DNA from: Bimuria novae-zelandiae CBS 107.79
Lineage: Eukaryota > Ascomycota > Dothideomycetes > Pleosporales > Didymosphaeriaceae
Assembly: GCA_010015655.1 (NCBI GenBank)
Contig: ML976701.1
Location: 1-64,000 of the forward strand
DNA: 64,000 bases
Direction: 5' to 3'
Under the pieces are notes generated by a model. That model worked only from the letters and a program-made list of their open reading frames with translations, made no database searches and had not been told where the DNA came from. Made by a program: the position numbers and the translations under genes. Of this stretch, positions 1 through 64,000 are shown one piece after another; the first letter of the stretch is position 1, and the number at the start of each line of letters is the position of its first letter.

Positions 1-2946
1 GTTAATTATACGTATTGTTAGTGTTAGTTATTTAGTGTTTTTAGTAATTTCCTAATTAGGTAATTAGCTAGCTTAACACCCTAATTTTGGCGCGTCTATC
101 CTCTCTATTAATACTCTCTCTTACCCTCCTCCCACACTCTCTCGCACCCTCTCTCTTACACGTATACAATAGCCTTAGGTTTACGAAATAAAAGCAAAAG
201 GAGCTTTTTAAGTATAGTAAAAAGGCTAGTAGCGTCACTAGTCGTCGCGCCTAGCTTACAGAGTATATAGGATCCGCTAGTAACTTAGGGTAGCTAGAGC
301 TTCGAGACTAAGCTCTAGGACTTTAACGCTATAGCTTTTAACGTAAAGTTTTTACTCTTAATTAATACGCTCTTAAGGCCCTTAAACGTATTAACGCCCT
401 CTTATAGGCTACTAGAGACACCAACGCTGTCCTTTTAAACTACGTTAAGTAGGGCTACTACTACTCCCTTAGTTACCTCCTTACCTAGCTCTAACAGCCC
501 TGGGCTTAAATTTAACGCTTAGTTTACTAATAACTTTAATAGTATTAACTAGGCAAGGTTACTATAGTATATAAAGCCTTTGCGTACGTAGAGGTTTAAG
601 AAGTTCTTGCTTTATAATTACAGGTATCGCGTCGCTCTCTAGGCAAATATGCAGCGTATATTTTTCGTTTACCGCTATTACTATATATATAAAGTACTTA
701 GTAATTAATTTATTAAAGAGACGACAAGCTCTACATTGTCGGCATGGAACCATGTAGAGCAGAGACGGCCAGGCCATAGGCACTTTCGCCTAGGTAAATA
801 ATTAACTCTATTAGAGTTAGGGCAGCGTACTCTTGCTAGCCTTATAAGTGCTAGCGTTAGTGTTCCGCAAGAGGTGTCTAACGCCCTAAAAAACTTTAAT
901 TAATAGCGTTTTTAACTTGCTCTAGTTAGCTAGCTTGCTAAGAATAATTACCTACTACGCAAAGTAAAGACGCTGTCCTTTTAAGAGCTCTTATACGCCG
1001 CCAACCTAGAGGCTAAGCTAGCTACTTTTTAGAGCTATATAACTATTACTGCCTTCCTATTAAGGTTATACGCAAATTTATAGCCTTATATATAAACTAA
1101 GCTCGCTCGCGCCCTTAGCAAAATCTATATTAGCTTTAATAGCTAGTCTATAAAAGGTGGCAAGAGTGCGTTTTATAGGCTCGTTACTTACTATGTTAAT
1201 AGTTATAGCAAGCTCTATAACCTACCTTTCGCTCTCCCTTAACTTAGTAGTGCGCATACAGGCAAGAAAGTCGCTATAGTTATTATTAAAAACGCTATAG
1301 GCCTTTAGTATTAACAGTAGCTTAGTTAGGTACTTTATACTTAATAATGCAACAAATAATAATACAGCCCTCGAGGCGCTAGGCGCCTATTATAGCTTTA
1401 CCCTATAAGACTAACGCCTCCACTGCTCACCTTACTCGCTTAACTTAGTAGGGCAAACTATAATATTTAGAACTAATAAAGACGCCTTTAATAACAACAC
1501 CTTATAGTTTAGACTTAAGGAGAAATACCTACGCAAGTAACAAGAAAAGGGCCCTATTAGAATTCTTATAAACGTTATATACTTAATATTAACGCCTTAG
1601 CAACATGACCTTTTTAATAACTTTTAACGTTTAACACGCGAGGTAGGAGAGCCTCTATAGCTCTTTAAACCTATTAAGCCTGTTATTACTCGCTAGAATA
1701 GCTATTTTAACTTTATAGAGAGAGTAGTCCTCCTCTACCACGCAATTAATACTCTTATTAATTATAGAGTAAAGAAGGCGCTATAGGATAAGTTTTTAGC
1801 TCGCGCGCGTGGTAGGGCTCCTATTAATAAAGTACCTATAAAAAGCCTCACTACTACTAATTAGGCTATAATTAGTTAGTATATCGAAGTCCTCCAGCCC
1901 TTAAAGGAGGCTACAAAGAGACTTAAAGGCCATGGCGACTCTAGCTATTTTAGTGCAATCTACGAGGTATACTTTACTTTTAAGTACCTCCTCTCCTACT
2001 TCGAGCAGCTTGTTAAGAGCTTTTAAGATATTAATTTTAATAAGCCTAACGCTCTAAAGGACTACTTAAAGATTAACGTAACTATAGCCTACTTAAAGCT
2101 CTTAAAGTATTACAAGCTCCTTAAAAAGACGCCTGTTTATTACGCCTCTACAGTCCTTCACCCTTACTATAAGTACTACTTTATTAACGCATGGACTGGA
2201 GAGTACAAAGTTTAGCTTAATTAAGCTAATTAGTAATTCTAAGAGCTCTAGGCTATATATAAATTAGAGAACGCCCGCCCTATTATCTCTCTTACGCGCA
2301 AATAAGTAAAGCGCGTTAGTAATATTAATAACTACGCTAAGTTATATGTTCAGCCTCTAAGAGCTAAAACTTCTACTCCACTTATTAATAGTACTAATAA
2401 GTTTAATTACTAGTAGCATAACAAACTTAGCGTCCCTAAGGATTACGCATACTATATAGATCTTATTAAGTATTAGGTATCTCTCCGCGATTAATATCCC
2501 CGCCTTTCTTAGTTTACTATTAATCTCCTCTCGATCCTAGCGTCCTCTTGTTACTGTAAGAGAATGTTTTCTAAGGTTAGCGATATAATAGAGCTAAAAT
2601 ATTAAAAAATAAGCCCTTAAATGCTCTCCACAATCACGTGCGTACGGAGTTGGCTAAGAGCTGGATACTCTCCACCCCAGGAGACCCCGGACGGCGAGCT
2701 CCCAGTAGAGCTCTCAGAGCTCGAGATGCACGATATCTATCAGGTATCGCAGTGGGATAACCCTGTCTAGCTTGTGCTGTACACATTTTATCTTAGCGCG
2801 ATTTTTTAATTAATCAATTAATTAATTATCAATCAAAAAGTCTTAAAATTGACCATCAATCAATCAATCAGTAACTCGAGGTCCTCGACGATCAATCAAA
2901 TCAATCTCAGCCCGAATTTTTGATTAATTAATTGTTGGCAACTCTG
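1..2946 (+). mobile_element. hAT DNA transposon 1 (left end outside window)
   Basis: The right terminus is TTGTTGGCAACTCTG at 2932-2946, nearly identical to the right end of the second hAT in this window (TTGTTGACAACTCTG). Subterminal ATCA-type short repeats lie at about 2811-2905. The element interrupts a Gypsy reverse transcriptase, because the host frame resumes at 2947 in the conserved PA-FQ stretch. The 8-bp duplication partner would be ACCTGCGG, but no left terminus is visible, so the element probably begins upstream of base 1. Confidence 0.8.
180..2770 (+). pseudogene. hAT transposase, RIP-degraded
   Basis: This is a cut-and-paste transposase of the hAT superfamily, now inactive. At 1331-1490 one frame reads a stretch beginning YFILNNATNNNTALEALGA and continuing to SLNLVGQTIIF, the DDE-core region of fungal hATs (normally YFVLDNASNNDTAL and HILNLVAQ). 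At 2455-2600 the frame reads DLIKY-stop-VSLRD, then INLLSILASSCYCKRMFS, which is the C-terminal hAT dimerisation domain. The tail 2600-2770 is GC-richer and almost free of stops. All stops seen replace Q or W codons, as RIP predicts. The start near 180 is a guess. Identity as hAT is firm; exact ends are not. Confidence 0.82.
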
Positions 2947-5345
2947 ACCTGCGGTATTCCAGGAGAGAATTAACACCGTACTACAAGACTACTTGGACAT
3001 ATTTGTCTTCGCATATTTGGACGACATCCTCATCTTTTTAGAAAACGAGGAAGAACATGTTGGACACGTACACAAGGTACTCGAGAAGCTGGCAGACGCC
3101 CAAATGTTTCTTAAGATGAGGAAATGCGAATTCCACACGAAGGAAACCGATTTCCTAGGATTTATCATCAAACCAGGAAATATTAGGATAGATCCAGCGA
3201 AAATCGAGCAGATTAAGTAATAGCCTACACTAGGAAACGTGATAGACGTATAAAGGTTCCTAGGACTCGCAAACTTTTGCAGGAAGTTTATCATAGGATA
3301 GTTACAACTCACGGAACCACTTACACGCCTTACGAAGAAGGACGTAAAGTTTAAATAGATAGAGGAATGCAAGCAAAGCTTTAAGCAAATTAAGGAATAA
3401 TTTTACTAAAACCTAATTTTGCGAATGTTTAACCTAGAGTTACCAGCAGAAGTTAAGACGAACGCATCGAACTTAGTCTATAGGATTATACTCTTATAGC
3501 GAGACAAGCACACTAGAGCATTATACCTAGTAGAATACTTCTTAAAACAGATAAAACCAGCAGAGCTCAACTACCTAATCTACGACAAAGAGATGCTGGC
3601 GATCTACAAAGCGTTTAAGCAATAGAGAGTCTACCTTCAAGGAGTAAAGCACACTACAGAGGTATACACGGATTATAAAAACCTTACAGGCTTTATGACG
3701 AATAAAGAATTAACTTAACGCTACACGAGATGGTAGGAATATCTCGCAACATTTAACTTCAAGATTATCTATACTAAGGGGTTAGAGAACCTTTTGGCAG
3801 ACGCCTTAAGCAGGAGACCCGACCTTTAAAAGGAAGTAAAAGTAATAGGCACGATGTTAGTAAAAGACGAACATAGCAATTTAGTTATAAACATAGCCAA
3901 GCTAGCAGCCAGCATCGAAAGACAAGACAGCATCTAGGACGAATGGATTAAAAAGGAAACCTAGAAGGAAACGCCCAATAATAAGTAAGGACAGATAGAA
4001 GATAGATTCTTTATTGTTTTCGAAAGAATATACATTCCATCAGCAATACAACGGGAATTTATACAATAGTTTTATAAATCACCTGCCCACGGACATTAAG
4101 GAATAGAAAAAACCCTTAAGAGGCTCTTATAAACGTACTACATACCTAGAGCAAGACAGATAGTAACAGAAGTTTTAAGGGACTACGCAGATTGTCACAG
4201 GAATAAACATAGTTAACACGCACTATATAGAACACTTTAACTAGTAGAGGCACTAGAAAGACTATAGGGAGTTATTACAATAGACTTTATCACTTAGTTA
4301 CTAAAGTCCAAGGACCTAGCAACGAAAACGGAATACGATGGTATTATAACTATTATAGACAAGGCCACAAGATACTCGTACTTTTAACCCCATAACGAGA
4401 AAAGCGGAGCAGAAGTAGCAGCATTCACTATACTACGGATTATAATTAGTCAACACGGAATACCAGACAAGATTATCACAGATAGGGATGTAAGGTTCAC
4501 ATCGAAGTTCTAGCAGACAATTATAACAGTATTAGGAATTAAACACAGCATGTCTACGGCATATCACCCACAAACGGACGGTTAAACAGAAAGGATAAAC
4601 TAGACAGTAGAATAATACCTAAAGTTTTACCTTAACTACTAATAGAATAACTAGGTAGCCTTGCTGCTAATAGCCTAGTTCGCGTATAATAGTTCAAAGA
4701 ATGCGATAATAGGAGTATCGCTATTCTTTACAAACTATAGATTTGACCTAAGCGCGTACAATGTACCTAGGGACATAACAACATAGACAACGAACGGAGA
4801 AGCATTCGTAAATACAATTAAATAGATCCACGAATAACTATGGCTAGACGCTAAGTTTCTAAACCTCTAAATAAGAAAGTACTACGATAGAAAGCACAAG
4901 GAGGGACCCTAACTTAAAGCAAGGGAAAAAGTGTAATTACTTAAGAGAAATATCAAGAGCAAGCGCCCTAATTTAAAATTAGACTATATAAAGATTAGAC
5001 TATACGAAATTATTAAATAGGTTACACTAGTTACGTATAAACTTAAATTGCCAGAGAACATGAAGATTCACCCGACATTTTATATTTTATTACTAGAAAA
5101 GGCACCACGAAACGCAGAGCCTGTAGTATACGACGCAGACACATATAGAGAACAGGACCAGGAATAGGAAGTTAACAAGATCCTAGGACACTAAATGCGA
5201 AACGGGAAGAATTACTACCTAGTTAAATAGACAGGTACGGACGACAAGGGAAAACCATAGGAAAGCACTTAGGAACCACTTAAAAACCTTAATTACCTTA
5301 AAAAGTTAGCGGAATTTCGTTCTAGCCAATCGCCTAAAGAAATCT
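2947..5345 (+). pseudogene. pol: Gypsy-1 pol, C-terminal part (RT, RNase H, integrase, chromodomain)
   Basis: The frame enters in reverse transcriptase: PAVFQERINTVLQDYLD, then FVFAYLDDILIF (2990-3040), where YLDD is the catalytic box. RNase H follows at about 3430-3830, ending in LADALSRRPDL. The integrase covers about 4020-4700, with a zinc-binding region around ADCHRNKH, core aspartates in ITIDFIT and IITDRDVRF, and STAYHPQTDG. A chromodomain lies at 5160-5300 (EVNKILGH, then NGKNYYLVK). Chromodomain integrases belong to chromoviruses and steer insertion to marked chromatin. Many TAG/TAA codons replace CAG/CAA/TGG. The 5' boundary is the hAT-1 insertion point. Confidence 0.87.
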
Positions 5346-5409
5346 AAGAGAGAGAGGATCTAGTAAATTACCTAGTAGTAACTTAAGAAGACCCTTATAA
5401 GGTGCGGGA

Positions 5410-5805
5410 CTTAAGTTATTTCTTTTAAGCTCCTTAAGATAACGCCACAAACGCTTAACTTTAGTAGCATAATAATTTTTAGCTAAAGTTTTCTAGCGAC
5501 GAAGACGACTTGCCTTAGTATAGAAAGTAGCAGCCTTATCTAAAAGATTAAGGGCCTCCTCCTTAGCCTTATAAATCTCCTCTGCTAAATAATCGACTTC
5601 TAAATCCGCGCGATTAACTAAAGGAGATTAGGATAAGTCTAGAGAATAAAGAAGACCACGTACGGGCTAAAGAAGGATTAAAGGAAACGTTATAAAAAGT
5701 ACGGACGTTAGAATAAATACACGCTTTACAAGCTAACCTCCTAGAAGTATTACGTTCTAAGATAACGTAAGGAATGTTATACGAGGTATAGCAAGAATAC
5801 GGCAT
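5410..5805 (-). pseudogene. Antisense cysteine-rich/coiled-coil ORF of Gypsy-1, degenerate
   Basis: The frame opens with an ATG at 5805 (MPYSCYTSYNIPYVIL) and runs antisense to the retrotransposon, between its chromodomain and 3' LTR. It reads through a cysteine pair (ACKAC), then a serine-rich linker, then a charged helical segment (VDYLAEEIYKAKEEALNLL). Several tyrosines stand where cysteines are expected if TGC/TGT became TAC/TAT by RIP. The same position in Gypsy-2 and Gypsy-4 holds related frames, which is the main reason to treat this as a former gene. Function is unknown; a DNA- or RNA-binding role is inference from the cysteine pattern. Confidence 0.5.
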
Positions 5806-6025
5806 AACTTCGTGGCCGTGTTAAAGGACTTAATCCGTAAGCGAAAGGCGTTAGATAACCTTATCTAAAGATAGTTTTAGGACTAACGTGGCGCTGCGGG
5901 GGTTACTACGAATAAGAGGCATCGGGAAATATTAAAACTCTAGGATAAGGGATAACCCACTATTTAAAATACTTAAGAGCGGAACGAGTTAACCTTTAAG
6001 CTAAAGAAATAAAAAGGGGAGATAG

Positions 6026-6470
6026 TGTTACGGCTACGCCTTATAAGATAGATAAAGACAGATGGCGGGGAACGGCGCTAGCTAAGGTTCTAACGCCTTA
6101 GCCAAAATTGTAAGTAAACACGTAATAAAACTCTATTACAGCGCCAATAGAGTTAGCAAGTCAGACTCTGCGACTCTGTAGGCAGAGTTATAGAGGGGAA
6201 CTTAGTAACTCTATAGGCAGAGTTACAGAGCTATAGGGCTACCTCGTATTTCTTAAGTATATAGCTACTAGTACGCTTGTTAGATAGTCTTTATTATTAA
6301 TTTCTATAATCCTTTAACTAAGGTATCACTTGCCTTTAACATCTTCGTTTAGAATCTATATCGCATGTAATCTATTAGCGATCACCCATTAACCTCTACC
6401 TATACTTCCATTAACTATAACCGCGCCCCCAAGGTAACCTGCCTTACGGTACCAAGGCAGGTCCGTAACA
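6026..6470 (+). repeat. 3' LTR of Gypsy-1
   Basis: 445 bp beginning TGTTACGG and ending CCGTAACA, a perfect inverted terminal octamer. It is preceded by a polypurine tract. It contains a tandem pair of a roughly 30-bp unit with the core AGGCAGAGTTA (6170-6235). The 5' LTR partner is outside the window. No full target duplication can be checked; the following bases are TATAA. Confidence 0.8.
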
Positions 6471-6585
6471 TATAAATTTATAAGCAAGTTAAAGCTAGAA
6501 ATATTAATATTACTTAGATAAAAACTACTAATACGCTTACTAATAGATTAATAAAGTTTCTTTCTAATAGTAGTAAGCACGAGCG

Positions 6586-7020
6586 TGTTAGGATCCGTTA
6601 AGACCCAACATAATGCGAGGCGGGGCATGGCCACTTATCCAAGCGACCAGCCAAGGTTCCTGACTTAGCCACAGATCACGTGACCATGTCACGCGTCCCA
6701 GAAGTATTGGGCGTCCCAGAAGTATCTTGGCATATGGGACTTTGGGATTCTTGGGACACCTGGGATTCGTGGGACGAGTCATGTATATAGGGACACGAGG
6801 ATAGTCTTCTATCATCGTGTTTAACCTATTTATTAATCTATCGTTTAGATCTAAATAAGCAACCTTGTTAATTTAATTATGCTATACCCACCTTTAATAC
6901 TAACACCCTAGTGACAAGCGTAAGCTATTACTACAACCCTCTTTTATCCTACTATAGTATTCCTGCCCGAGAACTAACCTTAGCCCCTTAGGGACTAGCT
7001 ACCCCTTTAGGATCTTAACA
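6586..7020 (+). repeat. 5' LTR of Gypsy-2
   Basis: Starts TGTTAGGATCCGTTAAG and ends GGATCTTAACA. Its sequence after 6603 matches 22003-22417 closely. The same family occurs reversed as a solo LTR at 39236-39691 and as the split LTR at 53408-59248. The most conserved parts across copies are the 3' third (around GTATTCCTGCCCGAGAA) and the core promoter described separately. Confidence 0.92.
6676..6790 (+). promoter_or_regulatory. Probable LTR core promoter: TCACGTGA box and TATA
   Basis: The palindrome TCACGTGA (6676-6683) lies about 100 bp upstream of TATATAG (6784-6790). The same pair recurs in the 3' LTR (TTACGTGA near 22074; TATATAG near 22180), in the solo LTR (TCACGTGA 39600-39607; TATATA on the minus strand near 39470) and in the Gypsy-4 LTR (TCACGTGA 59157-59164; TATATA near 59018). 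The intervening sequence differs between subfamilies while these two motifs persist, as expected of a functional U3 promoter. CACGTG is the usual bHLH-type site; which factor binds is unknown. Confidence 0.6.
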
Positions 7021-7067
7021 TCTTAAACACCCTTAATATAAATACTAATAGGACCCCTATCTCTTCC

Positions 7068-8985
7068 ATGGCTTTAAACAACCATGTCACCCCTATAGGG
7101 GATGGCAAGAACAAGGCACACAAACCTGACTTATATAACAGTAATCGTACCCTCCTTAATACCTGGCTCTTATAGCTAGACCTCTATTTTTTCAACTAGA
7201 ATTAAGACCTTAAAGACAAGAAGAAGGTTATCTTCGCTATAACCTATATGCAAGAAAGCGCTAAAGAATAGATTTATCCCTACCTAGTTAAGTACTTAGA
7301 CATGGACCACGATAATAAAAATAAGAAGTATATTAATAAGCATGCTAATGCAATCGACATTATTAAAGACTACGATAACTTTAAAATATACCTTTAATAA
7401 ATGTTTAGAATTGTTAATAAAATAGCTATCGCTGGACGAGCAATCTAAATAGTTCGCCAACACTAATTTGTAGCTAAATACACGGCCGAGTTCCGTAAGT
7501 ACGTAGTGTAACTTAACTAGGAGGATAAATCTCTTAAAATAATATATAAACAAGACCTTAAACATAATATGCGCGAGGAACTCCTGCGTAGTAGTGTAAA
7601 AATAGAGACCTTAGAAAAACTATACGAAGAGACTATTTGTATTAATAGGGAGTGGTTTGCTTTATAAGAAGAGGTTCGTAAGAACCCGAGGAACGCTAGT
7701 TTCGGACGATAGGCACCTATAGTCTATAGAGCGCCACTAAAAGCACCTCGACGCTAGCAACGTAACTACTACGGACCCTAACCTATAGAAGATATCTAGT
7801 TTAATAACCTAGAAAAGGGAACAGGAAAGGTTATAGGCTTTCGAAAGCCTAATTAACGTATCTTAGATAGAACCTAATAATAGGGGACCGAGACGCGTAA
7901 ATGCTTCATATGTGGTAAACTAGGCTATATAGCCAGGAACTGCAGATCTAAGAATAAGATCACTAGACAGTTAAACGTACTAACTGTTGACAAGAAAGAA
8001 ACCACCAACGAAGAATAGTAGGTAGTAAATGCTATTAAATAAATTAACATCCACGATAAAGGATTAGAGCAATTAGGGACCCCTAATTTACGACTTTACA
8101 AGGATGCATACGAAGGTTCGGACGAAAAAGGAAAGGAGAAGGAACCAATGTCTCGATCTCCTACACCTTACCCTAGCTAGAGCAAACTAGTTACTAGCAA
8201 GACGACGAATGTTTTTAACTTTTTGGAAAAACACCAACTAAGGGAAGGAGACTTCGGATTTATAGCGATAGAACGACAAGACTACGCAGAAGCATTTTTC
8301 CATGCTTACTGACCTAACCTAGTTAGTAAAGCAGCACGAGAAATGGCGGACCATTACTACGCCCACGAAGATCCTAAGAAGAAGTACCTAAATAAAAACC
8401 CGAACTATAAACTAGAGTACAACCTGGACCACCGCAATCCTACGCATAAGACCATACGATAGACCCTTTATAGAGAAAATTAATATACTATTTATTACTA
8501 AGCTAAGGAATACAGCTACTTTCCCTAAACGTACTAATAATGTAGATAGGAGTGGTTTAACTACCCTATCGCCTATTACGACGTTCACCTCTAGGACAAA
8601 CGCAAAACACGATACTTTTCATATTTTAACTAGGCACTAAACTAAGTAATATTACTACTAGTTAATAGGAAATATGTATTAGACAAATAGTAAATATGCT
8701 TACACCCCGATTATAAGGAATATAAAGAATAAAAAGGGAAGCATAGGTTTAATCGCATACTAAAAGGGACTACAACCCTTAGAATTAAAACAGTAACGAA
8801 GGAAGAAGACAGTAAAGCTCTCTTAGTAAAGGCCTAGTAATAGCCCTAGGAGAAGAAAAATAAAGGACACCTTAAACCCACGAAGCTAGCCGAAAAGAAA
8901 ATGTCTTTTTTAGACCTAGGCTCAGGCGGGAAAACGCCTTTAAGGAAGTAAATGCCACTAATAGTTAGGCATTAATTAAGCTACT
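7068..8985 (+). pseudogene. gag: Gypsy-2 gag, RIP-degraded
   Basis: The likely start is ATG at 7068 (MALNNHVTPIGDGKNKAHKP). The capsid-like part is helical and charged. A zinc knuckle at about 7894-7950 reads CFICGKLGYIARNC; the Y replaces the histidine of CX2CX4HX4C, a CAT-to-TAT change. A second conserved block at 8380-8830 (from NPNYKLEYNLDHRNP to GTTTLRIKTVTKEED) is shared with Gypsy-4 near 63560-63990, so it is part of the family's gag-pol linker. Gag packages the RNA in virus-like particles. Q/W codons are widely replaced by stops. Confidence 0.8.
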
Positions 8986-10538
8986 AGTATAGCTTAAAGG
9001 AATATAGATAAAAGCTATGCTAGACTTAGGAGCACAAGAAAGTTATGTGTTAAGAAAAGTACTTAATAGAGCAGGACTCTACGAACGCAAGAAGGCCATA
9101 CCCTATACTATCTATGTCGCGAATAGATAGCTAATGCCCGGCAAAGCAATAATCGAGTACGAGGTCGAAACCACCCTCACGATCTATAGACACTAGGAAT
9201 TAATTACCCTTGACGTTATTAAGGAAGCTAATCACGACGTGATTTTAAGATTACCCTAGTTAAGGAAGCATAACCCTATAGTTAACTAAGAAAAAAAAGA
9301 GCTATCCTTTAAGCGCTGCAACTGTGCATTAGAAGCAAGGCCTACGCATTAATAGAGTATAATAGTAGATAAGAGAACTATTAATAACATAGTCTCGTAA
9401 CTAAAAGTTAATAAACGCGAAATTAACTTGGCAGACGCTGGCAGGAACTACTAGGTTATAAAGCGTAAGCATAAAGAGAATAGCACACCTCTTAATATCC
9501 TCGATAAATATAAAGAATAGAGTTATTTATTTTAGGAAGAGAAAGGAGCAAACGCCCTTCCTAAGTATACACACCAAGATTACCGCATTATTCTTGAAGA
9601 AGGAAAAACGCCGCCTTTCGGACCACTATACGGACAGAGCGTAAAAGAACTCTAATAGACACGCGAATTCCTAAAGAAAGCCCTTAATAGGTAATAAATA
9701 CGCAAGTTAGAATCGCCAGTAGCGTTACCCTTAATATTTATTATAAAGAAGGATAGAATATAACGTCTATGTATTAACTATAAGAGACTAAATAACATAA
9801 CAATTAAGAATAGATACCTACTATCGAATATACAAGAATCTTGAGACAGGCTAGGACGAGCCAAGATATTCACGCAATTTAACCTACGAGACAGATACTA
9901 CCTTATATAAATATTAGCAGGTAATAAGTGGAAGATAGCTTTTTAAACCAGATATAGACTATTCAAGTACTAAGTTATGCCTTTTAGACTTATAAACGCG
10001 CCAGCAACGTTCCAAGTAATAATTAATAATATACTATAAAACTACCTTAATATATTTATAGTTGCCTACCTCGACAACATCCTAGTATTCTCGGAACAAG
10101 AGAAAGATCATGTGTAACACGTGTAAATAGTACTACGAGCGCTAGATAACGCTAACCTATAGCTAAAACTAAAAAAGTGCAAATTCCATGTTACAGAACT
10201 AGAATTCTTAGGACATGTTATTAACACTAAAGGTATTTAAGTAAGCCCTTTAAAGATTAAAGAAGTAAAAAGGTAGAAATCGCCTACTAACTTTAAGGAA
10301 GTACAAGCCTTCCTTAAATTTACTAGATTTAATAGACAATTTATCACGGACTACTCTAGAATTACACTACCACTCACGAACCTTATAAAGAAAAACAAAC
10401 CTTTTAATTAGATAGAAGAATGTAAATAAGTATTCTAAACACTACGAAAAGCATGCATTACGCCACTAGTCCTTATATACTTTTAAGATAATAAACCTTT
10501 ACGTATTAAAATAGACGTAAGCGACTTGGTAGTAGGAG
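8985..10538 (+). pseudogene. pol: Gypsy-2 pol, first part (protease, RT)
   Basis: The aspartic protease is at about 9012-9260; its active site reads MLDLGA where MLDSGA is expected, and the end reads EANHDVILRLP. Reverse transcriptase spans about 9590-10250, with INAPATFQ, then a degraded YLDD (YLDN near 10071) and LGHVINTKGI. The frame stops being Gypsy inside RNase H at KIDVSDLVVG, where the LINE begins. The unbroken Gypsy-4 homologue reads ASDLAVRACAK across the same site, which defines the insertion precisely. Stops again fit RIP. Confidence 0.87.
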
Positions 10539-10836
10539 TAGTAGTAGTAGTAGTATTAATTATCGTCCAGGAACGTAAAGTTCAAGCCTCCCATGGGGCA
10601 TGGGGACGCGCCGAGCAGCTGCTTTGGGGCCAGCCAAAGTAGTAAAGGCGTTTCTTGCTATAAAGCTATTGCCGTCTCTTGCAGCGGCTCGTAAGAGTCC
10701 GCCCCCCTCCGTGCGGGGGCTAAATCCTTGTCTTCTTGCCTATAGGCTGAGGTGTCTGGGTTTATCTATTATACATGTAGTCTAATAATAAGAGTAGAGT
10801 AGGAGCAGCTTAATCTTTTGTAAGCTTAAGTAAAAG

Positions 10837-13800
10837 TTAGAAATTATTTGGCTCTAGTGCCTTTAGGTATTCCACGCCTTCTCTAGTGGTGTTGGGGGGG
10901 CACGCTGGCCGCTTTGGCCAGTAACTAAACTTTCGAACTAATCGTGGGCAGTGTACGATGTGGTTAGGCGCTAGGTCTACGCCGTAGGGGCATTTCGTAA
11001 CGGCGTTTTTATGCCTAAATTTCTTATAGTATTAGGCGTAGTGTCCGTGGCGGGTGCGCATGGACAGGAGCTTAGCAAGCGTTAGACGTTGGAGGGTAAG
11101 CTCCTTTAGCTATTTTGTAAGGCGGTAAGTGAGGTCCTACTGCATGTACCATTTAGATAACTTGGGTGAGCGGGCGCGCCACTAGTCCATTTTAGCGCTC
11201 CTCGTGTGGGCGCGTACGTCTGAATTGAGGCCTGAGACTATAGGCTTAGCTGCCATGCTGTATAGAGGTTGGGGAGACTTTGTCGCGTTGTTGGCTAGCT
11301 AGTCTACTAATTTATTCCCTTCTATTTTGCAGTGACCTGGGGCCTACTAAATAGTAATGTCTAGGTTCTCTATTGTCTCCTAGCACCTGACGAACGCCTA
11401 TTACAAAGAGGGGGACGGGTTGCCTCTTATGCACTATATAACAGAAGTGCTATTAATGCATATGTATATGCGTCTTAGCTAGTAGGTAGGCGTAATAAGT
11501 ATATAGGCGAGTCCCTACTAAGCGCTAATAGCTTTAGCGTTAAAAACGTGGGACCTAGGGTTAAGGGAGCCGTTACCCTATAGGATAAGGGCCTGTCCTT
11601 CGTATATAGCGTAGCCGTACGTGACGTGTTTGACGCCGTTAATCCATTGTTTAGAGCTGTCTAAGAAGATAGTAATAGCGATTAGTAGGAGGAGAGCCCA
11701 CTACTCCTTAAAGAGACAGGCGGCGTCCTTCTTGGCTGCCTAGTCTGTGGGGTCGGTGCGGCTCCCGGGGGAGTAGTGGGGGGCGTGGAAATCCAGTCGA
11801 GGTACCAGATTAAAGATCTGTGCGAGTTATTATACCTTTAAGCAGGCTCTTTGTAGGAGGCCTGCGCCTTGGCCTCTTTTAACTATAAGCAGGAGGGTCC
11901 TAGTAGTTAGCGAGTGTTTATTATTAATTGTTAGTAGGTGTGCTGTAAAGTAAAACTTATATATCTTAAGTGCTACTATTGCTAAGGGGAGTCCTGCGTC
12001 CCGGAAGACGGCAATAGTGGGTGTAGTCTAATAGGCCAGCGCGATAGCTCTATATACCTGCTTAAGGACTTTGTTAAGTGCGTTAATATGCTAGCCTAGT
12101 TAGGTGCTTACCTTAGCGCTTCTTAATTAGCACATAATTCTAGAGGGCTTAGTTCTACCTCTGTACTAGGCTTCCGCACCGTAAAGGAGCCATAGGAGGA
12201 CGCAGGCGATCACCGCCTTGCGGAGGGACCCTAGTAGGGGGCCGTGTTTAATCCAAGCTAAGCTGCGGATATAGTATATAACAACCCTTATCTTGGCGGC
12301 GCAAGTCACGACGTAGGCCTTAAAAGTTAGCTTCTTATTAAACTATACGCCTAGCCAGCGCAGGGCCCTGTTCCTACTTCTAGAGAGAATGGGGTGTATG
12401 GTAAGGTTCTTATTAATAATATAGGGAGGCGCGTAGTCTCCTTTCTACTGTGTAAGATGTATTATTTCGAGCTTATTTAGTAAGAAAGCGATCTTATTAT
12501 CCGCGCTATATCTAATAATGTTATAAACGTCTTTCGCGATTTGTTTAACGTTATAGTCCAGGCTGTAAGTAGCTCTGTATAGGCAAATGTCGTTAGTATA
12601 TCCAAATTGCAGCGTGGTGTCCTAGAGGAGAAGTTCCGCCAGGTATAGTATATAGATAACTAGTGAGAGGGGCGAGCCCTGTGGGGTGCCGCAGGCCACT
12701 GGGTGGCAGCTAGATTAGTGTTGGCCGTGGCGGATAAGTATATATTAGTTCGTAAGAATGTTGCGCGTGAGCACGAGCACTTTTTAGTACTAGTCTTATC
12801 TTTTTATTTAGTGTAGCAGGCGATTAACGAGGAGGGCGTTAAAGGCCCTAAGCATGTCTATAGTAATTATAGTAACGTGCTGGCCTTTGCTAAAGGCTAG
12901 TTCCACGTCGTAGGTAAAGGCGGCAATTAAATCCATGGCTAACCTTTTTGGCAGAGCCCCTCCATATTAGGGGCTTAGTACGCCATGCAGCACAGCTAAG
13001 TAGGCTATACGCCAGGCGATAATCCTTTTAAATCCCTTGCCAAGGCAGAGTAGCATGGCGAGGGGTCTCATAGAGCCTAGAACCGTGTAGTCCTTCTTGC
13101 CATGCTTCCTAATAAACACGATCTCTCCGTCCTTCCAGGCGGCGGGGTAGTAATTAAGCTTAAGTAGGTCGCGGTAGATATCGCAGACGTACTGTCTAAT
13201 ATGGTTCCAGCATGCTGTAAGTAGCTAGATAGTTATACTATCTACGCCTAGTAAGGTGCTAGAGACCCTAATCACGCAGCGCTCCGTCTCTTTAATAGAC
13301 AGGTATGTGTCCTAAGGGATTATGGGGTTCTCTTATAGGGAGGGCGGTTCTGGCAGGTTGTCCTTTGGCGTAAATCTACAAAGTAGTGCTTATTAAAGTA
13401 TCTTAGCCTTGTCCTTGTCCTTAGTCGCCTTTACGCCTCTAAAGACTATTAGCGCCTAAGTCCTAGTAGGTTCTAGCTTATGCTAGTTAATAATTTAGAA
13501 AAGTTCTTAGTCGTTTACCGTGTTGTCTATAGTATGTTACTAGTATTCCTTTTTTACTTTATAAACTATTGCTAAGAAGGTGCGCGTCTCCTTAGAGGGG
13601 CCCTACTTAGTATGGCTATCTAGCGAGTTTAAGTGTGCCTAGTAAGCTTGTTTACAGGCGTTCGTCCACCACGGCGCCAAATGGCCTGTCCCTTTTTTCT
13701 TCCTGCCTGCTATTTCTAGGGCATTTATAAGAACTTCTTTTAGGGTAGTAACGCGCCTGTTAACGTGCTCGCGAGTCTATGGCCCGTTTAAGCTAGGGGT

Positions 13801-14600
13801 GCCCTTTATCCTATTAGCAACAGCGTTAATAAATAGTAGGAGCTTTGTAGTAGGGATTCTATATTAGAACTGGTTAAGCAGCTCCTATTCCCTGCTGGGT
13901 ATCGTGGTAACTAGCGTGTTGTGGTCTAAGCTATAGTTTATGTCCGCTCGTACCGCTGTGGTAGTAAAGGGGATATTATAGAAGGAGAGGTCTATAACGT
14001 GTCCTGCATGGTGGGTGGGGACCCTGGGCTCTCTAATATAGTCTATGCTACTGTCTATGGCCTATTAGGCTAGTTCGGCGCCGCCATGTGTAGTCGTGAC
14101 ACTAGGTTTAAACATGTCATGTTTAGCGTTAAGGTCGCCCCTAGCTAGGCATCTGTTAGGCAGGGTAAGGTGGGTAATATAGTTAAAAACGGGCGTAGTC
14201 TGTGGCGCCTGGTAGGTATTAAGTATTAAGATTCTATTAACGTTAATCTACTATATGTCCCGGTTATAGAGTGGAGTGCGTGGTGTAATTTTCAATTAGT
14301 TTCCCTTATAAGTAAAGATAAGGACCTAGGGGCAGTCTGCCTCCTAGGTCTCCTGGCTGTCCTAGCCATCTACTAGTAGGTAGAGGTTATAGCTAGGGTG
14401 GTTCGAAGTGCGTGTGCCTGGCCAGGTAGCCAGCTCTTGCATGCAGATAACGTCGATGCCCTCCCTAAAAGTAATCTTAAGGGCGGCTGTATGTGCTAGG
14501 CCGCTTTTGCTAATATTTATCTAGCATACTTTAATGTTAGGCTCCCTGCGTGGGGTGGGTCTGCAGCGGTTATTCCTTATTAGCTTAAGGATTCGTCCAT
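10837..14600 (-). pseudogene. LINE ORF2: endonuclease, reverse transcriptase, RNase H
   Basis: The ATG at 14600 lies 3 nt after the ORF1 stop (TAG at 14606-14604). The endonuclease spans about 14560-14030: IKVCQINISKSGL, CMQELATWPG, and ARGDLNAKHDMF (normally GDFNAHH). Reverse transcriptase is at about 13350-12400, with GTPQGSPLS near 12680 and a mutated active site GYTNDICLY (normally YADD) near 12600. RNase H is at about 11640-11270, then a terminal motif with CPYGVDLAPNHIVHCP (10980-10900), a zinc-knuckle-like end typical of this clade. The protein would nick target DNA and prime reverse transcription there. Stops at Q/W positions make it dead. Confidence 0.85.
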
Positions 14601-14603
14601 GGT

Positions 14604-16307
14604 CTAGTCCTCCTGTAAGGAGGACTGTGTGTGCTCTTCCTGTCTCGCGCTTCTGGTAGAAAGCGCGGCGAGGTTTAGGCTGCCGCTTGTGGGCGTAGAG
14701 GACCGCATAGGCCTGTTTAATAGGCGTGGAGCGGCTTGTCGTAAGGCGGTGTCGGGGTACGGGGTCGAGCGTCGAGGTCCTCTTAGGGGACGATAGCTTT
14801 GGGTCACTAGTTCCTGCTCTGGCTAACTTAGTATTATTAACACAGGCTTAGTTTAGTTATTATCTTCTCCGCTAGGGGAGGTGCCCTGGCCCTAGGCGAT
14901 AGGCTCGGGTTAAGGGTATAGGTTATGTAACTAGTTAAAGGCCTTTTATCCAGCGCGTCTTAGTGTCGCTAGTTCGCGGCGAGTTAGTTAAATAATGTGA
15001 CTATTCACTCGCCTAGATTTAACTAGGCAGGTAGGGTCGTCTGCGGCGTGTAGGCCGCGATAGTTAGGGCATTATTATTTATAAGCGCAGTCGTCTCCTA
15101 TTAGGCCTTCGTGCTTACTAGGTTTCTTTTTATAGTTATAGTAGCAGGGTGTGCGTATGTAGCGTGCTGCGTTACAATAGCCCTGGCAGCTAGGGTTATA
15201 GCGTTCTATAGCTCGCTTCTTGCTTATCTCGCGGGAAAGGTCGCTGGCACCAAAGAGACAGAAAGCCACCATAGGCTTTTTAAAGAACACTATCTAGGTA
15301 GTATGTCTAAATTAATTAGGGCCGTGTCGAAAGGGACAATAGTTTACGGGGTGTTGTTTTGTCTACGTGTGAACCTTATTCGCTATTATTTAGAGGGAGT
15401 AGGGCACGTCTTCCCCTAGCAGCGAGCAGTAGCTACTAAGTACTCTAAGTATAGTATAGTTAACCTATCGCGTGGGTAACTTAGCGCTGTTAGCTTTAAT
15501 AGATTTTATTATTAATTCCTTCTTTTCCTGTTCCATAAGTTGCTATCGTATGTCATTAAAGGCTGGGGTGATAGCCCACCCAGTGCGGGTCCTTATGGCC
15601 GTAGGGATAGCGCTAGGGTTAAGCCCTATAGCGGCGCAGATAGCCGTTCGTATAGTAAAGGCAAAGGTCTGGCCTAACTAGTTGGTTAGGTCCGCGACTA
15701 TAAGTAAAATCCGTAGGTCTATTGCCTGTCTGGGTGTGGTTTGCCACTTATCCGTGGTTGTGGATTTCCTGCTGCTACCTATAGTCGTCGTGTATCCGCT
15801 ATCTCTGTGGAAGGCGGATGCTACGCTTGCCTATGTCCTCTAGGGCTGGGCGGCAAGGCCGCTGTCGCTGTCCGTGGTGTAGGCGGTGGTTGTCGAGTCG
15901 TAGCTAGTCCTAGCTACATTCGGACGAGGGCTTGGCGTAGCCAAATTTTTCAGTGTCTGTATAAGGCAATTACAGAGGGTAGAGGCAGCCGCTAGCTCCT
16001 CTAGGCGCTTAAGATTAGCAACGCAGTAGTTAATAGCTTTAGCTATAGCTATTATAACTTTCTTCTAGGTCTCTACTGCCTTGCGCGTAGCCGTAAGGTA
16101 GGAGGTAAGGGTATTAGCCGCTATATCTATAGCAGCTTTTAGGCGGATAGGCACGCCTCCACTAAAGGAAAGGCGTCTAGGAGGGCAGATATTAGTCTGT
16201 TAGCGCTTCCTAGAGGGGTGCTAGATGTTAGTCTACCGCGTAGACTTAGGGTCTACAGGGCAGGTCGCTGTAGAGGCCCCCGAAAGGGGCCTCTAAGGCG
16301 TCTCCAT
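14604..16307 (-). pseudogene. LINE ORF1 (nucleic-acid-binding, zinc knuckles)
   Basis: The tentative ATG is at 16307. The middle part (about 15690-15570) reads FAFTIRTAICAAIGLNPSA and then RTRTGWAITPA, resembling the Tad1 ORF1 region before the zinc knuckles. Zinc-knuckle remnants follow at 15210-15030: SCQGYCNAARYIRTPC, then DDCAYK and CPNYRGLHAADDPTC, with some C and H changed to Y. The 3' end is basic and proline/serine-rich and finishes with TAG three bases before ORF2. ORF1 proteins bind LINE RNA. Plus-strand open frames here (15111-15995) are shadows. Confidence 0.7.
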
Positions 16308-16459
16308 CGCTATTATTAGCCCACCGCACGCGTGCGGTGCCTGAGGATGGCTAGGAGTAGGATTTTAGGTGAAAGTGAGATGAACGGGATAAAGATTTCG
16401 CAATTTTTACCACTTTCTCGAAATTCCTAAAGTTGGTGAAGGTGACTTGGTAGTAGGAG

Positions 16460-18215
16460 CATGCGCGAAACAAGAGAAGAATAGTAAATAGCACCTAGTT
16501 ATATACTACGCACACAAGTTTACATCGGAAGAATTATGGTACAAAGTACACGACAAGGAACTACTTATAATAGTAAAAGCTATTAAACACTAGAGAATCT
16601 ACGCATACAGCTACTTGGAACTTATAATTTTTACGGACTATAAGAATCTTACACGCTTCACAACCACGAAAGAACTAACTTAACGATAAGCAAGATGGTT
16701 AGAAACGCTGGGATAATACAAGTTTAAAATTGTATACACCCCAGGCAAAGAAAACGGACGAGCAGACGCTCTTAGTAGAATAAATAATAAAGGAGAAAAG
16801 GTTAAGACATACTTTATAATACTAAAGAAAAACCCTAACGGCTCTTTAGAACTAACTACTAAACTTAACTAACTCCTTATACTTATACGAGAAGTACCCA
16901 GAGAACTGCAAAAGGAAGTTATACGATAATACTATAATAACCTAGTGTACAGACACCCAGGGATTAGAAAAACTATAGAACTTATCTAGCGGAACTATAG
17001 CTTTAAAGGAATTAAGGAAGTAGTAACTACCTATATCCATAAATATATAGATTGCCAGCGCAACAAACATGCAACACACCTTAAGTATAGAGAAATGTAA
17101 GCTATATAAATACTTGTTACACTATAGGAAGATATTGCTATAGACTTTATTATAGGACTACTGAAATTAAGAGATCCTGCAACCGGAATCACTTACGACG
17201 CAATACTAAATATTATCTATTAATTTACTAAATACGTAGAATTACTACCATGCTAGAAGATAACCACGGCTAAGGAACTCGCATTCCTTATCCTGGACTA
17301 ACTTATACGATACCACGGTATTCCAAAGATAATTATTAGCGATAGAGACAAACTCTTCACCTTAAACTATTAGACAACCCTAATAGCACTTATTAGAATA
17401 AAACGGAAATTATCGACAGCATACTATCCATAAACCAATAGACAGATAGAACGTACGAATTAAACTATCGAAACGTACCTACGCATCTACTGTAACAACT
17501 AGAAAAATAACTAGATTTCCTTACTACCTATAGCACAACTAGTATACAATAACAAGATATTAATAGCAATAGGATTCACACCCTTTTATATAAATCACGA
17601 AAGACATTTATATCTCTTTAATTAAACACTTCTTATAGCAATTAGAACAGAGGAAGTAATAAACATAGTAGAAACTATAAGGAAAACATATGCACAACTC
17701 TAAGAGAATCTCGAGAAAGCTTAATAGTAAAGTATTTCCTACACGAACCAAAAAAGAAAAACGGCACCTTAGCTAAAGAAGGGGGATAAAGTATATCTGT
17801 TTACGAAAAATCTTTAGACTCAGAAGAAAAAGCACAAGAAACTGGACCATGTTAAGATTAGGCCATTTTTTATTATCGAACAAGTATCACTAGTTAACTA
17901 CTGATTGGAACTACCGCCAGACGCAAAAATACACTTGGTATTCTATATAGACTGACTCGAACCCGCAGACCCTGAAACACTAGTCGAAACAACCTTCTAT
18001 CACTAGCCAGAGGAAGAAAACGAGTTTAAAGTTAAAACACTCCTAGGATATAGGGAAGTAGGACGAGAAGACTTCTAAGACGACAAGTTCCTATAAGAAT
18101 GGTTAGTCAAGTAGAAAGGCTACCCACATTTAGAAAACACATGGTAACTAGAATCTAAACTCCGAAAGAACTACTAATAACTCTTAAAGAAAGTACGAAA
18201 CAAGATCCATAACTG
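16460..18215 (+). pseudogene. pol: Gypsy-2 pol, second part (RNase H, integrase, chromodomain)
   Basis: The frame resumes after the LINE duplication as ACAKQEKNSK, the RNase H segment, and continues to YTPGKENGRADALSRINN (16735-16785). Integrase zinc and core regions cover about 16900-17640: YRHPGIRKTIEL, IDCQRNKHATH, IAIDFIIGLLK, IIISDRDKLFT, KLSTAYYP. The chromodomain at 18010-18160 reads EFKVKTLLGY, then EWLVK-stop-KGYPHLENTW. It completes the pol started at 8985. All three catalytic acidic positions of the integrase appear to be readable, but stops make the protein non-functional. Confidence 0.87.
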
Positions 18216-18469
18216 CTACTACTATTATTAGCCAACATCACAACTCGACTATGTTGTTACATAGTCATGTGACCCTGCTGATCTAGAATCTTCTAGATAC
18301 TCCACTTCATGTATATAGCCACTCCGACTTCTATTAGATAGTAATTAACCCAGTTCGCCTCCTGCTGTGGTACGCACACAACTACACTGGAATAATAAGA
18401 GAAAGTTTTAGAAGGAAAGAGACTTATAACACAACTATGCTAAAGATAAATACTACGCAATAGAAGAGG

Positions 18470-19010
18470 AAGGCTTAGACTAGATAATAGACTAGTTTAT
18501 TACCTCGGCACCTAAAGCGGCATCTGGATTAACCGACACAGCTGCCTGCGCCAACTCCTCACGAGCCTCTAGGGCTTCTAACTTATCCACTATGGATATC
18601 CCACGATTAAATAACTCTTGTTTCTTCTAACGTAATTTCTTACGCTAATTGCGCAGACGCGCCATCTTCTCTTGTGCTAGACGAGCACGCAGGAGTACTA
18701 CATAAATAAGCTCTTCTTCTACCCGAAGTTTTACCTCCTCCTTAGCCTCTAACTTTTCTAACCTTTCCAACTTAGCATCTATCTTTGAATAATCTGGCAA
18801 AGGAATATCCTCCGGCTTACATTTCTAATTGCTATACCGAACACAATTTGTGCACTTTGAATGCAACGACGACAATTAATAGGGTAATTGCTTCTTAGCG
18901 CAGTGCGAACAGGCGACTATAGCAAATACGCAATTTCGCTCGAGACGATTAGCTTGCGAATAACGGTATCGGGCGGATCGGGAAAGCGGCTTTGTGGGTG
19001 GTTGACTCAT
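18470..19010 (-). pseudogene. Antisense zinc-cluster-like/coiled-coil ORF of Gypsy-2
   Basis: The ATG at 19010 (MSQPPTKPLSRSARYRYSQA) lies 31 bp from the 3' LTR and is read antisense to the retrotransposon. Residues about 37-67 carry CSHCAKKQLPY then KCTNCVRYSN-stop-KC. If the Y is a RIP-mutated cysteine (TGT to TAT), the spacing is C-X2-C-X6-C-X8-C-X2-C-X7-C, the Zn2Cys6 binuclear cluster pattern. A strongly charged helical region follows (LERLEKLEAKEEVKLRVEEE), ending near PDAALGAEV. Only a few stops occur, all at Q/W-type positions. It is related in layout to the frames at 5410-5805 and 59378-59989. Function is unknown. Confidence 0.6.
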
Positions 19011-19185
19011 AAGGACATTGAGTCTGGAGGAGGGGACTAATGTTAGGATCCGTTATAGTCGTTTGCGAAATAGTGTTTCCACCTTTGTCAGCATCGGCTC
19101 GCTTGAATCCTTGGTCCGCACCCACACCAAATATTACTAGTAAACCTTAACTGTATACTCATAACCCTATATATATCAATTATGC

Positions 19186-20240
19186 GCGCTATCCTAGATG
19201 AAGCTATTCGCAGAATTAAGTCTTAACTCGCCCTAGGTTATAATATATCCTAAATCTCTCGTGATCTCCATATTTCCCGGCCAATAATTAGGAAAGTTTA
19301 ATTAAACCATAACATCTTTAGAATAGCTAAAGCCCCGAGGACTATAAGGCTTGGGAGGCCTCTAGCCCTTGTTACTACTTATAAACAAGTCAGTGGGGAT
19401 AGGTTTAGTGTTAAGGTTTTAAGCTAACGTTGCCACAGGCTCTCTTTAATTTCCTTAATAACAAGCCTATAGCTTACCTCGACGAAATGCAAGACTTCCT
19501 CTACGATAAGTTTAATATATAAATATCTATATAGACAGTGTATCGCGCTCTTAAGGAGGCTTAGTAGTCTTATAAGGTAGTATAGAAGAGAGCACAGGAG
19601 AGGAATTCTTAATTACGTAAAATGTAGAAGGCCAGATCCCTTTACTAAAAAGCAGAGCAAATTGTGTGCTTAGACGAATCTACTACTACCAAACAAACTA
19701 GGGATAGAAAGAGGGGGTAGGCACCTAAGGGAAGTAATTACAGAGTCACAAGGTTAGTTGCTCGTACGTGACAACGGTCTCTCTTACCTGCTACTGCTGT
19801 AGATGGTTACATTACCTATATAATTATTTAGGGGAGCATTATAGCTAAGCTCTTTAAGGCGTTTCTCTAGCATTAAGTGCTCCCGTTGTGTACGCCTTAT
19901 TTAAGGCCATGATTAATCCTAGTCCTTAATAACGCCTCTTCTTATCAAACTTAGCGTGTCTAAGAGCTCTATAAAGAAGCTAGTATACTCCTAGAGTTTC
20001 TTCCCCCATATTCACCCGATTTTAATCCAATTAAGGCGACTTTTAATGACCTTAAGACATAGCTCCGGCGAAACAACGAGGCGCAGTTACTATTTAACAC
20101 GTTTAAAGAGTTTCTTAATTACGTTGTATGCATAAGGTGCCGTACTAACCCTTTTAGCTACTTTAAGAAGGCAGGATATAGTGTATAAGACGTGCATTTA
20201 GGGTAAAGGTACACTAAGTAGAGTTGGCGCCTAACTTAAG
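19186..20240 (+). pseudogene. Mariner-type DDE_3 transposase
   Basis: An N-terminal helix-turn-helix starts at about 19181 (MRAILDEAIRRIKS, then LGYNISQISRDLHISRPII). The DDE domain is at 19640-20080: LLPATAVDGYITYII, LILVLNNASSYQT (normally VLVMDNASFH) and LPPYSPDFNPIKATF. The glutamate of the last motif appears as K (normally NPIE), and the second aspartate as N. A possible intron or frameshift lies near 19430. The family cuts and pastes at TA dinucleotides. Stops are RIP-type. The assignment to the DDE_3/mariner group is by motif only. Confidence 0.82.
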
Positions 20241-20289
20241 ATATACGTATATATATTAACACCCTTAACCTGGCCGTTTTGGCTGTAAC

Positions 20290-21809
20290 TTAGTACTATA
20301 ATTAAACTAGTACTAGATGCTAAGTCTCTTGCTCTTTACACCTTGTTTCTAGTCCTTTATAAGCTTCCGCATGCAAAACAATGTCCTAAGCCTTATACTA
20401 GCTCCTGCCTAACTTTGCTATATATTGTTTGTTATTAGCTTCTCGTCCTTTACTGTATCAAAGTCCTAGTCGCCCTTCTCTAGCTAAGCCTTAAGCTTCC
20501 GTAAAAACTTATAGTAATCCTTCTCTAATTTAGAGCGCTACTAAATAAAGAAGCTAGTTATTATTATATCTCTTGCATTAGGAGGGCTACTAGTGAATAC
20601 CGGGCTTAATGGAGTAGCCTGGGGTAGAGACAAATAGAGAGGTGTTTCTCCTAACTGCCCTATACGCTAGAGGTTAGAGAGCTCTTGCATGGCTATAATA
20701 TTAACAAGCTGGCTAATTGCTCTAGTAATATCTCTAGCTAGGGAAGCAGCTGGCTCTTTGCCCTTAGCCTTTATTTTATTAATACGGCCTTTCTTTATTA
20801 TCTTAAACACTTAATTACTAGGTTTCTTTATAGTAGCCTCTCCTTGTTTTATATCCTTAGCCTATAAACGTAGTGTAGGGCTATTAAGAGGGTAATAGTT
20901 TTCTACTTAATCCACCTCATCTAGGCTGCTCTTGTGAACGTAGTAGGTAAGAGTACTATTACTGTAATACGTATTCTTGCAATACCAACGCTCCGTAAAC
21001 CCAGGGATATAGTTCCTACTTGCTGCTTCCGTAGCTACTATTTCACTAAGTATTGCAAGCTACTGATTGGTTGCTGTACCTCCTCCCCTACCCTTGGCGA
21101 TTCTCCTTAGGGTCCTACTTAGTGTACGGTCTTGTAATAACTACTATGTTTGCTCTTAAGTTTCCTCCTTAATTATCTTGAGTTCTATATTAAAATTTAA
21201 CTATTTTATCCTATATCTCTTACGGAGGCTACGGAGTATTTGTAAATAGCTACTCTACTTAATAGGGCTCTCTATCTTGTTTAAAAAGTACTCCTCTTTT
21301 CTCTAGCCCGTGGCATATACTATTGCAACGGCAGCTTAAACTTTCCTAATACAAGGATAGAGACGATTATGGATGCGAGTACACTAAGCGTCCTATATAG
21401 AATAAGTCCTAGTATACTTAGTAAGATACTCTAACTTCGTCTAAGGGAGAATCTCCTTGCCTAATTAAGCAGTCTATTAGGAAGCAAACTCTATAGGGGG
21501 CTCTAATAGTATATTGTTGTTGTCGTTAATTCTACCGCGGTTGGATGTTTAAACTGGGTTATCCTTAAGCAGGTCTAAGAGAGACGAGTAGATTTAGATT
21601 AGAGGGGATAACGGTAGCTTAGGAGGCGGAGGAGGAAGAGGCGGAGTTAAAGCTTTCCTTTTACTTTACTTCTTAGCTTTTCTAGTGTTTCTATTTACTA
21701 CCGGCGGCGTAGACTACTCTAGGCGCGCGGGGGGCTTGCGGGTGCGCTTAGGGCGAGATGTGTGGGTCTCTAGCTAGTTACCAGGCCGTTTACGACCTCT
21801 GGGTGCCAT
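20290..21809 (-). pseudogene. Second ORF of the mariner element, unknown function
   Basis: The frame begins MAPRGRKRPGN at 21809, 186 bp inside the right terminus, and runs toward the transposase for roughly 500 codons with RIP-type stops. The N-terminus has an AT-hook-like basic patch (RGRKRP) and more basic/proline-rich sequence (SRPKRTRKPPARLE, then a run of six prolines). The middle part is helical and charged (KIIKEETQEQ-like, with stops at Q). A later part reads GFTERWYCKNTYYSNSTLTY. No transposase motif is visible. Being bounded by the same TIRs, it is likely a cargo or accessory gene of the transposon. I do not recognise the family. Confidence 0.55.
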
Positions 21810-22585
21810 ATCGCGTTTATAACTCTTATATTAATGTAATATAGCAATTTACATATACTTTAAAGCCTTTAAAGCAAACTACATGGGTGTGTGAATGTAT
21901 AGTCGCGATTACTATAGGAATTTTGGTTGTGGGCGGGGCTAAGGATTCAACCGAGCGTGCTGATAAAGGTGGAAACACTATTTTGCAAACGACTGTAAGA
22001 CCTAACATGACGCGAGGCGGGGCATGGCCACTTATCCAAGCGACCAGCCAAGGTTCCTGACTTAGCCACAGATTACGTGACCATGTCACGCGTCCCAGAA
22101 GTATCGGGCGTCCCAGAAGTATCTTGGCATATGGGACTTTGGGATTCTTGGGACACCTGGGATTCGTGGGACGAGTCATGTATATAGGGACACGAGGATA
22201 GTCTTCTATTATCGTATTTAACTTGTTTATTAATCTATCGTTTGGATCTAAATAAGCAACCTTGTTAATTTGATTGTGCTATACCTACCTTTAATACTAA
22301 CACCCTAGTGACAAGCGCAAGCTATCACTACGACCCTCTCTTATCCTACTATAGTATTCCTGCCCGAGAACCAACCTTAGCCCCTTAGGGACCAGCTACC
22401 CCTTTGGGATCTTAACAGAGCAATTCTTAAAGTAACTAAAAATAACTAATATCTACTATAAGTTATTAGTTTAGAGGATAAGTTTATTATGTTAATTATT
22501 ATATAATAGAGCTCTACCTAGGGAAGTGTCCAAAAGACCCTCTATTTACTTATTTTGCTTTATCCTACCTAACAGCAATCCGCTA

Positions 22586-24515
22586 AGTCGGGCACCCTAT
22601 TTTCGGACACCCCCCATTTTCGGACACCCTACTAAATTTCGCCACTACCACCAATCTAGGTTGCAAATGTGCTCACAACTTCGTGAAATAAATTTATAAA
22701 AATATTAAAAAAAATTGTATTTAAAGCATTTTAATCGCTTTCTTTGTCTACACTTAAATCACGATCAAGATACTGTCGTGTTAGTTATTAATTCCGTGCT
22801 AAGCGTTAAACTAATAATTACTCTGCTTCCTCGTTAGAGCTACTTTCCTTCTCTATAATAATAACCTCTTACTTTGCACTTCTTACCTTGCCAACACGTT
22901 AAGAAGGATCTTAATTAGTTTAAGAGAGAACCTCTGCAAGATTCGCGAAGAGATTATTTAGATTAGTTATAACTTTGCGACGTTTTAGTAAGTTAGCTTG
23001 TTTAAGCTACTCGTGTAAGGAAGTAATCTTATAATCTTGCATAGTAATTACTATTAAGGTATAGTTAAACGCCGTAGTAGTAAGCCGAACACATTATCGT
23101 GTAGTTAGTAAGAAGTCCTTTCTAGAAAATAGCTTTACAACATCCCTGCCGCGTTTTGGCGTCCTAATATCCTTGGTAGAAGGGGGTGGTGTGGACGGCC
23201 GTTCGCGAACTACCACCCAGCGAGAACCTAAGGGCTTATTTACGCTCTTAGGGTATAGCCCTATTACCTTCCACCCGGATCGGACGCACTACTCTCGAAG
23301 ACCAATTTTACGCGCTTTTATATAAAATTCGAGAAACTTAGCCTTCCTAAGCTTCGTTTAATCTGTCTGAGCTATATATTCGCCAACGAAGCGCCGATAC
23401 GCTGCCTTCAGGCTCGAGAAACAGCCCAGATCTAAAGGCTAGAGTATATGTGAAGTATGGGCAGGGAAAAAGAGCAAGTAGACATTATTTAGGTAATATA
23501 TAGCTATAAACATATCTAAGGTATAACTACCATGGCCGTCCACGATAAGCAACCGTGCCTTAGACAGATTATCTAGCTTAGTCTAGGGCAAAAACACCTT
23601 CTCTAGCTACTTAATAGTAATATTATTACTTGTTCATCTATTTTGCGAGAAGGTAACATGCTAGCTAGGATTCTAAGCTAAAAACTCCCGCTTAAACCAC
23701 TGCTCCTGGATGCTCTTGGCCTTAAAGATAATAAGGGGGTCCAGAACGACGCTAAGCACAGAGATACACTCTACTATAAAGATCTACGTATGGTAATTTA
23801 TTGTCTTAACTAGTACGGCGTTAGGGTTCTCCTGTAAGGAGCCTATAACAAGCCCATTAACTCCCTAGCCCTCTATAATACCGCCCTTATCGGCGTTGTA
23901 CCTGCGCCGGGGGGGGGATCTAGCTTATAGTTTCGTACAGGTTAAACAAGTACCTAATATTTTCTAGAGTGGCCTTATTTATGCGTTCCTAGCTAGTTCG
24001 GCGACCTAACTTTAACTTAATAGCGGGGTAATGCTATAAGAAGTGGCTAGTCTACTTCTTCCCTAGATTCTTATAATTACCTTCTTACTTAAAAATAATA
24101 ATTATAATAGCTTACACTTGCGCATGCGTTAGCGCGTAACTAAAGACCTTTTACTAAAGAATTTATTTCTTTAGGTGCTCTTTTTAAACAGGTGTAAGTC
24201 GCTGTGCACCTTCGTGGGCATACCTATAAGATTAGGCACTATTAAAGTGGCGGCGAAGAGTGGTGCGTGGTACACTATGCTAGGTGGCAATAGTGGCTAA
24301 AGCAACCCCAGATTTAAGGTCTATAAGTGCATTCTAGACATCTTCTTCTATATATCTAGCTATTTAAAGACGGAGAAAACAATGCGAAAATTATTTTTAA
24401 AATTAATAAAGAATTAAGTTTTATAGAGTTGATATTCGGTCGTAGTGCATAGTGGGGGAGCGAGGTTGCGGGGCTGTCCGGAAATGAGGGGTGTCCGAAA
24501 ATAGGGTGCCCGACT
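22586..24515 (-). mobile_element. Fot1-like (pogo group) DNA transposon
   Basis: 1930 bp, almost exactly the length known for Fot1. The TIR is about 43 bp and starts AGTCGGGCACCCTATTTTCG on both ends, with TA duplications at 22584-22585 and 24516-24517. It contains one transposase on the minus strand. Confidence 0.92.
22816..24341 (-). pseudogene. Fot1-like transposase
   Basis: The start is at 24341 (MSRMHL), with about 508 codons. The DDE (DDE_1/jerky-type) core is well preserved at 23840-23400: a first block ending IFKAKSIQEQWF, then KARLLIVDGHGSYTLDMF (normally RLLIVDGHGSH), YLLFFPAHTSHIL-stop-PLD (normally LQPLD) and GCFSSLKAAYRRF. The usual length is about 540 residues. Stops fit RIP of CAG/TGG. 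The enzyme moves its own element at TA sites. It stands between Gypsy-2 and the first gene island. Confidence 0.87.
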
Positions 24516-24733
24516 TACCTTTATGCTATAAGAGGTATATTAGAGTAAAATATAATATTATATAATATTACTAACCTAATGTAGACTAATTACTAATTAT
24601 AACTCTGCTACTTAAGCAGTTTCTCCGTTTAGCTTATTATAATTAACTTAGTCTCTTATTCCTTCTTGCTACCCATCTTATCCCTTACATATATCTACTC
24701 CATCGCTGGTGATTATAGAATTGACTTGCTTAG

Positions 24734-26569
24734 TGCCCATGATACCGGCTGCGCTGATAGGAATGTTGGCGGTCAATCGTCTTGGAGCCATCCATTCCGT
24801 TGTCTTCGGTGGATTTGCGCCCACAGCACTGGCGCAGCGTATCGACGCTTGCAAACCTGCGCTCATCCTCACGGCCTCCTGTAGTATCGTTGGGAATAAG
24901 CCTGCTATAGCATATCAGCCCTTGATCGAAGAGGCAATCAGCTTGTCCCTTCATAAGCCGGACCGTGTTTTGGTCTGGCAGCGAGAGCACTTACAGTGGA
25001 AGTTCGAGAGCTGGTGGCGGAATATACTACCGTGGCTGGCACAGTGGCTTCTCTATGGGAGTGAGAAGCAAACCGTCACCGTTCAGTCATCGTGGCAGGA
25101 GCTTGTGGCTGAAGCGAAGGCACGAAAGATCAAGGCAGATTGTGTGCCGGTGAAGAGCGAGGAGGCCGTGTATATCATGCACACATCTGGAACTACCGGC
25201 GTCCCAAAGGGTGTGCGGCGCGACGCCGGCGGGCACTTGGTCGGCTTAGCTTTCACCATGAGTTATATCTTCGGCATCCAAGGGCCCGGAGTTGGGGACG
25301 TGGTCTTTACAACTTCAGATATTGGTTGGGTGGTCGGACACTCATACATCCTTTACGGACCGTTGCTTACAGGCGCTACGACGGTTTTATACGAGGGTAA
25401 GCCGATGGGAACACCTGATGCCTTTGTCTTCTGGCGTATAGTGGAGGAGTATAGGGTGAGCGTTATGTTCACAGCACCTACCGCGCTTCGATCCATCAGG
25501 ATCGATGATCCTTCTAACGATCACTTTTCTCGGATCGGAGTATGCGGCGGTTTACGATCACTTAGGGCGCTCTTTCTTGCTGGTGAGCGCTCTGAGCCGT
25601 CGTTAGTGTCCGTTTATCAAGAACTCCTGGAAATATACGGCGCAAAGGACGCCCAAGTCGTGGATAACTGGTGGTCGACCGAGATTAGATCGCCCATAAC
25701 CGCGCGGGCGCTTGCGGCGCACGAAGGGCTGAAAGTTTGGAACAATTCCATTCGACCAGGCCCAGCGCTCTTGCCTCTAAAACCTGGGAGTCCAGGAAAG
25801 CCAGTGCCAGGCCATCAAGTGCGTGTTGTGGATGACGAAGGCCAGGACGTGCAACCGGGAGTACTAGGGCATCTTGTGCTCGGGTTTCCGCTGGCTCCTA
25901 CAGCGCTTCGAACGCTTTGGGAGGACGACGACAGGTTCTATAAGAGCTACTTCCAACGATTCGGATGGCGATTCTTTGATACCGTCGATTATGGATGGAT
26001 GGACGGCGACGGGTATGTGTACGTGATGAGTCGAAGTGATGATGTGCTCAACGTGAGCGCGCATCGGTTATCGAGCGGTATGCTTGAGTCCTGCCAATCT
26101 TTTACTATCCCTAACCAAATCCGCAGGCGGTATTGAGCAAGCCATCCTGACTCACCCCCTTGTGGCAGAATGTTGCATCACCGGGATTCCGGATGATACC
26201 AAGGGGGAGCTTCCATTCGCTTTCATTACCCTAACTATCGCGGACGATTGTAGGTCGGAACCGAAAGACGCCTGGATTGAAGAAGAGATTCGACGGCTCG
26301 TGCGGACTCAGGTGCGCGCTTTTGCTTCCCTAGGGGGTATGATCTTAGGCAACGGCATCATTCCGAAGACGCGATCAGGGAAGATGCTGCGACGAGTACT
26401 GCGGGAACTGTTTAAGAATGGCGTGAGTGGTGAATATACGCGGGAGGTCTCTGTGCCTAGTACGATAGAAGATGGAGCCGTGGTGGAAGCGGCGCGAGGG
26501 AAGGTTGAGGACTACTTTAAAAGAAGTAAGGGGAAGCACAAATCAATCAAGGAAACGTTGGGCCTGTGA
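24734..26569 (+). pseudogene. Acyl-CoA synthetase (propionyl-CoA synthetase/ACSS3 type), 5'-truncated
   Basis: An adenylate-forming enzyme that activates a short-chain carboxylic acid to its CoA thioester with ATP. About 594 codons are visible and none contains a stop. Motifs in order: IGMLAVNRLGAIHSVVFGGF; the P-loop YIMHTSGTTGVPKGV (25170); TSDIGWVVGHSYI; FLAGER; WWSTEIRSPI; the hinge DGYVYVMSRSDDVLNVSAHR; and the catalytic-lysine motif PKTRSGKMLRR (26374). A 49-bp intron (26078-26126, GTATGC..CTAAC..CAG) joins RLSSG to GIEQAIL. The family is usually 630-690 residues, so roughly 90 N-terminal residues are missing. The sequence left of 24734 is AT-rich and non-coding. The exon start at 24734 assumes an acceptor CTTAG; upstream exons are not found. 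The gene shows no RIP. Confidence 0.85.
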
Positions 26570-26873
26570 GCTGTTGAAAATCTGGAATGAAAGATCGGAT
26601 ACCATACAAGACATTGACCTGTTCCACATCCTCAAGACCAACTAGGAAAATTTTCGAGACTCATTGCTCCTGAGACGATCCAGCAAATAATCGGTGATGG
26701 AACTGCCCAAGAGGTACAAAAGAAAGAGCTGAAACAAGATTGCTATTTTGCTGCTGTACTTGAGCTTGTACAGGCAGCATGTTCCATCGAGCCAGAAACA
26801 TCACCTCGGATATTCGCCCAGCCCATGTTGAGACCTGCTCGGCCTTGGAACACCCAGAGTATGCTGCAGTTTT
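26570..26873. other. Intergenic region between convergent genes
   Basis: About 300 bp between the acyl-CoA synthetase stop and the MFS stop, of normal composition and not RIP-degraded. A plus-strand frame is open from 26618 to 26884 (89 codons, no start), overlapping the end of the MFS gene. It may be chance or an exon remnant, and no family is recognised. Otherwise only the two 3' untranslated regions are expected here. Confidence 0.4.
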
Positions 26874-28707
26874 TTACGCTTTAGCATGTTCGACTCCCAA
26901 CGCACCAACGATGGAGATACATGTTAGCGCAACTGCAAGACGCCATGAGTTCGTAAGAGCATCATTGATGACGCGCAACACCTCTTCCTTAGCATGTCCT
27001 GATAAACCCTTGGTAAGATTCGTAATACCGCTACTCGCGACAGTACTTCCGTTCACGCCATTGAACCCGAGCCGCGTAAGACCATCTGTCAAATGGGTCG
27101 TGAAAAGTGCCTGAGCGACCGATAGGAAGATCGAGCTAAGTGTAGAGAACGTCAGTCTGAATATTGTTCATGGATCAGGTAAGACGTCAGACGTCAATCA
27201 ACGTACCTCCCCATGATCTGTGCAAACGCAACCATGCTGGAGCCAATAGGGATGTCCTTCAGAGCGAGCCGCTTCTGTGCAATGAGCAAAGGTGTCACGC
27301 TGAATAAGGACGAGCCGATGGCAAATATGATCTGGAAACCGATCCACTTCCCCGTGCTTGTACCGGGAGTAAAGGTTGTGAAGAGCCCTGAGCCGACAGA
27401 GCCAAAGACGGTTCCAACCAGCATCCAGACGTCCGCATGGCCAAGCTTGGACATGAAGATCCCGCCACCAATTAGGGTAATGACACTCGTGATGAGCCAA
27501 GGAAGTGTATTCACCGCCGAGGTGAGCGGATTAGCTCCTTTGACACCTTGAAACCATATGGGGAGATAGTAAGTTAATACATAGATGGCCCCGCTAGTGC
27601 AAAAGCCGTAGAAGGAGGCGTATGAGACGGACCTCTGGGTGAAGATGCGTGACGGCAGCATCGCATTTTCGCCCTGCCAGAATTCAAGGGCTATGAAAGC
27701 TGCCCCGAGGACACCGAAGACGATGAGCAGTGCGATGATGCGAGCGTTGGACCAGGGGTATTGTACACCTCCCCACTGCAATGCCAGCAGCAGACAGATG
27801 ACGGAGGGGATCAACGCAGCAAACCCGACAAGATCAAGCGTCCGGGTCAGGTCGGATATGGACGTGAAGGACTCGCCTGCACGTTTCGGCGGAGTGACAG
27901 AGAGCCAGAAAGCCAAGTAAATGGCGGCTCCGAGGGGCAGGTTGATAAAGAAGGCCCAGCGCCACGAGACTTTCTGGGTGAGAGCTCCCCCGATCAAGGG
28001 GCCGGCGGTAGCAGCAACCGACCGAGCCATTGAAACTAGGCTTAGGCACAACGCGCGCTTCAGTGGTGGGGCGATGCTAGGTATAATAGCGTAGGCCGTG
28101 ATCAAGAGGCCCGAAGCGCCTAGGCCAGCAATGGCACGGCCCGCAACGAGGGCGGGGGAGTTGGGAGCGGCACCGCAGATGGCTGAACCAACGAGGAAGA
28201 CGAGCATGGCGCCAGTGTAGACGCCCCGAATGGAGTAACAGGCGGAGAGCTTGCCAAAGGGGAGTTGTGATATGCAAAGGGCTATGAGGTAGATGCTCCC
28301 GTACCACCCAATGTCCTTGAGCGAGTGGAACTCGTCTGTGATGAACGGTATCGCGGTTGCAACGATGGTGTTGTCCTGTCACGAGGCGATTCGAGCGCGT
28401 CAGCATCAAGTACTTCAGAGGGTGCAGGTGCAAATCTATAATGAATTGTCAGACACACCAGCGTGACGAGGAAGATTCCCAGGCATAGTGTCGAGACAGC
28501 TAGCCAAAACTTGAAGCCGGAGGGATACTGTGGCTCAGGCGTGGGCGTAGAGGCATCCTGTGGAGAGGAGGGATGCGAGGAGGTTGTCGCGGAGCAAAAG
28601 GCTAACCTTCTGCTCCTCATGAGTAGAATATCATTTAAGGTTACAGAGGTGGCAATTTCGGCGGGGCGCGAGGGAGGTCGCATTTCGATGTTTTCGGGGT
28701 TTGCCAT
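26874..28707 (-). CDS. MFS efflux transporter (DHA2/14-TM type), intact
   Basis: Three exons: 28707-28459, 28375-27207 and 27135-26874. Introns of 83 bp (28458-28376, GTGTGT..CAG) and 71 bp (27206-27136, GTACGT..TAG) splice in frame to 559 residues without a stop. A hydrophilic N-terminal tail of about 60 residues is followed by hydrophobic segments starting GFKFWLAVSTLCLGIFLVTL. Family marks are DNTIVATAIP (first-helix motif D), SIYLIALCISQLPFGKLS, the drug:H+ antiporter-type GRAIAGLGASGL (motif B/C region), and WRWAFFINLPLGA. It ends FLSVAQALF..EHAKA. Such pumps sit in the plasma membrane and export toxins or secondary metabolites with proton exchange; the substrate is unknown. It converges with the acyl-CoA synthetase and shows no RIP. 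The start is supported by the absence of an upstream in-frame alternative near a transposon edge. Confidence 0.9.
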
Positions 28708-28914
28708 GACGGATCGTGGTATGTGTGAGCCAAGAAGGAAGAATTGCAGGCAGAGACAATAGATAGTGGCTGCTTAAAGACCAGAAGCATCAACCAGAGA
28801 AGTGGCGCCCTTTGGTGGAGAGATGGGAGGTAGGATGCACCCGCGAATGTTTCCCAAACCGGACTTTAATCTCGTGTATGTATTATATTTATTTATCCTC
28901 CGGCTCCGTATCCT
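28708..28914 (-). promoter_or_regulatory. Upstream region of the MFS gene
   Basis: About 200 bp of non-RIP sequence between the MFS start codon and the edge of the neighbouring pogo-like element. An AT-rich tract (around 28875-28900) could serve a TATA role. The short length suggests that the transposon replaced or now abuts the native promoter. Confidence 0.4.
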
Positions 28915-31015
28915 TGTGCGCGTCGATCCGACACTAACGCGCCACCCCAACACCAGCACCGCAGCCAGCAACATGAGGCTGTAGAGTTTTACACAAAAGC
29001 TTTTATCACGAAATTTTTTAGAGTTGAGATTTTATAGAGCTATAGAAGATTACTAGCTAGTTAAATTATAAATATCTACTTAGTGTTCTAATTATTTAGC
29101 CACTGCGCGATACTAACGCTAATAGCGTAGATATTACTACATTAACGCGTACAGATGCCGGCGTAGGCTTCTTCCTCTTTATAATTATATAAGTAGCTTT
29201 TTAAGCATTCTGGCTTCCCTTTTTAGCAATTTTAAGACGTTTTTAAAGTTGTTATTAAGCCTTGCAAGCCTGTTAACGGAGGCGTTACTTAGTAGCCTAA
29301 TTAGCTTTCTCCTTAGCGCGCGTATTTCTAGCTACTACACGCGCAACACGCTTCTCCTGTAGTAGACAAGCTTTAAACTACCTATTTGCTATTTAGATCT
29401 CTCTCTGCTTACTTTTCTGGAGTTGTAGTTGTTGCTTTTTAGCCTTTTGTTGGCTGAGAGAATCGCGCGCCCTCTGTACGCGGGCAGGTGACCAGAAAAC
29501 AGATCCTTTATGCCACTTATCTAGCTACTTAAAAGGTAGAGTCCTGCCCTTTGTTTAACGCCGTTTCTAGTTTGTGAGGGCTTCTTGTAGCCCCTAATTC
29601 TCATGCTCTAAGAGCTACTTCTATATAGAGATTAAGTGTATAGTGCGACTTAGCTTCTTGGCCTTATTACCTCCCCCTGTATCAACAACAACCTTCAAAA
29701 GCTAATCGATTTTGCGCCAATTAGACGCGCTAAGTACTAAAGTAGAGCTTTCGCGTAATCTCTATTCTAGAGACTTATCTCTATTAAATCGACTAAGGAT
29801 TAGTGTAGGATCTGGCGGCGAGATACCTATACACTTAAAAGCTTTAGTAATTAATTACAGCGTAACTAACGTTGTCTAGGCCCTCTAGAATAGTGTAAAG
29901 AAATCTCTTTTAGCGATTATTAATAGCCCCTAACTCCTATACAGGTATGCGGAGAGCTCGTCGGAGTAGGCAATAGAAAGAGACTTAAACACACAGACGT
30001 CTAGAGGCTACAGCGTATAAGTAGCGTAAGGGGGAAATATCGCAAGGAGGATCTTTTTCTGATCACAATAGTTAATAAAATCTATAGTAACGTGAGATCC
30101 ATGCCTATTAAGGACTAAGAGTCGCCACTACTATCAAGCCTTCTCCTTAGTATAGCGATTAAACACCTATTTTAGCTATTAAAGTCCTATCTCGTTGTTT
30201 AACTATCTAGAGGTTGATAAGGTAATAAAGACTCTATAAGAATTAATATTAATTTCCTTAACCTAGCTTAATTGTAGAGTCTCAGCGTTAGATTGATAGA
30301 TTAGTAATAGATTAATAGTAGATCCATCGGCGCATATACATGCGATAAGCGAGATCCACTCACGACTGCCATCCTGGATAGATTGCCTCACTTGGCGACT
30401 CTCATATATAGGCCTGTCGAAGATCCTTTTTGACCTGCCGGTGATGCCGAGTAGGAAGCCTTTTTCGTCCATATTGTAGGTATGCTAAGGCTCTATGCCA
30501 TACTTTATAATTTTCTTATGTAGAAGCTTAAAGTAGAGCCTATATCTTGCGCCTAAATCAGCGTTGTGGCAATTACTATCTAGCCTAGTCGTCCATCGCG
30601 AGATTAGGGAGTCAGGGTGGCGCCTAATAAAGCGATTAACCTATCGCATAAAGACATCCTTTTTAGTAATAATTAATATAAAGTTTTAGATTATCTAACG
30701 CGTAGGGGGTAGACCTTTCTAAGTAAAACGCTGTATATACTATAGGAGCTTAAATTCTTGTTATTAGTTAAGATTTTAGTAAGTCTATAGTAGCTATATA
30801 CGCGCCTGCATGGCGCGTCTATGCCAGCGCGTTAATATTAACTACACAACACTAAATTCTTGTGTAATTTTTCTATATAAGAAAGTTTCTCTAGGTTCTC
30901 GTAAGTCGATAGCGATGATTGCAGCCTTAATCGGATCCATATTGGTGGAGATGCGGCGCGTTAAAGTTAAGGTGCTACATCTATTAGGGTGGCGCGTTAG
31001 TGTCACGGCGCACTA
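28915..31015 (-). mobile_element. Pogo-like DNA transposon next to the MFS gene
   Basis: The inverted pair GACACTAACGCGCCACCC (28930-28947) and GGGTGGCGCGTTAGTGTC (30987-31004) brackets a pogo-type transposase. The outer few bases are diverged and no clear TA duplication can be fixed, so the ends are approximate. The left 180 bp recur as a direct copy at about 31055-31235, the start of a second member. Confidence 0.72.
29180..30940 (-). pseudogene. Pogo/Tigger-like transposase
   Basis: Likely ATG at 30940 (MDPIKAAIIAIDLREPRETF). An N-terminal double helix-turn-helix region of CENP-B/Tc5 type reads VNRFIRRHPDSLISRW. The DDE domain begins NMDEKGFLLGITGRSKRIF (30480-30420), followed by DGSREWISLIACICADGS. 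This 69-codon stretch is free of stops and less mutated than the rest. Downstream motifs are eroded. The same domain appears in the elements at 33300-34700 and 40300-41300, so this is a local multi-copy family. Confidence 0.75.
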
Positions 31016-31456
31016 ACTGTCTTGGCAGGGTACCGTAGCTTGGTAGTTGGCGCGCCGCGTTACTAAACGCGCCACCCTAATATAATTGCTTGGCTAGCAA
31101 CATAAGGCTACTAAGCCACCTATAAATAATATTATTATGAGATTTTTTAGAGTTAAGGTCTCTAAGGCCTATAAATAATTACTAGCTACTTAGATTATTA
31201 ATATCTCCTTAGTATTCTAATTATTTAGTTACTGCGCGACTTTAAGGCGGATATAATAAATAAGGCCTTAATAATATTTATAGCCTTACTTTAAGGCTAT
31301 TTTTTTAATAGTTTTACTAAGAGGCTTTAAGATATTCTTACTACCTAATTTAAATATTTTAATATATTTAAAATTAAGTTTATACCTTAACGGGCCTATT
31401 ACTTAAGACATTACTTAATAACCTTATTAGCCCTCTACTTTACGCGTGTATCTCTA

Positions 31457-33314
31457 GTAGAGTCCCCCCCCCAGATTTGACCCAACCCTAGATTTAACCC
31501 AGTAAAAGCACGCGACGCGCATGCATTACGCGTTATCCCCACTAATGCCTCCCTAAACACTAAAAAGACAATTAAATCGCGAAATTTAAATATAGAAGGC
31601 TTTATATACCTTTTAAAATAAAGATTTTTCTTCTCTAAATTCTACTATAGACTTCTTTAAAGTTTCGCGACGCACCTTACACCGTAGACATTACGGCGGC
31701 TTAACGCAGTCTACAAGCCACGAAATAACTTAGATCTTATTAAACGCGGAAGAAAAGACTCTTATATAATAGATTAAAAACTACACTATTACTAGAACTT
31801 AAATTACCTACTTAATGCTAAAGGAGCTTGCCCTCCTTGTGTAGGCCGCACGCGTTACGCACGCGTTATAACTAGCCCCTCTTTTATAATTACTCTCTTA
31901 TATTAATAATAAATAGATTACATGTTTTTAAAAGAGGAACCCTAAAATAGAAGGGGTATTTACTAGGCATCTTAAGTATTTACGAAAGGAAGGAGCATCC
32001 TACGCACGTGTAGAGCGCTAGTTTAACGCAATAGCTTTAAAAATAGAGAAGCATGCGTACCTCCCTTTAGATATATAAAACATGGATAAGTCAGGATTTG
32101 GTGTTAGTGAGGAGCAGATTATAAAGATATTAGTGTACTATAATACTGCTTAAAAGGACAAAGTAATTACTAGGAAGCAAGGATAGGTTATAAATATTAA
32201 GTGTATTAATGCTATAGGCGAAGCGCTAGCTCCCCTCTTAATTTTTAAAGGAAATAATATTAACACACGATAGATTAATAAGTAATCGCCTCTAGGGTGG
32301 CATTTTGCTACTAGTAAGAATGGCTAGACATTAAATAACCTGGGTCTGGAATGGCTAAAGAGAGTATTCAATCTATTAACCCGCGATAAGGCTATAGGGC
32401 GCCAGCGTTTACTTATTGCGGATAGACATAGAAGTTATATACGCGCAGATTTTATCGCCTACTATATAAGAAATTAGATTAATTTTCTAATTATACCTGC
32501 TTATTACTCGTATATACTCTAACCTCTTAATCTTAGTATCTTTTCAGCGTTTAAATAGTATTACTCCTATAAGACGCATATAATATCCCGGCTTAGCTTA
32601 CAGCGCATTTCGCGATTAGAGTAGATAGAATTACTATCCTGCGCACGAGAGAAGGTAATATTAAAGAAAAATATACTTAGTAGATAGCGTGCCGCTAGCT
32701 TATAGCCTGCGTTACCTATACGCGTCCTTAGTAACCTGCCTTGTAAGTCGCCCCCGCTATTGCCTGTCCTAGCTACACTATAACAAGCGACTAATCTAGA
32801 TCTCTCTCTACTATAGAGCTCTCCTCTAGAGCTAGTAGAACTACTAAAATTAAATAAGCAATTTGTAGAGTTGCTTTACAAGGATCCCGCAGTCCTCTCG
32901 CCAGTGAAACGCTATGTAGAGCGGATAACACGCCTCTATAAAATGTAGAATGCTATAATAGCTATTTAAGCTAAGCAGATCGCAGATTAGTCTAAGCTTC
33001 TTTACAAGCGAAAGAAGGCTAAGAAAGGAAAAAGAGTTTAACTAGAAGGTTAATTAATCTATATAATAATAGAAGTGTTGCAGATCGCCCGCGAGGAGAA
33101 GGCGAAGCTAATAATAAAACAAGTAAGGGGGCGCCCACGAAAGGTTGTAGTACTAGAAGAAGATAGTTAGAAGGAAGCGGAAGGTTCGGATTGTTTAGTA
33201 GATAGTTTATTAGAGGGGCCGGCAAAGCGCACGCGACGCGTAATGCGATCGCGTGCGCAGAGTTAATTTTGCTAGGTTAAATCTGGGGTTGGGTTAAATC
33301 TGGGGGGGAGACTC
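31457..33314 (+). mobile_element. Pogo-type transposon nested in the pogo remnant
   Basis: 1858 bp. The TIRs contain CCCCCCCAGATTT and a second AGATTTAACC-type block on each side (31463-31500 and 33273-33312 reversed). The flanks CTCTA/CTCTA include the TA target. Joining the flanks restores a tract (TTTCTAGCTAC-like) present in the sister copy at 29315-29335, supporting the insertion. Confidence 0.75.
31650..33268 (+). pseudogene. Transposase of the nested pogo-type element
   Basis: An N-terminal helix-turn-helix region reads KFRDAPYTVDITAA and later FLRYLRKEGASYARV. The DDE core at 32080-32560 includes NMDKSGFGVSEEQ, VINIKCINAIGEALAPLLIFKG, GQRLLIADRHRSYIRADF (normally LLIVDGHGSH) as GRQRLLIADRHRSYI, and PAYYSYIL-stop-PLN (normally PAHTSHLLQPLD). 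The C-terminus is basic, KRTRRVMRSRAQS. Stops replace Q/W. It belongs to the same superfamily as the Fot1-like enzyme at 22816-24341 but is a different lineage. Confidence 0.78.
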
Positions 33315-34818
33315 TAGCTACTTAAGTAATACGCCTTTTCTAAAGTAGCCTTATTTTAGACTACTAGCTAGCCTAACAGGCTGTTACTTACTTACTTTTT
33401 TAAAGCTATAGTTACTACGCTTTAGTATCTTTTTTATATTAATAATTACGTGTCTGCTATACGCTATAGACTAATTAAAAAATAGCTTTACTATAATACT
33501 TATTTAGCTAATTAAATGATAAAGACCTATTTTGCTTTAAGCACTTTTTTTACATTATTAGAGCCTTTCGCAGACCTTTATTTTTATACTTTAAAAGTTA
33601 CTTTTATATAGAAATTAAGTATATAGTTTAACTTAGCTCCTTAGCCTTATTACTATCCCCTATATTAATAATAGCCTTTAGTAGCCGGTTAATCTTTCTC
33701 TAATTTTAAATACTAAGTATTAAGGTTAAGCTCTTTCGTAATTATTAATTAAAAGGTATAGTCTAATTAAATTACTTAAGGATAGTTATTACATCCAGCG
33801 AGGAAATGCCTATAGCTTTAAAGGCCTAAAGGATTAATAGCTACCTTATAGTACTAACCTAGGCCTTTTAAAATAGACTAAAAAAGTCTCTCTTGGCAAT
33901 AGACACTAGCCCCTAGCTATTTTATAGGAAGGCTAATAGCTTATTTAAATATATTATTAATAGAGGCTTAAACACGCAGACATCGAGAGGCTATAATGTA
34001 TAAGTTAAATAAGGTAAATAGATAGCTAACAGGGTCCTATTATAATCGTAATAGTTAATAAAATCTATAATAATATAAGATCTATAACTATTAAGGATTA
34101 ATAATTAATATAATTATCTAGCTTTTAACTTTATAAGGTAATTAAATACTTATTAAAGCCATAAGAGGCCTATCTAATTACTTAACTAGCTAAATTTAAA
34201 TATAGTAATAAAAATCTAATAGTGTTAAGGATTAGGATCCTCGACCTAGCTTAATTAGATATTTATAAAGGAACCCTAATAAATTAGAGCTAGATCTAGG
34301 GCAGATCTGTTGGCATATATATAGGCTATAAGTAATATTTACTTACGGCTACTATATTAAATAGCTTGCCTTATAACCTTGCTTTTGTATAGAGGCCTAT
34401 TAAAGATCCTCTTTAAGCGAGAGGTAATGCCAAGTCGGATGCCTTTTTTGTCTATATTATAAATATCTAAAGCCTTAATCTAATACTACTCTATCTTCTA
34501 CTATAGGAGGTCGAAGTAAAGCTTATATTTAGCTAGGGAATTAGCTTTATAACAATTACTATTAATACTAGTTATTTATTATAATAATAAGGATTTAGCG
34601 TAATACTAGATAAAGCAATTAACCTAATTACTATAACTCTACTAACGCAGCCCGATTAGTGCCAAGCCTATTTTAAACTAGTAGCTACTAGGTCGAGTCG
34701 CGCGCGCCTTAATGGGGTAATCTATTTAACCCTAACTCCCTAATCTTTTTACCCTATAGGTGTTTAAAGTAAGGTACTTTCTTTATATAAACGTTACTCT
34801 CGTAGAGCTTGCTTTCTC

Positions 34819-34858
<40 letters not shown>
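34819..34858. repeat. (ACTT)10 microsatellite
   Basis: Ten perfect copies of ACTT at the edge of the pogo remnant. It is uninterrupted, unlike the surrounding degraded sequence, so it likely arose or expanded recently. Confidence 0.95.
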
Positions 34859-34859
<1 letters not shown>

Positions 34860-35209
34860 TTACGATAGTAGTAGGCCATTCGCGAGTGCTATCTAGGATT
34901 ATATTAGTATTAAAGTTAGGATTATAGAGGAGCGCTGCCGCCACTACGAAAACGTATAATTATTACTACTACTAGTAATATAAGTAATAGCGTTATTAGT
35001 ATTAGTATTAATATTAAAAGGCGCGTAGCGACGCGCTTAGGGTTTATTTATTATTATTATACTTAGTAATATATTAAAGTAGCTTTTTTATTTAAATAAA
35101 TATCGCATGCTTATAAATAAAGAGTACTATATAGTTTTATAAAATATTAATATATACCTACGTAGTTAGCACGCTATTATTCTAAGCATAAAAAAAAGCT
35201 ATTATAGAG
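34859..35209. other. AT-rich stretch without recognisable genes
   Basis: Low-complexity runs built from TAATA/ATTAGT units with islands such as GGCGCGTAGCGACGCGC (35019-35035). I see no frame, terminal repeat or RNA structure that I can defend. It is probably RIP-saturated transposon sequence. Confidence 0.5.
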
Positions 35210-35920
35210 TACTACCACTATTAGTAGCCTATAGCTACACCGTAAGATATTAAGCTACTACTACTACTAGACTTACTAATTAAAGTGCTAAGTAAGCGAC
35301 TAGACACGTTTTAATATTAATATAAGGGTAGTAGATATAGCCTAGGCTTTATTACTATAAGTAAAGACATGCTATAAAAGCACTATAAAAAGAAGTATAA
35401 GTAGGTATAAAAGGGTAAGATAAGCACATTATATAAGAAAGTAAAGGTATAGACCTTCTTTTATATTAGCAGACTACAGCGCTACTTTATTATTCGCGTC
35501 AATATTAATATTAATATTAAAACTAATATAAATATAACTATAGTTAATAATAATAACGCATCACACGTGCCCTACGTAATAATAAATATTATTAGTAAGT
35601 AAATAATAAAGTAGAAGCTAATAAAGGACACGCACGAAAAAAAAAACGTAGATTATAAATACTTAAGTTATAAAAATAGATAAAACTAGCTAGTTTTAGT
35701 AAATAGGCTAGCTAAAGTACTTTATTAATTATAATTTTATATACCTCGCGTATTAGACCTAACTACCTAATTAAGGCGAAGTAAAACTATAGCAGATAGT
35801 AAAGCTTATAAAACTACTAGTAAAAAAATATTAAGAGGCTATTAACGCTCGCGCAAGAAATAAAGTAATATTTAAAAAGTATAAAATAATAAGAAATTAA
35901 CTAGTAGCTTATAGCGTAAC
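35210..35920 (+). pseudogene. Zinc-finger protein remnant (DUF3505-like), highly degraded
   Basis: One plus frame reads ITISKDML-stop-KHYKKKYK, then KGKISTLYKKVKV-stop-TFF followed by SRLQRYFII at 35345-35505. Restoring stops to Q/W/R gives the order: helix ending KH, basic linker, VQTFF, RYFI. This matches the C2H2-like DUF3505 domain found in ascomycete proteins associated with RecQ-type helicase genes and mobile DNA. A downstream helical part reads YKTTSKKILRGY. No start, end or terminal repeat is visible. The identification rests on a short degraded stretch. Confidence 0.38.
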
Positions 35921-36183
35921 TATAGAACCTAAAGAGTTAGGGTTAGTACGCTAGCTATATAGTTAAGTTTATTTATTACGCTCTTGGGTCTCTCATTGTC
36001 ATTCACGACGTATTGATAATTGAGAAAATATAGCATCAAGGCATTGTCTATATGACCTGTCGTTGCGATGGATTTGTCGTTGTTATGCTGTTTGAAAAAA
36101 AGTTGCCTGGACCCCGCAAGAATAGACACGAAGAGCACAAGATCTGACAGGCCAAAGGTCCAAGTTTATTTTGTTCCCAGCCA

Positions 36184-37128
36184 TTATGCACCCCATTCAA
36201 CCATCTCTTCAGCGACGTTTCTGATTGACGAGGCGATGCTTTTAACATCCGACCTGGTGAAAGGAATGTCATGACCCCCTCTGTGAGTGTGCACCAGCGT
36301 CAAAGATGGCATACACAGTTCCCTCGCGGCCCGTGACTGCTCCACAATGGTCGAATGATCCTTCTCGCCGGTCACACACACCGTTGGTATCCGCACGCGC
36401 TATTTGGTCAAGGCGGGATGAAGGAGACGCGGTATTGTCTCAATGTTGCCGGTTTGGAAAAAGTCTAATCTGGTATCTGGAAGAACCATCCCAACCATTG
36501 AACGCATGGACATGACCGTCTGAAGGTACTCGGAAAACGTTCTCTTGCTCCCGGCAGAGGCTCCGTCACCCACGTCCAGTAGTCGAGCGAATTCGCCGTC
36601 GGGAAATGCAGCGCGAAACACCTCGTGCTTGTCATCCAGCATTTGAGTGACTAGCTCCCTACAGTAGGTCTTATCTGGTGATGCGATGAAGATTGGCGAG
36701 AAAAGCACAGCGAAAAGGAATGGGCTGGTAGCATGTCTGGCTTGCTGGTCGAGGATGTAGATCATGGCCAAAGCTGCTCCGAGGCTAAACCCAAGGACGC
36801 CATCAAAAGGTCCCTTCTCCTTGATGAAATGATCCAATCTGTCGAGTGCATCTTGCACTTGAGGTGGGCTGAAGCCGGCCGCGTACGAATAGAATGGTCC
36901 CTTTGCCCAACGTGGGACTCCTATATAACATGTGTTGGTCAGTTCTCCAATTCACCAAAGATTTGCAGGGCCAGGGAAGGGTACCATACCTGGCCCTCTG
37001 CCACACGGTATTGCTCCATCAACAAAGGTGAACTGATACCTTGGGCCTAATTCTTTTATGAAAGGGGCAATTTTCTCTTTCAGCATTGAAGCCGACGATC
37101 CGAGGCCGTGTAGGGTCAAAATCTTCAT
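36184..37128 (-). pseudogene. FSH-family serine hydrolase with one RIP-like nonsense codon
   Basis: An alpha/beta-hydrolase of the fungal FSH1 family, whose relatives include thioesterases that release polyketides (LovG type). Exon 1 is 37128-36990 and exon 2 is 36920-36184, with a 69-bp intron (GTATGG..CTGAC..TATAG). The spliced length of 291 residues is normal. Motifs: the start MKILTLHGLGSSASM; FVDGAIPCGRGPG; the nucleophile GFSLGAA (GXSXG); the acid region GEKDH; and the histidine in RGGHDIPF. A TAG at 36402-36400 stands between ALTK and RVRIPTV, where CAG (Q) is a single C-to-T change at CpA. It removes the catalytic Asp and His. It is otherwise intact and divergent from the P450 fragment. 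Confidence 0.85.
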
Positions 37129-37440
37129 GATAGCTAATCATCGAACTCCAAACTGCCAAAAGCAAGAGTCGCTCAGGCGCCTGGAGAACCAAGTGATTCT
37201 TCGTCGGGATTGACTCCGCACGTACTACCCTAGACAAAGTTGCCTGGAGAAGAGGCCGTGGTCCTATTCGTCAGCTGTTTATTGACCGCCCTACGCAAAC
37301 GGATGTTACCACAAAGGTATACTCCGAATCTGCTTATTGTGATACGGCGGTGTCCACGCATTGAACGTTTTTCATATTTCAGGATCGGTGCCACACAATA
37401 ATTTACGCAAGCGACTTGAGGGTTTATACGACAATTAGTT
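37129..37440. promoter_or_regulatory. Shared divergent promoter region, hydrolase/P450
   Basis: 312 bp separate two start codons pointing away from each other. Composition is normal and there is no sign of RIP. Divergent gene pairs with one short promoter are common in fungal metabolite clusters and suggest co-regulation. No specific operator could be identified. Confidence 0.45.
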
Positions 37441-37650
37441 ATGCCTTCGCTGCTGATAGCTGCAGGCCTATTTTTTGCCTACGTCATCTTTTGTCTCTTG
37501 TGCAGCGGTCCACGCCTACCCAAGGATCTTCATATCATTGGGGCCAAAAAAACCGACTGGTTTCCGTTATTGCAAGCAACATGGCGTAACTCATTCAATA
37601 TAGCCGCTGGTATTAATGACGCCTACGAAGGAGCTCGTTTTTTTTATTCT
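37441..37650 (+). pseudogene. Cytochrome P450, N-terminal fragment
   Basis: Starts MPSLLIAAGLFFAYVIFCLL, a single membrane anchor, then PRLPKDLHIIGAKKTDWFPL and LQATWRNSFNIAAGINDAYE. The sequence (V/I)GAKK-DWFPLLQA-WRN followed by an AY stretch is the conserved N-terminus of fungal P450s such as the CYP68-type monooxygenases. Similarity ends at about residue 70 (EGARFF), and AT-rich transposon sequence follows. The heme-binding and I-helix regions are absent. The frame stays open to 37734, but those last residues are not P450. The gene was cut by rearrangement or insertion. Confidence 0.75.
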
Positions 37651-37748
37651 ACCTTAGCGCGCGCCCCACCTGGCCATTATTATTATCATAATAATAAACT
37701 TCTCCCCCTTATATCTTCACCCACAACGCGTTAATATACTTAAAAAAA

Positions 37749-39235
37749 ATGCAAATTTCTCGTCGCAAGCCTTATAAATATAAATTCTATAAGCCTTAGT
37801 AAAAAAAATAGCTAGACGCGAACTTACTACTATAAAAAGAGCCTTTATAGTTAGCGCGTTAGTACTTAGCATAGTAACTACTAAAGAAGTTACTAAATAT
37901 TTTAATCTACTAGTCCACTACAATACTATTGCAAAGCTTATAAAGCGGATATTAGAAAAAGTAGATTAAGAAGGCCTTAATATTATAGATCTATCTTTAT
38001 ATAATACCTCTACGGGGCGCGACAGGAAGTAGTTACTTAATAATACGTAAAAAAAACGTATTATTAAAATTATTACCTAGGACCGCGCGCACCGCGAGAA
38101 AGAATCTTTATACGTAATAAAAGATAAAGATTTTAATAAGCTACCTCTTATAAGCGTCTCTATATTTAAAAATATAATATATAAAGCTAGGTATGCGCGT
38201 TAAAAGCTAGGATAAAAGCTACTATTAACTAATAATAAAATGTAAGATTACTATAAGTAGGCGCTTACGCATAACCCTAATAAATTTGTATATAATAATA
38301 GCTTAGGATTTAATTTTAGGTAATGTGTATTTATAGATAAAACACTAGCTTGAATAGGGAAGTAACGTGGCATGTAGAGGGCGTAATTTCTACTAAAGGA
38401 GAAATATAATATTAATATTAAATATAATTGCGTATAAAAATACTATAAGCTTTAATTTTACGGCGCATTTACCTACGATTATAAGAGACCTTGCCACATA
38501 TACGGACATGAGAAATAGGAGGAAAAGGAGGCTGCAGAGGTTGCCCTTGCCCATGAGAATATAGAGTGCTAGAAATAGGCTACTTCTGCGCAGCATCGCG
38601 CGCGCGTAGCTCTCCATAAAATTAACGCCAATAATAGAAACTTACGCTCGCGCAAGAAGCAATATATAAAGAAGGACGACTATACTCGGGGACAGCGTTA
38701 GCGAGGGAGGGTAGATGGATATCGCTATCGTGAAGAGACACTTAAGAAAGTAGTACTATAGCTTAAGGACCTCTAAAAATAAGGCAATAAAGTTATATTG
38801 CTTAAAAATAAAACTCCTGCTTATACCTCTCGTATTATAAAGGGTTATCTTACTATACATAAAATAGAGAGATTATCTTAGGTAGGGCACTTACTAGATA
38901 TTAATACGTTAGAGCATGCATGGCCATAGATTTAGCAATATATTACTAAGGAGATGCTATAATCTACATGTAATAATAAATACTAACGTTAATAAGAATA
39001 ATAGTAAGAAAATCTGCCTATTAAATAGATTAATAAGAAAATTAATTATATTTTTAAGATTATTTAGCGTATTATTGCATATAGCGGGAATAACGACTTC
39101 TATAATAGCTAAGACCCCCTAGCAAGCCTTAACACTAGAAAAAGTCTATATATATAAAAATTAAGCTTTAAAGTCTAATATTTAAAGGCGTAATATCTAT
39201 TTACCTAAGCGTTGTGCAATTTGTATACGTTTTAA
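37749..39235 (+). pseudogene. Tc1/mariner-like transposase remnant
   Basis: Strongly RIP-degraded. Readable parts: RIIKIIT with DRAHREKESLYV (38055-38110, DNA-binding part); the first aspartate block FIDKTLA (38330); FYGAFTYDY and PCHIY (38458-38510); the second block VILLKNKTPAYTSRIIKGYL (38790-38860, normally LMEDGAPAHTS); and LLDINTLEHAWP (38895-38925, normally SPDLNPIEHVW). These three blocks in order identify a Tc1-type DDE enzyme. The coding part ends near 38965, and the rest to 39235 is the element's tail. The termini were not identified; the left edge may be what cut the P450 gene. Confidence 0.7.
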
Positions 39236-39691
39236 TGTTAGGTTCCATCTAGGATAGCTGGTCCTAAACGGGCTAAGGTTGGTTCTCGGGCAGGAGTACT
39301 TGGTAGGACGGGAGAGGGTGTAGTGATAGCTTGCACTTGTCACTGGGGGTGTTAGTATCGAAGGTGTGTACCGCACAATCAAATCAACAAGGTTGCTTAG
39401 TCAGATCCAAACGATAGATTGATAAACAGGTTGAACGCGAATATGAGAGATCATTCTCGCGTTCCTATATACATAAGGATTTCTGTACCATCCAAGGTCT
39501 TGCTGCCATCCATGGCTGGTGTTACCATCCACGGCTGGTGCTGCCCTCTATGGCTGGTGCTGCCATCCATGGCTGGTGCTGCCTTGGCTGGATGGTACAT
39601 CACGTGACCTTGGTTGCGCAACCCCACCAAGTGTCACCCCCGCTGAGGGCCCGTTGGTCCTCCGCGTCCTATACATGTTTAGATCCTAACA
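39236..39691 (-). repeat. Solo LTR of the Gypsy-2/Gypsy-4 family with perfect TSD
   Basis: 456 bp, TGTTAGGTTCC..GATCCTAACA, bounded by TTTAA at 39231-39235 and 39692-39696. No internal element sequence is present, so the body was removed by LTR-LTR recombination. It matches the LTRs at 6586, 19041 and 53408 in the CGGGCAGGA-containing third and the promoter motifs. It is GC-rich in its middle and little affected by RIP, unlike the Tc1 remnant around it. Confidence 0.93.
39502..39590. repeat. 19-bp minisatellite inside the solo LTR
   Basis: Four tandem units of GCTGCCATCCATGGCTGGT with small differences, then a partial fifth. It occupies the U3-like part between the TATA and the TCACGTGA box. 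Other LTR copies of the family carry different, shorter repeats at this place. Confidence 0.85.
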
Positions 39692-39780
39692 TTTAATAAG
39701 GGAGTCGCATTTTTAATAGAATGCCCCACATGCCAATTCGGGTGTAGAATTAAAAAAAATAAGCTCCTTTATATATTATA

Positions 39781-41891
39781 GCTTGGCAGGTCGTGCGCAC
39801 TGTTAGGTTATGCACACCCTAATAAAATTACTCCCTCTATTAAACGCGTCACAACTCTACTAATATAGACCCGATCCAGGCTACAATTAATAATATTTAA
39901 TTACTAAAACTAGGAGAATAGTTCTTATATAATTAAATAGCTAAAACGTATAATTTTATATACTTAATTTTAACGCGTAGGTATAGACGCGTTACGTAAG
40001 CGTATATAGTTAGTTATAAAAAATTTAAAAATTTTAGCTAATAATAAGAATAGAAGCTTTTATAATATATTAAACGCCTTACTAAACGTAGTCTTCCTCT
40101 TATATAGTAAATAATATAAAGCTTTACCTCTATAATAGCTAAAAAAAATATTAGTATATTATAAATTAATTACTTTATTAAGCGTATCGGTAAATCCTTA
40201 ATATCGTGATAAATAATTAGTATTAATAGTAATTACTATAATGCTAATTCCCTAAGTAAATATAAGCTCTACTTTCAGCTTCTATAGTAAAAGATTAGGC
40301 AGTATTAGATCGAGACTTAGTATATATATAATATAGACGAAAAAGGCTGCCTGCTCGACATCACCTCCCGCTTAAAGAGGATCTTTAATAGGCCTCTATA
40401 CGAGAGTAAGGCAGTAAGGCAAGCTATTTAGGATAGTAGCTATAAATAGATATTAATTTTTATTTATATATGCGCCAATAGATCTGCCCTAGATCTAGCT
40501 CTAATCTATTAGGCCACCTCTATAGATATACAATTAAGTTAGATAGAAGACCTTAATCCTTAATACTATTAAGTTTTTATTATAGTATTAAAATCTAGTT
40601 AAATAAATAATTAAATAGGCCTTATATAGTTTTAATAAGTGTTTAATCGCCTTATAGAGTTAAAAGCTAGATAATTATATTAACTATTAATCCTTAATAG
40701 CTATAGATCTTACGTTACTATAGATTTTATTAACTTTTATAATTATAATAAGATCCTGTTAGCTATCTATCTACTATATTTAACCTATACGCTATAGCCT
40801 CTCGATATTTATATATTTAAGCCTCTATTAACTACGTATTTAAATAAGCTATTAGCCTTCCTATAAATAGCCTAGGGATAGCCTCTATTACTAAAAGAGA
40901 CTTCTTTAGCCTGTTCTAAAAGGCCTAGGTTTGTACTATAAGGCAGCTATTAATACCTTAGGCCTTTAAGGCTATAAGCCTATGACCTCTACACCTAAAG
41001 GCTATCCTTTAGTAGTTTAATAATAATTACTTACCTAACTAAAAATTATAAAAAAGCTTTACCTTAGTACTTAGCGTATTAAATTAAAGAAAAATTAATA
41101 GACTTCGAAAGACTTATATTAATATAGGGGCTAGTATTATAGCTAAAAAGCTAAATTAAACTATATATTTAATCTCTCACGAGCTCAGCTCGAAAAGTAT
41201 AAAAATTAGGGTCTATAAAAGGCTTTAGCTATCTAAAAAAGACACATAAAGTAAAATAGGCCTTTATCTTTTAATTAGCCTTATAAGGATGAAGGAGGAG
41301 CTATTTTTATATTATCCTATAGTATATAGTAGGTACGTAATTATTAACACGAGAAAGATACTAAAGTGTAGTAACAATAGCTTTAAAAAAGTAAGTAAGT
41401 AGAGGCCTATTAGACTAGCTAGTAGCTTAAAGTAAGACTACTTTAGAAAAGGCGCGTTACTTAAGTAGCTATTAAAAATACGCGCGTAAAATAGAAGGCT
41501 AATATAGCTATTAAGTAACGCCTTAATTAATAGACTTATAGGGCTAATTAATAACTTTAAAATTATATTAAACTAGCTAAAAAGGGTAATAAAAAGGCTT
41601 AAGGTTTACTATTTTATTTATTAAGAAAAAAAGCCTGCGTTAGCACTTATACGCGTTAATAAAGCTATATTTACTTTACTAACGCCTTTATCGCGTAGTA
41701 GCTAAATTATTAAAATACTAAGTAAATATTAATAATTTAAGTAGCTAATAATTATTTACAGGCCTAGGAGATCTTAACTCTAGAAAATCTTGTGATAATA
41801 TTAATTATAGGTGGCTTAGTAGCCTCATGTTACTGGCCAAGCGATTTTGTTGGGGTGCGCATGACCTGACAGTGCGCACGACCTGCCAACC
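39781..41891 (+). mobile_element. Pogo-like DNA transposon with 46-bp TIRs
   Basis: 2111 bp. The left end GCTTGGCAGGTCGTGCGCAC and right end (reversed) GGTTGGCAGGTCGTGCGCAC continue matching for about 46 bp, with CA/TA differences on the left. The TSD is TA (39779-39780 and 41892-41893). The right TIR is nearly unmutated while the interior is saturated with RIP. Confidence 0.88.
39990..41400 (+). pseudogene. Pogo-like transposase, RIP-saturated
   Basis: The DDE domain starts NIDEKGCLLDITSRLKRIFN (40333-40392) and continues RPLYESKAVRQAI. It then reads DLALIY-stop-ATSIDIQ, IEDLNP-stop-YY-stop-VFI and RQLY-stop-LLILNSYRSYVTIDF (normally RLLILDGHGSHVT), then PLDIYIFKPL. It aligns throughout with the transposases at 29180-30940 and 33700-34520. 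The start is not identifiable. CpA is nearly absent in the frame. Confidence 0.75.
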
Positions 41892-42422
41892 TACGGTACA
41901 TGGAACGTACTACTGGGGTGCACGGACTATTGACCTGACACTCTCCCCCGCGCTCTCTCCACTTGGGAGACTACTCACTCATTTCTGCAGATAGCAATAC
42001 AGCTTGTTGTCCTCATATGCCTGCCTGCTTACATATTCTTTATCTACCTCTTCCTAATTCTATCACTGATATACATCCGGAAAACATGCCCCACGAAGCA
42101 CTATATGCGAGTTTTAACCCCCAAAAAGGACATTCTCTTCTAAAAACATCGTGTTGCACGGGCGCCAAATGCCTGCTATCAGACACAACAGACTTAGAGC
42201 CAGGTTCCCCTGCTATCCCGATAAACCATCAGCTGGCTGACCTTGCCCGCCAGTGCCCTTGCCCTGCCGTTACTCCTCATCCTTGTGCTATCGGATTCGG
42301 CGTGCGTGTGGGCGGTAGAAGGAACAGTAGAGGATTGAGGATGTCGCGTAGACCGCGGAGCAGGTGCGCTGCGATGTTGCGCGGGCAAGGATGGTTCTTT
42401 GTTAATTTTTAACGATACTGAA
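41892..42422. other. Non-RIP island of unknown origin, between transposons
   Basis: About 530 bp of balanced composition between a pogo element and Gypsy-3. A plus-strand frame is open at 41963-42412 (149 codons, beginning MGDYSLISADSNTACCPHMP). It has a cysteine/proline-rich first half and an arginine-rich end (RRNSRGLRMSRRPRSRC). I do not recognise it. It could be the end of another repeat or a host gene scrap. Confidence 0.35.
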
Positions 42423-42637
42423 TGTAATAGGCTAGATGCCTTGTTGTACTGTTCCTTGGTGAAACCCTCGGTGAAACTCTCAGTGCTCCTTTAGACTAAG
42501 TAGGGCCTTAGAAATCTCTCGAATCTTCTTAACAATAACAGCGCACATATAAGTTTAGCCTTACTTATAGATAGTTTGCTCCTTATTAAATATAATTTTA
42601 TTACTAGGTATTAGTAACCTTTGCGCAGCCCCTTATA
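42423..42637 (+). repeat. 5' LTR of Gypsy-3
   Basis: 215 bp, about 90 percent identical by eye to the 3' copy, differing mainly by C/T and G/A. It is one end of the 5.7-kb element. Confidence 0.9.
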
Positions 42638-43059
42638 TTTTGTATTTAATTATCCTTAAGTAGCTAGTGTGGCTATCCCCTAGTACTCTACTAACGGACC
42701 GATTACAAGACCTGCTTCTAAGTAGTAAGTAGTAATAAACTAAGCTATATAGTTAATCTTTAGCTACCCTAATAGAACGACTTGCAAGACCTGCTTCTAA
42801 GTAGTAAGCACTACTATAATAAGCGACGCTAGTGCAGGGACCCCTAACGGTTAAACGCTTGCCTAAGCACCACGACGAGCGACGCTAGTGTAGGGACCTT
42901 TAACAATTAAACGCCTGCCTAAGCACCACGACGACGAGTAACGCTAGTATAGGGACTTTTAACGGTTAAACGCCTGCCCGAGCACTACGACGAACGCAGT
43001 AAGATAGAGGCTAGCACTTACTATAGAGCTTTAAACGCTTAATAAGATAATAAAGGATA

Positions 43060-44190
43060 ATCTTAGCAAATAATACTAACACCACTAAACTTAAGTATTA
43101 AAGCGATAATATAATAAATAATAGTATAAATAGGCAAACTTATAGCGCGAATAGCAAGAATTAAAAGTACTAATGTCCTAGCACCTACTACAACTACTGC
43201 TAGTATAACACTCGCGACACTTACAGCACCTATAACACCTGCGACACCTATAGCAGCGTACGAACTAAAAGGACTTAAGGACCCTAAGGTATTTAATAGA
43301 ACTCAAAGCCAGTATTTGCTATAGAAATACTAGATTAAAGCAAAGCTAAGGTCTAAGACTTAATGGTTCTATACAGACCAACTCGCGATTAACTACACTT
43401 TTAGTCGTATAATAGGTAATGCCAGAGCACGTATCTTCTTATAGGTATCTATTTACGCCGTAACTAGCACGCTTAATTAGTTCTCTTAGCATTTTAATAG
43501 AGCGTTTAAGGACGCGCACATGGCTGAGACTATAAAGAGTAAGCTTTAGAATATATAATAGAAAACACACAACGTACGCGACTTTATTTAGGACTTTAAT
43601 AAAAAAGCTCTAATAGCTAGCCTATTTAACTATGCTATCCTAAAGAGCATGTTCCTACACGCTCTTAATCACGAGTTACGGACTGCCCTTGCAGGCACCA
43701 TCTTTCCTAAGAGTACTACGATTAAGGAGATGCAATTATATATTACTACTGTATTAGATAATCTATGGCGGTTAAAGCTAAGCAGCAAGAAGAGAGACGC
43801 ACTATTATAAAATACTACCTTAAGTAATATTTCTACTAATCCTATAAACTAGGAACCGAGTAGAACATAGATACAACGAGCGAAATAGGTCCCTTAGAAG
43901 AAGATTAATTAACAACGCGATAATAAATTATGTTTACGATATAGAAAGAAAGGCTACTAAATTAAGTCTTACACTCTAAAAGCTGCTTAGAATCCTAAGC
44001 GATAGCTAACTCGAGCCGCGAAAGCGAAAACCAAATTAAAGGTAAAAAATAATAACAACGCGATAGTAGTAAATAATAATAAGTTAGAAAAAGAGTAGCT
44101 CTTGGTTAAAGTCGCGATCAGGAGCCTTTACGAGTAAGCAAGAATATAAGAACAGAATAAGATAAGTTTAAAAAGAAAAACATGCTAGCA
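43060..44190 (+). pseudogene. gag: Gypsy-3 gag, RIP-degraded
   Basis: The frame reads TRFR-like capsid sequence with KRNTQRTRLY-like segments, then a degraded zinc knuckle LCLRYRKKGYQIKSYTLKAA-like at 43928-43990, in which tyrosines stand for cysteines. The retroviral-type gag folds RNA into particles. It leads into the protease near 44200. The start codon is not established. The low-complexity tract at 43150-43260 (repeated ACACCT/GCACC) may be part of its leader. Confidence 0.6.
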
Positions 44191-44199
44191 CCCCCGCTT

Positions 44200-47100
44200 A
44201 TAGTACATGTACTAGTTAATTAAACTAATTACACCTTAGCACTAATTGACTCTAGATGCCTTTCCTACGCCCTTATAACCTATTTCTTTATAAGATAAGC
44301 CAAACTCGAGCGCATAGCGATTCCACGAAAGCCTATTATAGGGGTAAATAATTAAGTTAGCTAGGTTAACAAAGTTACAAAGTTTACGTTTAATATAAAT
44401 AGCTATACTAAGACTGGATTTGCGTATATTACGCTAAATAATGCTGAAGAGGACATTATCCTAGGACGTCTGTAGATAAATTAGAACTAAGTTACTATTA
44501 CTCCTGCAAAGAAGTTAATATACCTGCGCGCTCTAGGTATTAGAATCCGTAGTTAAGAAGGCAAGACCCACCCACTAGAGATTTGAGAGGTTGGCGCCAC
44601 AGAATTCCAGCAATTAATAAAAATAGCTTAGAGCAAAAACAAGAATCTAGGGGGAGCTATAAAGATATTCGCCGCCTCGCTAGTAGACATTAACAAGGCC
44701 TTAGCGCCTACGCTAAAGATTAACGTCCTATCTCTAGTTTCTAAGCACTAGAGGAAGCATATAACGCTTTTTAATCCTAAGGAAGCGAGCAAATTGCCGC
44801 CATATTAACCTAGAATTAACTACGCAATTAAGCTAGAAGAAAAGGAAAGAAAGAAGCCCAAAGCCCCTTAGGGACCTTTATATAACATGTTAAAGAGAGA
44901 GCTTCTAGTGCTACGGAAGGAACTTACATCTCTACTTAACAAAGGTTTTATATAAGTAAGTAATTTACCTGCTACGTCGCCAATCCTATTTGCAAAGAAG
45001 CCAGGAGGTAGACTACGACTATGTGTTAACTACAGAGCACTAAACGCCTTAACAAAGAAGGACTAGTATACCCTACTACTTATCTATAAAACTTTAAACA
45101 ATATTGCAAAGGCAAGGTGGTTTATAAAACTAGACATTATTATAGCCTTCTATAAGATCCGAATCTAAGAAGGGGACGAGTGGCTTATAGCTTTCTAAAC
45201 ACGTTTTAGATTATTTAAATAGCTTATTACACTATTTAGACTAGCGAATGCCCCTAGCACATTCCAACGGTATATTAACTAGACACTCTGTAAATATTTA
45301 GACAATTTCTACACAGCGTATCTTGATAATGTCCTTATCTACATAAATAGTTCTCTCTAAAAACATCGCGAGCAAGTTAACAAAGTGCTTATATAGCTAA
45401 AAGAAGCTAGGTTGTATCTTAATATTAAGAAGTGCGAGTTTAAGGTTAAGATTATAAAGTATCTTAGCTTTATTATCGAAGCTGGGAAGGGCACACGCAT
45501 AGACCTAGAAAAGGTTAAAGCTATTAAGGATTAGGAGGCGCCAAAGACTATTAAGGGCGTACGAAGCTTTCTAGGCTTTGCTAATTTCTACTAACGATTT
45601 ATCTAAAATTTTGGCCAAATTGCCGCTCCCCTTACAAGACTCACAGGCAACGTTACCTTCAGATAGATAATAGAGGAATAGAAGGCCTTCGATACACTTA
45701 AGAAAGTCTTTATATCTAAACCAGTGTTAGCCTAGTTCCAAGCAGACCGCGATATAGTTATAGAATGCGACTCGTCTAGTTATATTACTGCTAGAGTACT
45801 ATCTTAATACGATAAGAACGGAATTTTATGTCCTTATGCCTACTTCTTAAGAAAGAACACGCTTGCCAAATGTAACTATAAAATCTATAATAAAGAACTA
45901 CTAGCAGTTATTAGAGGACTTAAAGAATAGAATACTAAACTTTAATTAGTAGAAAAATTTAAGGTGGTTACTAACTACAAGAACTTAGAGTACTTTATAA
46001 AGCCGCGAATATTAAACGAGAGACAGGTTCGCTGGTCGCTTATCCTAGGCAGATATAATATGGAGATCCTCTATAGGCTAGGCAAGCAAAATATCCGAGC
46101 AGACGCATTATCCTGGCAAGAGCAGGATCTACCCGTAGACACTAGCGATAACTGACTATAGAGGAGACTTGTATAAGTCTTAAAGCCTACTATATCGTAC
46201 TATAAGGAATTAGACGACACTAATAAAGAGATAGATATTATAGTAATATCTGTAAAAGTTCGTGCTCTACCCGCCGCAATTTAAGGAAATACTTAAGAAG
46301 ACACACGAGATCAAGATACTATTAAGAACCTCTAGGTAAAGTTAATTAAGAGAGACCTAGTTTATTAAGAAGCACGCTAAGCTATAGAAAGTAGATAATA
46401 GAAATTCCCTATTACACTTTAGATTAAATGCTTAATTGCAGAATATAAGGTTAAGGACTAAGTGCTCTACTTCCGAAGACGAAAATAGGTACTAAACCAC
46501 AAACCCCTACGAACGTCTATTATTAAGCAGATACACTATTCTGTGGCTACTGGGCACCCTGGCAGAGAGATTACATACAAGATAATTACAAGAGACTTCT
46601 TTTGGCCAGGAATGTCTAACGATATTCGACGATATATACGGAACTGCGATACATGCGGAAGAATAAAACCGTGGAGAGATAGTCTATAAGGCTTTTTGAA
46701 ACCCCTGCCAGTGCCCGAACAAATCTAGAAGGAGATCTTGATAGACTTTATTAAGGGCTTGCCAAAGAGCAACAGCAACATAAACCTTATAGTTATTACT
46801 AACTACCTAAGTAAAGACGTCGTGTTTGTGTTACTAGTAAACCTAGAAACAGAGACAGTAGTGCAAGCGTTTATTACGTATATTATTACCTACTATTAGA
46901 TTCCTAATATAATTACGTTAGATTAAGGAAGCTAATTTGTTAGCGTATTCTAGACAAGACTTTACGAGATTCTTTAGATTAAGCGGCGATTATCCACAGC
47001 ATTTTATACTTAAACTAATGGAGCAATAGAGCGCATGAACAGCACATAGGAGATATACATAAAAGCCTTTGTTAGCTAGGCTTAAAATGACTGGGCACCT

Positions 47101-47900
47101 CTTTGCCCGCTAGCATAAATTGTAATTAAAGGACAAGACGTAATAATAATAAGGATGTCTCCTTTCTTCCTTTAGCATGGGTATAATATTAACTTACTAT
47201 AGCTAGAGATACCTGCGGGCGCCAATCGCAGAAAGTACACTACACATAAGAGGTCTGACCGCGAGAAAGCCGAGTCTATTGTTACTAAACTACGCTACCT
47301 TATAGAACTTGCGCAAGCATCTATGGCACAGGAATAGTAAGAGCAGGAACGTTAAGCCAATAGGCATTGCCGAGAAGCGCCACACCTCCGCGTTGGCGAC
47401 AAAGTATGGCTAAAATTAGATAAGTAGTTTGCTACAGGCCGAAAATTAAAGAAGCTAGACTGGAGGAGCGCGAAGTACATAGTTATTAAAGTAATAAATA
47501 CGCACATAGTTCGACTAAATACACCTTTAGGCCTTTATAATATTTTTTATGTTAACTGACTCTAACTAGTAGCATTAGACCCCTTACTAAGCTAAATAAA
47601 GGACGACGACCAGCCACTGCTAATTTAGGTAGATACTAATGGCGCAGATATGTGGGAAATAGAAGATATATTAGTAAAAGTGTGCCAACGACGCAGACGG
47701 GGATAAAAGTAGTGGTATAAAGTAAAATAGAAAGGCTACCACCTACTAACTATGGAGCTAGCTGAAAACCTCTAAAATACTAAAGCGAAGATTTAATAGG
47801 AGTAATTTATAGAGCTATATTAAGACTCTAATATACGACTTCTTCCTGCAGGATTTTGGCGTGGATCTAATGACCTTTATCCGGACGCTATGAGAGAGGA
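44200..47900 (+). pseudogene. pol: Gypsy-3 pol (protease, RT, RNase H, integrase, chromodomain)
   Basis: Protease about 44200-44480, with ALIDSRCLSY (normally ALIDSGC) and DIILGRL. RT about 44820-45500: [38 protein letters not shown] with FANAPSTFQ-like LANAPSTFQR, YLDNVLIY (normally YLDDVLIY), IDLEKVKAIK. RNase H about 45700-46130: SLILGRYNMEILYRLGKQN then ADALSWQEQD, free of stops. Integrase about 46500-47350: ATGHPGREITYKII, RNCDTCGR, ILIDFIKGLPKS, STAFYT, NGAIERMN. Chromodomain about 47650-47780: WEIEDILVK, WYKVKWKGYH. Host target preference through the chromodomain is family knowledge. Many Q/W codons are stops. Confidence 0.88.
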
Positions 47901-47909
47901 GGGGGGTAA

Positions 47910-48124
47910 TATAATAGGCTAGATGCCTTATTATACTATTCCTTAGTAAAACCCTTAGTGAAACTCTTAGTGCTCCTTTAGACTAAGTGGGGCCTTAGAA
48001 ATCTTTTAAATCTTCTTGACAATAACAGCGCACATATAAGTTTGGCCTTACTTATAGATAGTTTGCTCCTTATTAAATATAATCCTGTTACCAGGCATCG
48101 GCAACCTTTGCGCAGCCCCTTATA
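47910..48124 (+). repeat. 3' LTR of Gypsy-3
   Basis: 215 bp, preceded by a polypurine tract. Followed at 48125 directly by the interior of a minus-strand Tc1 transposase. Confidence 0.9.
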
Positions 48125-49222
48125 GCTAAGGGCCAAACTTGATTCCTAGAGCTTTAATTTCTGGCTGGCAGTACCGGAGGCCTAGTAAGTGTAGGTGAAC
48201 GTTATCTTAAATTAAATAGATAGCTGCGCCTTGGTTATTATCGCGTATAGTGCAGTAATAAAGGAATAGGTGTTTCTTAAGTATGTTCTTTACGTACTAG
48301 ATGCCATTTATGCCCTTCCCTCCTTTGCATACAAACTCCTCTGTTTTAAAGAACTTTCTATAGTATAAGGTTTCTTAATACCTGCGCGGAGAGCTCCACC
48401 TTTCTTACTAGTAGCCTTATTAGTAGCTTAGCGTTAACTATTATTATAGGTAATATTATGGTTAATTTCCTATAGTTACTACTCCTTATAGGTGCCAGCG
48501 ACAGTCGCGCGAGAGCGTTTAACCTTAAGGGCCTCCTTTGCTATATTATTTGTGTGGGAGTCGCGTTGTATAAGGTCTTTACGGCTTATATTATTGTCCT
48601 AAGCCTAAACAACGTAAGGGCGTTAATAGGAGTAAGTAGTATTAGTTAAAGTAGTAGCGTAGATTATAAGACTAAATTTAGATAGCGTTGTAGGCAGTGC
48701 GTAGACGTTACTATCTTGTCTAACTAATCTTAAAATCCTCTGCTTTCCGCCACGTATATTGCTCCCGCTAATAGACTTAGAGGTCTTATTATAGCAAACG
48801 AATATAATGCGTGGAAAGTGTAAGTTATTTTTAGCCTTAAGCTAGGCATAGTACTATAGTCGTTAGTCCTTATTATTACTACTAAGCGCTAGTTTTTTAG
48901 GTTATACTTTATAAGTTATTACGTATAGGTGCTGCTTGTCGCGGTGCTTCCTAGTAATATTATAGACTATATTCTTACTAAGTGTGATACTAGCTTCTGC
49001 GTAGAGGTCTCTGACAGCGTCATGCACCCGGTAGGTGCCATATACGATGATGTTATGCCGTGGTTTTGCGCTCAGCGTAGAGCCATCGCGTACCTTTACA
49101 GGTCTACCAGGAGGAGACTGCTTGACTGTAGGTGTTGCAGCTAGCAATTCCTGCAGTGAGTTAACCTTTGTAGTATCTTTAACGCGTCGAAATGCCTTAT
49201 CACATGCGTGGTTAGTTATACC
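48125..49222 (-). pseudogene. Tc1/mariner transposase, left copy of an inverted pair (C-terminus cut off)
   Basis: Reads leftward from 49249. The N-terminal helix-turn-helix begins DLGITNHACDKAFRRV, then a linker VKQSPPGRPVKVRDGST and a second DNA-binding part KPRHNIIVYGTYRV..AEASITLSKNIVYNI. The DDE part at 48400-48140 ends VQDNVHLHLL-like sequence (LI-stop-DNVHLHLLGL), then IKFGP, and is cut by the Gypsy-3 LTR before the expected SPDLNPIE motif. The first 115 codons contain no stops even though flanking parts do. The same protein start appears inverted at 52940-53263. Confidence 0.78.
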
Positions 49223-49230
49223 CAAATCAG

Positions 49231-52200
49231 TAGGGTTGTCAACAAACAAATGTGCTTCAAAATTTTGATTTGATTTTATTTAATTTTTTAAATTTAAACA
49301 AACAAATCTTCTGTGCGCTAGATTAACAAATAAATTTAAAATAATAGGCTTCTCTATTTAAATATTTTAAGTTTGTTTAAAAATAGCTGTTAGACCTATT
49401 GCAGCCTAGCCCTACTATGTAACGTAATGTTAGCTAAATAATTGCGTACTTCTCGCGTATACAGCGCGTTAACGCTTAACTTACCTATGTTCCTTACTTT
49501 AGCCTGCCTATATAGCTTACTTTTTCGCGCCTTTGCACACACACGTTCACGCCTATTATGCCTTTAAAACGAAGCTATAAGTCCGTTAAGGTAGTTAAAC
49601 CTGCACCTAAACGTCCCTATCGTGCGCCTAAGCCCTTATAGAAGGTGCGCTAAAGCATTAATAGTTAGCTAACTAAGCGCGATAGTACGCCTAAGCCTTT
49701 ATCTGCATAGCCTATAGAGCTGCTTATAGAGCTACCAAACACGCCGCCAACCCAGCCGAAGCCGCTGCTAGATACTTTACCCCAGCGAGCATCTCCACGC
49801 CAGAACATGCAGCTAGCCATTCCTGAAGCCTTACAAAATAGCGATAACGTTGCCTGGGAGTCGCAATTGATGCTTAACAGGCCTAAGGCATTTATAACGC
49901 AGCTAATAGCTAGCTCTAACGCGGTAATAAAGATAATAATAGAGGTAGCTCCTACTCCTAAGGAGGGCTAGGCTAGTAACTACAATAGCTATAACTTTAA
50001 TAGATTAAATAGTATAGCAAAGCCACTTACTGCGCTAAAGAGTAACACTAGCTAGGTCTATAAGCATGGCTATCGCGTGTAGAAGAAGAACACATATAAG
50101 CCAGAGTAGCTCTACTTTGTGTGTAGGTACTGCCACACGCGCAATCTCCCTAGGGCTGTACACTAAATAATAAAGTTAACTAGCGCTGCTATACAACATC
50201 TTGCCTAAGATAAACCTAGCTATTAAGTCTATAAAGATAGCCCTATTGCCCGCAAGCCTACGCGCAAACCTAGTTAAATATCGCTATAATATACTACTAA
50301 GGGCGGCTTTAAAATTACTATAGAGACCTTTAACGAACTAGGTAACTTTGACGTATATAGCTTTTAACAGGTAGCTATACTTTAGCTAGTTAATAATAAT
50401 AGAGCTCTCCGCGAGTTTGAAACACTAGCTTTCCGTAAGATAATAAAATTTGCTAACCCTAAGGCAGAGGCAGCGCTATAGAGCTCTTATAATAGTGTAG
50501 CGAGCTTTGTAATAAAGCTCTATAGCTATATAAAGCCGCAGGTGGTACGCGCGTTAGTAGAGGCGGAGAGTAAGGTGCATATAAGTTTAATAGGTAGACT
50601 ACTAAAAGTAATAAATATGGCTTCTTTGCTATAGTTGCGCACTACGTTAACTGTAAAGGCGCAACAGTTAACCTGCCTATAGCGCTGCTATAAGTTGTAG
50701 GTGCTCACTCTGGCGAGGCTATCGCTAACGCTGTTGCTGCTATCCTGGAATACTTTAGCATTAATCGCAACAAACTTGGGTACTTTATACTTAATAACGC
50801 CGCTAACAATAATACTACTATTAATAAACTTACTATAATATATAACTTTAATAGCACTAAACGACGCCTCCGCTGCGCTTGCTATATACTTAACCTTATT
50901 AGCTAAATAATTATATTTAGTCGCGACGCTAACGCGTACGAGAACGAGCCTAAGAATATAAAAGAAAAAGAGTTTTATATAAAGGAGTGGCGAAAGGATA
51001 GACTATTAGGCGTCTTCTTTAATATAATAAACTATATTAATATGCTAAATTAGTATAGCCTCTTTGCAAGCTATTAGCGGCAGGCTATAAAGAAGATACC
51101 TTAAAGCGCTGTCTCTATTAGCATACGCGAGCTAGTTAAGCCTATAGTTACGCGCTAGAATAGCTATTATAGTGTACTTAAGCGTGGGGTTAAGCTTTAA
51201 TAAGCTATTACCTCGTATACTAATTACTATATAATAAAGACTAAAGCAGCTAACTTTACTACGCGAACTCGCAGTAACAAGCTTCTATTAGCACCGCGAT
51301 AGATAAGGTCAATAAGGCTTATAGCTATAGATTAGGCGGTTATTAACAACTATATTACTATACTATAGCTACTTAAGTTTGCAACTGATTGCCTCTAAGG
51401 CCGCAGTAAAAGTGGTTATTATGGCGCGCTGTACGAGGTAATTCCTGTATTAGAGTCTATAATTACTAAGCTAGATGCCCGCCTTAAGTCTTATAAAGGC
51501 GTTAACTTTACCCTAACTAAGGCGCCTAAAGACTACCTGCTAATTAACCTACGCGCCGCGAAGAAAAAAGCGATCAAATACTTTAAAAAGCTAATTAAAG
51601 CACCCGTTTACTACACTACTATAGCACTCTACCTACGCTATAAGACATACTGCAAGCGTTTATGGCAGCACAAACCTAAGGTCTATAATCGCTGCCACGC
51701 GCAGTTTCTGCAACTATAGACAGCCTATAAGCCTGCTAACGCCGTAACTATAACACCAGTTATACTACTAAAGCCCTTAATAAGTAGCTTTAACAACGCT
51801 ATTAACTTTATACTTAACGCTGGTAATCGCGAGTGCACTAAGGCGGCGAAGGACAAGTATAATTAGTAGCTAGAAGAGCTACTATAGATAGCTTAATAAT
51901 ATAAAATAGGCGTTATAGCTATATAGTACTAGCTTAGGTTAAAGCTAAAGTACCTACATCTTTTACAGCTTACAATTAACTTACTCTTAATTCCTGCCTT
52001 TAGTAGCGACTGTGAAAGAGTCTTCTTAGGTACTAGCGATATAATGGACCTATAGAGGCGGAAAATAAGCTTATAGTTACTAGCTACTCTTATATGTACG
52101 CAGCGATGGATAAGGGCAGGTTTTAAGCCTCTAAGCGCGATAGCAGTAGTAAAGTACTGCGAAGAAACGCTTATTAAAAGCTTTAGGATAGAGGAGTAGA

Positions 52201-52394
52201 AGGAGTCGCCATAGTAATTACTATATAAATTACTTTTTACAGTCTCTAGCTTCTTAAAATTTAAATAAACAATTTAAACAAAAGCACCCCTACAGTCTAT
52301 CAAAATTAAATAAACAAACTACAACACTATAAAATCGTTAAACAAAGCAAAACTTAGCTTTAAATATTATTTGTTTTGTTTGTTGACAACTCTG
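49231..52394 (+). mobile_element. hAT DNA transposon 2, complete, with perfect TSD
   Basis: 3164 bp. Left terminus TAGGGTTGTCAACAAACAAA, right terminus reversed CAGAGTTGTCAACAAACAAA. The 8-bp duplication CAAATCAG occurs at 49223-49230 and 52395-52402, the hallmark of hAT insertion. It split the left arm of the Tc1 palindrome; the uninterrupted right arm (ACTGATTTGGGTAT, 52933-52946) shows the empty site. Confidence 0.95.
49558..52215 (+). pseudogene. hAT-2 transposase, RIP-degraded
   Basis: The start is ATG at 49558 (MPLKRSYKSVKVVKPAPKRP), a basic leader. A BED-type zinc-finger remnant at 50110-50160 reads YFVCRYCHTRNLPRAVH. The core region at 50750-50900 reads RNKLGYFILNNAANNNTTIN-like sequence in another frame, so at least one frameshift has occurred (about 50700). 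The C-terminal dimerisation domain at 51960-52060 reads LTINLLLIPAFSSDCERVF, then GTSDIMDL. The gene ends near ETLIKSFRIEE (52190). It is homologous to hAT-1 but clearly a different family member. Confidence 0.82.
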
Positions 52395-52944
52395 CAAATC
52401 AGTGGCGATTTCTGGGAAAGTGAGGTTATATTATGTTCTGAGAACGACGATAGCAGCTAGCTAGGCTTTTGGCAGCAATCGAGAGTTTTTTTTTTTTTTT
52501 TGGGCAGGATTTGAAGCCATATCGAGTGAGAAACGTGAGGTTAAAGTGTAGGTGTTAACGCTCTATAGAGCTCTTGGAGGCTCGGAGACTCTGTTCCGCT
52601 AGTGACGCGCTAGCGTCTTGGCAAGTCACATAACGGCCGGCTTTATTGAGATTACCCTTTGTAGTAAATAGGTTGGAGTTATAAAGGGTAATCTTAATAA
52701 AGCCGGCCATTATGTGACTTGCCAAGACGCTAGCGCGTCACTAGCGAAACAGAGTCTCCGAGCCTCTAAGAGCTCTGTAGAGCGTTAACACCTATACTTT
52801 AACCTCACGTTTCGCACTTAATATGGCTTCAAATCCTGCCCAAAAAAAAAACTCTCGATTGCTATTAGAAGCCTAGCTAGCTGCTATCGTCGTTCTTAGA
52901 ATATAATACAACCTCACTTTCCCAGAAATCGCCACTGATTTGGG

Positions 52945-53407
52945 TATAACTAACCACGCATGTGGTAAGGCATTTCGACGCGTTAAAGATACTATAAAGG
53001 TCGACTTACTGCAGGAATTGCTAGCTGCAACACCTACAGTCAAGCAGTCTCCTCCTGGCAGACCTGTAAAGGTACGCGATGGCTCTACGCTAAGCGCAAG
53101 ACCACGGCATAATATTATTATATATGGCACCTATCGGGTGTATAACGCTGTTAGAGACCTCTGCGCAGAAGCTAGCATCACACTTAGTAAGAATATAGTC
53201 TATAACATTACTAGGGAGCACCGCGACGAGCAGCACCTATACGTAATAACTTATAGAGTATAACCTAAAAAAATAGCGCTTAGTAGTAATAATAAGAACT
53301 AATAACTATAGTACTATGCCTAGCTTAAGGCTAAAAATAACTTACACTTTCTACGCATTATATTTATTTACTATAATAAGACCTCTAAGTCTATTTGCGA
53401 GAGTAAT
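52945..53407 (+). pseudogene. Tc1/mariner transposase, right copy of the inverted pair (N-terminal part)
   Basis: Begins MGITNHACGKAFRRVKDTIK (52940) and stays open for 107 codons through the two helix-turn-helix regions to LYVITYRV. It then continues with stops to about 53400 (LRLKITYTFYALY). It ends abruptly at the Gypsy-4 LTR start (53408). The left copy shows what is missing. The open N-terminal frame with few changes between copies suggests moderate age. Confidence 0.75.
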
Positions 53408-53586
53408 TGTTAAGATCCTAAAGAGATAGCTAATTCCTAAGGGGCTAAGGTTGGTTCTCGGGCAGGAATACTGGTAGGACGAGAGAGGGTTATAGTAATA
53501 GCTTGCGCTTGTCACTAGGGCGTTAGTATTAAAGGTGTGTATAGCATAATTAAATTAACAAGGTTGCTTATTCAGATCCAAATAAT

Positions 53587-53843
53587 TATCCGATTACATG
53601 GCCCTTTGCACAAGCAAAGGTAGCTGGCGCAACCCTACATAAAGAGACCTTGCCAGCAGTCTGGTTCATCCGCACAATTCCGGGCGGAACAAAGGGCAAC
53701 TCTCCTTAATTAATAAAAATAGATTAGCGTATTAGTAAAAGACATAAGGATATAAGAGCCTTATATTCTTATAGAAATACAGACAACAGACATAATAATT
53801 TATACCTTAATTTATCTTATCAGATTACCTTTCTAATCTAATA
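53587..53843 (+). repeat. 5' LTR of the Copia element
   Basis: 257 bp, starting TATCCGATTACATGG (from TGTCTG) and ending CTAATCTAATA. It shows more C-to-T changes than the 3' copy. Confidence 0.9.
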
Positions 53844-53893
53844 ATTAAGAGTCTCACTGCCTTAACTAATACTACCTTATCAAGCCAATCGCA

Positions 53894-56800
53894 ATGGCCT
53901 TATTAACCCTTAAAGATCCCACAGTGATCCTGACTAACTACACGAATTACACACCATGGCTAAGATAGCTTAAAACAAGATGCCAATTCCTCAAGGTCTG
54001 GAACATTATCGACCCAGCGCTGATAGATGAACTAAAGCAGAAACCCGCCATGCCGATACCGCCGTTAATAGGCAACTACCAGCCAAACGCTATCTACACG
54101 AATGCGAACCTAAATAACGCACTAATATTACTATCTTATCTATCGCCGGCAGGCGCGAAAGCATACAAAGACGATAGCGACTACTACAAAGGATAGCTCG
54201 AGATCTATAAAGTCATGAATCGAGCCTATTAAGAAGAAAAGGCAGACCTTAATAAGGTAGTTACTTTTCTCTAGTTAATAATCTCCGCGTATCTCCAGAA
54301 CAACTACTGCATTCCCGGAGAAATAATTAAGCAATGGATAAATAACCTTATAATTACAATTAGGGTTGACTATTAAGACGAATACAGACAATTAAGAACA
54401 AGGTATCAAGAAGCGCTTAAGCTAATAAGAATAGCTAAATTATAGGCTATATGGCTCTCTGAGTACGATCACGCAGCCACAGAAGCAGAGACTAATTAGG
54501 TTCTAGAACTTTAAAGGCTAGACTTAGTGAAAGAAGACTTTATAAAGGTAGTTATCCATGTCGCACCTATGTAGGTAACGACCTTCTAGCAATATAGAAG
54601 CAAGGATGTAGCTGTCTCATAGAAGCACACAATAAAACTCTTTCGAGACTATATAATCCTGCAGCACCTAACTAAGGGTAAATAAAAGGGCGCTTTTGCT
54701 GCTGCAGGGTCATCTCTCGCTAAAGGTGGTAAACCCACCTAGGCCACAGACAGGGACGCCTCTCTTGTGGATAAAGCAGCATTATCTAAAAGTTAAGGAA
54801 GATCTTAGAATTATAAATAATAAAATAATAGTTAACGTACTAGAACTAAGCGGTTGCCTTAGAGCCTTAAGCTAATAGTAGTTAGTAGTAATTACTACCC
54901 TGCTTGTAAACTACGCTATAGTCTTTAAGACTGTTTCTATGCCTTTCTAGACAAGCAGCCAGACTGGTTTACACTAAACCCTCTTATAGTAAAGCTAGTT
55001 AAGCTTAGGCTAGAACATGATACCGACTTCTAAGAGAAGTTAAAAAGAACAAAAAAGGCTAAATTACAGGCACCTAAAATTAAACAATTACACACTCCTA
55101 CTCTACCTCGAATTACTAAGGCTAATAATAAATAACTAGATAGACGCAAGATTACTAAAATCCTAGCGAGCTTTAACGCCGCATTCTTCCACACCAACCT
55201 AAATACGTACCCATTACGACGCTCAGCCATACTTAATTTAGGCATAACCTGCCATATCTTTAACGACATCGATCGCTTTGTCTCATACTGTCCACCGGCG
55301 CCAGGAGACTTTATATAGGCAGGGAATACACAAATATAGATTAAAGAATACGAGAGCGTCTATCTTAACGTATAGAGTGTAAATAGCAATTAATTAATAT
55401 AGCTAGATAATATAGCCTATTACCCTAATCTGCTCTGCAACCTTATATCGTTCTAATTACTCCGGAGGCAAGGCCTTTAGTGGGATATAAGAGCAGACCC
55501 AACGACTCTAAAGAGAAGAAATAATACTATGCTAGCAAAACTCTAAGAGCTACATAGACAGTGGGTCTTAGAATACAAGACAAGGCTAGTAAGTAGTATT
55601 CCTACTAATGCTACGCACGCCACTCACAAGACTAATACACGCACTAAACAAAGACTACAGAAGGCAGACGCGTGGACCTGGCACCAATAATTAGGCCATC
55701 TAGGCCCTTAGGCCCTCGAACACCTCGTGCAGCAATCTAAGGGGGTAAGGATTAAAGGTCTCCCTATAGTCAAGTGTAATGCCTACGGCAAAGCAAAACT
55801 AAAACGGCAAATACGCCAGCAAGCCAGAGATCTAACAGAAGGTCCCGGCGAGCGAGTCGCAATTAATTTTCACGACTATAAAGTAGACAGCTTAACAAGA
55901 GAGAAGAGCTAAATACTAATTACTAACTAATTCTCTAGCTTTGCATAGGACTTCTACTTCAAGAATAACTACCTAGCACGGTTAATTATTAAATTACTTA
56001 GTACCTTTATACGGTTCATGGAAGTACAATATAATATTATAGTAAAAGTAATTAAATCTAATAACGAGATCTTTTCTATTAAGATAAACGTTAAGAAGTA
56101 GTGCTTAGCGTAAGGCATTAAGATTAAGCCTTTAGCACCTAATACTTAAGCATAAAATAGAGGAGCTAAACGCTTAGGGGGTGTAATTAAGGAGAAAGCG
56201 CGCGCGATGCAACTTAACTCTAACCTACCCTAGTAAATGTGGCCTAAGATCACCCGAGCCGCAGTCTACTTATACAATTAAACGCCAAACTACGCTAATT
56301 AATAGCGATCTCTATATAAAGTGTTCTTTACGATAGTAGCTTTTTAGAACGGCATTATTACCTAACCAAAGAAGCCTAATTAAGCTTACCTAAAAGTATA
56401 TAGCTACAAAGCTTTTACAATAACTAATAATACAAAACGCGGCAAGAGCAGGCTTCAGAAGCTTAACCCTAAGGCATAGATTAGCTACCTAATCGGCTAC
56501 AAATTAATAAATATCTAGAGAATATGGATTCCCTCTCTAGCAAAGACAATCAGTACTCGCGACGTAATATTTAACGAGGATACTATGTTCTTAGGCAAAA
56601 CTAAAGACCTAATAGAAAACCTTATGCATAGTACATTAGAAGAAATAGCGGCCTAGGTGCGATTAGTAGAGTTACCTCTCTTACCTTAACAAGAGCATGC
56701 CACTAAGTCCTTCTTTAAGGATAAGATAATTAGTAAAGCGCTAGAGGAAGAGGTTAAAGGAGCTCCTAAGTATAGGCAAGACAGGAAAGTTAGGTGCGAA

Positions 56801-58600
56801 TATCTAACACTTCCCTTAACGCCGCCACTAGTGACACTCCTTACACAATTAATGGCAAGAGGCGATTAAGCTATACCACCCTAAAGAGTGCAAACAGGGC
56901 AGTTGCAAACAAGCCCATAGGCCGCAGCCTTTATAGCAGGCACTAAAGCTAGCAGTAGCGGTAAATACAAAGGCAAGACTCTTAATAAGGCGTAGCTTTA
57001 ATAAATAATTACATTAGGTAAGAAGCTATATCGAAGCGTGCTTCCAGAGCCACCTACATGCTAAAGCAAGCTCGAAGATCACCCTCTTTATAATATATAG
57101 AAGGAAGCAGAACGTTCCTATCTATAGAGCCATAAGGAAATAAAGTCCTGGAGTAAGATTATAACCACTCTAGTAAAAGTGGCAGGCCATCAAATCCTCG
57201 ACTATATATAGGTATATACCTACAAGTTTAATAAGCATTATTAATTATAAAAGTGTAAGGCAAGGCTAGTAGTGCGAGGTAATTAATAGCGGCACCTTAC
57301 CTCGCAAGAAACCTACACTGTAATACTTACAGGATAATTATTCCGCATGCTTATAGTAATTATAGCTCGTTTTAACCTAGAACTTATTTAACACGACGTT
57401 ACTAACGCGTTTGTCCACGCAAAGCTGGATAGAGAAATCTATATAAGAATACCTTGCGGCTACTCGCGAGCAGGCATAGTTCTTAAACTATATAAAGCAC
57501 TATACGGACTGCGCATATCTCTACTGCTCTAGCAAAGAGAGTTCACGTCAACACTCCGTGATATTGGCTTTAAAGTAGTACCCCACGAGCTATGCTGCCT
57601 TATTAAGGACGGCATTATTATCTTCTTTTATATAGATAACATTATTATTACGTATAATAAGTTATAAAAGCAAGCTGCTGAAGCTGCTCTTATAATAATA
57701 AGTACTAAATTTACACTTACGGGTGGTAAAGACCTGTAGTGGTTTCTAAGAATTAAAATTATTAGGGACTGCTCGAGCAGAAAGATCTGGCTTTTATAAG
57801 CTTTATATATTAATAAAATATCGCGCCTTATTAATCACCATAAGATTCGCCATAATACCTTAATAGGTCTAATCAAATTGCTCCTAAGGACAGGACTAGC
57901 TAGTAAGGGTAAGATTAATAGATACCAGCGCAAAGTTAGATTAATTTTTTATACTATAGTTACATCTCGACCAGATATCGCCTTTGCAAGCTCCTAATTA
58001 TTACGATTCCTATCTAACCTAAGCAAAGAGCACTAAGCGGCTGCCAACCAAGTTCTCCTCTACCTTGCTAACACTAAATCACTAGGTCTTTAGCTTGGGG
58101 GTGTAGATACTTTGGAAGTGGCAAGTAACGCATCCTTTACTAATAACACACTTAACCGCAAGAGCTCGCAAGGATATATTATTAAGCTATTTAGTAGCCT
58201 AATCGCCTGGAAAGCAAACAAGCAAGATACAGTTACTATATTAATAACTAAAGCCGAATTACTAGCACTATCGTAAGTGGCCAAGGAGGCTTTATTCACA
58301 TCGCGATTACTAAAGGAACTAAAGATCAACCTCAGCAATTCCCTTATTATAATTAATTATAATAATCAGCAAACGATCCGACTTGTTGCTAAAGAAATTA
58401 CTAAGTTATAGACCAAGCTCCGTTATATAGATATCTATAATTATTGGCTAAGACAAGAGGTCGCACTAGGGATAATCAAGGTAGACTATTAACGCTTAAA
58501 GGACATGGTTGCTAATAGACTCACAAAGGCCCTACTAGTGAATAAATGGAGCAAGTTTCTGCATAAACTAGGACTTAAAGATATATTAGACAAGATCACT
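53894..58600 (+). pseudogene. gag-pol: Copia gag-pol polyprotein, RIP-degraded
   Basis: Starts MALLTLKDPTVILTNYTNYT. The gag part (to about 54900) includes a UBN2-like helical region (KVWNIIDPALIDEL, later ILQHLTKGK) and a degraded zinc-knuckle region near 54890. Protease at about 55215-55290 reads ILNLGITCHIFND (normally ILDSGATCHI). Integrase covers about 55660-56400, with a GAG-pre-integrase start HHLGHLG-like (QLGHLGP) and GERVAINFHDY. RT is at about 57180-57660: LVVRGN, HDVTNAFVHAKLDREIYI, LYKALYGLR, FYIDNIIIT (normally YVDDIIIT). RNase H is at about 58070-58600: KSSQGYIIKLF, then TKAELLALS and DMVANRLTKAL. The catalytic aspartates of protease and RT are partly mutated. Confidence 0.88.
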
Positions 58601-58710
58601 AATTAAGAGGTTGCCCTGCAGGATCTCCAGTAGAGGATAGAGGCCTTTAAGTTAGAATAATAGATAACTGCGAAGGTCCAGCTTGAGGATAAGCCCAAGC
58701 TAAGGGGGTG

Positions 58711-58967
58711 TGTCTGATTACATGGCCCTTTGCACAAGCAAAGGTAGCTGGCGCAACCCTATATAAAGAGACCTTGCCAGCAGTCTAGTTCATCCGTATA
58801 ATTCCAGGCGGAATAAAGGGCAACTCTCCTTAATCAACGGAAATAGATTAGCGTATTAGTGGAAGACATAAGGATATAAGAGCCTTATATTCTTACAGGA
58901 ATACAGACAACAGACACAACAATTTATACCTTAATTTATCTTATCAGATTACCTCTCCAATCTAACA
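58711..58967 (+). repeat. 3' LTR of the Copia element
   Basis: 257 bp, TGTCTGATTACATGG to CTCCAATCTAACA. It is the less mutated copy and is followed by ACGAT. Confidence 0.92.
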
Positions 58968-59377
58968 ACGATAGATTAATAAACAGGTTAAACACGCATA
59001 TCTAGAGGGATATTCGAGCTCTCTATATACCCGTAGGCTTTCTTCTGTCATCACCCGTTTTTGTGCCATCATGACCTTGGTCTGATGGTACTGGCATTAG
59101 TGATGGTACTGCCATCACTGTCTTGGCGTGATGGTGTGGCTTGGCGTGAGGGTACATCACGTGACCTCGGTAGTGCGGTCCCACTATGGGTTACCCCGCC
59201 ATGGCCGCCGTTGGCCCTCCTTTACTGCCGCTCGTTCAGATCCTAACATCACCTCCCCTCCTTCCAGATATCGTCCCGATATCCCTGCGCCGTGCCCTGT
59301 GGCTGCATAAGTGGCTGGCGAACATAAATACCGTAGGCTGTCCTAATTTTGTTCTAAAACTAATTGCCTCCTTAACC

Positions 59378-59989
59378 ATGCCAAAGGATCCTAAGCCCCG
59401 CAAAGCGCGCGCGCCTCGCAAGAAGACTTTAACCTAAGAATAACACGATTGTGCTGCTCGCGTTCGTGCGTCGTTAAAAGAAATGGCGTTTCGCTGCGAA
59501 AGATGTACAAAGAAAAACTTGTGGTGTTTCGTGGATACCGCGTCCGGTCGTTGCGTTGGTTGTATCGCCGTAAGCGCTGATTGCGAATTGTTCGTTCCCG
59601 AAGAGGAATGGGAAAAGGTGGAGCAGGAAAAACGTGAGAAGGAGCTGGAGATTGCTCGTCTGAAGGCTGAGGCTGCGTCGATAGGCGCTCGCCTTGCTAA
59701 GAGTAAAGTAGAGTTATTGGAGGTGAGGAGTCGTGAATAGGAATTTGCGCGTTGGGATTTGGCGATAGCAAAGGTGCAACGGACTTAAGAGGCGGATAGC
59801 TCAAGTGCGGCTATTCCGTCCCGAGACGTCGATCTCTTCGCTAATCCAGGCTAGTCACAGGCCAACAATCTTCCTCTCGATCCGTCGATGGATCTTCTTC
59901 TTAATGAGTTCTTAACTGGTTCTCCTCCCGCTGCTTCTGCTTCTTGGTTTAACAATGGTACTGCGCCAACGCTTGGCGACAGTTTCTAA
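59378..59989 (+). pseudogene. Zinc-cluster-like, coiled-coil ORF antisense to Gypsy-4
   Basis: ATG at 59378 (MPKDPKPRKARAPRKKTLT), 130 bp from the LTR, with 203 codons to TAA at 59987. The basic N-terminus is followed at residues 40-69 by CERCTKKNLWC and GRCVGCIAVSADC. The spacing is C-X2-C-X6-C-X8-C-X2-C-X6-C, exactly within the Zn2Cys6 rule. A long charged coiled coil follows (VEQEKREKELEIARLKAEAA), then an acidic/serine tail ending LNEFLTGSPPAASASWF. Only four stops interrupt it, each a TAA/TAG where CAA/CAG gives Q. Its 3' end overlaps the pol terminus tail to tail by about 40 bp. Transcription would have to start in or near the LTR. Zinc binding is inferred from spacing; the function is unknown. 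Confidence 0.68.
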
Positions 59990-62900
59990 GGTTTGCTTCT
60001 AGTTCCCATGTGTTTTCTAAGTGTGGATATCCCTTCCATTTAATTAGGTAGGTTCGTGGCTGATCCGTGTGTTATAGTATCTTTTCGACTTCGAATTCGG
60101 TTTCTTCCTCCGGCTAGTAATAGAAGGTGGTTTCGACTGGCGTCTCTGGGTCCGCTGGTTCTAATTAGTCTATATGGAATACTAGGTGTATTTTGGCGTC
60201 TAGTGGTAATTCTAATTAGTAGTTAACTAGTAATATTTGTTCGGAAATAAAAAATGGCCTGACCTTAACATAATCTAGTTTCTTGTGCTTTTTCTTCTAG
60301 GTTTAAAGATTTTTCGTAAGCAGATATGCTTTATCCCCCTTCTTTAGCTAAGGTGCCGTTTTTCTTTTTTAGTTTATGTAGGAAATACTTTGCTGTTAAG
60401 CTTTCTTGAGGTTCTCTTAGAGTTGTTAATGTATTTCTTTTATTTTTATAGCCGTGTTGATGGCTTCTTCCGTTCTAATAGCAGTAGGAAATATCTAATT
60501 AAAGAGATGTAGATGTCTTCCGTAGTTTGCATAGAACGGTGTATATCTAGTTGCTGCTAATATCTTGTTATTATATGCTAATTATGCTATTAGTAATAGG
60601 GAAATCTAGTTATTCTTCTGGTTGTTGCAGTAGATGCGTAGGTACGTTTCTATTATTTAATTCGTACGTTCTGTTTGTCCGTCCGTCTGTAGGTGGTATG
60701 CTGTCGATAGTTTTCGTTTTATTTTAATAAGTGCCATGAGTGTTATCTAGTAGTTTAAAGTAAAGAGTTTGTCTCTATTGCTAATAATTGTCTTGGGAAT
60801 GCCATGATGTCGTATAAGTCAATCTAGGATAAGGAACGCTAATTCCGTTGCTGTTATTGCCTTTTTGCACGGTAGTAATTCCACATATTTAGTAAATCTG
60901 CACACTATTACTAGTATTGCGTCGTAACTTACTCTGTTTGTGGGATCCTTTGACTTTGGCAATCCTGTGACAAAGTCTATTGCGATGTCTTCCTATAGTG
61001 CTGTGGGTATCTGGATGGCTTGCATTTCTCTGTACTTGGGATATGTTGCGTGTTTATTACGCTGGCAATCTGCGCATTTGCGTATGTAGGTTGTCACTGC
61101 TTTCTTAATTCCTTTGAAGCTGTAGTTCCTTTGGATTAGCTCTATTATTTTTCTGATTCCAGGGTGTCTATATACAGGGTCGTCGTGGTATTATTGTATA
61201 ACCTCTGTCTGTTGTTCCTTAGGTACTTCTCGTGTAAGTATAAGGAGTTAATTGAGTTCTGCCGTTGGTTCTAGGGAACCGTCGGGATTCTTCTTTAGTA
61301 TTATAGAGTAGGTTTTAACCTTTTCTCTATTATTATTTATTCTGCTAAGAGCGTCTGCTCGTCCGTTTTCCTTACCTAGGGTGTACATAATTTTGAATTT
61401 GTATTATCCTAGTGTTTCTGACTATCTTCCTTGTCGTTGGTTCAGTTCTTTCGTGGTTGTGAAACGTGTGAGGTTTTTGTGGTCTGTGAAGATTGTAAGT
61501 TCTGAGCAACTATGTGTATAGATCCTCTAGTGTTTAATAGCTTTTATAATTATAAGTAGTTCTTTGTCGTGTACTTTATATTGTAATTCTTCGGGTGTAA
61601 ACTTGTGTGCGTAGTATGTAATTAGGTGCTATTTACTATTCTTCTCTTATTTTGCGCATGCTCTGACTGCTAAGTCGCTTGCGTCTGTTTCGATACGTAG
61701 GGGTTTGTTATCCTGGAAGTGTATAAGGACTGGTAGCGTAATACATGCTTTTTATAGCGTTTGGAATGCTTGCTCGCATTCTTTTGTCTAATTAAAAGGT
61801 TTATCTTTCTTTGTAAGGTTCGTAAGTGGTAGCGTAATTCTAGAGTAGTCTGTGATAAACTGTCTATTAAATCTAGTAAATCTAAGGAAGGCTCGTACTT
61901 CCTTAAAGTTAGTAGGTAATTTTTACTTTTTTACTTTCTTAATCTTTAAAGGGCTTACTTAGATACCTTTAGTATTAATGACATGTCCTAGAAACTCTAA
62001 TTCTGTGACATAGAATTTATATTTTTTAAGTTTTAATTATAGATTGGCGCTGTCTAGTGCTCGTAGTACCGTTTATACGTGTTATATATAATCCTTCTCT
62101 TATTTAGAGAATATTAGGATGTCGTCGAGGTAGGCAATTATAAATATATTAAAGTAGTTCCTTAGTACGTTATTAATTATTACTTAGAATGTTGCTGGTG
62201 CGTTCGTGAGTCCAAAAGGCATAACTTGGTACTTAAACAGTCTATATCTGGTTCGAAAGGCTGTCTTTCACTCGTCACCTTCTGCTATTCGTATAAGGTA
62301 GTATCCGTCTCGTAGGTTGAATTGTGTGAATATCTTGGCTCGTCCTAGCCTGTCTCGAGACTCTTGTATATTTGGTAGTGGGTATCTATTCTTAATTGTT
62401 ATGTTATTTATCCTTCTATAGTTAATGCATGGACGTTGTGTACTATCCTTCTTTGTAACGAATATCAGGGGTAATGCTACTAGCGATTCTAACTTACGTA
62501 TCTATTACCTCTTAAGGGCTTTCTTTAAGAATTCGCGTGTCTATTAGAGTTCTTTTGCGCTTTGTCTATATAGTAGTCTAAAGGGTGGCGTCTTTCCCTC
62601 TTTAAGAATAATGCGGTGATCTTAGTGTGTATGCTTAGGAAGGGCGTTAGCTCCTTTCTCTTCCTAAAACAAATAACTCTATTCCTTATATTTATTAGAG
62701 ATATTAAGAGGTGTGCTGTTCTCTTCGTGCTTACGCTTTATAACCTGGTGGTTCCTGCTAGCGTCTGCCAAGTTAGTTTCGTGTTTATTAACTTCCAGTC
62801 GCGAGACTACGTTATTAATAGCTCTTTTATCTACTATTATGCTTTATTAATGCGTAGGCTTTGCTTATAATGCATAGTTATAGCGCTTAAAGGATAGCTT

Positions 62901-63250
62901 TTGTTATTCCTAGTTAATTATTAGGTTGTGCTTCCTAAACTAGGGTAGTCCTAATATCACATCGTGATTAGCTTCCTCTAGTATGTCGAGGGTAATTGGT
63001 TCCTGGTGTCCATGGATCTTGAGTATTGTCTCGACCTCGTACTCTATTCGTGGCGTGCCTGGCATAGGTTGTCTATTCGCGATATGGATAGCGTATGCTA
63101 CTGCCTTCTTGCGCTTATAGAGTCCGGCTCTATCGAGTGCACTTCGGGACATGTAGCTCTACTACGCCCTAGAATCCAGCATGGCCTTTATCCATGTTCC
63201 ATTAAGCTATACTGGTAGCTTGATTAATGCTTGACTGTTTGTAGCATTTA
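59950..63250 (-). pseudogene. pol: Gypsy-4 pol (protease, RT, RNase H, integrase, chromodomain)
   Basis: Read from high to low coordinates. The protease part at 63230-62940 has RAGLYKRKKAVAYAIHIANR and ends EEANHDVILGLP. RT at about 62560-61900: TNAPATF, FNIFIIAYLDDILIFSK (62145-62090, intact YLDD), LEFLGHVINTKGI. RNase H at about 61760-61320: ETDASDLAVRACAK and YTLGKENGRADALSRIN. Integrase at about 61250-60400: YRHPGIRKIIELIQRNYS, CADCQRNKHATYPKY, AIDFVTGLPKSKDP, IISNRDKLFT, STAYHLQTDGQTERTN. Chromodomain at 60110-60005: FEVEKIL, YLIKWKGYPHLENTWE. It ends near QYHC at about 59950. Fewer stops than Gypsy-2, all of RIP type. Confidence 0.9.
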
Positions 63251-64000
63251 GTTCTGTAAGCAGGTGGGTGGTATGTGTGAAGGTAGTATATTATGTGTGT
63301 AATTGTCTGAGTTGCTCTGTGTGTTATTCTGTGTTGTGTTGTGTGTACATGGAGTGATTAGAGGCTCGTATATAGAGATAGAGCTGACTCATGAGACTAG
63401 TGTCGTTATGTGACATATCTCTGGGCTGCTTATAAGTTCCTTAAAGGCGTTTTCTCGCCTGGGCCTAGGTCTAAAAAAGACATTTTCTTCGTGACTAGCT
63501 CTGTGGGTTTGAGGTGTCCTTCCTTCTTTTTCTCTTAAGGCTGCTGCTAGGCCTCTTTTAGGATAGCTTTACTGTCTTCTTCCTTTGTTACCGTTTTAAT
63601 CCTTAGGGTCGTGGTCCCTTTTAGTACGCGATTAAACCTATGCTTTTCTTTTTACTTCCTGTGTTCCTTATAGTTAAGGTGCAAGCATGTTTGCCATTTA
63701 TCTAACGCGTATTTTCTATTAACTAGTAGTAATAGTGCTTAGTTTAGTGCTTAGTTAAGGTGTAAAAAGTATCGCGTTTCACGTTTATCCTAGAGGTGAA
63801 CGTCGTAATAGTTAATAGGGCAGTTAAACCACTCCTATCTGCATTATTAGTATATTCGGGGAAAGTAGCTGTATTCCTTGGCTTAGTAATAAAGGGTACA
63901 TTAATCTTCTCTATAGAGGGTCTATTATATAGTCTCATGCGTAGGGTTGCGGTGGTCCAGGACGTACTATGGTTCGTAGTTCGGGTTTTCGTTTAGGTAC
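63251..64000 (-). pseudogene. gag: Gypsy-4 gag, C-terminal part
   Basis: Homologous to the block 8380-8985 of Gypsy-2. On the minus strand it reads DHRNPTHETI at the window edge, then AKEYSYFPRIY, DKRETRYF, KEHRK and FNRVLKGTTTLRIKTVTKEE, ending in KKMSFLDLGPGEKTPL before the protease. The cysteine/histidine positions in this block suggest a metal-binding segment in the gag-pol linker, an inference. The rest of gag is beyond the window. Confidence 0.7.

What the first reader, a model, noticed from the sequence alone, without database searches (positions are those of the whole stretch)
59378..59989. Antisense Zn2Cys6-like ORF carried by a Gypsy chromovirus (Gypsy-4)
Between the chromodomain and the 3' LTR, on the strand opposite to gag-pol, lies a 203-codon frame with a start codon and four stops that are all CAA/CAG-to-TAA/TAG changes. 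It has six cysteines in C-X2-C-X6-C-X8-C-X2-C-X6-C spacing, a basic N-terminus and a coiled coil. That is the layout of a DNA-binding regulator, not of a known Gypsy protein. The position would let LTR-borne antisense transcription express it and possibly control the element or host genes.
Basis: partly seen in the sequence, partly recalled or inferred. Interest (0 to 1): 0.78.

Follow-up and report, generated by a model that had tools for sequence, protein, structure and literature searches.

The report
Jumping element's own antisense regulator gene
A fungal retrotransposon carries, backwards at its tail end, a conserved gene for what looks like a paired zinc-cluster DNA-binding protein, and the repeated palindromes in the element's own control region change in step with that protein, as if each element family reads its own private switch.

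Summary
The frame is real and coding: 59378-59989 (+), opposite a Ty3/Gypsy chromovirus, overlapping the end of pol by 89 nt, with six cysteines (C-X2-C-X6-C-X8-C-X2-C-X6-C), a long helix and an acidic tail. The window copy has five internal stops, not four; one of 33 copies read has none. Transversion-only dN/dS over 32 copies is 0.46 (0.33-0.62), against 0.72-1.65 in the other frames. 144 of 155 retrieved homologues keep the spacing. Of 150 scored pol ends 93 have the ORF listed nearby, all 93 on the opposite strand.

New here: a TATA-like box 54-57 nt before the ATG in 32 of 33 copies, and CCATC..GATGG dyads in the LTR U3. The half-site (TGATGG or GGATGG) separates completely with two cluster residues (7 copies against 40), while the leader between does not follow. 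One of these residues is the cluster's most variable position in 106 homologue segments.

Best reading: a self-encoded dimeric regulator of its LTRs; binding and transcription are untested. Antisense ORFs here are a known kind (Boty brtn, plant aORF-3R); the linked LTR dyads make it a new variant.

The parts
59378..59989 (+). antisense accessory ORF (203 codons, five internal stops in this copy)
   Evidence: transversion-only dN/dS 0.46
59495..59584 (+). six-cysteine cluster C-X2-C-X6-C-X8-C-X2-C-X6-C
   Evidence: exact spacing in 144 of 155 homologues
59570..59575 (+). codons 65-66 (V-S here; A/T then H/R in 24 copies of the other class): residues that separate the two LTR half-site classes
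   Evidence: residue 66 = position 27 from Cys1, the most variable between Cys1 and Cys6
59600..59773 (+). long helix / probable coiled coil (carried over from the model of homologue P0016, residues 73-130, about 97 pLDDT for most of it)
59786..59986 (+). acidic tail with the D-x-G-W-x-Q motif region
   Evidence: D.GW.Q in 95 of 155 homologues; tail net negative in 112 of 112 tested
59323..59330 (+). TATA-like box of the antisense gene (55 nt before the ATG)
   Evidence: same place in 32 of 33 copies
59249..59265 (-). polypurine tract of the Gypsy element next to its 3' LTR (polypyrimidine on +); limits read by eye
58969..59248 (-). inner part of the Gypsy 3' LTR (U3 and TATA); limits read by eye
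   Evidence: 58960-59308 is 97.7% identical to the 3' LTR plus 60 inner bases of sister copy L042
53406..53582 (-). outer part of the same Gypsy 3' LTR, cut off by a nested element
   Evidence: 92.1% identical to L042's LTR
59066..59088 (.). U3 dyad CCATC...GATGG, 23 bp
59112..59134 (.). U3 dyad CCATC...GATGG, 23 bp
59158..59163 (.). CACGTG box in U3
   Evidence: CACGTG found in 43 of 51 loci scored
59024..59029 (-). TATA-like box of the sense LTR promoter
59990..60098 (-). chromodomain-like end of pol, opposite strand
   Evidence: read by eye from the translations
59901..59989 (.). tail-to-tail overlap of pol (stop 59901-59903 on -) with the ORF
   Evidence: a pol-frame stop 89-95 nt inside the ORF in 33 of 33 copies

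Best explanation
An antisense accessory gene of a Gypsy chromovirus. SHOWN: it is coding, under purifying selection, has at least 150 matching places in this genome, and lies opposite pol next to the 3' LTR. SHOWN as sequence: a TATA-like box 54-57 nt before its ATG, inside the element but outside the LTR; tandem or paired CCATC..GATGG dyads in U3 of the LTRs; and complete separation of the half-site base (T or G before GATGG) with residues 65-66 of the protein. INFERRED: the protein folds as a Zn2Cys6-like cluster followed by a dimerising coil, enters the nucleus through its basic N-terminus, and binds as a dimer to the dyads of both LTRs. At the 5' LTR it would switch gag-pol transcription. 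At the 3' LTR the same dyads lie between the outward sense TATA and the antisense TATA, so it would also control its own gene. The acidic tail makes activation, or removal of silencing, likelier than repression. Each subfamily would recognise mainly its own sites.
For: Coding: transversion-only dN/dS 0.46 against 0.72-1.65 in the other frames; same frame and end in the copies read. Family: 87 proteins, 214 with the profile; 144 of 155 retrieved keep the spacing, N-terminus net +5.9 on average (n=110), tail net negative in 112 of 112. Fold: of the 18 PDB chains that Foldseek ranked highest, the eight entries listed are Hap1 (three), Put3 (two), Ppr1, Leu3 and Gal4 DNA-binding domains. Promoter: TATA-like box at 54-57 nt in 32 of 33 copies, and in the 126 nt before the ATG in 16 of 20 further loci, although leaders of classes A and C are only 0.54-0.58 identical in the pairs compared. 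Position: 93 of 93 paired on opposite strands, 592-805 bp apart except one at 310. Sites: in 32 of 47 U3s at most 10 of 200 shuffles reach the top 6-mer count, and in 31 of these 32 that 6-mer is CCATCC, CCATCA or CATCAC. Covariation: V-S copies 6 of 6 TGATGG-type, plus L010 through its long locus L033; other copies 41 of 41 GGATGG-type, no mixed copy (40 distinct, since L052 repeats L044). The leader does not follow: L010 and L013 leaders are 0.91-0.97 identical to GGATGG-type copies L008, L017 and L023, but 0.73-0.75 to TGATGG-type copies L001, L002 and L006. Residue 66 is position 27 of the cluster, entropy 2.64 bits, the highest between Cys1 and Cys6 in 106 distinct segments.
Confidence: 0.62

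Rival explanations
1. Antisense repressor: the protein, or its RNA, damps gag-pol expression, much as an antisense product can in retroviruses (HBZ of HTLV-1, named in a passage of PMC11963269; its action recalled), giving copy-number control.
For: Antisense orientation, and overlap of the ORF with pol, would let antisense transcripts pair with gag-pol RNA.
Against: Selection acts on the protein, so RNA alone is not enough. Every one of 112 tails tested is acidic, which fits activation better (inference).
Confidence: 0.2
2. Structural or chaperone protein (nucleocapsid-like or pre-integration complex factor) whose cysteines bind nucleic acid without sequence preference; the U3 dyads belong to a host factor.
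For: Zinc-binding motifs serve in nucleocapsids (recalled); the Pfam Zn_clus cut-off is not met.
Against: It does not predict that half-site and cluster residues separate together, nor an own antisense TATA-like box.
Confidence: 0.13
3. Captured host transcription factor gene with no role for the element.
For: The layout resembles fungal Zn2Cys6 regulators.
Against: Same orientation and a narrow distance range in 93 paired places, selection on the frame, and relatives that are mostly unnamed or 'hypothetical' (one is called a GAL4 domain protein by its source, without test).
Confidence: 0.04
4. Chance open frame, open only because the opposite strand is constrained.
For: About 90 nt at the 3' end do overlap pol.
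Against: Most of the ORF lies beyond the pol stop. The dN/dS signal is specific to this frame, and the cluster is conserved in proteins from nine named genera and unnamed sources.
Confidence: 0.01

Closest known systems
Antisense additional ORFs between pol and 3' LTR (aORF-3R): brtn of Boty (Botrytis, Sclerotinia), Grande gene23, RIRE2, Retand TRP28, PvRetro13
   Same: Same place and orientation, present in many copies; suspected nuclear or DNA-binding roles (PMC7264820: section 7 and passages, some from the abstract; PMC11963269: passages).
   Different: Here a six-cysteine Zn2Cys6-like cluster, a TATA-like box in constant position before the ORF, and LTR dyads that separate with protein type. 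Whether brtn is homologous was not tested: its paper (Zhao et al. 2011) is not held and was seen only as a cited title.
VANC anti-silencing proteins of Arabidopsis VANDAL transposons
   Same: Element-encoded regulator; targets are short motifs in tandem repeats in the element's own non-coding DNA that vary between related elements (PMC5735166: abstract, section 9 and passages; PMC10398659: abstract).
   Different: A retrotransposon, in a fungus, a zinc-cluster-like protein placed antisense, dyads in the LTR promoter; the VANC domains DUF1985 and DUF287 are not among the 24 Pfam families.
Fungal Zn2Cys6 regulators (Gal4, Put3, Ppr1, Hap1, Leu3)
   Same: Cysteine spacing; cluster then helix; these are the PDB entries listed for the model.
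   Different: Below the Pfam cut-off; dyads are CCATC/GATGG, not CGG (recalled as usual); encoded by an element.

Membership tests
aORF-3R (antisense additional ORF of LTR retrotransposons) | lies between pol and 3' LTR | tested here: met
   it overlaps the last ~90 nt of pol
aORF-3R (antisense additional ORF of LTR retrotransposons) | antisense to gag-pol | tested here: met
   93 of 93 paired places on opposite strands
aORF-3R (antisense additional ORF of LTR retrotransposons) | kept in most copies of the family | tested here: inconclusive
   93 of 150 pol ends have it listed, but only 150 of 1196 pol candidates and 150 of 320 ORF candidates were scored
Zn2Cys6 binuclear cluster (PF00172) | C-X2-C-X6-C-X5-12-C-X2-C-X6-8-C spacing (consensus recalled) | tested here: met
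Zn2Cys6 binuclear cluster (PF00172) | score above the curated Pfam cut-off | tested here: not met
   13.5 bits in the window, best 20.8 against 21; 30 of 38 members hit at E up to 1
Zn2Cys6 binuclear cluster (PF00172) | Gal4-type fold | tested here: inconclusive
Zn2Cys6 binuclear cluster (PF00172) | binds two zinc ions and DNA | not testable with these tools
   needs biochemistry
VANC family | VANC domains (DUF1985, DUF287) | tested here: not met
   not among the 24 families (38 members, E up to 1)
VANC family | anti-silencing by binding own tandem motifs | not testable with these tools
   needs expression experiments
brtn of Boty | sequence homology | not tested
   brtn paper not held; its sequence was not at hand

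The most novel reading that the evidence does not exclude
A retrotransposon-encoded, sequence-specific transcription factor that co-evolves with operator arrays in its own LTRs, giving each subfamily a private recognition code. One residue of the cluster (position 27; His/Arg with G, Ser with T) would act as the specificity switch, and a divergent promoter would couple the antisense gene to the sense LTR.
Probability: 0.42. Interest if true: 0.87.

Novelty: new variant of a known kind. Interest (0 to 1): 0.76.

Why it matters
The possible roles of antisense ORFs in LTR retrotransposons are described as not yet determined (PMC7264820, passage from the abstract). Here protein, candidate promoter and candidate binding sites are laid out together, with natural variants of protein and site that separate together, so the question becomes a set of simple binding tests. 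If right, it would be a fungal LTR-retrotransposon counterpart of the VANC systems of plant transposons, and it would show how related elements in one genome may avoid cross-activating each other.

Tried and rejected
Chance frame: rejected. A DNA context from other species was sought in viral contigs: 100 pattern matches, none confirmed; so antisense placement is shown in this genome only. PDB search by sequence gave nothing useful: profile of A1, one hit at E 3.5, a ribosomal protein; window piece, five hits, best Plexin-A2 at E 0.024, taken as chance. Pfam hits such as Peptidase_A3 are below their cut-offs (APG6_N, matched by 5 of 38 members, is taken as a coil match). Of 10 pol-strand pieces given to Pfam only two gave hits: SH3_Tf2-1/integrase C-term in L046 and a zinc knuckle in L045. 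The cysteine-rich ORF of sister elements was compared with this family: cysteines line up but hhalign probability is only 13 (E 0.0022), and Pfam gave it no hit above a cut-off, so common descent is open. No account of a Zn2Cys6-like antisense ORF in fungal Gypsy, or of its LTR sites, was seen in the listings (openly licensed PMC papers only); [quoted passage not shown] Rows dropped: L037 left out, and partial or near repeat pairs of L043, L045 and L046 not used there as LTR pairs; L005 from dN/dS and without Zn-type call; L018 (contig end); L010, L059, L060 and L065 had no half-site within reach and were left out of the shuffle test; L010 was recovered through L033, the same copy. L052 repeats copy L044 (so 47 U3s are 46 copies), and L049 repeats L013.

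Full report
What is there. The window is G000:C46:1-64000 of an unnamed 77.4 Mb genome. The frame runs from ATG 59378 to TAA 59989 on the + strand, with five internal stops. Pol lies on the - strand. A pol piece of a sister copy (L046) matches SH3_Tf2-1 and the integrase p58 C-terminal domain above their cut-offs, and a chromodomain-like stretch is read by eye at 59990-60098. A stop in the pol frame falls 89-95 nt inside the ORF in 33 of 33 copies, so the genes meet tail to tail. One of the 33 copies read, L010, has no internal stop.

The element. Long loci of 19 copies were fetched; 18 entered. Twelve show both LTRs; ten of these elements are about 6.8-7.0 kb, L039 is 7.7 kb and L048 8.6 kb. 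In 11 of the 12 the query segment begins 195-212 bp from the 3' LTR; in L033 it is 540 bp, where other DNA intervenes. LTRs run from TGTTAG to TTAACA, with matching 5-bp flanks in several copies (read by eye). In the window the 3' LTR is split by a nested element with its own repeats at 53589-53844 and 58713-58968. The 5' LTR runs into a stretch of N outside the window.

Coding. Because RIP makes only transitions (recalled), I used transversions. Over 32 copies dN/dS by transversions is 0.46 (0.33-0.62) in this frame, against 1.20, 1.65, 1.32, 0.72 and 1.33 in the other five; by part it is 0.42, 0.63, 0.36 and 0.63 for N-terminus, cluster, coil and tail. Within the coil the three codon positions show 0.112, 0.067 and 0.168, the order expected of a coding frame; in the tail, where divergence is low and pol overlaps, there is no third-position excess (0.019, 0.029, 0.023). 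The copies are related, so the bootstrap over codons is not a test over independent events.

Spread. The first search scored 150 of 320 candidate places in this genome and all 150 matched. Homologues: 11, 87 and 214 with a profile, 120 of them listed. Named sources are Pyrenophora, Bipolaris, Exserohilum, Stemphylium, Alternaria, Sporormia, Ophiobolus, Decorospora and Lizonia (Pleosporales, recalled); many hits are unnamed. Of 155 retrieved proteins 144 keep the exact spacing; two of the other eleven are fragments without the cluster. Placement relative to pol could not be checked in other species.

Neighbours with and without. Of 150 scored pol ends (of 1196 candidates), 93 have this ORF listed within 3 kb, all 93 on the opposite strand; 57 do not, and 57 of the 150 ORF places have no listed pol end. 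I looked at four of the 57 pol ends: L072, L073 and L074 carry another antisense ORF with C-X2-C-X6-C-X8-C-X2-C-X7-C spacing (all six cysteines in L073, one changed in L074, two in L072) and a long charged coil-like region; L071 has a coil-like frame only. The second ORF also has 150 matches among 150 scored, one in the window at 18591-19010 (-). In the two of these loci that reach the LTR TATA, U3 holds other short repeats: 9-bp TGGGAC-like in L074 and AGTCGAGCA in L071.

Promoter. In 32 of 33 copies a TATAAATA, CATAAATA, TATAAGTA or, once, TGTAAGTA box lies 54-57 nt before the ATG; L005 is rearranged there. Of 20 further loci 16 have such a box in the 126 nt before the ATG; in L059 and L060 other DNA stands there. 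The pattern was written after seeing the leaders. Leaders of classes A and C are 0.54-0.58 identical in four pairs, B and C 0.59-0.61 in four, so the box is kept while the rest changes.

LTR sites. U3 holds CCATC..GATGG dyads just before the sense TATA: 18-bp units such as CCATCCCGGATGG and CCATCATTGATGG, and about 19-bp units with CCAGCCATGGATGG in the A-R-S type (unit length counted by eye). In 47 U3s (46 copies), 36 have CCATCC, CCATCA or CATCAC as the commonest 6-mer, and in 32 of 47 at most 10 of 200 dinucleotide shuffles reach the top count; in 15 they do more often. The window copy has two 23-bp dyads.

Covariation. Six V-S copies have only TGATGG/CCATCA; 41 others (40 distinct) have only GGATGG/CCATCC; four had no site within reach. 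L010, one of the four and V-S, shows three TGATGG-class and no GGATGG-class half-sites in its two LTRs (L033). The stretch between sites and protein does not follow: class A leaders hold 5 V-S and 5 A-H copies, class B leaders hold V-S (L013; L010 by its LTRs) and 6 A-H copies. The classes were set by eye; for L007 the leader is only slightly nearer to L001 (0.83) than to class B (0.77-0.81), while for L012 the gap is larger (0.83-0.87 against 0.74-0.77). Only residues 65 and 66 of the cluster region separate the classes fully among 31 copies; several coil columns do as well. In 106 distinct homologue segments position 27 of the cluster, the same residue 66, has the highest entropy between Cys1 and Cys6, 2.64 bits, the next being 2.08; two positions outside the cluster reach 2.60. 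This fits a base-contacting residue, but the V-S codons are the same in both lineages (L001, L010, L013), so recombination as a block is possible and the number of independent events may be only two.

Mechanism and place among known things. I think the protein is a dimeric regulator of its own LTRs, more likely activator or anti-silencer than repressor. [quoted passage not shown] PMC8365987 passages). The closest working model is VANC, whose targets often form tandem repeats that vary between related elements (PMC5735166). I call this a new variant: place and orientation of the aORF-3R class are met, and membership in PF00172 is not claimed because the curated cut-off is missed.

Noticed in passing
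53589-58968: An element with its own 256-bp end repeats (92% identical), Copia-like by eye, is inserted inside the Gypsy 3' LTR.
   Followed up: partly
18591-19010 (-): A second antisense cysteine-rich/coil ORF family of this genome (150 matches among 150 scored) has a copy with four stops in the window, next to a polypurine tract and LTR start near 19041.
   Followed up: partly
59000-60000, and the same part of 18 copies: The ORF stretch has higher G+C and weaker RIP indices than pol in all 18 copies measured; the reason is unclear.
   Followed up: no
52395-52942: Near-perfect inverted repeats: 172-nt arms (94%) with a 16-nt centre, and 101-nt arms (93%) 346 nt apart.
   Followed up: no
59158-59163: A CACGTG box in U3, present in 43 of 51 loci scored; a candidate host-factor site.
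   Followed up: no
homologues P0092, P0023: Two copies of the cysteine cluster in one protein, by eye.
   Followed up: no
L059, L060, L033 leaders: The same unrelated stretch (GTGGGTCGAGCAGGTATTTCC) sits between LTR and ORF in these copies, perhaps a small insertion; L059 and L060 lack the TATA-like box.
   Followed up: no
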